A stretch of 38,834 bases of DNA from an uncultured Porphyromonadaceae bacterium (GTDB lineage Bacteria; Bacteroidota; Bacteroidia; Bacteroidales; Muribaculaceae). Shown in pieces: positions 1 through 38,834 of the stretch. The notes under the pieces are model-generated. The model was not told the origin of the DNA. It did not search any database and was given only the letters and a program-made list of their open reading frames with translations. Numbering within the stretch: the stretch's first letter is position 1; every line of letters begins with the position of its first letter. The stretch spans positions 1 to 38,834 of the forward strand of contig CAMWNH010000013.1 in NCBI GenBank assembly GCA_947175605.1, read 5' to 3'. A program made the position numbers and the translations under genes.

Positions 1-384
<384 letters not shown>

Positions 385-408
385 TAACCATTGAACCCCA
401 TAAAACCG

Positions 409-440
409 GAAAGGCTGCGCCCCGCGCAGCCTTTCTTTTT
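409..440 (+). terminator. Rho-independent terminator of gapA
   Basis: A perfect 12-bp stem (409-420 with 424-435) closes on a 3-base CCC loop and is followed directly by TTTTT (436-440), 25 bases after the gapA stop codon. This is a textbook intrinsic terminator. It also separates gapA from the convergent capsid-like block. Confidence 0.93.
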
Positions 441-468
441 GCACTCATAAACCATCTTCCCCCCTCGC

Positions 469-562
469 CCCTGTAGGGACGTGCCTTCGGCACGACAACA
501 ACGCCCCCCGGCAAGCAAAATTTTTGTCCAAGCCCCAAGCTTCAGCGCAGGGGAAAACCTCA
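469..562. repeat. Composite hairpin repeat, copy A
   Basis: The first half (469-506) reads CCCTGTAGGGACGTGCC then TTCGGCACG, forming a short stem around a TTC loop. The second half (about 520-555) contains TTTTTGTCCAAGCCCCAAGC. Both halves recur in the same order in copy B at 4808-4905, and the first half recurs at 5237-5274. Copy A lies directly 3' of the 152-residue gene on the minus strand and its tail touches that gene's stop codon. It resembles a REP-type element and could act as a 3'-end hairpin. Confidence 0.8.
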
Positions 563-1018
563 TCCCCATGGCTCAATGCTCGTCGGTCTTATTTCCCCGC
601 GCGCCAGCCTTATAAATCCCCCCACAGCCCGCTCCGCCAGCGCCTCGTTCGCCCGCGCAAGTTCCGGGTAGGCCGTCCCGTAGGCCATCGATAGCAACCT
701 CCGTTCCAGCGCCGTGCTCAGCTGCAACCTCATCGCCGGTCCATGCCTCTCCGCCTCCTCGCTCGTCAGCGTCAGGCTCAGCAATTCCGGATCCTCGTTG
801 GCCATATACGACGTCGGCGTAAAAGCGAAATCCCCTATATACCCGCAGATTTCCCCCATCAGCACTCCCCAGGCCGTCATGCATAGCCGTTTCAGAGCAT
901 TTCCCTGTTCCCGTCGCAGCAGAGCAGGGCGGCTCGTGCAATCCGTGCTCGCGCTCATCAGTGCCGCATCCGCATACACCCCCTGAAGCACCTGTGTTAT
1001 CGATAGTGTTATCTCCAT
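560..1018 (-). CDS. Hypothetical protein of capsid/portal block (152 aa)
   Basis: No family is recognised. The product starts at ATG 1018 (MEITLSITQVLQGVYADAAL) and is 152 residues, mostly alpha-helical in appearance, with no signal peptide or membrane segment. It begins 3 bases after the stop of the 140-residue gene and is the last gene of the capsid-like block, so the two are almost certainly co-transcribed from the promoter at 1505-1536. Its opening (M-x-ITLS followed by a helical stretch) resembles that of the 187-residue gene at 2858-3421, which hints that both could be small head-completion or adaptor-type proteins. That is inference from position and a weak N-terminal resemblance only. 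The end of the gene abuts the repeat copy A. Confidence 0.7.
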   Translation of the reverse strand: MEITLSITQVLQGVYADAALMSASTDCTSRPALLRREQGNALKRLCMTAWGVLMGEICGYIGDFAFTPTSYMANEDPELLSLTLTSEEAERHGPAMRLQLSTALERRLLSMAYGTAYPELARANEALAERAVGGFIRLARGEIRPTSIEPWG

Positions 1019-1021
1019 CGC

Positions 1022-1444
1022 TCACGCCCCCTTTCTCTCGCGCATGCCCTTCCTTCGGAAAGCCAGACACCTGTCCATTCGCTTTGCAATCAGCCGCCAC
1101 GCCGTCTCCCTCGACATATAGTAGCGGCTCGGACGCTTGAAACACAGCACGAAATTTATAGCCCGCTCCGCCTTCAGCCACGGACGCGCATTCAGCTCCC
1201 GGTCCACTTCCTCGCAGAATTCCTCCCAGAGTCCCGGGCGCAGCTTGTGGCCGCAGCGGTGAGCTTTGTACACATCCTGAGCGCGCTGCTGGCTCACGAA
1301 ATAGCGCGGGGGGCGCATCTCCAGCACTCGTGCCGAAAGCTCCCGCAGCTCCTCGTAGGTTCCTGCCCCGCCTTCGGTGTCAAGCAGCCTTTCGAAGGCC
1401 GCGATGTAAGCGTCGTTCCGACGCATTGTTTCTGTCTTGTACAT
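1022..1444 (-). CDS. Hypothetical protein of capsid/portal block (140 aa)
   Basis: The frame is open further upstream to 1567, but the extension would cover the promoter at 1505-1536 and the 3' end of the portal-like gene. The ATG at 1444 (MYKTETMRRNDAYIAAFERL) is therefore chosen, giving 140 residues. The protein is basic and helical, with RPPRYFVSQQRAQDVYKAH in the middle and a C-terminal part rich in Arg and Lys, so nucleic-acid contact is possible. No known family is recognised. The 26 bases upstream of the ATG closely match the leader of the capsid-like gene at 4754, including TAAACCT and GAACT immediately before ATG at identical spacing. It is followed 3 bases later by the 152-residue gene. 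Confidence 0.7.
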   Translation of the reverse strand: MYKTETMRRNDAYIAAFERLLDTEGGAGTYEELRELSARVLEMRPPRYFVSQQRAQDVYKAHRCGHKLRPGLWEEFCEEVDRELNARPWLKAERAINFVLCFKRPSRYYMSRETAWRLIAKRMDRCLAFRRKGMRERKGA

Positions 1445-1504
1445 AGTTCGATTTTTTAAGATAAGGTTTAAAAGAAAGAGTCCCGCCTTCCCCCTTTCCG
1501 CATG

Positions 1505-1536
1505 CAAAGATAATATGAAAATTGTATATATGCAAA
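1505..1536 (-). promoter_or_regulatory. Bacteroidota-type promoter inside the capsid-like block
   Basis: On the minus strand a -33 TTTG (complement of 1533-1536) is followed after exactly 20 bp by a -7 box TATCTTTG (complement of 1505-1512). This matches the Bacteroides consensus TTTG-N19/20-TAnnTTTG very well. It points at the 140-residue gene starting at 1444, giving a leader of roughly 55 bases. The -33 lies right at the end of the portal-like gene, so the last two genes of the block can be expressed separately. Confidence 0.8.
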
Positions 1537-1538
1537 TT

Positions 1539-2861
1539 TTATTGCAATTTATTTTGCAAAATTGCAATTATGCCCGCTTTCCTGTCCCGCAGTTCAAGGA
1601 AACTCCCGAATGTATCCAGCAGATCCGCAAGCGCTATCGACGCCGTCTCCACCCGCGCTCGGTAATTATCCTTTCCCACAGCGGCCGAAACGTTTCTGCC
1701 CATCAGCACATCGCTCACCCCCGTGCTGTTCTCGAACAGCTTCATTTGCAGCGTCAGCAATTGGCAGGCCCCGTCGGCCGATCCTCGCGTAGCCACCTGT
1801 TGCGGAAGCACCTTCCCTTCTCGCAGCGGAATCACGGCATCCGGGCTTGCCCAGCGCTGCGCCACCTCGTCAAGCCTCACATTGTCCGGAAGCTCGTTGA
1901 TCGGGAAGAGAAGCGCACCCTTCGCCGACGAGGCCATGATGTGGTCCGCTATGCTGATAAGCCTGTTGATGTACTTCTGATTCTCGATCAGACCCTCCAC
2001 AAAAGAGTGCACCTCACCGTCCGTCATCGGGTAGAATTTCACCACGAACGGATGGCCCCCGCCGCGGTAGGGTGAGGCAAAGCTGTCTATTCGTCTGCCG
2101 TCCGCTGCGAACACGCGGCAGCGCCAGCCGAAACTGTAGGTCCCTCCCTCTCGCCTTGACGCATCAAGCGTCCACACCTCTATCACGCGCATCTTTGCCG
2201 AGTCGCCCGGAAGGAAGAAATCCTCGCTCCCCGCAGCAGGCATTCCTAAAGCCTTCTCCGGAGCGTATGCCCCCGCCGAGACGCAGTCCGCGAAAACCTG
2301 CTCTAAGAAGCCGCATCGCTCGGCCGAGCCGTGTCCGTAGCGGCTCACAAGCTCCGGGAGTCCCATATCGTGCAACATCCCCACGAGCTCTATATCCGTT
2401 CCCCTCGGGTCCTGGAACACATTCACGAAAAAGCGCCGTGGATCCACATTGTCCACCCACACCCCCGTCCCGCCCTCGCGGCATTCGTTCGACAGCCGCT
2501 GAATGGCCGCGCCCGATATCAGAAACTCCTCGAGCATGCGGCTGTCGAGCTCCCCTAAAGCGTTGCGCCGGCTCATGGCGTCCTTATACTCCCCTTGTTC
2601 CGACGCCTGTGTGCGGAATCGCCCGATTATTGTCTTCACAAGCTGGCGTATCAGATTGTTGGTCAGTGGAGTGCGCCCCTGCCGCGCGAGTCGTTCACCG
2701 TCCGTAAGTCTCACGCCTCTGTAGTGCGACACACACTCGTCGCCCCATTGGTCCCCGTAGGTGAAGCGCTTGCAGCGCTCGCGCCTGAAGCGGAAGTCCG
2801 CCGCTCCGGTCCATGCTTCGCATGCGCGCTTCAGTATTGTCTTGTCTTTCTTCTCGCTCAT
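1539..2861 (-). CDS. Phage portal-like protein
   Basis: A 440-residue protein with the layout of a P22-like (dodecameric ring) portal. The N-terminal part has RCKRFTYGDQW (about 29-39) then NNLIRQLVKTIIGRFR (about 68-83); the middle has DNVDPRRFFVNVFQDPRG followed by ELVGMLHDM; the later part has FVEGLIENQKYINRLISIAD and a helix-rich C-terminus. These are the segments by which tailed-phage portals of Bacteroidota prophages are usually recognised. It is shorter than P22-type portals (about 600-700 residues), lacking the C-terminal barrel. The ATG at 2861 overlaps the TGA of the preceding gene as ATGA, indicating translational coupling. The frame is fully intact. Portal assignment is by pattern recognition and gene company, not a search; no terminase lies next to it, which is unusual for a functional phage. 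Confidence 0.65.
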   Translation of the reverse strand: MSEKKDKTILKRACEAWTGAADFRFRRERCKRFTYGDQWGDECVSHYRGVRLTDGERLARQGRTPLTNNLIRQLVKTIIGRFRTQASEQGEYKDAMSRRNALGELDSRMLEEFLISGAAIQRLSNECREGGTGVWVDNVDPRRFFVNVFQDPRGTDIELVGMLHDMGLPELVSRYGHGSAERCGFLEQVFADCVSAGAYAPEKALGMPAAGSEDFFLPGDSAKMRVIEVWTLDASRREGGTYSFGWRCRVFAADGRRIDSFASPYRGGGHPFVVKFYPMTDGEVHSFVEGLIENQKYINRLISIADHIMASSAKGALLFPINELPDNVRLDEVAQRWASPDAVIPLREGKVLPQQVATRGSADGACQLLTLQMKLFENSTGVSDVLMGRNVSAAVGKDNYRARVETASIALADLLDTFGSFLELRDRKAGIIAILQNKLQ

Positions 2862-3421
2862 AACATAAAATCAGTTTTCATTCTCTCGAAAATCCAGCTT
2901 AGTCCCGCCTCCTCCAGCGTGTATTTGTCAGGCCCCGGATCGCGCACCCCGCGAGCCATAGACACCGTCCTCGGGCTTCCGGCCGGGCTCACGACTATCG
3001 TGCGTCCGTCGCTCCCCGTCGCCGCTGCCGGATAGCGCGTTGTAGGCGCCGTGTATTGGTTGTCCGCACGCATTTTCAGTGCTTCCGCCTCCTCGGCGTC
3101 CTTCACATCAGCCGTCGTCTCCCAGCTCTCGAGTTTTATCTCGTACACTCGTACCACATCTGCCGGAAGCTCCACCAGGCCTGTGTTCGTCCCTAAGTAC
3201 GCCGCATCCTTCATCGTCGCTCCGAACTCTTCCGGCGCAGTCAGCTCCCGTGGGCCCGTCAGCAGAAGTTCCGTATAGATCCTGCGCAGTTGCTCCTCTA
3301 TCAGCGCGTTTATGTCCACTCCGTCCGTGGCCTCGATCGCGCAGTCCGAGCGAAGATGCTCGAAGCCCCCGGCAAGCCGGAAACGTTCGAGCATCTCGCC
3401 CTTTGAAAGTGTTATCTTCAT
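2858..3421 (-). CDS. Possible head-completion/adaptor protein (187 aa)
   Basis: The protein starts at ATG 3421 (MKITLSKGEMLERFRLAGGF) and is 187 residues. It is soluble, with a helical N-terminal half and a middle segment LVELPADVVRVYEIKLESW that looks like a small beta domain, then a Gly/Pro-rich region and a C-terminal helix. Lying between the capsid-like gene (46 bases upstream) and the portal-like gene (4-base overlap), it is in the place where tailed phages often encode head-tail connector proteins. No sequence family is recognised, so the role is positional inference only. Confidence 0.6.
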   Translation of the reverse strand: MKITLSKGEMLERFRLAGGFEHLRSDCAIEATDGVDINALIEEQLRRIYTELLLTGPRELTAPEEFGATMKDAAYLGTNTGLVELPADVVRVYEIKLESWETTADVKDAEEAEALKMRADNQYTAPTTRYPAAATGSDGRTIVVSPAGSPRTVSMARGVRDPGPDKYTLEEAGLSWIFERMKTDFML

Positions 3422-3467
3422 AATTTCGATAGTCCTTCAAGGGATTGCTTCATTCTCATCCTCCGCC

Positions 3468-4754
3468 TCACTCCTTGGCCTCGTGTGTGCCCTTCACGCG
3501 AAGGTGAGTCGCAGGATAGCGGAGCACAAGGCAGCTTGCCTCCGTCAGAACCACAGCGTCCGAGTTGCGTTGGCCGCTCTTGCGCAGGTCCAGTTTCTCG
3601 CAGTTGAAGGGGATGTGCACATACTTCGTCAGATAGTCCGGGTCCAGTATGAAGCCGTCCGTAGCATGACCGCACTGATCGAAGATTTCCGAGTGAAGCA
3701 CATACAGCGTACCGAAGTTCGATCGGATTTCGCGGAACTCGATGCCCCACTTTACCAGGCTCTCGCCACCCTGCACGGTCTTGCTGTACTCCACATTGCT
3801 CAGTGCCTCCATCAGCTCCGTGCCCGCCAGAAGGATCTTGCGCTTCGAGCCCGTACGGCCCACGAACGCATCGCTGCAGAGCTTCGTCAGCGCACGTTGG
3901 TCCAGCTTGTCAAGATTCACGCTTGTCTCCGTACCCGCCTGGGCCCAGATACCTCCCGTCAGATACACCTCCTGCTGCTTGTTGGCGTCGAAAAGCTTCG
4001 TCCGGCGTCCGAAAAGGAAGCTCTTCTCCATGCCCAGGCGCATATCTATGATTGCTGCCTCCTCCTGGTCCGAGAAGCTCCAGCCAAGCTCCTTGCGTGC
4101 TATCTTCATCAGCGTCGACTGCTCCACCTGCATCTTGAAGATCTGGCAATTGTTGTAGTCCTTCGCCGGCAGTGCCGAGAACTGAGCCGTCTGCACATCC
4201 AGTTCAGCCGCCGCGCGGCCCATGCGGATCAGCTTCGAGCCCTTCGCCAGCATCGGCATCGTGTGCACCGTCTGGCCTCCGCCCATACCCGTCGTCACGC
4301 TCTCCTTCGGGTTGGTCACCATCACGCGGTAAGTCTGAGGCTTCACCTTGCTCAGCACATACAGCACCGTCGCTTCCCCGTCTGCAGGCATCGCCAGCAG
4401 AGTTTCAGTCACATCCAACAGCCCGCTTTCGATTTCGATCTGCGTCGAGTAGCCGCCGCCCGCCTCCTCATCCAGAGTCTGGTCACCGCCCACGCCCTTC
4501 GCAAGCGTCACCTCCGTCGGGCGAGTATCCACCGATGCGAACTCTACGCACATACCGTCTGTATGGCGGCTCGCCGCGCAGCGGCTTAGCTGGTCAATAG
4601 GAGTCGACATCGGTCGCACCTTCACGATGCGTTGGTCTATTCCGTTCATCACAAGACCCGGAGCAGCCATATTTGCTGCCGTGGTCGTCAGAGCCTGCGA
4701 GGCAACATGCTTGCCCCCCGCCGCGCCTTCCACAAGATTTTCTTCAGTATTCAT
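3468..4754 (-). CDS. Major capsid protein-like (HK97-fold candidate)
   Basis: A 428-residue protein that resembles major capsid proteins of Bacteroidota prophages (SU10-like/DUF5309-like group). Supporting segments are GIDQRIVKVRPMSTPIDQLSR near residue 40-60, a central EEAAIIDMRLGMEKSFLFGRR, the segment GIWAQAGTETSVNLDKLDQR, and KILLAGTELMEALSNVEYSK, where such proteins carry the peptide-binding and axial domains. The Ala-rich N-terminus (first 30 residues) has no signal peptide, and no dedicated protease or scaffold gene is present. The start at ATG 4754 is preceded by an AT-rich leader closely matching that of the 140-residue gene. The frame is undamaged. The alternative is an encapsulin-like shell or another phage structural protein; the HK97 fold is inferred and would need structure prediction. 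Confidence 0.6.
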   Translation of the reverse strand: MNTEENLVEGAAGGKHVASQALTTTAANMAAPGLVMNGIDQRIVKVRPMSTPIDQLSRCAASRHTDGMCVEFASVDTRPTEVTLAKGVGGDQTLDEEAGGGYSTQIEIESGLLDVTETLLAMPADGEATVLYVLSKVKPQTYRVMVTNPKESVTTGMGGGQTVHTMPMLAKGSKLIRMGRAAAELDVQTAQFSALPAKDYNNCQIFKMQVEQSTLMKIARKELGWSFSDQEEAAIIDMRLGMEKSFLFGRRTKLFDANKQQEVYLTGGIWAQAGTETSVNLDKLDQRALTKLCSDAFVGRTGSKRKILLAGTELMEALSNVEYSKTVQGGESLVKWGIEFREIRSNFGTLYVLHSEIFDQCGHATDGFILDPDYLTKYVHIPFNCEKLDLRKSGQRNSDAVVLTEASCLVLRYPATHLRVKGTHEAKE

Positions 4755-4784
4755 AGTTCAAAATTAAATAATTAGGTTTAAAAA

Positions 4785-4910
4785 AATTTTTTGTTCAAGC
4801 CCCCCCTCCCTGTAGGAACGTGCCTTCGGCACGTCATCAACGCCCTCTGCCACAAAGGCTTTTTGTTGAAGCCCCAAGCTTTAGCGCCGGGGAATCCGGT
4901 GCCCATCGAA
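4785..4910. repeat. Composite hairpin repeat, copy B
   Basis: This copy sits between the 56-residue gene and the capsid-like gene. It has TTTTTTGTTCAAGCCCC (about 4789-4805), then the stem ACGTGCC-TTC-GGCACGT (centre about 4825), then TTTTTGTTGAAGCCCC followed by AAGCTTTAGCGC (4859-4887). The order and spacing match copy A at 469-562. It lies directly 3' of a stop codon on the minus strand, as copy A does. Confidence 0.78.
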
Positions 4911-4925
4911 AAAAGGCTTTCCCGC

Positions 4926-5096
4926 TCAATCCTCCCAAAAACTTTTCCTCGGTTGGAATAAGAAAAAAGGCAAAGCCTCATCCTCATCATCGGCAGCCTC
5001 GCGGACCGCCGTTTCAATAGCCTCCGAGCTGTAGAGCGCCTTATCGGCAGCCTCATTCTCCGCAGGCTCATAGGGTGGTGGAATAGTGTCTTTCAT
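4926..5096 (-). CDS. Small acidic protein leading the capsid-like block (56 aa)
   Basis: An ATG at 5096 opens a 56-residue frame (MKDTIPPPYEPAENEAADKA ... ending SFWED) that stops at TGA 4926. It is strongly acidic in its first 42 residues (runs such as EAADDEDEA) and ends in a short hydrophobic/basic tail. It is preceded by an A/T-rich leader and the -7 box at 5146-5153, and is the first gene of the block ahead of the capsid-like protein. Small acidic proteins in this place can be scaffold-like or decoys for basic capsid surfaces, but no family is recognised and the role is open. Confidence 0.6.
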   Translation of the reverse strand: MKDTIPPPYEPAENEAADKALYSSEAIETAVREAADDEDEALPFFLFQPRKSFWED

Positions 5097-5145
5097 TTTG
5101 TAGAAATTTTAAATTTGAAAATTTGGTTCTCGTCTTCCGACACCG

Positions 5146-5153
5146 CAAAATTA
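5146..5153 (-). promoter_or_regulatory. Putative -7 box of the capsid-like block
   Basis: The complement reads TAATTTTG, matching TAnnTTTG, about 50 bases before the ATG at 5096. A TTTGG lies further upstream, but the spacing (about 22-23 bp) is longer than the usual 19-20, so only the -7 element is claimed. Confidence 0.5.
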
Positions 5154-5236
5154 CAACACCCCGCCTCCCTTCCCACCAAATTTCCCCCGCCGTCACCCGT
5201 TTAACAAATTCCTCCACCCAAGCAAACCACCCCGCG

Positions 5237-5274
5237 CCCTGTAGGGACGTGCCTTCGGCACGTCACCAACGCCC
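5237..5274. repeat. Hairpin repeat, copy C (first half only)
   Basis: The sequence CCCTGTAGGGACGTGCC-TTC-GGCACGTC then ACCAACGCC matches the first half of copies A and B. Stem GACGTGCC/GGCACGTC is perfect over 8 bp with a TTC loop. The AAGCCCCAAGCTT half is missing here. Confidence 0.8.
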
Positions 5275-5384
5275 TAACCCTTAATCACTAATCACTAACA
5301 CTTAACCCCTAATCTCCCCTCTTCTATTCGCAAAAAAAATTGCCCCTTCATCGCCCGCCACTTCGCCGATTCCCGGATTTTGCG

Positions 5385-5392
5385 TATCTTTG
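5385..5392 (+). promoter_or_regulatory. -7 box upstream of DUF1573 gene
   Basis: TATCTTTG matches TAnnTTTG and lies 8 bases before the ATG at 5401. An in-frame TTG at 5380 would put this box inside the coding region, so 5401 is the better start. A clear -33 element is not seen at the right distance. Confidence 0.55.
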
Positions 5393-5400
5393 CACTCATT

Positions 5401-6492
5401 ATGAGAGCACTACGATTCCTCCTCGCCGCACTCCCGCTTTTCCTCCCTCTGGCCCTCAAAGCCGATGGACCCGAGATTTTCTGGCGCGAGACATACCACA
5501 ATTTCGGTGCCTTCAATGAAGACGATGGCCTCGCACGCACGGCATTCCGTTATGTGAATACCGGCGACGAGCCCCTCGTGCTCCTAAACGTACGCACAAC
5601 CTGCGGCTGCACCGTAGCCGATTGGTCGCGCAAGCCCCTCGCCCCCGGTGATTCCGCCGAAATTATCGTGGACTATGACCCCGCCGGGCGTCTCGGGCGA
5701 TTTGAGAAAGGTGTGATTGTCGACACCAATACCGAGCCCCGGCGCACACGCCTCACCATCAAGGGCGTCGTGGTCGGAGGCTTTGCCTCCGTGCGCGCTC
5801 AGTATCCTGTGCAGCAGGGGCCTCTGGCTCTTCGGAAAGGCTCCGCCCTCGTGGGCGATGTTCTCAAGGGAAAGCTCAAAACCATGTTCGTAAACGCCTA
5901 CAACTCATCCACCGACACCATTGTCCCGCAGATAGGCCCCCTTCCCGACTGGCTTCACATCTCGCTCGAACCCTCACGCATACCCCCGGGCGAGCAGGCC
6001 TCCTTCATCGTCTATTTCCGGTCCGACCGCTGTCCCGTCTGGGGCATATCAGAAACCGTCGCTCGGATTTCTGCCGATTCAGACCTCGAACCTTTCGATT
6101 TTCCCGTGGTCGCAAGCGTAGTGGAAGACTTCAGCTCGCTGTCTGATAAGGACTTGGCTCGCGCCCCTGTGCTCGTTGTCGAGCCCGAGCGCATCATCGT
6201 CCCCGCGCTCAGCGCTTCTGCCTCCGACCCGGTCCGCACATCCTTTCGCATCATAAACAAGGGCCATACTCCGCTGCAAATCAGACGCATCTGGTCTCCC
6301 GACCCTGCAATCAAGGTGGAAATGCCCAAGAAAACAACCCTCAAGCCCGGAAAACATGTCGATGTCCCCTGTCTGATCACTCCCGAGGCCCTGCAGGGCG
6401 ATATACTTAACTCCCGTATCACACTGATAACCAACGATCCCGCCAATTCCGTAAGCTCCGTGCGGGTTGTTGGAGAAATCCTTCCCAGATAA
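5401..6492 (+). CDS. Secreted DUF1573 protein with several ASH/Ig-like domains
   Basis: The start at ATG 5401 gives 363 residues beginning MRALRFLLAALPLFLPLAL, a clear signal peptide ending near LKADG. The mature protein starts with a DUF1573 domain (about 24-115): the HNFGAF strand, YVNTGDEPLVLLNV, and the diagnostic TTCGCTVADW followed by PGDSAEIIVDYDPAGR. Two further beta-rich segments follow (about 140-240 and 255-360), each with an 'N.G...L.I..I.....' pattern. DUF1573 proteins are common, poorly understood, exported proteins of Bacteroidota. The stop overlaps the start of the nucleosidase gene by one base (TAATG), so the two are co-translated. A short single-domain homologue is encoded at 24774-25184. 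Confidence 0.85.
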   Translation: MRALRFLLAALPLFLPLALKADGPEIFWRETYHNFGAFNEDDGLARTAFRYVNTGDEPLVLLNVRTTCGCTVADWSRKPLAPGDSAEIIVDYDPAGRLGRFEKGVIVDTNTEPRRTRLTIKGVVVGGFASVRAQYPVQQGPLALRKGSALVGDVLKGKLKTMFVNAYNSSTDTIVPQIGPLPDWLHISLEPSRIPPGEQASFIVYFRSDRCPVWGISETVARISADSDLEPFDFPVVASVVEDFSSLSDKDLARAPVLVVEPERIIVPALSASASDPVRTSFRIINKGHTPLQIRRIWSPDPAIKVEMPKKTTLKPGKHVDVPCLITPEALQGDILNSRITLITNDPANSVSSVRVVGEILPR

Positions 6493-7160
6493 TGTCTAAA
6501 ATTGCAATAATCGTGGCCATGAGCAAGGAACTCGCGCTCATCACGCCACTGCTCGACGATCGTTCCACTCTCACTGTCAATGGTTTCACCTTCAATACCG
6601 GACGTCTCGCCGGTCGCGACGTCGTTGTCATGGAGTGTGGCATCGGCAAAGTCAACGCCGCAGTCGGCGCCCTCACCCTCATCGAAAACTTCCATCCATC
6701 CCTCGTCATTAACACAGGTGTTGCCGGCGGCACCGGTGCCACGCGTGTGCTCGACCTGATTCTCGCATCCGGTGTAGCCTATCACGACGTCTGGTGTGGT
6801 CCCGGCACAGAGCCCGGTCAGGCCGCAGGCTGCCCACGCATATTCCCCTCGCCCCTCCCCGAGAACCTTGCTGCCGAGATTGGCGCACGCAGCGGCATTA
6901 TCGCTTCCGGCGATATTTTCGTGTCGCGTCCCGAGGAAGTCAGCCACATTCTCAGCCTCTATCCCGATGCCGTGGCCTGCGATATGGAGAGCGCTGCCAT
7001 AGCCCAGGTATGCCACATTAAGGCTGTGCCCTTCGTGTGCATACGCGTCGTGAGCGACACCCCCGGCGCAGCCGACAATATCGCACAATATCAGAACTTC
7101 TGGTCCGAGGCCCCCGAGCGCACTTTCGCAGCCCTCTGTTCCCTCCTGAAAAAAATCTGA
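6492..7160 (+). CDS. mtnN: 5'-methylthioadenosine/S-adenosylhomocysteine nucleosidase
   Basis: A 222-residue cytoplasmic hydrolase that cleaves adenine from MTA and SAH and feeds methionine and activated-methyl recycling. Motifs of the family are clear: N-terminal MSKIAIIVAMSKEL with the Glu that matches the catalytic Glu12 of the E. coli enzyme, GIGKVNAAV, VINTGVAGG, the DMESAAIAQVC signature with the ribose-binding Glu, and VVSDTPGAADN with the general-acid Asp. Length is normal for the family. Translation is coupled to the DUF1573 gene by a 1-base overlap and the next gene starts 7 bases later, so the three form an operon without an obvious common pathway. Confidence 0.93.
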   Translation: MSKIAIIVAMSKELALITPLLDDRSTLTVNGFTFNTGRLAGRDVVVMECGIGKVNAAVGALTLIENFHPSLVINTGVAGGTGATRVLDLILASGVAYHDVWCGPGTEPGQAAGCPRIFPSPLPENLAAEIGARSGIIASGDIFVSRPEEVSHILSLYPDAVACDMESAAIAQVCHIKAVPFVCIRVVSDTPGAADNIAQYQNFWSEAPERTFAALCSLLKKI

Positions 7161-7167
7161 CCCCGCT

Positions 7168-7833
7168 GTGAAGGATATTCCCTCATCTCCCGGCGGACGC
7201 AAGATCAGGGCGTGGGTGGCCGAGGGCGAGCACGAGTTGCAGGATTTCAAGCTCACCATATCCGATGCCCGCAAGATAGCCCGATCCATTTCCGCTTTCG
7301 CTAATCGCGGCGGCGGTCGTCTTCTTATCGGCGTGAAGGACAATGGCGTCATCGCCGGCGTCCGCAACGAGGAGGACGTGTTTGTCGTCGAGCAGGCCGC
7401 CTCGCGATACTGCTCCCCTGCGCAGGACGTCTCATTCCACGCCTACACCGTCGACACGCATGTCACCGTCATCGTCGCTTCCGTTCCCGAGGCCCTTGAG
7501 CGCCCCGTGGAAGTGCTCGAAGCCGATGGGCAGAAGCGTGCCTATGTGCGTGTGGCCGACGAAAATATCCTTGCCCATCCCCTCATGGTGCGAGGCTGGC
7601 GTCTGCGGGCACGCTCGGCTCCCGGGGCGCTGTCCATCGGACGCGACGAGAGCCGCATTCTTTCATATCTCGCGGAAATCCCCGAACATGGAGTCGATGA
7701 GCGCGACATCGCCGTCGCACTTCACCTCTCGCTTGCCGGTGTCAATAGGATGCTCGAGTCCCTCGCGGCACTCGGTTTGCTCAACTTCACTTTCGACGGC
7801 ACCCGTTTCCGCCTCGCCCCCACATCACTTTAG
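7168..7833 (+). CDS. AlbA_2 (Schlafen-like) domain protein with C-terminal winged helix
   Basis: A 221-residue protein starting with GTG at 7168; no later in-frame ATG would keep the domain whole. Residues about 15-120 are an AlbA_2 domain, the divergent ATP/nucleic-acid-binding fold of Schlafen-like regulators, shown by [29 protein letters not shown] and YVRVADEN. The C-terminal 70 residues ([20 protein letters not shown] ... [16 protein letters not shown]) look like a winged helix. Such proteins are often DNA-binding regulators, but no target is suggested by the sequence. Its stop overlaps the convergent wecB stop by 4 bases. Confidence 0.8.
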
Positions 7834-8990
7834 AGCTTTTCCCGGATAAAGTCTATTATCCTCGCGCAGGCTTGCCCATCGCCGTAAGGGTTGGCTATAA
7901 GGCTGTTGGCACGATAGTATTCCGCATCGTCAAGGAAGCGTGCTGCCTCGTCGACAATTTTTCTGCGGTCCGTGCCCACAAGTCGGATAGTCCCGGCCTC
8001 CAGTGCCTCGGGCCGTTCCGTCACGTCACGCATAACCAGAACAGGCTTTCCGAGCGAGGGTGCCTCCTCCTGAATGCCACCCGAGTCCGTGATTATCAGA
8101 TAGCTGTGCATCATCATGTACACGAACGGCAGGTAGTCCAGCGGCTCGATAAAGAACACATTCGGGTGTATCGTTCCCCCGAATGTTTCCGCGATGGGGC
8201 GGCGCACATTGGGGTTGAGGTGCATCGGATACACGAAATCAACATCCGGATAACGCTCTGCCAATTCCTTGATTGCCAGTGTTATGTTGTGGAAGCCCTC
8301 CCCGAAATTCTCGCGGCGGTGGCCCGTCATCAGCACCATGCGGCGCTTGCCCTCGCCCAGACGTCCGGCCACATCGTAGCCCTCGGCTGCCATGCGCGCT
8401 GCCAGCTCCCCGGATAGCGCGGGATCGTTCTCGATCTTGCTCACCACCGTCTGCAGCGCGTCAATGACCGTATTGCCCGTCACGCTTATCATCCCCTCAT
8501 CCACGTTCTCTTTCAACAGGTTGTCGCGGCTTTTGCCCGTGGGCGAGAAATGCAGGGTCGCGATTCGGCCCGTGATGCGGCGGTTCATCTCCTCGGGCCA
8601 TGGCGAATAGATGTCGCCCGTGCGCAGCCCGGCCTCGACGTGTCCCACAGGGATCTGCTCGTAGAATGCGCTCAAGGCCGCCGCAGTCGATGTCGACGTG
8701 TCGCCGTGCACCAGCACCAGGTCCGGCCTGTCCTTCTTCAGTATATCGCGCATTCCCGTCAGGATGCGGCAGGTAACGTCCGTCAGATCCTGACCCTGTT
8801 TCATGATGTTCAGGTCATATTCCGGCGTGATCTCAAACAGCCGGAGCACCTGATCCAGCATTTCGCGATGTTGGCCTGTCACGGCCACGACCGTACGGAA
8901 TTCATCCCCGCGGCTCTCGAGAGCCTTCACCAGGGGAGCCATTTTGATTGCTTCCGGCCGTGTGCCGAAGATGAGCATTATCGTTTTCAT
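7830..8990 (-). CDS. wecB: UDP-N-acetylglucosamine 2-epimerase (non-hydrolysing)
   Basis: A 386-residue cytosolic enzyme that interconverts UDP-GlcNAc and UDP-ManNAc. It starts [19 protein letters not shown], the standard opening of the family; the frame is open for nine more codons but ATG 8990 overlaps the wecG stop as TGATG and fits the family start. Other motifs are [32 protein letters not shown] (catalytic Glu) and [23 protein letters not shown] and [19 protein letters not shown]. It supplies UDP-ManNAc to the wecC product. It is the last gene of the wecC-wecG-wecB operon. Confidence 0.95.
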
Positions 8991-9721
8991 CAGAACTGTT
9001 TCGTTATGTACCACCACACAAATCGCAGATAATCAATATCATGCTTAATGCGTTTGGGTTGCTTGTATAAGCGATAGGCAAATTCGAGTTTGTGCTCGGC
9101 CATCCATCGCGGTGCCCGGGGCACATTTCCTGTATATACGTCAAAACTCCCGCCAAGGCCCTGATAGATAGCCTTATGGCGTTGGAGCATATCGTTCATC
9201 AAAATTTCCTGTGTCGGCGAACCCATGGCCACGAACACTACATCCGGCTTCTTCTCGGCCACATCGGCGATGAGCGCCTCGCGCTCCTCCGCTGTCTTCA
9301 GATAGCCGTCCCGATGGCCCAGGATCCGAATGTCGGGAAATTCCGCCCGAAGTTTCGCCACAGTGGCCTCGTGCACGGCCGGCTTGGCCCCAACGATATA
9401 GAAGGTCTTGCTGTCGTGAAATCGCTCTATAATCTTGAGCCACAGCTCGCAGCCCGCTATCTTCACGGCGTCCTGCGCCCCCTTGATTTTTGCTGCGGCC
9501 ACAGCGCCCGCCCCATCGCAGTAAGCGATGTTGTTGTTTATTATCGGAAGGGTTGTCTCGTTGGCATCCAGAAGCTTATGTGCGTTCACGGCCACCAGAA
9601 TGCCCTTGCGGTCCTCGACAAAATCTATGAGTTGGTCCGCCGAGGCAAAAGGGTAGACCTTCGCCCCGCGGATGTCCACGCGTTCGGGAAAGTTATTTGC
9701 TGCCTTCTCGCCTCCGGACAT
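8990..9721 (-). CDS. wecG: WecG/TagA/CpsF-family glycosyltransferase
   Basis: A 243-residue glycosyltransferase of family GT26, which transfers ManNAcA or ManNAc to an undecaprenyl-linked acceptor sugar on the inner face of the membrane. Family motifs: VNAHKLLDA near residue 47-55, [37 protein letters not shown] and the C-terminal [14 protein letters not shown], which suits membrane association. ATG 9721 ([10 protein letters not shown]) is taken as the start, 2 bases after the wecC stop; the frame stays open to 9745. Position between WecC and WecB strongly suggests that ManNAcA is the donated sugar. The polymer being built cannot be told, as no other glycosyltransferase or flippase lies nearby. 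Confidence 0.88.
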
Positions 9722-9723
9722 GC

Positions 9724-10932
9724 TCACTTCTTGAAGATTCCGCAAAAATCGAGTATCACTTTATCATCACGCCAGGGCAGCGAGCGGAAAGGCGTGTGTG
9801 CCGTCAGGAACACAACGATATCAGCCTTTTCGTAGGCCTCGGCATAGGGCGTGAGCTTGAACACCCGATGCTCCTCCACATTAGGCTCCACAACAAGTAT
9901 ATCGGCGTTATTGCAGCTCTGCATCACCTTTGTGATGATATACTTGGCCGGACTCTCGCGCAGGTCGTCAATATCGGGTTTGAAGGCAACGCCCATCATG
10001 GCCACAACCGGCTTGCGACCCTTTTCCAGTTCGAAACGCAACATGGCGTTCATAACCTTTTCGGCGCACCAGTCGGCCTTGTAGTTGTTCACCGATCGGG
10101 CCGTGCTTATCATCCGCGATTCCTTGGGGAAAGCCGCCGTGATGAAATAGGGATCCACGGCAATACAGTGGCCACCCACGCCGCAGCCGGGCTGCAGGAT
10201 ATTCACGCGGGGATGGCGGTTGGCCAGCGAGATAAGCTCCCAGACATTGATACCGGCGCGGTCGCATATCAGCGACAGCTCATTGGCGAAGGCAATCTGC
10301 ACGTCGCGCGACGAGTTCTCCGTGAGCTTGCACATCTCGGCCGTGCGGGCGTTTGTGGAATGGAGGGTTCCCTGAACGAACTGGCCGTAGAATTCCATGG
10401 CCTTGGCCGTGGATGCCTCGTCCAGACCGCCTATCACGCGGTCGTTATGCACCAGTTCGTAGATCACGTTGCCCGGCAGAACGCGTTCGGGGCAGTACGC
10501 GATGTAGATTTTGCCCTTGAGTTCGGGGCGTTCGGCGAATATGATTTCGGCCATGGCCTCGGTTGTCCCCACAGGCGACGTTGATTCGATCACATACAGA
10601 TCTCCCTCCTTCAGGTAGGGTATCACGGCACGAGTGGCTGCCTCCACATAGGAGATGTCCGGCTCGTGGTTGCCCTTGAACGGAGTGGGCACAACCATGA
10701 AATATGCATCGGATTCCTCGGGCTTGGAGGAGGCGTGCAGTTTGCCTTCCTTGACTACTTCACGAAGATATTCGCCCAGGCCGGGCTCGATTATATGAAG
10801 TTCTCCTGCGTTGGTCTTCTCAACTACAGACGGGTTTATATCAACACCTACAACATCCACACCGCCATTGCGGGCGGCTATTATTGCAGTAGGGAGGCCG
10901 ATGTAGCCAAGCCCCATAAAACAAGCTTTCAT
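9724..10932 (-). CDS. wecC: UDP-N-acetyl-D-mannosamine dehydrogenase
   Basis: A 402-residue member of the UDP-glucose/GDP-mannose dehydrogenase family that oxidises UDP-ManNAc twice with NAD to UDP-ManNAcA. ATG 10932 (MKACFMGLGYIGLPTA) gives a proper Rossmann start; 14 further upstream codons are probably not translated. Motifs: GLGYIGLPTA, VVPTPFKGNHEPD, ESTSPVGTTE, YCPERVLPGN, GGLDEASTAKA, KLTENSSRDVQIAFANELS, and GCGVGGHCIAVDPYF with the catalytic Cys; the C-terminal domain has GVAFKPDIDDLRESPA. The PGN after CPER and the overall pattern fit WecC better than UDP-glucose dehydrogenase. First gene of the operon, preceded by a -7 box at 10989-10996. Confidence 0.93.
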   Translation of the reverse strand: MKACFMGLGYIGLPTAIIAARNGGVDVVGVDINPSVVEKTNAGELHIIEPGLGEYLREVVKEGKLHASSKPEESDAYFMVVPTPFKGNHEPDISYVEAATRAVIPYLKEGDLYVIESTSPVGTTEAMAEIIFAERPELKGKIYIAYCPERVLPGNVIYELVHNDRVIGGLDEASTAKAMEFYGQFVQGTLHSTNARTAEMCKLTENSSRDVQIAFANELSLICDRAGINVWELISLANRHPRVNILQPGCGVGGHCIAVDPYFITAAFPKESRMISTARSVNNYKADWCAEKVMNAMLRFELEKGRKPVVAMMGVAFKPDIDDLRESPAKYIITKVMQSCNNADILVVEPNVEEHRVFKLTPYAEAYEKADIVVFLTAHTPFRSLPWRDDKVILDFCGIFKK

Positions 10933-10988
10933 ATGATTATGCAGTATAGATAAGTCGTTTTTTATAGCGTCCAAAACGGACGGTACTG

Positions 10989-10996
10989 CAAATATA
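10989..10996 (-). promoter_or_regulatory. -7 box of the wecC-wecG-wecB operon
   Basis: The complement reads TATATTTG, matching TAnnTTTG, 56 bases before the wecC ATG. The -33 region is AT-rich without a clear TTTG. Confidence 0.6.
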
Positions 10997-11015
10997 AGAA
11001 AATTTATTCGGATTT

Positions 11016-12056
11016 TTACCTTTTCTCTCCTATTTCCGGCGAAAAATAGCTGCGCTTCACCGAATCCGGGCTTATATCAAGGGTCATGAGCTTCGTTTCG
11101 TTCACGCCTGCCACGATTATGGCGCTGGCCCCGGCCTTCTGGACCATGATTATCGTGGAGTCCGAACCCAGCACCATCGCCGCCGTGGCCAGAGCGTCTG
11201 CAAGCGCACACTCATACCCGGGAAGGACGATGGTCGAGCCCAGAACATCGCTCTGAACGGGATGTCCCGTGCGGGGCGAGATGGTGTGCCCGTAGCGGTG
11301 TCCCAGCGAGTCCGTACGGTAGTTGCGGTAATTGCCCGACGAGGCTATGGACGTGACTTCCGGACCAAACTCGCGCATGCACAGTCGCTCGCTCGAGCCC
11401 GGTGTATAGTTCGGGGCCTCCACCATTATGTGCCACGGCTGACGGCGCGAATTCAGGCCCGACACCACCAGTTCGCCACCTATCTCGACCTTGAAATCCT
11501 CGCATCCGTTGCGGGCAAGCATCTTGGCCACGCGGTCCACGCCGTAACCCTTGGCCACGCCCGAGAAGTCGAATCGTGTCAGCGGATGGGTTTTCAGCAG
11601 CACGCCCTCGGAGTTTATCTCGCAGCGGTCTATGCCCACGAGGCGCAGGGCCCTGGCCACATCGGAGTCCGACGGTTCTGTCGTCCCTTCCGCTTCCGAT
11701 GTCCCGAATCCCCAGAGATTCACAAGTGGCGCCACGGTCGGGTCGAACGCACCGTACGACAGCTGATGCGCCTTCTTGGCTATGCCGATCGCTTCCGTAA
11801 GATATTCGTCGGGACGGAATGTGAGCGACGAGTTTACGGCCGATACGCTCGACACGGGATTGAACATCGAAAGCGAATTATCCACCAGCTCCAGCTCGGA
11901 GAGAATCGAGTCGTTCAGATCCACAGGCGAATTGTAGACGATATGGTAGGTCGTCCCCCAGGTAAATCCTGAGATTTCCCGGAAATTATCTTCTTTGCAA
12001 CTTGCAAATGATAAAAATAATACGGATATTAGCGCTGTCAAACAGAAATGTCTCAT
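11016..12056 (-). CDS. apbE: FAD:protein FMN transferase, lipoprotein
   Basis: A 346-residue ApbE-family flavin transferase, which uses Mg and FAD to attach FMN to Thr/Ser of extracytoplasmic protein targets such as Rnf or Nqr subunits. ATG 12056 (MRHFCLTALISVLFLSFASC) gives a lipoprotein signal with lipobox FASC, so the enzyme is probably anchored in the periplasm-facing membrane; a start at 12080 would overlap the -7 box. Motifs: GTTYHIVY, SMFNP, DPTVAPLVNLWGFG, FDFSGVAKGYGVD, the GGELVVSG segment and the HTISPRTGHPV metal/flavin loop near the C-terminus. No target flavoprotein is encoded in the window. It is a single-gene unit, divergent from the DJ-1 gene. Confidence 0.93.
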   Translation of the reverse strand: MRHFCLTALISVLFLSFASCKEDNFREISGFTWGTTYHIVYNSPVDLNDSILSELELVDNSLSMFNPVSSVSAVNSSLTFRPDEYLTEAIGIAKKAHQLSYGAFDPTVAPLVNLWGFGTSEAEGTTEPSDSDVARALRLVGIDRCEINSEGVLLKTHPLTRFDFSGVAKGYGVDRVAKMLARNGCEDFKVEIGGELVVSGLNSRRQPWHIMVEAPNYTPGSSERLCMREFGPEVTSIASSGNYRNYRTDSLGHRYGHTISPRTGHPVQSDVLGSTIVLPGYECALADALATAAMVLGSDSTIIMVQKAGASAIIVAGVNETKLMTLDISPDSVKRSYFSPEIGEKR

Positions 12057-12077
12057 GGCAGGAATCGATTGATGTTC

Positions 12078-12108
12078 CAAAGTTACGGATTTTTCGCCGT
12101 CTGGCCAA
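12078..12108 (-). promoter_or_regulatory. Promoter of apbE
   Basis: On the minus strand TTGG (complement of 12105-12108) is followed after 19 bp by TAACTTTG (complement of 12078-12085), ending 21 bases before the ATG at 12056. Box sequence and spacing match the Bacteroidota housekeeping promoter. Confidence 0.75.
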
Positions 12109-12165
12109 CTGTTTGATAGTCTGGAGCGTTACAATTCAATAACATAATAAATACAATATGATAGA

Positions 12166-12711
12166 ATGAAGAATTTTGTTTTTTTGGCCGACGGTTTCGA
12201 GGAAATCGAGGCTCTGGCTACCGTCGATATCCTCCGCCGGGCAGGCATGGATGTGAAGACTGTATCCATCAAGAACGAGAAGCTCGTGTGCGGTGCGCAC
12301 GGCGTGGCCGTTGAGGCCGACATGACATTCAAGGAAGCCGATTTCAGCAATTCCGATTGGCTCATCACTCCCGGTGGAATGCCCGGAGCAAAACACCTGC
12401 ACGAGTTTGCTCCCCTGAACGACCTCATCAAGATCCATCACGGACGTCTGGCTTCGATCTGTGCCTCACCCTCGCTGGTTCTCGGCCCCACGGGCGTGCT
12501 CAAGGATCTTCCTGCCACCTGCTACCCCGGCATGGATGAGGGGCTGAAGGCCGGAGGCGCCATCGTCAAGGAGGATATGGTGGTCGTCACCGACCGTATC
12601 ATCACGGGCCGCGGCCCCGGTGCAACCTTCCAATTTGCACTTGCCATCGTAGCTGCCACCCTCGGCGCTTCGCAGGCCCGCGAAGTTGCTTCCGGAATGC
12701 TCCTGGCCTGA
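12166..12711 (+). CDS. DJ-1/PfpI family protein
   Basis: A 181-residue cytosolic protein of the DJ-1/YajL/ThiJ group, whose members are reported as protein/nucleotide deglycases or stress chaperones. It opens MKNFVFLADGFEEIEALATV, with the conserved Glu (E15) of the DJ-1 active site, and has the nucleophilic-elbow Cys at C99 in LASICASPSLVLG. Other family features are TPGGMPGA and the C-terminal TGRGPGATFQFALAIV. The length fits the family. It stands alone between the divergent apbE and a bidirectional terminator; no clear -7 box was found in its leader. Exact substrate is unknown. Confidence 0.9.
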   Translation: MKNFVFLADGFEEIEALATVDILRRAGMDVKTVSIKNEKLVCGAHGVAVEADMTFKEADFSNSDWLITPGGMPGAKHLHEFAPLNDLIKIHHGRLASICASPSLVLGPTGVLKDLPATCYPGMDEGLKAGGAIVKEDMVVVTDRIITGRGPGATFQFALAIVAATLGASQAREVASGMLLA

Positions 12712-12722
12712 TCCTAAGTAAA

Positions 12723-12771
12723 AATAAAGGCTCCCGCCGCCATGGTCTATGGTTTGCCGGGAGCCTTTATT
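12723..12771. terminator. Bidirectional terminator between DJ-1 gene and SemiSWEET gene
   Basis: A perfect 14-bp stem (12723-12736 with 12758-12771, AATAAAGGCTCCCG and its complement) lies 11 bases after the DJ-1 stop and 17 bases beyond the stop of the convergent SemiSWEET gene. The AT-rich outer part of the stem supplies U-tracts in both directions. Confidence 0.85.
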
Positions 12772-12788
12772 GTGCGGCAGCGTGTGCG

Positions 12789-13061
12789 CTACCGTTTGTT
12801 TTTTCGACTGTCGTTTACGATCTTGATGGCGAATATGATGGCCGAGCAGATCGTGGTTATGACGTTTGTGATGACCAGTGGCCAGTTTTCAAGCATGATG
12901 CCTTGGATCACAAAGAGAATCGATCCGAGACCCAGCATGCAGAACGTGGGCATGGCTATGCCGTCGGTATTGCGGGTACGTATCGTTGCTATCGCTTGAG
13001 GCAGATATCCGAATATCATGCATAGGGAGGCCGAGTAGCCTATGATGTTGAGGAGTAGCAT
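12789..13061 (-). CDS. SemiSWEET-type sugar transporter
   Basis: A 90-residue integral membrane protein, the usual length for bacterial SemiSWEETs, which form dimers from one triple-helix bundle per chain and move sugars such as sucrose or glucose across the inner membrane. Three hydrophobic helices are visible (about 3-22, 37-56 and 62-82). The PQ-loop signature is present as GYLPQAIATIRTRNTDGI, and the basic tail SRKNKR is cytoplasmic. The family is clear; the substrate is not. It follows the terminator at 13097-13132 and therefore likely has its own promoter, which was not located. Confidence 0.9.
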   Translation of the reverse strand: MLLLNIIGYSASLCMIFGYLPQAIATIRTRNTDGIAMPTFCMLGLGSILFVIQGIMLENWPLVITNVITTICSAIIFAIKIVNDSRKNKR

Positions 13062-13096
13062 GGCGGTGTGTTTTTCGTGTTTCGGGGGAAAAAGAT

Positions 13097-13132
13097 CCTC
13101 CCGCCGGAGCCGGAGTAGGCTGGGGCGGGAGG
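13097..13132 (-). terminator. Terminator downstream of the OmpA-like gene
   Basis: Stem CCTCCCGCC/GGCGGGAGG (13097-13105 with 13124-13132) is followed on the minus strand by ATCTTTTT. It lies about 50 bases after the stop of the OmpA-like gene and before the SemiSWEET start. Confidence 0.8.
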
Positions 13133-13181
13133 CTGGTTGATGTGTTAGTTCTGTAATTGTGTTATATCGCAGCAGGATTCA

Positions 13182-14354
13182 TTAGTCCTGTTCGAGGGTG
13201 CAGATGCTTACGCGGTTCCAGGATTCCTCTTCGAACATGTTGCCGATGCCTTCGCCTTCAGCCGTGATGCGGTCGGCTTTGATCTTGTACTTGTTCACGA
13301 GAGCGTTCTTCACGGATTCTGCGCGAGCCTTGGCGAGCTTAACGTTGAAGTCGTAGTTACCGTCCTTCGAAGCATAGCCCTTGATGACTACCTTGCTGGC
13401 GGGGTGGCTCTTCATGTAGTCGGCGATCATCGTCACGTTGGGGAGCTGGTCGGAAGTGATGACGCTGCTGCCGATGCGGAAGAATACGAAACGTACGCTG
13501 TTGTACTGGTTGGCAACTTCCTTCACTACCTGTACTTCGGGCTTCTTGTTCTTGCAAGCTTCGAGTTCGGCAGCGAGTTCGCCTGCCTTTGCCTGCCATG
13601 CGCCGGCTGTAGCTACGCAAGCGTCGAGCTGGCCGCGGAGGTCGTTGATCTGGCCGTTGAGGGCGTCGATTTCTGCCTGGTTGTAGGGCTGTACGCACTG
13701 GAAGCCGGGGCCGAAGTTGTAGGTCAGACCTGCCATGAGGTTGAACGTGGCGTTACGCTTGTCGTATGCGGTGGCGGTCATTTCCCACTGACCGGGGTTG
13801 TAGAAGCTGCGGCCGTTGTTCATGTTCCAGTTGATGCTCGGCTTCAGCGAGATGGTCACGTGCTTCGATACGTTGAAGTTGAAGTTCAGGCCAACCTTGG
13901 TTTCGAAGTAGTTCCAGTCTTCGCGATCGCCCTGCTGGTCGTTGCGGCTTACATATTCATGGCCCCAACCTGCGCCGGCAACGGCCTCGATGGTGAAGGG
14001 ACGCACGCCGCAGTTATAACCGCCGAAGAAGTTGAACAGATCAACTGCGCCATATACGCCTACATAAGAATTGTCGAATGCTGTGGTCGAGTGAACGTGA
14101 CCTCTCCAGGAGGAGGTGTTCACGGCGAATGCGGATTCTACGCCCATTGCGAATGCGGGGGTGATCTGCTTCTGGATGTGCAGGCCTGCTACGCCGCGCA
14201 TGTCGCCCCAGAAGGGTGCGCGATACATCGGGGTGGTGACACCGCCATCAAGGCCAATCGACCAATTGTCAAAGAAACCGGGCTGCTGAACAGCCTGTGC
14301 GTTTGCGGCGAGTGCACCCAGTGCTACTGCAGCCGAAAGAAGTACTTTCTTCAT
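13182..14354 (-). CDS. OmpA-family outer-membrane beta-barrel protein
   Basis: A 390-residue abundant-type outer-membrane protein. Residues 1-21 (MKKVLLSAAVALGALAANAQ) are a signal peptide. About 25-215 is an N-terminal barrel with alternating amphipathic strands ending in MAGLTYNFGPGF. A linker of heptad-like sequence follows (EIDALNGQINDLRGQLD, then AKAGELAAELEACKNKK), probably a coiled coil. About 285-390 is an OmpA/MotB peptidoglycan-binding domain with VRFVFFRIGSSVIT, the VVIKGYASKDG loop, NVKLAKARAESVKNAL and ITAEGEG. The usual acidic/Arg pair that binds diaminopimelate is represented by the region around SKDGNYDFNVKLAKARAE. Codon use is strongly biased, fitting high expression. It has its own promoter and terminator. 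Confidence 0.93.
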   Translation of the reverse strand: MKKVLLSAAVALGALAANAQAVQQPGFFDNWSIGLDGGVTTPMYRAPFWGDMRGVAGLHIQKQITPAFAMGVESAFAVNTSSWRGHVHSTTAFDNSYVGVYGAVDLFNFFGGYNCGVRPFTIEAVAGAGWGHEYVSRNDQQGDREDWNYFETKVGLNFNFNVSKHVTISLKPSINWNMNNGRSFYNPGQWEMTATAYDKRNATFNLMAGLTYNFGPGFQCVQPYNQAEIDALNGQINDLRGQLDACVATAGAWQAKAGELAAELEACKNKKPEVQVVKEVANQYNSVRFVFFRIGSSVITSDQLPNVTMIADYMKSHPASKVVIKGYASKDGNYDFNVKLAKARAESVKNALVNKYKIKADRITAEGEGIGNMFEEESWNRVSICTLEQD

Positions 14355-14386
14355 AAATAAAAGCTGATATTGTGTCTATTCGAGGA

Positions 14387-14394
14387 CAAAGTTA
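14387..14394 (-). promoter_or_regulatory. -7 box of the OmpA-like gene
   Basis: The complement reads TAACTTTG, 32 bases before the ATG at 14354. Upstream is a T-rich -33 region without an exact TTTG at 19-20 bp. Confidence 0.65.
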
Positions 14395-14582
14395 CGTTAA
14401 TTTATTGAGTTGTGAAAATTTTTCGCTTAAAAATCGTTTAGTTAGCTCGTTTGACGTGCCGCGGTCAGTGTCTTGTTCCGCTTTGCATGACTTTCAAACA
14501 AGGCCGGTTACCAATTTGTTTTTGAAAATTTTATATTTAACGCAATTAAGTTAACAAAATATGTCTTTTAACATACTCTGCG

Positions 14583-17500
14583 CTATTCCGGCAAGTATGG
14601 CTCGGCATCCCATCCGCCTCCAAGTGCCTTGTATAGAAGGATTAAGGCCAGATATTCATCGCGTATAGCGTTCGAGAGGCCGGTTTCGGCATCGAAATAT
14701 CGTCTTTGGGCGTCGAGTACGTCGATATAGCCTATCGAGCCTGCTCTGTACTGCAGGTAAGCAAGCTCTACATAGCGGCGTGCAGCCTCGCGAAGCTCTC
14801 GACGCAGGATCGTTGTATTGCGCCGCTCGCGCATTGTCGTAGCCGCATCGCTTACGTCGCGGAAGGCATTGAGCACCGATTTCTCGTACGCGGCCTTAGC
14901 CTCGTCGTAGGCGGCCAGGCTGGCCTTGTATTTCCGTTTGTTCCTGCCGAAGTCAAATATGGTGCCTGTTATCGAGCCGATTGCGTAGGTCCATGGCGAG
15001 GCGAAGAAGCGCACGAAGCCGTCATCCTCAAAGCCTCCCGTGAAGGCCAGACGCAGTTTGGGGAAGCGGTCGGCATAGGCCACGCCTACGGCTGCAAGGG
15101 CCGAGCGCAGCGATTCCTCGGCTGCGCGCACGTCGGGGCGCCGTTCAAGGAGTGTCGAAGGCAGCCATTCGGGCAGTGCCGAAGGCAGATCCTGATCCAT
15201 GACGAGACGTCCGCGTTGTAGTTCTTCCTGTGGGAAACGGCCCATGAGCATGGTGATGGCGTTTTTGGCAGCAGCAATGCGTTGCTCCAGGTTCGGCACG
15301 AGTGAGGCCGCCGTCTGATATTCGACCTGTGCCTGACGGTACACGATTTCCGACGTCAGGCCGCCTTCGAAGCGCAGCTTTGCAATGCGCAGGGCCTCGG
15401 CTCGGGTTGTGAGCGTGCGTCGCACGATCGCAAGTTCGTTGTCCAGCGCCACCAGTGTGTAGTAGAGCGTAGCTGCATCGGCAATGAGGCTCATTCGCAG
15501 CGCACGCTCGTTCTCCTGCGAGGCACGGAAGTCTGCCGCGGCCTTTCGGCGTGCCCATGAAAGACCGCCCCAAAGGTCGGCTTCCCATGCCACGGTGAAT
15601 TTCAGGCCGCTTTCAGGCTCTACTTTGGTGTGGTCTCCGCGATTGTCGGTGGATTCTCGGTCCACATAGCCCTGTCCCGAGAGAATGGGCGTGAAGTTTG
15701 CGCCCGAGAGACCGTATAGTTCGCGCATCCGCTGCATGCGTGCGCGGGCTACCTCGAGATCGCGATTGTGTTCGAGTGTCTCGTTTATTATGGACACGAG
15801 CGATGGCTCGGAATAGAGCTGCCACCATTCCATGTCCGCCACGGTCATGGAGTCGCTGAATGTCACTCCCGCTATCTTGTCGGGCACACGCAGGTCGGAA
15901 GGCTGACAGCGGCGAACACCCGAGCATGAGCTCATCGTCAGACCGGACACGGCTATAAGGAGCGCGGCTCCTGCGTTCCGGGCTTTACGACGGGGATAGA
16001 GACGGAAGTTTCCACCGCCCCGCACCACCGAGCGCACAGCCACATAGAAGAAGGGCACGAATACGATGCCTACCGTGATGGCCACGAGCATGCCGAAGAA
16101 CACGCCCGTGCCTATATCGCGGCGAGCGGCCGCGCCCGGACCTGTGGCCACAAGCAGAGGCAGAAGACCCAGCATGAAGGCAAGCGAGGTCATGACAATC
16201 GGGCGGAAACGCAGGCGCGCAGCCTGCAAGGCTGCCTGGCGGGGTGTTTCGCCCGCGTCATCGGCTTCTTTTGCGAATTCCACAATGAGGATTGCATTCT
16301 TGGCCACGAGGCCAACGAGCATCACAAGGCCAATCTGGAAGTAAACGTTATTCTCGAGACCGGTCACGGCTATACCGAGATATGCACCCAGCAGGGCCAC
16401 GGGCAGCGATAGCACTACGGCCAGAGGCACGGTCCAGCTCTCATACAGCGCGGCCAGGAAGAGGAACACGAACACCAGCGCTAGTCCGAGCACCAGACCG
16501 GTGTTGCCCGACTGGTGTTTCTGCTGGTATGAGAGACCGCTCCATTCAATGCCGATATTGTCCGGCAGGTATTCGTCCGCAATTTCCTGAAGGGCCAGCA
16601 TGGCATCGCCGGTGGAATAGCCGTGTGCCGCTTCGCCGGAAATGGTTGCGGCGTTGAACATATTGAATCGGCCCACCGTGCCGGGTCCCGTTGTATAGTG
16701 GCTTGTGCCAAGCGATGTTACGGGCACCATGGCGCCTCCCGGACCGCGCACGAAGAAGAGGCCGAGGTTTTCCCTGCGGGCTCGGAATTCGGGCGAGGCC
16801 TGGATATAGACGCGGTAGATGCGGTTGAACATATTGAAGTCATTCACGTACACCGAGCCCGTGAAAGCCTTCATGGTCGAGAATATATCGCTTACGGGTA
16901 TTCCCTGCAGCTTGGCCTTGTCACGGTCCACGTCAAAGAACAGCTGAGGGATATCGGCCTGCATCGAGGATGAGAGCGATTCGAACTCGGGGCGTTCCGC
17001 TGCGCGGGCCATTATGGTGTCGATGGCGGCACGCAGGTCGTCGTAGCTTGCGTCGGCGCGTGCCTCGACTACCATTTCAAAGCCGCCCGACGTACCGAGT
17101 CCGGGGATGATGGCCGGCGAGAATAGATATACGTTGCTTTCGGGATAAGCCGAGAGCTCGGTGCGCAGGCGTTCGCGCACGGCGGCCAGCGAGCCGTTGC
17201 CGCGTTCTTCCCATGGCTTGAGGATGACGGTGAGCAGTGCGTGCGCCTGATTCGTGCCCACGCGAGGCGAGGATCCGGTGACGTTGAGCACATACTCGAC
17301 GTCGGGGTCGTTCTCGAGGAAGGCTATGGCGCGATCGGTCACGGCGCGTGTGCGCTCGATTGTGGCACCTTCGGGAAGCTCCAGCTCCACGGTGAAGTAG
17401 CCCTGATCCTCGGCCGTCATAAACGATTGGGGCATGATGCTGTTGAACACCCAGATGCCCACGAGCACCAGCCCGAAGGCCGCGATCATACGGCGCGGAT

Positions 17501-19103
17501 TCCGGAAGGTGCGTCCCACCATGCGGCAGTAGAATTCATTGCCGCGGCGAAGCCAGTAGTTGATCAGCCGGAAGAAGCGGGGCTTGGGCTTGTCCTTGCG
17601 GGAGGGCTTGAGCAGGGCCGCGCACATCACGGGCGAAAGCGTCAGCGCAACCACCGTCGATATTATCACGGACACGGCGATCGTCACCGTGAACTGCCGG
17701 TAGAGCTGTCCTGTTATGCCCGGCAGGAAACTTACGGGCACGAACACGGCGCAAAGCACGAGACTCATGGCTATAAGCGCGGAGCTCAGTCCGCCCATGG
17801 CTTCACGGGTGGCCTCCTTGGGGCTTATGCGGCGCGACTCCATTATACGGTCCACGTTCTCAACCACCACAATGGCATCGTCCACTACGATACCGATGGC
17901 AAGGATCAGCCCCAGAAGCGTGAGCATATTCAGCGAGAAGCCGAAGATGAGCATGGCGCCGAAGGTGCCGATAAGGGATATGGGCACGGCAATGACCGGG
18001 ATGAGCGTGGCGCGCCAGTTCTGCAGCGACAGGAACACCACGAGGATCACCAGCAGAAGTGCCTCGAAGAAAGTGCGGTAGACATGATGTATCGACTCGG
18101 AAATGTAGGTCGTCATGTCGAAGGGAATTGCGAATGAAAGACCCTCCGGCAGCGTGGCCTCGATTTCTTTCAGGAGTTTCTTCACCTCTGCGGCCACATC
18201 CAGGGCGTTGGCCCCCGGGAGCATCGAAATTTCCATGATGGCTGCGTTGCCGCCGTTGATGCCGCTCTCGGTCGAGTAGCTCTGGGCCTCGAGACGCACT
18301 TCCGCCACATCACGCAGGCGCAACAGCGAGCCGTCCTTATTGGCGCGGAGAACAATGTCCTCGAACTCGCCCACGGTGGAAAGTCGGCCGCGCGCAATGA
18401 TGGGTACGGTCAGGTCCACGCCTTCCATCGGCGCCTGTCCGAGGACGCCCGCAGCCGATTCGCGGTTCTGGTCCTTTAGCGCGCTCTGGATATCGCTGAC
18501 GGTTATGCCCATGTCGGCCAGTTTGTCCGGAGCCACATGGATGAGCATGGCGTAATAGCGGGAGCCGACGTTCGAAACGCCGCCCACGCCCGGCACGCGA
18601 CGCACCAGGTCAACGACGTTCAGCGTGGCATAGTTGCTGAGATATATCTCGTCGTATTTTGTGTCATTGCTTTGCAGCGCCACGGTCATGAGCTTCGCGG
18701 CTGTGGTCTTCTGCACCGTGATTCCGTTCTGAACCACTTCGGCCGGCAGGCGCGCCTCGGCCTGCTTCACGCGGTTCTGGATGTCCACGGCCGCAAGTTC
18801 GGGATCGACGCCTATATCGAAAGTCACAGTGGCGTTGAAGCCTCCGGAGTTGGAGCTCGACGAGTTCATGTAGATCATGCCCGGAGTGCCGTTCAGCACC
18901 TGTTCGATGGGCGTAGCCACAGCCTGGGTCACGGTCATGGCGTCCGCGCCCGGATAGGAGGCCGATACGCTCACAACGGGCGGCACGATGTCGGGATATT
19001 GGTCCACGGGCAGCATCGTCAGGCCTATGCCGCCGATAATCGTGATTACGATAGATATTACTACCGAAAAGACGGGGTGGTCAAGGAAGAAATTTTTTTT
19101 CAT
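14583..19103 (-). CDS. RND multidrug efflux pump fused to NodT/TolC-like outer-membrane factor
   Basis: One uninterrupted frame of 1506 residues. Residues 1 to about 1035 are a full HAE1/AcrB-type proton-driven pump: N-terminal TM after MKKNFFLDHPVFSVVISIVI, PVDQYPDIVPPVV, the TM4 proton-relay pair in AIGIVVDDAIVVVENV, periplasmic docking domain with EDQGYFTVELELPEGAT, and TM10 VGLVAKNAILIVEFAKE with the relay Lys. Residues about 1060-1506 are a complete outer-membrane factor of the NodT lipoprotein type (VPDKIAGVTFSDS, WWQLYSEPSL, LIADAATLYYTLVALDNEL, ERRPDVRAAEESLRSA, YRAGSIGYIDVLDAQR). At the joint is a full lipoprotein signal: basic YPRRKARN, hydrophobic AGAALLIAVSG, lipobox LTMSSC with Cys at residue 1060. 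It overlaps the adaptor gene by 4 bases (ATGA). Release of the second part by signal peptidase II is inference. Confidence 0.93.
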   Translation of the reverse strand: MKKNFFLDHPVFSVVISIVITIIGGIGLTMLPVDQYPDIVPPVVSVSASYPGADAMTVTQAVATPIEQVLNGTPGMIYMNSSSSNSGGFNATVTFDIGVDPELAAVDIQNRVKQAEARLPAEVVQNGITVQKTTAAKLMTVALQSNDTKYDEIYLSNYATLNVVDLVRRVPGVGGVSNVGSRYYAMLIHVAPDKLADMGITVSDIQSALKDQNRESAAGVLGQAPMEGVDLTVPIIARGRLSTVGEFEDIVLRANKDGSLLRLRDVAEVRLEAQSYSTESGINGGNAAIMEISMLPGANALDVAAEVKKLLKEIEATLPEGLSFAIPFDMTTYISESIHHVYRTFFEALLLVILVVFLSLQNWRATLIPVIAVPISLIGTFGAMLIFGFSLNMLTLLGLILAIGIVVDDAIVVVENVDRIMESRRISPKEATREAMGGLSSALIAMSLVLCAVFVPVSFLPGITGQLYRQFTVTIAVSVIISTVVALTLSPVMCAALLKPSRKDKPKPRFFRLINYWLRRGNEFYCRMVGRTFRNPRRMIAAFGLVLVGIWVFNSIMPQSFMTAEDQGYFTVELELPEGATIERTRAVTDRAIAFLENDPDVEYVLNVTGSSPRVGTNQAHALLTVILKPWEERGNGSLAAVRERLRTELSAYPESNVYLFSPAIIPGLGTSGGFEMVVEARADASYDDLRAAIDTIMARAAERPEFESLSSSMQADIPQLFFDVDRDKAKLQGIPVSDIFSTMKAFTGSVYVNDFNMFNRIYRVYIQASPEFRARRENLGLFFVRGPGGAMVPVTSLGTSHYTTGPGTVGRFNMFNAATISGEAAHGYSTGDAMLALQEIADEYLPDNIGIEWSGLSYQQKHQSGNTGLVLGLALVFVFLFLAALYESWTVPLAVVLSLPVALLGAYLGIAVTGLENNVYFQIGLVMLVGLVAKNAILIVEFAKEADDAGETPRQAALQAARLRFRPIVMTSLAFMLGLLPLLVATGPGAAARRDIGTGVFFGMLVAITVGIVFVPFFYVAVRSVVRGGGNFRLYPRRKARNAGAALLIAVSGLTMSSCSGVRRCQPSDLRVPDKIAGVTFSDSMTVADMEWWQLYSEPSLVSIINETLEHNRDLEVARARMQRMRELYGLSGANFTPILSGQGYVDRESTDNRGDHTKVEPESGLKFTVAWEADLWGGLSWARRKAAADFRASQENERALRMSLIADAATLYYTLVALDNELAIVRRTLTTRAEALRIAKLRFEGGLTSEIVYRQAQVEYQTAASLVPNLEQRIAAAKNAITMLMGRFPQEELQRGRLVMDQDLPSALPEWLPSTLLERRPDVRAAEESLRSALAAVGVAYADRFPKLRLAFTGGFEDDGFVRFFASPWTYAIGSITGTIFDFGRNKRKYKASLAAYDEAKAAYEKSVLNAFRDVSDAATTMRERRNTTILRRELREAARRYVELAYLQYRAGSIGYIDVLDAQRRYFDAETGLSNAIRDEYLALILLYKALGGGWDAEPYLPE

Positions 19104-20302
19104 TTCTGTGCGGCTGCCTCAGGTGTGGGTTGTACGGGAGCTACTTTCATGCCGTGGCGCAGCTTGTGATAGCCTTCCGTGACTATCTGTTCGCCACGCG
19201 CTATGCCGCGGTCGATGATTATCTTGTTGTCTCCGACCTCGGGACCTGTTTCCACGAATCGCTTCTCGACCACGCTGTCCGGGCGCACTACATATATATA
19301 TGCGCCGCCTTTTTCTACGACTATGGCTTTGGAGGGTACGGTGAGGGCGTTGCCGCGGACGTCCATCAGGAGTTTCACGCGCGTGAATTCGCCGGGCAGC
19401 AGCCGGTAGTCGGGGTTAGGCATGGCCGCGCGCACCGAGAAGGTGCCCGTTGCGGGGTCTACTTGCGGCGATGCGAAGTCCACGATGCCCTTGTGGGGGT
19501 AAATTTGACCGTCGGCAAGCGTCACCGTCACGGTGGGCTGCCAGCCGCGCGAATCGTCGCGCGATCCGAAGTTCACGTTCCTCTCCTTGCTGCGCAGGTA
19601 GTCGTTGGCCGTCATCGAGAAATAAACCATGACCGTATCGCTGCGCACGATTGTGGCCAGAAGCGATTTGCCGCCCGGGCCAACGAGTGTTCCCAGATCG
19701 GCCTGAGGTTCGGTGATGATGCCGTCTGCAATGGCTTTTACCACCGTGTAGCCCAGCGTGAGCTCGGCCTGGGTGAGGTCCGTCTCTGCAACAAGCACTT
19801 CCGCCGTGGCCGTCTCGTAGGCCGTGCGGGCATTATCGTAGTCCAGCTGCGAGGCGGCGTTCTGTTCGTATAGCGGTTCTATGCGGCGCAGGTCGCGCTC
19901 GGCTTTCTTCGCGTTCACGCGGGCCTTATTGAGCTGTGCGCGTGCGCGCTCCGCGCGGGCTTTATATAGGGTTGGATCTATGACAAAGAGGTTCTGCCCC
20001 TTTTTCACAGACATGCCTTCGTGGAACAGTATTTCCTGAAGATAGCCCTCGACCGGGGCGCGCACTTCCACGAACTGCAAGGCGCGGATACGGCCTACGT
20101 ATTCGCCGTAGATATTTACGTTGCCCGTCTTGACTTCTTCCGTCGCTACTGTCGGCAGGGGTGCCGGAGCGGGTTTCGGCTTCAGGAAATGCCACAGACC
20201 CACTGCGATGGCCACGATTATAAGCAGGGAAATGATGATGACGAGAATGCGTCGGAAATTGCGCCTGAATGCGGCGGTGGATACGTGCATTTTCTTTTTC
20301 AT
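19100..20302 (-). CDS. RND efflux periplasmic adaptor (AcrA/HlyD family)
   Basis: A 400-residue membrane-fusion protein that joins the inner-membrane pump to the outer-membrane factor. It starts with a basic segment and one transmembrane anchor (about 18-40, ILVIIISLLIIVAIAVGLW) followed by a Pro-rich linker, so it is membrane-anchored rather than a lipoprotein. Then come the lipoyl half-motifs (VEVRAPVEGYLQEILFHEGM), an alpha-helical hairpin (about 110-180, rich in AERARAQL and AKKAERDLRRIEPLYEQ), the barrel domain (VDPATGTFSVRAAMPNPD, LLPGEFTRVKLLM) and a membrane-proximal domain (ALTVPSKAIVVEKGGAYIYV). It is the first gene of a two-gene operon with the fused pump. No regulator gene is adjacent. 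Confidence 0.93.
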   Translation of the reverse strand: MKKKMHVSTAAFRRNFRRILVIIISLLIIVAIAVGLWHFLKPKPAPAPLPTVATEEVKTGNVNIYGEYVGRIRALQFVEVRAPVEGYLQEILFHEGMSVKKGQNLFVIDPTLYKARAERARAQLNKARVNAKKAERDLRRIEPLYEQNAASQLDYDNARTAYETATAEVLVAETDLTQAELTLGYTVVKAIADGIITEPQADLGTLVGPGGKSLLATIVRSDTVMVYFSMTANDYLRSKERNVNFGSRDDSRGWQPTVTVTLADGQIYPHKGIVDFASPQVDPATGTFSVRAAMPNPDYRLLPGEFTRVKLLMDVRGNALTVPSKAIVVEKGGAYIYVVRPDSVVEKRFVETGPEVGDNKIIIDRGIARGEQIVTEGYHKLRHGMKVAPVQPTPEAAAQK

Positions 20303-20324
20303 ATGGAAACGCGATACTTTTCCG

Positions 20325-20332
20325 CAAAGATA
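20325..20332 (-). promoter_or_regulatory. -7 box of the RND efflux operon
   Basis: The complement reads TATCTTTG, 22 bases before the ATG at 20302. A CTTT is found 19 bp upstream as a weak -33. Confidence 0.6.
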
Positions 20333-20425
20333 CGTATTATATCGAAAATATAAAGCATGTGTGTATATAAAAAAGAAAATTGAGAACCCGCATTAAGCTG
20401 ATTCTCAATTCTTGCTTTCTAATTG

Positions 20426-20499
20426 TCGGGGTGACTAGACTCGAACTAGCGACCTCACGCCCCCCAGACGCGTACTCTAACCAACTGAGCTACACCCCG
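20426..20499 (-). tRNA. tRNA-Pro (anticodon GGG)
   Basis: The 74-base minus-strand sequence folds into a full cloverleaf: acceptor CGGGGTG/CACCCCG with discriminator A, D-arm GCTC-AGTTGGTTA-GAGT, anticodon arm CGCGT-CTGGGGG-GCGTG with anticodon GGG, five-base variable loop AGGTC, and T-arm GCTAG-TTCGAGT-CTAGT. Anticodon GGG reads proline codons CCC and CCU. The CCA end is not encoded. It has its own strong promoter. Confidence 0.95.
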
Positions 20500-20518
20500 A
20501 TATTCCTGAAAAGCGATG

Positions 20519-20549
20519 CAAAGTTAGCGCTCTTTTGCGAAATATGCAA
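20519..20549 (-). promoter_or_regulatory. Promoter of tRNA-Pro
   Basis: On the minus strand TTGC (complement of 20546-20549) is followed after 19 bp by TAACTTTG (complement of 20519-20526), 19 bases before the mature 5' end. This is a near-consensus Bacteroidota promoter. Confidence 0.82.
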
Positions 20550-20581
20550 GCGATTCGGGCTATTTAACTCTCGTTAACTAT

Positions 20582-20614
20582 AGCGGAGGCATCTCCGCAT
20601 GACATGCCTCCGCT
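20582..20614 (-). terminator. Hairpin downstream of recA, probable terminator
   Basis: A perfect 10-bp stem AGCGGAGGCA/TGCCTCCGCT (20582-20591 with 20605-20614) begins 5 bases after the recA stop. There is no T-run after it, so intrinsic termination is plausible but not certain; it may instead stabilise the 3' end. Confidence 0.55.
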
Positions 20615-20619
20615 GCTAT

Positions 20620-21798
20620 TCAAAGGTCTTCTTCAATGGAGAAATCGTCGGGCAGCTCGTCGTCAAAAAGATCGTTGGCTGCCGTGGCCTTCTTTTCTTC
20701 GGCCGGTGCGGCCTTGGCTTCCGACTGCTCGCGACGCGCACGCGCCATGGGCGAATTGTCTGCCGCGCGGAGAGCTTCCATGATCTTTGCCTCCAGTTCG
20801 TCGGCCAGTTCGGGATTGTCTTCGATCACCTTCTTGGCTGCGTCGCGGCCCTGTGCGAGCTTCGAACCATTGTAGCTGAACCACGAACCGCTCTTCTTGA
20901 TGATCTCGTGCTCCACACCCAGGTCCAGGATCTCGCCTGCACGCGAGATGCCCTCGCCGAACATGATGTCGAATTCCGCGCGCTTGAATGGGGGTGCAAC
21001 CTTGTTCTTTACAATCTTCACGTAGGCGCGCTTGCCCAGCACGTCGTCGCCGTCCTTGATGGGGTTGCGGCTGCGGATATCAATGCGCACCGACGAATAG
21101 AATTTGAGGGCGTTGCCGCCGGTGGTCGTTTCGGTGGGGCCAAACATCTGGCCGATCTTCTCGCGCAGCTGGTTGATGAAGATGCACGTTGTATTGGTGC
21201 GGGCGATGGCTCCGGTGAGCTTGCGCATTGCCTGCGACATGAGGCGTGCCTGAAGGCCCATATTGCGGTCGCCCATCTCGCCTTCGATTTCACTTTTGGG
21301 GGTGAGGGCTGCCACGGAGTCTACGACAAGAATGTCGATGGCTGCCGAACGGATTAGCTGTTCGGCGATTTCCAGAGCCTGCTCGCCGTTGTCGGGCTGC
21401 GATATGAGCAGATTATTCACGTCCACGCCGAGGCTTTGGGCATAGAAGCGGTCGAAGGCGTGCTCGGCATCGATGATGGCAGCAATGCCCCCGCGCTTCT
21501 GGGCTTCCGCGATGGCGTGGATGGCCAGCGTGGTCTTGCCGGACGATTCCGGTCCGTAGATTTCGATGATACGGCCACGGGGATAGCCGCCCACGCCGAG
21601 TGCGTGGTTGAGGGAGATGGAGCCTGTGGGAACAACCTCGACGTCTTCGATCACGTCGTCGCCCATCTTCATCACAGCACCGCGCCCGTAGGTCTTCTCG
21701 ATGCGGCCCATTGCCTGGGCCAGCGCGTCGAGGCGAGCTGCGCGTGCAGCCTCTTCGGGATTGGCGGCTGCCTTCTTGCTGTCTTCTTTCTTTGCCAT
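20620..21798 (-). CDS. recA: Recombinase A
   Basis: A 392-residue RecA, the ATP-dependent strand-exchange protein of homologous recombination and the SOS response. Recognisable parts: N-terminal helix [21 protein letters not shown], Walker A in [30 protein letters not shown], Walker B in [21 protein letters not shown]1/L2 region with [17 protein letters not shown] and the [14 protein letters not shown] segment, [16 protein letters not shown], and an acidic C-terminal tail ending [14 protein letters not shown]. The C-terminal part is somewhat extended with a Lys/Ala-rich linker. It is monocistronic. A -7 box lies at 21880-21887; no LexA-type operator could be recognised. Confidence 0.97.
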
Positions 21799-21879
21799 AA
21801 TTTATTGAGAGTTTGAGAGATTTATATTATCAGAAAAGTGCCTGTCTGCCGGTGGGCCCGCAGCCTTCCGTCGACATTG

Positions 21880-21887
21880 CAAAGTTA
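21880..21887 (-). promoter_or_regulatory. -7 box of recA (proximal)
   Basis: The complement reads TAACTTTG, 81 bases upstream of the recA ATG. A second box at 21984-21991 may give a longer transcript. Confidence 0.6.
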
Positions 21888-21983
21888 CGCACAAGCATGG
21901 GCAATATGCATGCCCGCCGCTCTTAAGACGTCCAAAAACCGCACCCCGGGCCTCCTGCAAGCCCTCCGCAGAAACTTATCATG

Positions 21984-21991
21984 CAAATATA
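21984..21991 (-). promoter_or_regulatory. Second TAnnTTTG box upstream of recA (distal)
   Basis: The complement reads TATATTTG on the minus strand, just beyond the end of the 192-residue gene. It could be a distal recA promoter with a leader near 185 bases, or chance in an AT-rich stretch. Confidence 0.4.
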
Positions 21992-22015
21992 CGAAAATTC
22001 ATTTTTCTTCAAAAA

Positions 22016-22594
22016 TTAAATTTTACATAATGGTATTTGGAGAAAAGATGCGGTGGCGATAAGAACTGTGTTATAGCCAAGAACATGTATTCCTTTCTCC
22101 TTCATCTTAAGCCCATAATCCTGACTGAGAGTGAAGGCTCCGAATGGAGCTTTATCGCTATGCTCAGGTATGGAGAAGGCAAAATATACACGTTTTTGAG
22201 TTCGGGAAGTGAGATTCAATTTTTCGAGCTTGCATAGGGTTTCCTCCATTTGAGAACAAGCTTTGATTGTATAGTCTTCGATATTATGTGCTTCGCAATA
22301 CTTGGTTTCTAACATTAGGATCCAAGTCTTTTTTGCCTCGGAAAGAGATGAAAACACACATTCGCAGTTCTCAATACCTTTGATGAAGGCTGGATATTTT
22401 TCAAGATTTACAGCCAGATATGGTAAATTTTGATCAGAGATCTTTTTTTTGAGATGAAAGTAATCTATATCGTCAAAGGGACTTGTGGAAATTTCTACTC
22501 CACGGGCATTTCCCGTTGAGTTCGTATAATCAGCCACATAGCAATCGCAGTTTAATATTGCAGAATTTCTAAAATAGTTTATCATCTGACTCAT
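22016..22594 (-). CDS. ATPase partner protein, PD-(D/E)XK nuclease-like pattern
   Basis: A 192-residue protein of no recognised named family. It is translationally coupled to the ATPase gene (ATGA at 22591-22594). Visible in it is an order of residues like the core of PD-(D/E)XK nucleases: strand with E78 in ENCECVFSS, then hydrophobic strand WILMLETKYC carrying E96-T97-K98, then a helix IKACSQMEETLCKLE with Gln115 at the place where such enzymes often have a Gln. The usual motif-II Asp is a Glu here. The C-terminal third (RVYFAFSIPEH ... HVLGYNTVLI) is beta-rich. The protein is Cys-rich and soluble. The nuclease reading is inference from pattern only; an alternative is a non-enzymatic sensor subunit. 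The base composition is visibly AT-richer than the surrounding genes. Confidence 0.6.
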   Translation of the reverse strand: MSQMINYFRNSAILNCDCYVADYTNSTGNARGVEISTSPFDDIDYFHLKKKISDQNLPYLAVNLEKYPAFIKGIENCECVFSSLSEAKKTWILMLETKYCEAHNIEDYTIKACSQMEETLCKLEKLNLTSRTQKRVYFAFSIPEHSDKAPFGAFTLSQDYGLKMKEKGIHVLGYNTVLIATASFLQIPLCKI

Positions 22595-23916
22595 TCAATA
22601 ACATTCAAGAGATTGGTGAAGTCAGCCATTACGTTGTGCATGACACGATCGAAGTAATTTCCACGTACAAGACCTCGTTCATCCTGAATACACTTTACCG
22701 AAACGTCGCCATGTCCTCCCAGTTCCCATACGGAGACGATTTCAGGATTTAACCAAGCGTCTTTAGGTATATTGGCAATATCTTCAAGGCCTTCGGATGA
22801 ATCATGGGATGCCATATGTGCGAGCATACAGTTATTGAAGGCATACAGAACATAAGGGCTATGGGTTGTGATAACTAAAGTGTCTCGTAAATTCCGATGT
22901 GAGACTTTAGATAAGATGTAATAAACAAGTTTTACCTGAGTCTCTGGAAACAGATTTTGCTCCGGTTCCTCAATTACTAAATTTGTTGATGTAGGATGAG
23001 TAATTTTGTAGTTGTATAGGAGACCTTGATACATGGCCCTTAATATAGAAGAATACTGTTTGTTCAGTTCGTCGTATTCGACGTCTCCTCGTTTGAAGTC
23101 CTTCATGACATGAATGAACTTCTCCATTTCTTCAGATTTTTCTAATACATTCTCGAGTTTGGACAAGCCGTCTTGATCGAGATTGTTGAATAACTCTTCA
23201 GAATATTTATGCAACATCATGTCGCGATATTGCTTACGGTTTTCTGCGGAGCGATTTTCCTCATTATTGTAAATCCATTTCGTAAGATAGTCGATACACA
23301 CGCATAATGGTGTTACGGATTGAAGTCCGCTGGAGGCCTGACTGAAACGAATATCAAGACCATTCTCAAGATGAATCATGTCTGTGGAGTCCGAAGCGCT
23401 GAAGAAGTAGCTGTCTCCGAGATTCAGTAGGCCGAGTTCTTCATCACGTGTATATTTTGAACGGATTTCCTGCCAGTCATCAATGAATTCAAGCAAATAG
23501 TTATAAGGCATTTTTAAGGAAAATATGCCGGGAAGAGCAAGCATATTGCGCTCGGACGGCAAATATGCATTTTTGCTCAATTCTGCCTTGTGGAAAGTCT
23601 CTGTTTTTTTTACACTGAATTCTTTTCCGCTGATATGAAATTCAACGGCCGAACCAATGTAGTCAAGGCAAGAATTTTCGGTGAAATAGCCTTCGAGATT
23701 ATGGTATACGATAAGATTCTGATCGATATAATTGCGATCAATGTGACTCGTCCCTTGTTTTAACACGCAATCTTTTTCCATCCAATTGCAGAAACTGATC
23801 AATTTTGCAATCGTACTCTTACCGATACTTTGAGGGCCAATGAAAATATTGATTCTATTGAGTTCAATATCCACATTTTTAAGAGAGCCTATATTCTTTA
23901 GAGAAAGTTTTGCCAT
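22591..23916 (-). CDS. AAA/ABC-type ATPase of a two-gene candidate defence locus
   Basis: A 441-residue ATPase of the AAA_21/OLD-like type. ATG 23916 (MAKLSLKNIGSLKNVDIELN) is the start; the upstream extension to 23940 overlaps the -7 box. Walker A is GPQSIGKST (G27-T35), an ABC-signature-like SQASSGLQSV lies near residue 195-205, Walker B is NLVIEEPEQNLFP (about 312-324, with E316/E317), and the switch His is in ITTHSPYVLY (H352). Between them is a helical insert with EKSEEMEKFIHVMKDF, probably a coiled coil. No TOPRIM domain is seen after the ATPase core, so it is not a full OLD nuclease. ATPases of this type are the energy-using subunits of several anti-phage systems (Septu, retron and PARIS-like effectors). 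Composition is AT-rich and the two genes have their own promoter. Confidence 0.85.
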   Translation of the reverse strand: MAKLSLKNIGSLKNVDIELNRINIFIGPQSIGKSTIAKLISFCNWMEKDCVLKQGTSHIDRNYIDQNLIVYHNLEGYFTENSCLDYIGSAVEFHISGKEFSVKKTETFHKAELSKNAYLPSERNMLALPGIFSLKMPYNYLLEFIDDWQEIRSKYTRDEELGLLNLGDSYFFSASDSTDMIHLENGLDIRFSQASSGLQSVTPLCVCIDYLTKWIYNNEENRSAENRKQYRDMMLHKYSEELFNNLDQDGLSKLENVLEKSEEMEKFIHVMKDFKRGDVEYDELNKQYSSILRAMYQGLLYNYKITHPTSTNLVIEEPEQNLFPETQVKLVYYILSKVSHRNLRDTLVITTHSPYVLYAFNNCMLAHMASHDSSEGLEDIANIPKDAWLNPEIVSVWELGGHGDVSVKCIQDERGLVRGNYFDRVMHNVMADFTNLLNVIE

Positions 23917-23937
23917 GCGTGTGTTTGGATTATAATG

Positions 23938-23969
23938 CAAATATACACAAAAATAACGGATTCGCCAAA
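23938..23969 (-). promoter_or_regulatory. Promoter of the ATPase/partner operon
   Basis: On the minus strand TTTG (complement of 23966-23969), 20 bp spacer, TATATTTG (complement of 23938-23945). This is a full-consensus Bacteroidota promoter, 21 bases before the ATG at 23916, and it excludes the upstream start at 23940. Confidence 0.82.
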
Positions 23970-23998
23970 ATTAGGGGCGGGGGATTGTTTCGGGGCGC

Positions 23999-24547
23999 TC
24001 AATTGCTCTGTTTGGCCAGCGACGTATAATGTTTCACAAAGTCGCTTTTGGCATTGGTATATCCGTCGCGGTCATGCTCAAAACGTTTCCATAGCGAAAG
24101 CTTGAGCGCTTCATATTCTTTTGCAACATCCGGATGCGCGTTCAGATAGTCGCGGAAATATATCTCGTCGTGGTCCCCATTCAGACGCAGATGTAAATGA
24201 AAAACCTTCTCTGCAAACCCTGCCGGAGTATATCCCTTATTAAAGTCTATACGAGTTGGAGTCTGATTCATGCACAGGTATCCCGCGGCGATAATTTTGC
24301 GCTTGAGCCCCTCGAAGTCCGATGCATCGGTCGTTTCGACAAGCAGGTCAATGATTGGCTTGGCCATGATGCTGTGTATCGCCGTGCTGCCTATGTGATG
24401 GATTTTTAATGCAATCGGACCTAAACGCTTATGCAGGTCTTCCATTTCCAGGCGCGCCCAATCAGCCCAATCAAGATTAGGCTTGGAAATAATTATGGGA
24501 AACAGCTGCCATAATTCGGAAAGTGACATTTTGCTAAGTTGCTTCAT
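23999..24547 (-). CDS. GrpB-family protein (UPF0157 nucleotidyltransferase-like)
   Basis: A 182-residue cytosolic protein of the GrpB/UPF0157 family, a branch of the nucleotidyltransferase superfamily. The family core is clear: LKIHHIGSTAIHSIMAKPII followed by DLLVET, matching the hG(S/T)x9-13(D/E)h(D/E) nucleotidyltransferase pattern, then HLHLRLNGDHDEIYFRDYLN and EYEALKLSLWKRFEHDR near the C-terminus. Cellular substrate is unknown. It lies directly upstream of the ATPase locus on the same strand but 82 bases separate it from the ATPase gene promoter, so it is probably an independent gene that may have come in with the same AT-richer segment. Confidence 0.88.
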   Translation of the reverse strand: MKQLSKMSLSELWQLFPIIISKPNLDWADWARLEMEDLHKRLGPIALKIHHIGSTAIHSIMAKPIIDLLVETTDASDFEGLKRKIIAAGYLCMNQTPTRIDFNKGYTPAGFAEKVFHLHLRLNGDHDEIYFRDYLNAHPDVAKEYEALKLSLWKRFEHDRDGYTNAKSDFVKHYTSLAKQSN

Positions 24548-24717
24548 ATCGGGGGTTTATGGGGCGAACCCAAGCGGTCTAAGAAAGTTTTCGCTAATTT
24601 CTGTGATTTTTTTTTATTTCCGGGCGAACTTTTTTATCGGCCCACGCGTTTGGTATTATGAAAGCAAGAAATTAGCTTTTTCCATTGCAAGAAATGTGAT
24701 AATGATTGGTTTATTAA

Positions 24718-24753
24718 CCAAGCAGGAGACACCGGGAGGCGTCTCCTGCTTGG
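24718..24753 (-). terminator. Hairpin downstream of the short DUF1573 gene
   Basis: A perfect 13-bp stem (24718-24730 with 24741-24753, CCAAGCAGGAGAC and its complement) with a 10-base loop lies 20 bases after the stop at 24774. The following bases on the minus strand are TTAATAAACC rather than a T-run, so this is a likely but imperfect terminator. A second small dyad, TTGGTT-TATT-AACCAA, overlaps its outer arm. Confidence 0.6.
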
Positions 24754-24773
24754 CGTTTGGGGCTATGCTATAA

Positions 24774-25184
24774 TCAGGGCACGACAACACCCGTGATTTT
24801 CAGCGGCACGCGCACACTCTTTTTTCCCGAGCCCTTGATGCGCAGTTTCACTTCGCGGCTTATTTCTCCATGTTGGCCCGCAGGGTTGAATTTCACCTTG
24901 ATTTTTACGCTCTTGCCGGGCTTGACAGGTTCTTTGGGATACTCCGCACGCGAGCAGCCGCACGTGGTGGAGGCCGAAAGAATGGCCACGGGCTCGCTGC
25001 CCGTATTGGTCATCACGAATTCGGTCTGAACCGGAGCGGCACTCTCCCGCACTGTCCCGAAGTCGAAGTGTGTATTGTCGAAGCTCACCTCCGGCTTCTT
25101 GTCGCCGGCGTAGACGGTCATGGCGCACGCGAATATCAGCGCCACGGCGCACATCAGTCTGTAGATATATCTTTTCATATTCAT
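24774..25184 (-). CDS. Short secreted DUF1573 protein
   Basis: A single DUF1573 domain, 136 residues from ATG 25184 (MNMKRYIYRLMCAVALIFAC); ATG 25178 is nearly as good, and the TTG at 25193 is not needed. Signal peptide through about MTVYAGD. The mature part has the domain features HFDFGTVRES, VMTNTGSEPVAILSA, STTCGCSRAEYP, PGKSVKIKVKFNPAGQHG and LRIKGSGKKSVRVPLKITG. It is the last gene of the apparent endonuclease-GH3-phosphatase-MeaB operon, 21 bases after meaB. The function of DUF1573 proteins is not established. It is a smaller relative of the protein at 5401-6492. Confidence 0.87.
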   Translation of the reverse strand: MNMKRYIYRLMCAVALIFACAMTVYAGDKKPEVSFDNTHFDFGTVRESAAPVQTEFVMTNTGSEPVAILSASTTCGCSRAEYPKEPVKPGKSVKIKVKFNPAGQHGEISREVKLRIKGSGKKSVRVPLKITGVVVP

Positions 25185-25205
25185 AAAACGCAATGCCTGC
25201 GCCCT

Positions 25206-26306
25206 TTATTTTTTGAAGTTGGCGAAATAATGGTCCAGCACATCGGAGGCAGCTGCGAAGCTCGAGCGGCGGTTGGCCAGCACCTCGCGTTCGTTGCGCG
25301 CGAGCAGTCGTTCGATTTCCGGATTCTCGTAGAAGTTCTTGCGTAGCTGCTCGTTTATCGTCTCGAACATCCACCAGCGCGCTTGTTCCTGACGTTTCCG
25401 CTCGAAGTAGCCGTTGGCCTTCACGAACTCGAAATATCGGTCTATCATGTCCCATACCTCCGTGATGCCCAGCTCGTAATAGCCTGAATACGTCAGCACT
25501 TCGGGCTGCCAGCCCGAAGCTGTGGGCGGGAATAGGTGAAGTGCGCTCCGGAATTGGGCTTGCGCAAGCTGTGCCGGACCCACGTTGTCGCCGTCGGCCT
25601 TGTTGATTACTATGCCATCGGCCATTTCCATGATGCCGCGCTTTATGCCCTGGAGCTCATCGCCCGTTCCCGCAAGCTGAATCAGCAGGAAAAAGTCCAC
25701 CATGGAATGCACGGCAGTCTCGCTCTGACCCACGCCCACCGTCTCGACGAAAATATTATCGTATCCCGCGGCCTCGCACAGCACGATGGTCTCGCGCGTC
25801 TTGCGCGCCACGCCGCCCAGACTGCCGGCCGATGGGCTGGGACGGATGAAAGCCCCGGGATGGGTGCTCAGCTTCTCCATGCGCGTCTTGTCGCCGAGGA
25901 TGCTGCCCTTGGTGCGTTCGCTGGATGGGTCGATGGCCAGTACGGCAAGCTTGCCCTGTGTGCGTCGGATCACCTCCAGACCGAACACGTCGATACTGGT
26001 ACTCTTGCCCGCGCCCGGTACACCCGTGATACCTATCCTGCGCGAGCGGCCGCTCGAGGGCAGGCACTTTTCGATCACCTCCTGAGCCAGCGCATAGTGG
26101 TCCGGTGCCAGACTCTCTACAAGCGTCACGGCGCGGCTCAGAGCCGTGATATCGCCCTTAAGTATGCCTTCCACAAGTTCGGAGGCCGTAGGGATGGGCT
26201 TGCGCCGGGGGCGCGTGGCCAGATATGGATTTACGCTCGGGGGCTGGGCAACGCCGGAATTGACGTTAAGCCCCGTGTATCGGCTGTCGTTTTCAGGATG
26301 TTCCAT
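25206..26306 (-). CDS. meaB: Methylmalonyl-CoA mutase-associated GTPase MeaB
   Basis: A 366-residue G3E-family P-loop GTPase that loads and protects the adenosylcobalamin cofactor of methylmalonyl-CoA mutase in the cytoplasm. The start is ATG 26306 (MEHPENDSRYTGLNVNSG), overlapping the phosphatase stop as TAATG; the frame runs open up to 26651 but the extension is antisense-like sequence inside the phosphatase gene. Motifs: Walker A GITGVPGAGKSTSID, the MeaB-specific AIDPSSERTKGSILGDKTRM, FIRPSPSAGSLGG, FVETVGVGQSE (switch II) and GIVINKADGDN (NKxD). The mutase itself is not in the window. Gene order with phosphatase and GH3 suggests a shared transcript. Confidence 0.95.
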   Translation of the reverse strand: MEHPENDSRYTGLNVNSGVAQPPSVNPYLATRPRRKPIPTASELVEGILKGDITALSRAVTLVESLAPDHYALAQEVIEKCLPSSGRSRRIGITGVPGAGKSTSIDVFGLEVIRRTQGKLAVLAIDPSSERTKGSILGDKTRMEKLSTHPGAFIRPSPSAGSLGGVARKTRETIVLCEAAGYDNIFVETVGVGQSETAVHSMVDFFLLIQLAGTGDELQGIKRGIMEMADGIVINKADGDNVGPAQLAQAQFRSALHLFPPTASGWQPEVLTYSGYYELGITEVWDMIDRYFEFVKANGYFERKRQEQARWWMFETINEQLRKNFYENPEIERLLARNEREVLANRRSSFAAASDVLDHYFANFKK

Positions 26307-27709
26307 TAGAGATCTTTTCCGTTTAAAATGTCCAGAATGTGACGTGGAAGGTCGGTATTGTTGTTGAAGCCCTTGAAGCGGTCCGCGCCCACGCCTACCG
26401 CGAAGACAGGCACAGGATTGCCCGTATGGCTCGTGGTGGTGAAGCCCACGCCGGCCGCATCGTTCAGGATGCGGAACACGTCCACGGCAAAGGCGTTGAA
26501 GCTCGCGTAAAGCGTCTCCTGATCCTTGCTGTTGCGTTCGTGGAAAGTCTTCTCGAACTGTTCGCGCAGGCCGGTTTCCTGTTCGGCACTGACCGGCACT
26601 ACTGTGAAGAAGCCGAGCTTCTCGGTCAGTATTTCCTTCATGTCGTCCCACGTATAGTTGCGGCGGCTCTTGAGCAGCCCTTTGCAGAGCTCGCTGAACT
26701 CTTCCTTGGAGATGCGCTGCGCATCGAAAAGACCCAGCTTGGCCTCGTAATGAAGCGCGCGGTTGCCCAGGGACATTCCGCCCGTGTCGTGGTCGGCAGT
26801 CACCAGAATAAGCGTCTCGTCGGGGTGCGCGAGATAAAAATCGAAGGCCACGCCTATGGCCTCGTCGAAGTTGAGGATCTCCTTGATGGCCGCTCCGCCG
26901 TCATTTCCGTGCAGGGCATGGTCGATATTGCCGCCCTCCACCATCATGAAGAATCCCTGCGGCGCACGCTTCTCGAGGTGTGCCAGACATGTGCGCGTCA
27001 TCTGCGGCAGGTTCAGCGTCTGCGAGCCTATCGAGTCGATCGTGTAACCCACGTTCCATGGACGCGACCCCTCGTAATTCAGCAGAAGTACCCGGCCGTC
27101 GCCTATCGAGTCGATAGCGCCGGGGCCATACAGCACCTGCACCTTTTCCGAGGCAAGGCGTGATGCCACGTCCGTCGGTGCCCCGTCCTTGTCGCTTGTG
27201 CCCTGGATGCCCGCACCGCCCACGAAATCGTATCCGCTGGCCGCCAGCGCGCAATCGATGTCATAGAACATCTTGCGGTAGGGCACATGCGCGTAGAAAG
27301 CGCCGGGTGTGGCGTCATCGGCAGCCACCGACGTGAGCACGCCCACGCCCATGCCGCGGTCCTTGCAGATTCGGGCCACCGAAGTCACATCCAGCGAGTC
27401 CGCATCCTGGCCCAGCATTCCGTTGCGGGTCTTCGAGCCGGTCGAGAGAGCCGTGCCTGCGGCCGCCGAGTCCGTCACGGGGCTCGATGCCGAGAATGTG
27501 CGCGTCCATCCGGCCACGGACATCTGCATCATGTTCAGAGGCTTTTCCTCACCGCGGATTTCACGCCAATAGCTTTCAGCGGCCATTATAGGACCCATGC
27601 CCATGCCGTCGCCTATGTAGTAAAAGATATATTTCGGCGCCTCGGCTGCCGCAATTGCGCCTCCCGCCAGCGTAAGCGCTGTCAGGATAGATAGAATATG
27701 TTTTTTCAT
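26306..27709 (-). CDS. Alkaline phosphatase (PhoA superfamily), secreted
   Basis: A 467-residue phosphomonoesterase with a signal peptide (MKKHILSILTALTLAGGAIA). Metal and active-site residues of the family are visible: YYIGDGMGMGP (metal Asp), SSPVTDSAAAGTALSTG (nucleophile Ser), VEGGNIDHALHGND (metal Glu/His), VTADHDTGG and TTSHTGNPVPVFAVG (zinc His). It is expected in the periplasm, freeing phosphate from organic monoesters. The ATG overlaps the GH3 stop by 4 bases (ATGA) and its stop overlaps meaB by 1 base, so it is the middle gene of a tightly packed operon. Confidence 0.94.
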   Translation of the reverse strand: MKKHILSILTALTLAGGAIAAAEAPKYIFYYIGDGMGMGPIMAAESYWREIRGEEKPLNMMQMSVAGWTRTFSASSPVTDSAAAGTALSTGSKTRNGMLGQDADSLDVTSVARICKDRGMGVGVLTSVAADDATPGAFYAHVPYRKMFYDIDCALAASGYDFVGGAGIQGTSDKDGAPTDVASRLASEKVQVLYGPGAIDSIGDGRVLLLNYEGSRPWNVGYTIDSIGSQTLNLPQMTRTCLAHLEKRAPQGFFMMVEGGNIDHALHGNDGGAAIKEILNFDEAIGVAFDFYLAHPDETLILVTADHDTGGMSLGNRALHYEAKLGLFDAQRISKEEFSELCKGLLKSRRNYTWDDMKEILTEKLGFFTVVPVSAEQETGLREQFEKTFHERNSKDQETLYASFNAFAVDVFRILNDAAGVGFTTTSHTGNPVPVFAVGVGADRFKGFNNNTDLPRHILDILNGKDL

Positions 27710-29253
27710 TTCTGTATATCGGATATGCTGTTGTTCATTTCAAGAAGGCGATCCATCAGTTCGCGCGAGTTGCTCAGGCGTGGCACTTTCCGCTGCCCTC
27801 CGAGCTTCCCTGTCTGAGCCAGCCATGTCTCGAACAGTCCGGGCCGGGCCGTACGCACTTCGGGACCGTCAAGGAAAATCCCTCCTGCGCGCTTGGCCGC
27901 GTAGTCGGAGTTCACGCGTTGCAGTTCGCGGTCCAGTGTTTCCGCGAAGGCTGTCACGGAAGCCGGCTCGCGGCGCCATTCCACGAGCCACTGATGCCGC
28001 CCCCGGCTTCCGTCGGCCCGGGCATAGACAGGAGCTGCCGTGTAGTCGGCCACCTCGCACCCGTGTGTGCGGCATGCCGCAGCCATGGCCGCCTCGGCAT
28101 TGTGCACCATCAGCTCCTCGCCGAAGGCATTGATGTATGATTTCGTGCGCCCTGCCACGCTTATGCGTAGCGGCACGGCGCTTTCTATCCGCACGGTGTC
28201 GCCCGGCGAGTAGCGCCAAAGCCCGTTGCAACTGCTCACGAGCAGCTCGTACGTCCGTCCTTGCTCCACCTCTCCGGCTCCGACAGCCTCGCCCCCGTCC
28301 AGCGGGCGGAACTCGTAGTATATTCCGCGGTCGAGCAGCAGGAGCATTCCTGCCTCCGCGTCAGGCGTGTCCTGGGCGGCGAAGAAGCCCTCCGAGGCAT
28401 TGTAATTCTCCACATAATGCATACGCCTTGGATCCGTCAGGCGGCGGTATTGCTCGCGGTAGGGCGCGAAGGAAATGCCCCCGTGGAAGAAAACCTCCAG
28501 ATTGGGCCAGACATCGTGTATCGTATTCGCTCCCGCACGCTCTATCACCTTCTCTATTACGGTCATGAACCACGACGGCACGCCCGAAATATTCGTGATG
28601 TCGGCATGCAGCGAAGCCTCGACCAGCGCCGGGAGTTTCTTGTCCCAGTCGGCCATGAGCGCTGTCCGGCGGTCCGGCACGCGGAAGAGGTTCACAAGCG
28701 GATTGATTTCGGCGATGAGCGTGGCCGAGAGGTCGCCCACACGCACATCCGGAGGCAGATTGGCAACTTCATTCGCATAGCTGCCGCCAAGAATGAAACT
28801 GCGCCCGCCGAACAGGCGACTGTGCGGATTCATACCGAGGTAAAATGCCACGGCATCCGATGCCCCGGCGTAGTGGTTGCGATGCAGAGCCGCGTCGGTG
28901 ATGGGGATATATTTGCTTTTCCCCCCTGATGTGCCCGAGCTTTGCGCGAAGCGCAGCGTGCGTCCCGGCCACAGGATGTCCCGCTCGCCCATGACCATGC
29001 GCATGATGTCCGGCCGTACATCCTCATATCCCGCCACCGGCACGGCAGCGGCGAATGCTCTCGCCGGATCGGGCGAGAGTAGAATTTCCGCGAATCCGTA
29101 GCGGCGCCCTGCCTCCGTATCCCGTGCTTGCTGCAGCAGGCTGCGGAGCTCGCGCATCTGTGCGCGTTCGATACCCTGCCGCGACGCCGTCCATTCCAGG
29201 ATGGCGCGTCGCCGCAGGGCAAAGTATGGACGGGCGAGAGGCGTAAAGTTCAC
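27706..29253 (-). CDS. GH3 auxin-responsive promoter family protein
   Basis: A 515-residue bacterial member of the GH3 family, within the ANL adenylating superfamily. In plants such enzymes join amino acids to acyl acids after activation with ATP; bacterial substrates are largely unknown. The ATP-binding P-loop-like motif is RFAQSSGTSGGKSKYIP (about 101-117), followed by FGGRSFILGGSY, ISGVPSWFMTVIEKVI, the VENYNASEGFFAAQD motif and a C-terminal domain with VAGRTKSYINAFGEELMV. Start is GTG at 29253, 18 bases after the endonuclease stop. No signal peptide, so it is cytosolic. Proteins of this kind are typical of Bacteroidota. Confidence 0.9.
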   Translation of the reverse strand: MNFTPLARPYFALRRRAILEWTASRQGIERAQMRELRSLLQQARDTEAGRRYGFAEILLSPDPARAFAAAVPVAGYEDVRPDIMRMVMGERDILWPGRTLRFAQSSGTSGGKSKYIPITDAALHRNHYAGASDAVAFYLGMNPHSRLFGGRSFILGGSYANEVANLPPDVRVGDLSATLIAEINPLVNLFRVPDRRTALMADWDKKLPALVEASLHADITNISGVPSWFMTVIEKVIERAGANTIHDVWPNLEVFFHGGISFAPYREQYRRLTDPRRMHYVENYNASEGFFAAQDTPDAEAGMLLLLDRGIYYEFRPLDGGEAVGAGEVEQGRTYELLVSSCNGLWRYSPGDTVRIESAVPLRISVAGRTKSYINAFGEELMVHNAEAAMAAACRTHGCEVADYTAAPVYARADGSRGRHQWLVEWRREPASVTAFAETLDRELQRVNSDYAAKRAGGIFLDGPEVRTARPGLFETWLAQTGKLGGQRKVPRLSNSRELMDRLLEMNNSISDIQK

Positions 29254-29271
29254 GGCTTCAGTATGTCTGTC

Positions 29272-30954
29272 TTATCTCACAACCGCCTTTACAGGTGTAG
29301 GATGCTGCGACGTACGCACCAGGTAGATGCCGGCGCACATGGGAATGTCCGTATTTTGCGATACCTCCGGCACAACTTCCACAAGACGGCCCGCGGGATC
29401 GTATATTTCGCATGCCTGCTGCGGTGCCGAGCAGATGATGCGCAGGAAGCCCGTAAAGCCCTGAACCACCAGGGGCTCTTCCACCTCTACACCGCGAATG
29501 CCCGTATGGTCCACGGTTACGACGTTCGACATCGGCGAACGTACGCCCAGACGGACGCTCTGCACCGAGTAGGTCTCGCGTTCGCTTTCGTCGAAGCCCG
29601 TGATTTCCTGCGGAGAGCCTTCCGACAGGATTTCCTCCGTCTGCACACCGCCTCCGTTCAGATACTGCGTGCGCGTCACGATCCAGTAGTCCACCGTCTC
29701 GCCCTCGGGCGTATCCCATTCCGCAAGATAGCGGTCGCTCTCGATCGAGGATGCCGGCAGAGCCGTGCATGCCGTCAGCGTGGGCACCGCAAGGCACTCG
29801 CCGCGCAACGTCACTGATACGGAGCCCGTTATGCCGCCGTCGCTGATCACCAGCTTCGATTCATGCTGGCCCAGCGCTGTCGGCCGATAAGTCACGTTCA
29901 GCCAATAGCCCTCATCGGCATTTGCCAGTGTGGCGTCGAGGCTCCCCGACGGAATGGCGAACATGCCCCTGTCGCCCGAATATATGGTCAGCGACAGCTT
30001 CCCGCGCAGGTGGTCGCCCTTGATATAGAGTTTCGTTAGTGAAGTCTGGCCTTCCGCCACCTGTCCCATCTCGAGGGTCATCCCGCGCGTGGGAGCCACC
30101 AGGTCCGGCGTGCCCTGATCGGGAGGAGTAACCGTGCCCCCGCCCGACGTGCTGCCGTCATAAGCCTGTCCCTTCATGTTGCCCCATAGATACTCGGCCA
30201 GTATCGGGCAGTCGATGAATGGATTGCGGTTGTTCTGTATGCTGTAGACGGTCTCGTTGCGGTCTATCTCCTTCTGGCTCACGGGGTCTTGCCGGTGCCA
30301 TTTCATCAACAGGTCGATGGCCCATGGCGTGAGGGTAGGGTAGAGGTTCTGTGCAACCATGAACGTGTACTTCCATGTCAGATCCTGATAGCATGTAGCC
30401 ATATAGAAATAAGTTCGCGCGAAGTCCCCTTTATATTCGTCGTCAGGTTCGAACACGAAGGCTGCACCGCCACCCTGGCCGTTCACCGGATAGCCCACCT
30501 TGGAGATTCCGTTGTTGAATTTCACCGAACTGTTCATGTCCACCATTCCCAGCGGATAGTTGCTCTTGGCCGTATTGGCCTTCATCTCCGAGGGGTAGAG
30601 GTGGTTCAGGTCCACGTATGCGCTCACGGTCGTCGAGCCGCCCCACCAGCTTTTGGGGAAGGAGTGCTCGCGATTAAGACCGGAGAACGAAGGCGCGTAA
30701 AAAGGTATGTCGGAGTACATGTCCCACCACCGGCGCGAGTCAGGATACACGTCCGTGCGCTGGAAATACTTGGGCAGATCCTGATAAGAGCTGATCAGCG
30801 TGAAATTATGGATACGGTTGTAGATAGCCGTCTTGAGTTCGCCTTCCTTCTTGCCTGTGAGCGAAGAATAGTAGCCTGCAGGCACATCGGCTGTCGCTGA
30901 CGGAGCCAGCACGGACGCTGCGGCCGAAAGGATTAGGGTGCGGAAGATTTTCAT
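29272..30954 (-). CDS. Secreted endonuclease I-family nuclease with T9SS-like tail
   Basis: A 560-residue exported nuclease. Residues 1-22 (MKIFRTLILSAAASVLAPSA) are a signal peptide. About 25-270 is an endonuclease I domain of the beta-beta-alpha-metal class with LNREHSFPKSWWGGS (catalytic His), DLNHLYPSEMKANTAKSNYPLG and NPFIDCPILAEYLWG. A GGG/TP linker leads to beta-sandwich repeats (about 290-490), one of them fibronectin-like. The last 60-70 residues (ACEIYDPAGRLVEVV ... AGIYLVRTS ... VKAVVR) resemble a type A C-terminal sorting domain of the type IX secretion system, so the protein is probably released or held at the cell surface. It cuts extracellular nucleic acid, plausibly supplying nucleotides for the phosphatase encoded two genes on. 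A promoter lies at 31015-31045. Confidence 0.9.
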   Translation of the reverse strand: MKIFRTLILSAAASVLAPSATADVPAGYYSSLTGKKEGELKTAIYNRIHNFTLISSYQDLPKYFQRTDVYPDSRRWWDMYSDIPFYAPSFSGLNREHSFPKSWWGGSTTVSAYVDLNHLYPSEMKANTAKSNYPLGMVDMNSSVKFNNGISKVGYPVNGQGGGAAFVFEPDDEYKGDFARTYFYMATCYQDLTWKYTFMVAQNLYPTLTPWAIDLLMKWHRQDPVSQKEIDRNETVYSIQNNRNPFIDCPILAEYLWGNMKGQAYDGSTSGGGTVTPPDQGTPDLVAPTRGMTLEMGQVAEGQTSLTKLYIKGDHLRGKLSLTIYSGDRGMFAIPSGSLDATLANADEGYWLNVTYRPTALGQHESKLVISDGGITGSVSVTLRGECLAVPTLTACTALPASSIESDRYLAEWDTPEGETVDYWIVTRTQYLNGGGVQTEEILSEGSPQEITGFDESERETYSVQSVRLGVRSPMSNVVTVDHTGIRGVEVEEPLVVQGFTGFLRIICSAPQQACEIYDPAGRLVEVVPEVSQNTDIPMCAGIYLVRTSQHPTPVKAVVR

Positions 30955-31014
30955 TTTTCAGGTTTAGCGGGTTACAGCGCGCACCTTGAGCATAAGGGCA
31001 CAAAGCGCACACTG

Positions 31015-31045
31015 CAAATTTACACAATTCCCCCCACACCGCCAA
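31015..31045 (-). promoter_or_regulatory. Promoter of the endonuclease-GH3-phosphatase-meaB operon
   Basis: On the minus strand TTGG (complement of 31042-31045), 19 bp, then TAAATTTG (complement of 31015-31022), giving a leader of about 55 bases before the ATG at 30954. The pattern is nearly identical to the apbE promoter. Confidence 0.75.
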
Positions 31046-31076
31046 CTACAACCCCCGCAAAAAACCGGAATAACTC

Positions 31077-31106
31077 CCGATTAATCCTGATTAATCCCGA
31101 TCAATC
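31077..31106. repeat. Three tandem 10-base units
   Basis: The units CCGATTAATC, CTGATTAATC and CCGATCAATC follow head to tail. They lie upstream of the endonuclease -33 element and could bind a regulator, but there is no direct sign of function. Confidence 0.6.
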
Positions 31107-31261
31107 ATGAAAAAATCCGCGCTTAACCCCGCCCAAGAAATCTTTTTGTTCAGGCGGCGAGCTTCAGCGAGCCCAATCCTTCTCGATTATAAGATTTTAG
31201 AAGTATAAAGATTACAGATATTTATAGCGTAGATATGGCCGAAGGCCAAAATAATCACGTA

Positions 31262-31552
31262 CTAACGTAGTTCAACGCTTAAACCCATTGCCGACACCAT
31301 ACGGTAGAATGTTGAGATGGAAGGAATGGTTAGACCTCTTTCTACACGTGAAATATAACTTTTATCAGTGCCGATTTTTTCAGCGAGCTCCGACTGTGTC
31401 ATACCGGATTCCTTGCGTGCGTCAAGCAAAATCTGAGCGTTGTACTCCTCCCAAGCCTGATCTTCTGCTTTTCTGCGGCTATCTGTTCCTGGTGCGCCAA
31501 ATGTACGATTGAGTTCTTCACTCACATTGTATGTCTGCATTTTTGTCTTCAT
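31262..31552 (-). CDS. HigA-type antitoxin, XRE-family helix-turn-helix
   Basis: A 96-residue DNA-binding protein. ATG 31552 (MKTKMQTYNV) or ATG 31540 can start it. A Cro/C1-type HTH occupies about 38-94, with MTQSELAEKIGTDKSYISRV and GLTIPSISTFYRMVSAMGL, followed by a short VELR end. The first 35 residues are the toxin-facing part. It starts within the 3' end of the toxin frame (35-base overlap), which is the usual toxin-first order of HigBA loci. It would be expected to repress at the palindrome at 31885-31900. The frame is intact, although the toxin frame is broken. Confidence 0.88.
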   Translation of the reverse strand: MKTKMQTYNVSEELNRTFGAPGTDSRRKAEDQAWEEYNAQILLDARKESGMTQSELAEKIGTDKSYISRVERGLTIPSISTFYRMVSAMGLSVELR

Positions 31553-31865
31553 AATATTCTCGCTTAAGTCGTTTTGCTTTTGATATTTCGCTCCTTGGAG
31601 TCTTTTGAGTCTTCTTTCTGAAGGCGTTGAATAAAATCACGAGCCGTTCGCCGTCGTATATAAAGAAAATTCTGAATTCATTAGTACCATAATTTACTCT
31701 GAATTCATAAATCCCGTCATCTATATACTTTATGAAATGAGATGGAATCCGCTCTGTGTCAGAAAACAACAATAGCGCTCTACGTATCTTCAGCTACTCC
31801 TTTTCGCTAAGCTTGGACATGAAGTCGATGTAGTAGTCTTTATATGCTATAATTTCCCGGACCAT
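31518..31865 (-). pseudogene. HigB/RelE-type toxin with in-frame amber codon
   Basis: Read through from ATG 31865 the frame encodes 114 residues plus one TAG: MVREIIAYKDYYIDFMSKLS then EKE, stop at codon 24 (31794-31796), then LKIRRALLLFSDTERIPSHF and a normal phage-Gp49/HigB toxin core (DDGIYEFRVNYG, EFRIFFIYDGERLVILFNAF, RKKTQKTPRSEISKAKRLK). In relatives of this toxin the residue after SEKE is typically Gln, so CAG to TAG is the likely single change. HigB toxins cut ribosome-bound mRNA. The remaining 3' frame from about 31772 could only be made from a TTG start. Either the toxin is dead with a surviving antitoxin, or the codon is suppressed; the sequence does not decide. Confidence 0.82.
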
Positions 31866-31869
31866 GTCG

Positions 31870-31900
31870 CAAAGTTATGTAGAGTTGTTTAATTATACAA
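31870..31900 (-). promoter_or_regulatory. Promoter and operator of the HigBA locus
   Basis: On the minus strand TTGT (complement of 31897-31900), 19 bp, then TAACTTTG (complement of 31870-31877). A near-perfect 16-bp palindrome, TTGTTTAATTATACAA (31885-31900), covers the -33 and half the spacer and suits autorepression by the HTH antitoxin. The -7 box ends only 4 bases before the toxin ATG (31865), so the transcript would be almost leaderless. Confidence 0.75.
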
Positions 31901-31942
31901 CAAAATTCCGAAAATAATGTTGACTGATGAACATAGAAGGTC

Positions 31943-33202
31943 CTACTCTCCCTGTTCGGCGGTCTTCGTCGGGAGCCAGCGGTAGAGGCGGTCGGCCGGG
32001 CGGATCTTGGCCGGAACGGCAATGGAGAAGGCATCGCCCTTCACGGCCTTCGCCACCGAGCGGCCCCCGACGCGGATGTCCTCGACCTTCACGATCAGCG
32101 CTCCCGTGGTCGGTCCCGTTATCACAACCTCCTCGCCCACGTTCAGCTCACCGGCCTCCAGGAAAAACTCCCCGACGCCCAGCTTCGAGAACCACTTCAC
32201 GCCCTTGGCCGTGTACTGCTTCACACGCGTGGCCGACGAACCGTACTTCGACGACCATTCCCCCAGACGTTGCCCCAGATAGTAGCCGTCCCAGAATCCG
32301 CGGTTGAAAATCTTGCGCAAGCGCTCGTCCCATTCCGCGATGCGATCCTCCGAGTAGCTTCCGTCGCACAGCGCCTCCAGAGCCTCCGAATACGCGCGCA
32401 CCACCGTCAGCACATACTCCGGTCCGCGGGCGCGTCCCTCGATTTTGAACACACTCACACCCGCATCCACCATCTTGTTCAGGAAATGGATGGTCTTCAG
32501 GTCCTTGGGCGACATGATATACTTGTTCTCCACCGCCAGCTCCTCGCCCGTCTCGCGATCGCGCACCGTGTAGCCGCGGCGGCATATCTGTGTGCACGCC
32601 CCGCGGTTGGCGCTCGAGTTCATCTCGTGCAGGCTCAGATAGCACTTGCCCGACACGGCCATGCACAGCGCCCCGTGGCAGAACATCTCTATCTTCACGA
32701 GCTCACCCTTGGGCCCGCGTATGTCCTCGGCCACTATCGCATCGTGGATAGCCTTCACCTGCTCCAGGGAAAGCTCGCGAGCAAGCACCACCACATCCGC
32801 ATAAGCCGCGTAGAAGCGCACCGCCTCGATGTTCGAGATATTGCACTGCGTCGATATGTGCACCTCCACGCCCCGGCTGCGCGCATAGCTTATCGCCGCG
32901 ATGTCCGTGGCTATGATGGCCGTCAGCCCGGCCGCCTTGGCCGCGTCTATGATGGCATGCACGGCAGGAATATCCTGATCGTAGATGATTGTGTTCACCG
33001 TTAGATACGTCCGCACGCCCGCCTCGCCGCATATGCGCGCTATCTCGCGCAAGTCGTCAAGCGTGAAGTTCGCGCTCGATTTCGAACGCATGTTCAGACC
33101 TTCCACGCCGAAGTACACGGCGTCCGTGCCCGCGGCTATGGCCGCCGACAGCGATTCGTAGCTCCCTACCGGAGCCATTATCTCAAAATCAGTTCTTTTC
33201 AC
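31943..33202 (-). CDS. U32 family peptidase-like protein (TrhP/YegQ/RlhA group)
   Basis: A 419-residue protein of the U32 family. Members studied in other bacteria are RNA-hydroxylation factors (TrhP for 5-hydroxyuridine at tRNA position 34, RlhA for 23S rRNA) rather than proven peptidases. The start is GTG at 33202 (MKRTDFEIMAPVGSYESL); the ATG eight codons on would cut the conserved EIMAPVGS strand. Motifs: AGTDAVYFGVEGLNMR, YLTVNTI, the cluster EMFCHGALCMAVSGKCYLS with NRGACTQICRRGY, whose four Cys may bind an iron-sulfur cluster, YIMSPKDL and FKIEGRARGPEYV. Its C-terminal domain begins after FWDGYYLG. Which RNA it acts on cannot be told. Confidence 0.9.
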   Translation of the reverse strand: MKRTDFEIMAPVGSYESLSAAIAAGTDAVYFGVEGLNMRSKSSANFTLDDLREIARICGEAGVRTYLTVNTIIYDQDIPAVHAIIDAAKAAGLTAIIATDIAAISYARSRGVEVHISTQCNISNIEAVRFYAAYADVVVLARELSLEQVKAIHDAIVAEDIRGPKGELVKIEMFCHGALCMAVSGKCYLSLHEMNSSANRGACTQICRRGYTVRDRETGEELAVENKYIMSPKDLKTIHFLNKMVDAGVSVFKIEGRARGPEYVLTVVRAYSEALEALCDGSYSEDRIAEWDERLRKIFNRGFWDGYYLGQRLGEWSSKYGSSATRVKQYTAKGVKWFSKLGVGEFFLEAGELNVGEEVVITGPTTGALIVKVEDIRVGGRSVAKAVKGDAFSIAVPAKIRPADRLYRWLPTKTAEQGE

Positions 33203-33227
33203 GATCCTACAGTGCTATACACCGAAT

Positions 33228-33259
33228 CATATCCCGGTGGTCCATGCCTCCGGGATATG
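33228..33259 (-). terminator. Hairpin between secG and U32 gene
   Basis: A perfect 10-bp stem CATATCCCGG/CCGGGATATG (33228-33237 with 33250-33259) with a 12-base loop lies 58 bases beyond the secG stop. There is no T-run, so termination is only probable. It lies about 25 bases before the U32 GTG start and could alternatively affect that leader. Confidence 0.5.
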
Positions 33260-33316
33260 ACCCTGTATTCTTGTTTGTAAATTTCTTGGCGCAGCGCCGG
33301 CTCTCGGCCTCGCGTA

Positions 33317-33688
33317 TTATTCTGCGCTCTCCTCCTCTGCGGCAGGAGCGGCGGGAGCGGCGGGCAGCTCGGCAGCAGGAGCCGGTGTCTCGAACTGGCC
33401 GGCGGGAAGTTCCGTGGCAGGAGCCTTCGTCTCGACGTTCGTGCGGATCTGGGCGCCGGCGTTGCTCTTCGGCATAGTGAAGGCCGATACTACCGACAGG
33501 ATGAACAGAAGCGCGATAAGCGTCCAGGTGCCTTTTTCAAGGAAGCTGTTCGTCTGACGAACGCCCATCACGGCACCGGCGCCGCCGAACTGCGACGACA
33601 GGCCGCCGCCCTTCGACTTCTGGATGAGTACGATGCCGATTAGAAGTACGGCTACAATTACGGTAAGGATAATTACAACTGTATGCAT
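33317..33688 (-). CDS. secG: Preprotein translocase subunit SecG
   Basis: A 123-residue inner-membrane protein that stimulates SecA-driven export through SecYEG. TM1 is about 3-22 (VVIILTVIVAVLLIGIVLIQ), then the signature loop KSKGGGLSSQFGGAGAVMG with FLEKGTW, then TM2 about 56-73. The C-terminal 45 residues are a low-complexity Ala/Pro/Glu tail (PAAELPAAPAAPAAEEE), longer than in E. coli but common in Bacteroidota. It ends the sigma-54 activator-lptE-TPR-secG gene series. Confidence 0.95.
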   Translation of the reverse strand: MHTVVIILTVIVAVLLIGIVLIQKSKGGGLSSQFGGAGAVMGVRQTNSFLEKGTWTLIALLFILSVVSAFTMPKSNAGAQIRTNVETKAPATELPAGQFETPAPAAELPAAPAAPAAEEESAE

Positions 33689-33710
33689 AGTGCTTGATAT
33701 GGGTGCGGCC

Positions 33711-34505
33711 TCATTCGTCGGCCGCGGAATTGGTGTTGTTTTGTGTCTTGGCGCGCTCGTTTATTATCAATTTTTGAAGGAAGCGCAATTGGTCTGCAAA
33801 GTAAACACTTTTTTTTGGAAATTTCAAATTTAGGCCCGAGATAATTTCATATGCCCGCTCATAACGCCCCTGTTTTATGTATATTTTGGCCAGACTCTCG
33901 CTCAGCAGCGAGTCATCGTGTGGTTCGGGTGCGCTCGCAGGTTGTTCGGGCGTCGAGGTCGCCGGGCCGCTTTCCGCCGTCGCTCCCGTGCTTTTCGAGG
34001 CGGGATGCCGCTCGAGTATGAATGCGGCGATCCTACCCTCCGGCGAGTCCTCGTCCCCGGCCTCCGGGGCTTCGGGCAGGTTGTCCTGCTCTTCGCGGGC
34101 GAGGATCTCGCCATAGTCCGGAACAGGATTGAATATCAATCGGTTCAGCAATTCTTCCTCTTCGGGCGACGTCTGTCCGTATGTGCTTAGGAAGGTGTCG
34201 ATGGCGCTTTCCGTGTCCGGGGTCGGCTCCGATTCGGGTGCCGGATAGAATCCAAGCCACTCTCCTCCCGACGTCGCAGCCTCGAATTCCGGATGCCCCA
34301 GTCCGCGCATGGCCGCGCGCAGACGCAGCTCGCGCCCTTCCTCCGTGTCGGGGTCCGAAGCCAGCGCCAACGCCGTCTGGGGCCCCGCGAAATATGGATA
34401 GAGGTGCGATGCCTCCTCCAGCAGGGCAAGCTCCCCGGCATCCGGACGGAAATCCGGATTGCGTTCCGCGCGAAGCAGTAGTTCTGTCAGTGCATGCAGG
34501 TCCAT
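33711..34505 (-). CDS. TPR-like protein between lptE and secG
   Basis: A 264-residue soluble protein of the kind regularly found between lptE and secG in Bacteroidales. The N-terminal third is helical (LTELLLRAERNPDFRPD). The middle is acidic, Pro/Ser/Glu-rich and probably unstructured. The conserved C-terminal part has one clear tetratricopeptide-like repeat, SLAKIYIKQGRYERAYEIIS followed by LNLKFPKKSVYFADQLRFL. It starts 6 bases after the lptE stop. No enzyme motif is visible; a scaffold role linked to export is possible, on neighbourhood grounds only. Confidence 0.8.
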   Translation of the reverse strand: MDLHALTELLLRAERNPDFRPDAGELALLEEASHLYPYFAGPQTALALASDPDTEEGRELRLRAAMRGLGHPEFEAATSGGEWLGFYPAPESEPTPDTESAIDTFLSTYGQTSPEEEELLNRLIFNPVPDYGEILAREEQDNLPEAPEAGDEDSPEGRIAAFILERHPASKSTGATAESGPATSTPEQPASAPEPHDDSLLSESLAKIYIKQGRYERAYEIISGLNLKFPKKSVYFADQLRFLQKLIINERAKTQNNTNSAADE

Positions 34506-34511
34506 AGCCTC

Positions 34512-35045
34512 TTACCAGTCCCCAAGGGTCGAGTTGAAAATCAGTTCCACAAGTTCTTCCGAAATCTCCTGACACAGCTGGTCCTGCACGTCCGTCAGCA
34601 TCTCCGTGGCCGGGAAGTCGCGGTAGGCGCTGAATGTCTGGTCCATGCTCTTGTCCGGATTTTTATCGTCCGTATATTTCACGCGCACCGATATCGTCAG
34701 ACGTGTCTGCGAGGCATAAGCATCCTCCGTCACAGCCTGGGGCGACAGCGAGTAGCCCGTGATCTCACCCTCCAGACGCAGGTCCGACGCCCCGTCCGTT
34801 GTCTGCAAGCGCGTATTTCGCGATATATAATTCAGCAGCTCGTTCTCAAAGGTCTGCTGCAGCGGAGGATACACCAGCGCCGCGCGTATCGGGAATTCAC
34901 CCACCGATATCGTGTGATACACATTGTAGTCTATCGACGACCCGTTCAGCGTATAGCGTATCTTGCAGGCCGTCGCGCCCCACATCAGCACGGCACACGC
35001 CAGCGCGAGCCCCGCCATGTAGCATATAGTTTTATTCCAGCCCAT
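34512..35045 (-). CDS. lptE: LptE-family LPS assembly lipoprotein
   Basis: A 177-residue outer-membrane lipoprotein expected to plug LptD during LPS delivery to the cell surface. The signal (MGWNKTICYMAGLALACAVL ...) ends in a lipobox MWGATAC with lipidated Cys at position 27. The mature part has the Bacteroidota LptE look: YTLNGSSIDYN, FPIRAALVYPPLQQTFENEL, LRLEGEITGYSLSPQAV, TRLTISVRVKYTD and a helical C-terminus. ATG 35045 overlaps the activator gene by 14 bases; ATG 35018 is an alternative, but the Lys near the N-terminus favours the first. Conserved order with the sigma-54 activator and secG supports the call. Confidence 0.88.
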   Translation of the reverse strand: MGWNKTICYMAGLALACAVLMWGATACKIRYTLNGSSIDYNVYHTISVGEFPIRAALVYPPLQQTFENELLNYISRNTRLQTTDGASDLRLEGEITGYSLSPQAVTEDAYASQTRLTISVRVKYTDDKNPDKSMDQTFSAYRDFPATEMLTDVQDQLCQEISEELVELIFNSTLGDW

Positions 35046-36240
35046 ACTCTCTGATTTTGCGGTAAAGGGTCCGTTCCGAGATGCCCAGTTCGTCGGCCGT
35101 GGCCTTACGTCGGCCGTCGTTGCGCAGCAGCGCCTCGCGGATAGTTTCGCGCTCGCTCTCGGCGGGCTCCACGGGTGTGGCTGTAGCGTCTACAACTTCA
35201 TGGCCGGCGCCCGCCGGATGGTGCACGCTCGCGCTTGGGTGAGCCGTGCAAGTCCGTGCCAGAAGTCGTCTGCCTGGATCCTCCTCGCGGGCCTTTACGG
35301 CAGTACCATCGGTAAACTTCTCATCGCTGTCCAGGCGCTCCTCGAGCTCGTCAATACGCTTCTGCAGCCGGAATATCATGTTGAACAGCGCTTCGCGCTC
35401 GCGCGAATACGCATCTGTCGCACCGGCCACGGCCGGAATATAGCTATCCGGCGCATCAGGCGGAAGATAGCCCCGCAGCGTCCTCGCGTCCACATCCTTG
35501 CCAGCCTCGAACAGTGCTATCTGTTCCACCACGTTCTTCAGCTGACGCACATTGCCCGGCCACCCGTAGAGGCTCATCTCGCTCATGGCCTCCTCCGTGA
35601 AGTGGATTTCAGGCACTGTATAGCGTTCCGCGAAATCCGAGGCGAATTTCTTCGCCAGCAGGCGTATGTCTCCGCCACGCTCCCGCAGTGGCGGAACATG
35701 AATCTGAACCGTCGAGAGACGGTAGTAGAGATCCTCGCGGAAGCGCCCCTCGGCTACTGCACGGAGTAAATTCACGTTCGTGGCCGCCACAACGCGTATA
35801 TTCGTCCGCTTAACTGTTGACGATCCCACGCGCATATATTCCCCCGTCTCCAGCACGCGCAGTAGCCGCGCCTGCGTGGTCAGAGGCAGCTCCGCCACCT
35901 CATCCAGGAATATCGTGCCCCCGTCGGCCTCCTCGAAGTATCCCCGCCGCGATTCGACAGCGCCCGTGAAGGCGCCCTTCTCGTGGCCGAACAGCTCCGA
36001 GTCTATCGTGCCCTCCGGTATGGCGCCGCAGTTCACGGCTATGTATTTCGAATGCTTGCGGGGACTGTATGCGTGGATTATCTGCGGAAAGAACTCCTTG
36101 CCCGTTCCGCTTTCGCCCGTCACAAGCACCGACAGGTCTATCGGAGCAACACGCACGGCGCGCTCCACCGCGCCGATCAGTGCCGGCGCGTTGCCCGTGA
36201 TTCCGAATCGCCGCTTCGCGGCCTCCGTCTGTGCATCCAT
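35032..36240 (-). CDS. Sigma-54-dependent activator (AAA+ and Fis-type HTH)
   Basis: A 402-residue enhancer-binding protein that uses ATP to open sigma-54 promoters. It has no receiver or PAS domain; the AAA+ core starts almost at once (VTGESGTGKEFFPQIIHAYS is Walker A), with the sigma-54 contact loop ELFGHEKGAFTGAVESRRG, Walker B GGTIFLDEVAEL, REDLYYRLS and the GWPGNVRQLKN sensor II. A variable linker with a coiled-coil stretch (about 285-315) leads to a C-terminal Fis-like HTH: IREALLRNDGRRKATADELGI then SERTLYRKIREYGLE. The lack of an input domain suggests regulation by level or by partner proteins. It is the first gene of the lptE-secG series; no clear -7 box is seen in its leader. Confidence 0.93.
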   Translation of the reverse strand: MDAQTEAAKRRFGITGNAPALIGAVERAVRVAPIDLSVLVTGESGTGKEFFPQIIHAYSPRKHSKYIAVNCGAIPEGTIDSELFGHEKGAFTGAVESRRGYFEEADGGTIFLDEVAELPLTTQARLLRVLETGEYMRVGSSTVKRTNIRVVAATNVNLLRAVAEGRFREDLYYRLSTVQIHVPPLRERGGDIRLLAKKFASDFAERYTVPEIHFTEEAMSEMSLYGWPGNVRQLKNVVEQIALFEAGKDVDARTLRGYLPPDAPDSYIPAVAGATDAYSREREALFNMIFRLQKRIDELEERLDSDEKFTDGTAVKAREEDPGRRLLARTCTAHPSASVHHPAGAGHEVVDATATPVEPAESERETIREALLRNDGRRKATADELGISERTLYRKIREYGLE

Positions 36241-36310
36241 TTCTGTCTTCCGTGATTATATTATACCATTATATTTAGCCCGCAGTAGCCCTTCCCTGCA
36301 TGTCGGCCAT

Positions 36311-37420
36311 TTATATGTCGCTGTCCTTTCCCTTGTTGTGATAGAGCTTGCGCAGAGGGTTGCTCGTTGCCTCCTCGTAACGGCTCCGGTTGCGCAGTAT
36401 GTCCAGGGCCATATACATCGCATTACGCATCGAAGCCTCCGAGGCCTCGCCCTTACCCGCGATGTCATACCCTGTGCCGTGGTCCGGCGACGTGCGCACA
36501 TAGGGCAGACCGGCCGTCACGTTCACGCCCGCATCCATCGCCAGAGCCTTGAATGGTGCCAGTCCCTGATCATGATACATAGCCAGTATGCCGTCGAAGT
36601 GCTTGTGATGTCCTGCGCCGAAAAAGCCGTCGGCCGCATAGGGCCCGAAAGCCTGGATTCGCTTTTCACGGGCCTCCGCGATTGCCGGCGCTATGATTTC
36701 GCTCTCCTCCTTGCCCAGAAGGCCTTGCTCGCCGGCATGGGGGTTCAGCGACAGCACGGCTATGCGCGGTGCATGCACGCCGAAGTCGCGCTTCAGCGAC
36801 AGGTCGAAAGCCTCTAACTTCTCCACGATCAGCTCCTTGCTCAGTGCGCCCGGAATCTCGGCTATCGGCTTGTGTGTCGTTGCAAGTGCCACGCGCAGAC
36901 CGTCCGCCGTAGCCATCACCATCAGCGCCTTGGCCGGCTCGCCGTCCTCATCGTCGTCGTGACCCAGCGAGGCCTCCAGATATTCCGTATGGCCCGGAAA
37001 GCTGAAGTCCGGGCTCTGGATGGCATGCTTGTCGATCGGAGCCGTCACCAGCGCGTCTATGTCGCCCTCACGAAGATCACGCACCGCGGCCTCGAGTGCC
37101 GCGAAAGCTGCCGCGCCGGCCTCTGCCGTCGACTTACCCGGCTCCGGATGAAACTCTTCACCCACCACGTTCACAAGGTTCACGGCCCCGTCGCGCGCGT
37201 CATCCGCCCCATCGATGCGTTGGAAACTGAAGTTGCCGCGCCCGCTCTCCTCGAGCGTCTTGCGGTAGAAATTGGCAACCTTGCCCGAACCGTACACCAC
37301 CGCCGTGAAGAGGTCCGGCATGCGCGGATCGTCAAGTGCTTTCAGGATGGTCTCGTAGCCTATCCCGTTCGGGTCGCCGTGGCTTATGCCCAGGCGTATC
37401 TTGTTTTTCTGTGTGCTCAT
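36311..37420 (-). CDS. pdxA: 4-hydroxythreonine-4-phosphate dehydrogenase
   Basis: A 369-residue cytosolic enzyme of the DXP-dependent vitamin B6 pathway; it oxidises 4-phosphohydroxy-L-threonine with NAD, and the product is used by PdxJ. Motifs: ISHGDPNGIGYETILKAL at the N-terminus, ALVTAPIDKHAIQ, FPGHTEYLE (metal His), NPHAGEQGLLGKEE (metal His), AMYHDQGLAPFKAL (metal His) and LPYVRTSPDHGTGYDIAGKG. Length is slightly above the E. coli enzyme. The ATG overlaps the rlmN stop by 4 bases (ATGA), so rlmN and pdxA are co-translated. Confidence 0.96.
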   Translation of the reverse strand: MSTQKNKIRLGISHGDPNGIGYETILKALDDPRMPDLFTAVVYGSGKVANFYRKTLEESGRGNFSFQRIDGADDARDGAVNLVNVVGEEFHPEPGKSTAEAGAAAFAALEAAVRDLREGDIDALVTAPIDKHAIQSPDFSFPGHTEYLEASLGHDDDEDGEPAKALMVMATADGLRVALATTHKPIAEIPGALSKELIVEKLEAFDLSLKRDFGVHAPRIAVLSLNPHAGEQGLLGKEESEIIAPAIAEAREKRIQAFGPYAADGFFGAGHHKHFDGILAMYHDQGLAPFKALAMDAGVNVTAGLPYVRTSPDHGTGYDIAGKGEASEASMRNAMYMALDILRNRSRYEEATSNPLRKLYHNKGKDSDI

Positions 37421-38454
37421 TGTTGTTCTTCTCCTTTATCCTTCCCCGCCAGCATTCCGCATGCCGCGGCTATGTCCTCGCCGCGCGAGGCGCGTATCGT
37501 TGCCGTCACGCCCAGGGCGTTCAGGCGGTCGCGGAAGGCCTCCATGCGCTCCTGCTCCGCCGGGCCTCCCTCGAAATCAGGGATGCGGTGGAAGCGGATG
37601 AGGTTCACCCTCGCGTCCGTGCCCTTCAGCAGGCGTGCCAGGGCCTCCGCATGGCGCAGGTCATCGTTGATGCCCCGCCACATTATATATTCCATCGACA
37701 GGCGCCGCTGGTGTGCGAAGTCGTAGTTGCGCAGCAGATCCACGATTTTCTTCGCCGGCCACGCACGCTCCACGGGCATCAGGCCCGCACGCTCGTCCGA
37801 GAATGGTGAATGGATGCTCACGGCAATGTGCACCTTCGTCTCCTCCAGCAGTCGCTGCAGCCCCGGTAGATTACCGATGGTCGACACCGTGATGCGCTTC
37901 GGACTCCACCCAAGGCCCCACGGGGCCGTAAGGATCTCTATAGCCTTCAGCACGGCGCTGAGATTGTCCGTCGGCTCGCCCATGCCCATGAACACGATGT
38001 TCGTCAGCTCCTCGCTCTCGGGCACCGACAGCACCTGATTGATGATAGCTCCCGCGTCAAGATTTCCGTGGAAGCCCTGCCGCCCCGTCATGCAGAAGCG
38101 GCAGCCCATCTTGCAGCCCGCCTGTGAGCTCACGCACAGCGTCGCACGCTCCTTGTCCGGAATCATCACGGCCTCCACTTCCAGACCGCCGGCGCCGGGA
38201 AAGAGATACTTCGCCGTCCCGTCCATGCTGCGTGTTTCCGCCACGGGAGCCTCACGACCGACGCGGTAGCGTTGCGACAGACGTTCGCGGGCGGCCTTCG
38301 GTAGATCGGTCATCTCGGAAATCTCCGTGGCGCGCTTCACGTAAAGCCAATGAGCTATCTGCTTGGCAGCAAAGGGCTTCAGCCCCTCCGCCTCGCACAC
38401 GTCACGCAGTTCCGCCGGCGTCTTGCCTAAAAGCTTCTCCTTCGCCTCGCCCAT
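37417..38454 (-). CDS. rlmN: 23S rRNA (adenine-2503-C2)-methyltransferase / tRNA methyltransferase
   Basis: A 345-residue radical SAM enzyme that makes m2A2503 in 23S rRNA and m2A37 in certain tRNAs, affecting accuracy of translation. The CxxxCxxC cluster motif is AGCKMGCRFCMTG (about 111-123). Other marks are VMIPDKERATLCVSSQ, NIVFMGMGEPTDN, ITVSTIGN, AVSIHSPFSDER, SMEYIMWRGIND and the C-terminal ASRGEDIAAACGMLAG with the methyl-carrying Cys. Length is normal. It lies 3 bases after gpsA and overlaps pdxA by 4 bases. Confidence 0.95.
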   Translation of the reverse strand: MGEAKEKLLGKTPAELRDVCEAEGLKPFAAKQIAHWLYVKRATEISEMTDLPKAARERLSQRYRVGREAPVAETRSMDGTAKYLFPGAGGLEVEAVMIPDKERATLCVSSQAGCKMGCRFCMTGRQGFHGNLDAGAIINQVLSVPESEELTNIVFMGMGEPTDNLSAVLKAIEILTAPWGLGWSPKRITVSTIGNLPGLQRLLEETKVHIAVSIHSPFSDERAGLMPVERAWPAKKIVDLLRNYDFAHQRRLSMEYIMWRGINDDLRHAEALARLLKGTDARVNLIRFHRIPDFEGGPAEQERMEAFRDRLNALGVTATIRASRGEDIAAACGMLAGKDKGEEQQ

Positions 38455-38457
38455 GTC

Positions 38458-38742
38458 TTAGCTGAACGTGGCGGCCATCTCCTTCACGGCCTTCGATGCG
38501 CTCGCGTTGTGATACAATATTTTATATACGGCATTCAGTATGGGCATGTCCACACCGTAGCGTTCATCGTTGATGTCCGTGATGCATTTGGCGCCGTAGT
38601 AGCCCTCGGCTGTCTGCTCCATTTCCATGCGTGCGGCCTTCACCGAGTAGCCCTTGCCTATCATCGAACCGAAATTGTGGTTGCGCGAGAAGCGCGAGTA
38701 GGCCGTCACCAGCAGGTCGCCAAGATACACCGAGTCGCATAT
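38458..38742 (-). CDS. gpsA: Glycerol-3-phosphate dehydrogenase [NAD(P)], C-terminal part
   Basis: The last 95 residues of GpsA, which reduces dihydroxyacetone phosphate to sn-glycerol 3-phosphate for phospholipid synthesis. Recognisable: YLGDLLVTAYSRFSRNHNFG, IGKGYSVKAARMEMEQTAEG, YYGAKCITDIN and MPILNAVYKILY. YLGDLLVT, rather than GLGDLxxT, is usual in Bacteroidota. The N-terminal NAD domain and the catalytic Lys lie beyond the right edge. Upstream of codon ICDS the frame runs into a ten-base G run and the sequence no longer encodes a plausible GpsA, so the annotated start is arbitrary. Confidence 0.9.
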   Translation of the reverse strand: MCDSVYLGDLLVTAYSRFSRNHNFGSMIGKGYSVKAARMEMEQTAEGYYGAKCITDINDERYGVDMPILNAVYKILYHNASASKAVKEMAATFS

Positions 38743-38834
38743 CTGGCGTGGGGGGGGGGTAGGCCCGTCCCCCAAAAACTACAAAAAACAGAAGCGGATC
38801 CAAAAAAAAAAATACGCTCAAAAGAAACTGAAAA
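38743..38834. other. Unreliable contig end
   Basis: The last 92 bases hold a run of ten G (38750-38759), C and A homopolymers (one A run of 11) and no continuation of the GpsA reading frame. They look like low-quality read ends or a chimeric join rather than genome sequence. Confidence 0.75.

Follow-up and report, generated by a model that had tools for sequence, protein, structure and literature searches.

The window analysed here, 38,834 nucleotides of contig CAMWNH010000013.1 (assembly GCA_947175605.1), comes from an uncultured Porphyromonadaceae bacterium placed in the Muribaculaceae. Between gapA and a DUF1573 gene it carries six minus-strand genes, all with undamaged frames and ATG starts, which a first-pass annotation made from the sequence alone had picked out as a capsid and portal module. 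The genes, and the one full promoter match among them, are the following:

4926-5096, minus strand: acidic protein, 56 aa, probable scaffolding protein in shortened form
3468-4754, minus strand: major capsid protein (MCP) of SU10/HK97 type, 428 aa (Pfam, PHROGs and PDB profile matches)
2858-3421, minus strand: p187, podovirus-type head-to-tail adaptor, 187 aa (podovirus adaptor fold)
1539-2861, minus strand: portal of P22/GP4 type, 440 aa, C-terminal part missing (P22_portal, phrog_156)
1505-1536, minus strand: Bacteroidota-type -33/-7 promoter match, TTTG-N20-TATCTTTG, upstream of p140
1022-1444, minus strand: p140, helical, 140 aa, possible terminase partner (homologue of a phage gene near TerL)
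560-1018, minus strand: p152, 152 aa, possible head-tail or tail component (hhalign match to BS-TP4 gp24)

The portal and p187 genes overlap by 4 bases, and the remaining gaps are 3, 46, 94 and 171 bases. An ORF scan of the window identified gapA, DUF1573, recA, an AcrB pump and secG among the flanking genes; it covered most of the long ORFs, not every short one, and recognised no further phage gene, in agreement with the first-pass annotation, and no integrase. The GC content of the module is 0.592 against 0.593 in 19 flanking ORFs, and GC3 is 0.717 against 0.719. The codon-use correlation is 0.859, hardly above the minimum of the controls (0.857-0.991), so that the host-like character first claimed holds for GC and GC3 and only weakly for codon use. 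Full -33/-7 matches number four in the window against 0.18 expected, and one lies in the module, before p140; elsewhere the Bacteroidota-type promoters that had been proposed come down to -7-like boxes at 5146 and 4759.

By sequence comparison, the six genes are head genes of a SU10/crAss-like podovirus. The MCP matches Pfam SU10_MCP (4.6e-45), phrog_26635 (4.4e-76) and, in a profile search, the major capsid protein of PDB 9in6 (8e-14); the portal matches Pfam P22_portal (7e-14), phrog_156 (8e-34) and PDB 8jov (6e-8). The capsid and portal identities suggested at first sight are thus borne out, and the reversed order of the two genes is real. Judged by alignment and length, the Muribaculaceae portal is missing the C-terminal region found in related phage portals: the best stretch of the phrog_156 match stops at position 445 of 681, and the protein measures 423-491 aa in 36 intact Muribaculaceae copies, against 619-709 aa in the related families, prophages and phages (12 loci mapped).

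The 56-aa acidic protein ends in R-x-S-F-W-[DE], and the scaffold family alignment shows a GRNE motif, worn in the window copy, and a W[DE] end. In intermediate genomes the same ORFs are matched by the 56-aa family profile (mostly 1e-3 to 1e-8) and by the phage-scaffold profile (1e-7 to 1e-11), consistent with its being a shortened scaffolding protein. The direct profile-profile match of the 56-aa family to the phage scaffold is weak (probability 12.7), and the family profile missed the window's own gene; a homologue is present in the closest relative, L129, as judged by eye on translated DNA. Podovirus adaptor fold was found for p187. As for p140, it matches phage cl20 (hhalign probability 98, E 1e-14), its phage homologue lies near TerL, and its AlphaFold model (pLDDT 94.4) shows two three-helix halves with no convincing match in the PDB; it is a possible terminase partner. 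The hhalign match of p152 (probability 86) is to gp24 of BS-TP4, two genes away from the ~900-aa structural gene of that phage, and suggests a possible head-tail or tail component.

The first-pass annotation had the module standing alone, with no terminase. This is true of the window only, because elsewhere in the genome, on contig C36, lies an intact TerL (profile built from relatives and phages, E 1.9e-201; phrog_2 terminase, 4.6e-19). The terminase gene shares bases with the end of an 803-aa gene, whose product is related to the ~900-aa phage structural protein; Pfam and PHROGs gave no function for this ~800-aa virion protein, and the next neighbours of the pair are large surface-type proteins with MAM and CARDB domains. 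The catalytic Walker and nuclease residues of TerL are kept in 30 of 30 Muribaculaceae sequences, with one T-to-S exchange.

We then surveyed 198 Muribaculaceae genomes of 30 genera by profile searches. Portal was matched in 186 genomes, MCP in 182 and TerL in 181, each in 29 of the 30 genera. By cross-counting the three tables, all three genes occur together in 170 genomes, a co-retention somewhat overcounted because some of the TerL matches look prophage-type, and at least one occurs in 193; the five genomes with none include incomplete ones. A part of the profile matches may stem from prophages, and true prophages may account for the top TerL matches, whose longer frames cover the profile in full. 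For MCP, 172 genomes have a strong match and ten, of genera g1 and g30, a weak one (1.3e-11 to 6.9e-17), suggesting that the gene set has been lost or replaced in places. TerL and MCP were each found in 30 of a chosen set of 30 genomes. Among the named genomes in the best 80 of 454 portal-profile matches, most are Muribaculaceae or "Porphyromonadaceae/Bacteroidales" MAGs.

Comparison of 37 loci (36 relatives and the window) provided the gene-order check, with MCP-p187-portal in 23 of them; next to the portal comes p140 in 16 loci, p140 is in turn followed by p152 in 15, and all six module genes were detected by profile in seven. The recurrence of the same order across loci argues that these ORFs are not chance. 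The portal is frameshifted in one relative, L063, and some copies contain stops. Depending on the genome, the set is spread over one, two or more loci. All eight genes lie on one strand within ~10 kb in G097, and seven of them, likewise ordered, are found on the IMG/VR contigs L478 and L480, where the contig edges cut the run. In genus g6 the MCP is separate from a p187-portal-p140-p152 run; eight genomes (genera g4, g17, g21, g23, g25 and g27) carry the portal alone with the MCP elsewhere, and on the closed chromosome G173 the two are ~0.53 Mb apart. In two relatives the named neighbours are cellular (sulfate permease, DUF6377, an AraC regulator and an outer-membrane protein, with one of five unmatched), and over a handful of loci surface proteins, an ion channel and suf and infB genes are also found. 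The ejection-protein profile from related families gave partial matches in 5 of 41 genomes only, and the loci examined, to which this search was confined, yielded no identifiable gene for tail fibres, receptor binding, lysis or regulation.

Beyond the family, a search of 393 genomes of the order gave portal matches in 34; of these, 28 are not Muribaculaceae, and 24 of the 28 belong to six families (f22, f28, f60, f68, f88 and f109). At eight mapped loci of the six carrier families the portal is 619-709 aa long and its surroundings showed no phage block, most neighbours being unnamed; two further loci, in families f20 and f23, are prophages. In f28, f60 and f68 the portal adjoins the structural gene and the same rimP-nusA-infB-suf genes (named in one genome). 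The MCP was present, away from the portal, in 11 of 11 genomes of the carrier families, at ~246 kb on the closed chromosome G486 and 47 kb on G453. As related families hold portal and MCP at separate loci, the window cluster may have been put together later from dispersed parts. Across 395 genomes of the phylum, a strong MCP match was found in the window's own genome only, the next being 2.5e-28.

We asked how the genes are inherited. In the rpoB tree, one clade (SH-aLRT 97) unites Muribaculaceae with the sampled carriers (f22, f28, f60, f68 and f109), and a single change accounts for carrier status, with only 16 non-carriers sampled. In the portal tree, 36 Muribaculaceae portals and five IMG/VR contigs form one group (support 100) apart from 42 phage rows and 9 carrier rows, the first split within Muribaculaceae is the same as in rpoB, and the prophage G505, on a long branch, has no firm place. 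In the trees of TerL and MCP, phages (support 86 and 84), carriers (99 and 100) and the main Muribaculaceae group (97 and 94) are separate. Over 25 genomes, Mantel correlations with rpoB are 0.53 for portal and 0.46 for TerL (each with 0 of 5000 shuffles as high) and 0.28 for MCP (17 of 5000), so that capsid-gene distances track rpoB moderately, MCP being the weakest. In the listed close pairs dN/dS is 0.02-0.15 for MCP, 0.03-0.19 for portal, 0.09-0.26 for p187, 0.03-0.19 for p140, 0.07-0.32 for p152 and 0.17-0.37 for TerL in seven of eight pairs (the eighth is saturated), ratios that are rough, since many pairs have a saturated dS or one exceeding 1. Inheritance of the gene set is mainly vertical, with purifying selection, and the low ratios are in line with the selection for intact frames that the first-pass annotation had proposed.

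Taken together, the module is probably, on the sequence evidence, the head-morphogenesis operon of a podovirus-derived element resembling gene transfer agents (GTAs) and inherited with the chromosome. What marks a GTA was found as follows: chromosomal genes for a virion head and for packaging that derive from tailed phages (MCP, portal, adaptor and TerL), a packaging motor with intact catalytic residues, vertical inheritance under purifying selection, the correlations being moderate, and no linked replication or integration gene among the window ORFs scanned; in the relatives this last point concerns the few neighbour genes that were named. Being tamed, mainly vertical and dispersed, with motor and portal intact and no linked mobility gene in the window, the gene set appears to fit a GTA better than any rival considered, and a domesticated role of this kind is likelier than recent prophage debris, as had been thought. 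We call it GTA-like only, because packaging, release and delivery are steps that we infer. The acidic protein would scaffold the MCP about a portal ring; TerL, from its other locus, would dock at the portal and pump chromosomal DNA in, possibly helped by p140; p187 would close the vertex as head-to-tail adaptor, and the ~800-aa protein and p152 would make a short tail. A fraction of the cells would lyse and release the particles, which would bring host DNA to related cells.

Several observations weigh against this GTA-like reading, namely the lack of an identified fibre, lysis or regulator gene, the rare ejection family, the shortened portal, p140 and p152 following the portal in under half of the loci, the weak MCP and prophage-type TerL matches, the broken copies, the moderate Mantel values, the often saturated dS, a small terminase subunit (TerS) that is at best putative and a ~800-aa protein without assigned function. 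As to history, we lean slightly towards a Bacteroidota GTA derived from a podovirus tamed in the ancestor that Muribaculaceae share with no fewer than five further families of Bacteroidales, and vertical since, in which the genes became dispersed, the Muribaculaceae portal lost an inner C-terminal part and a subclade re-joined the head genes as the window operon.

An unlikely alternative is a domesticated particle put to a different use, for instance to kill relatives as PBSX does or to interfere with phages entering the cell, its DNA packaged and undelivered. The altered portal, the rare ejection family and the mapped loci devoid of receptor-binding or fibre genes would lend themselves to it; however, TerL, portal and adaptor are all kept, and PADLOC returned no match for MCP or portal. 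We think it very improbable that the genes are the decaying, functionless remnant of an old prophage: their scattering, the occasional frameshifts or stops and the shortened scaffold and portal would be expected of one, whereas the low dN/dS of the measured close pairs, the invariant TerL catalytic residues and the joint presence of portal, MCP and TerL in most genomes would not. Few genes and no visible lysis module also recall a helper-dependent satellite with its own capsid genes, like the capsid-forming PICIs, an assignment given hardly any credence, since scans of the window recognised no integrase, inheritance is mainly vertical and the genes are far apart on closed chromosomes. Least probable is a cellular shell built from the MCP, which the HK97-type protein in a cellular setting might suggest: it needs no portal, adaptor or TerL, yet all are co-retained with TerL catalytically intact by sequence, and an encapsulin nanocompartment is at odds with a portal beside the MCP in 23 of 37 loci and TerL in the same genomes. 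An ordinary prophage is not what the locus looks like, with cellular genes around the module and TerL on another contig.

Since nearly all sampled species keep genes of the set, Muribaculaceae may make virus-like particles carrying bacterial DNA. These are major mouse-gut bacteria, described as the most abundant family in the SPF mice of one study (PMC10892684). If true, the family would have, almost throughout, a DNA-packaging particle that serves as a permanent channel for gene flow and that can escape prophage-finding programs; one report gives no prophage by VirSorter2 and VIBRANT in Muribaculum intestinale (PMC10197239), a strain that may carry the set. One more phylum would join the known gene transfer agents, and the natural series from scattered to partly joined to fully joined genes would allow one to ask how elements of this sort are assembled and maintained.

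RcGTA and other alphaproteobacterial GTAs are tamed phage genes, vertically inherited as a small set. The present genes are alike in these respects, being tamed, vertical, few and at several loci, and dispersal over several loci is a known habit of the alphaproteobacterial GTAs (PMC11841831). FpGTA of Faecalibacterium (PMC12946183) also comes from a gut bacterium, has TerL, portal, scaffold and MCP in two separate operons and is said to be podovirus-like; it belongs to another phylum, and the likeness drawn here is one of description. For FpGTA, particles with ~9-kb DNA were seen and a second operon holds fibres and lysis genes, whereas the present system is known from genes alone. In the literature searched we found no description of a vertically inherited, dispersed podovirus-derived GTA-like system of this kind.

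SU10, crAss001 and GP4 share the MCP family, portal and adaptor fold of the head and neck, but are whole, infectious phages, which also have tail fibres and genes for replication. The closest annotated viral homologues are Bacteroides phages BF1-TP2, BKO1-TP3 and BS-TP4 and related IMG/VR contigs, the phages showing 34-38% identity in MCP and ~31% in portal over 91-96%; the two phages examined also hold relatives of TerL, p187 and p140, and BS-TP4 the ~900-aa gene. They differ in their 64-68 kb genomes and full portal. The possibility raised at the outset that the same genes sit in ordinary prophages is therefore half realised: relatives do occur in phages and prophages, whereas the Muribaculaceae copies stand apart from the phages in the portal and TerL trees (TerL support 86).

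The portals of the IMG/VR contigs L478-L482, which are classed as viral, group within Muribaculaceae in the portal tree, and some of these contigs hold the module genes in order, suggesting that they are probably pieces of chromosome. Muribaculaceae-type portals were also found in L170, L171 and L173, although the titles of these records name Lachnoclostridium, Paenibacillus and Clostridiales, so that the MAG labels are doubtful. In the Bacteroides phages BS-TP4 and BF1-TP2, two genes annotated as tail spike protein belong to the terminase family of the present analysis, and a terminase is also named in the notes of the records themselves:

L031 20340-22436, "tail spike protein" of BS-TP4
L032 20118-22145, "tail spike protein" of BF1-TP2

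Among the relatives, the gene-transfer-agent-like system seems to be decaying in places, since the congener genome G052 has a portal broken by a frame change (L063 9166-10451) and gave no match in the TerL profile search. Matches to the major capsid protein were weak (1e-11 to 1e-17) in G102, G168 and G176 of genus g1 and in seven genomes of genus g30; these represent divergent, lost or replaced copies.

A REP-like palindromic repeat (GTGCCGAAGGCACGT plus flanks) was observed in three copies in the window, with 0.01 expected:

479-493, first copy
4818-4832, second copy
5247-5261, third copy

All three are intergenic, at the edges of the module or within them.

Two other loci of the window were noted:

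14583-19103, 1506-aa ORF whose single product fuses an AcrB-type pump to an outer-membrane efflux domain
22016-23940, AAA_15 ATPase and 192-aa partner gene, with low GC (about 0.38-0.39)

The efflux fusion seems an unusual arrangement. The ATPase matched PDC-M29A in PADLOC (1.7e-55), and its partner had no match in the scans; the pair may perhaps be a defence system.
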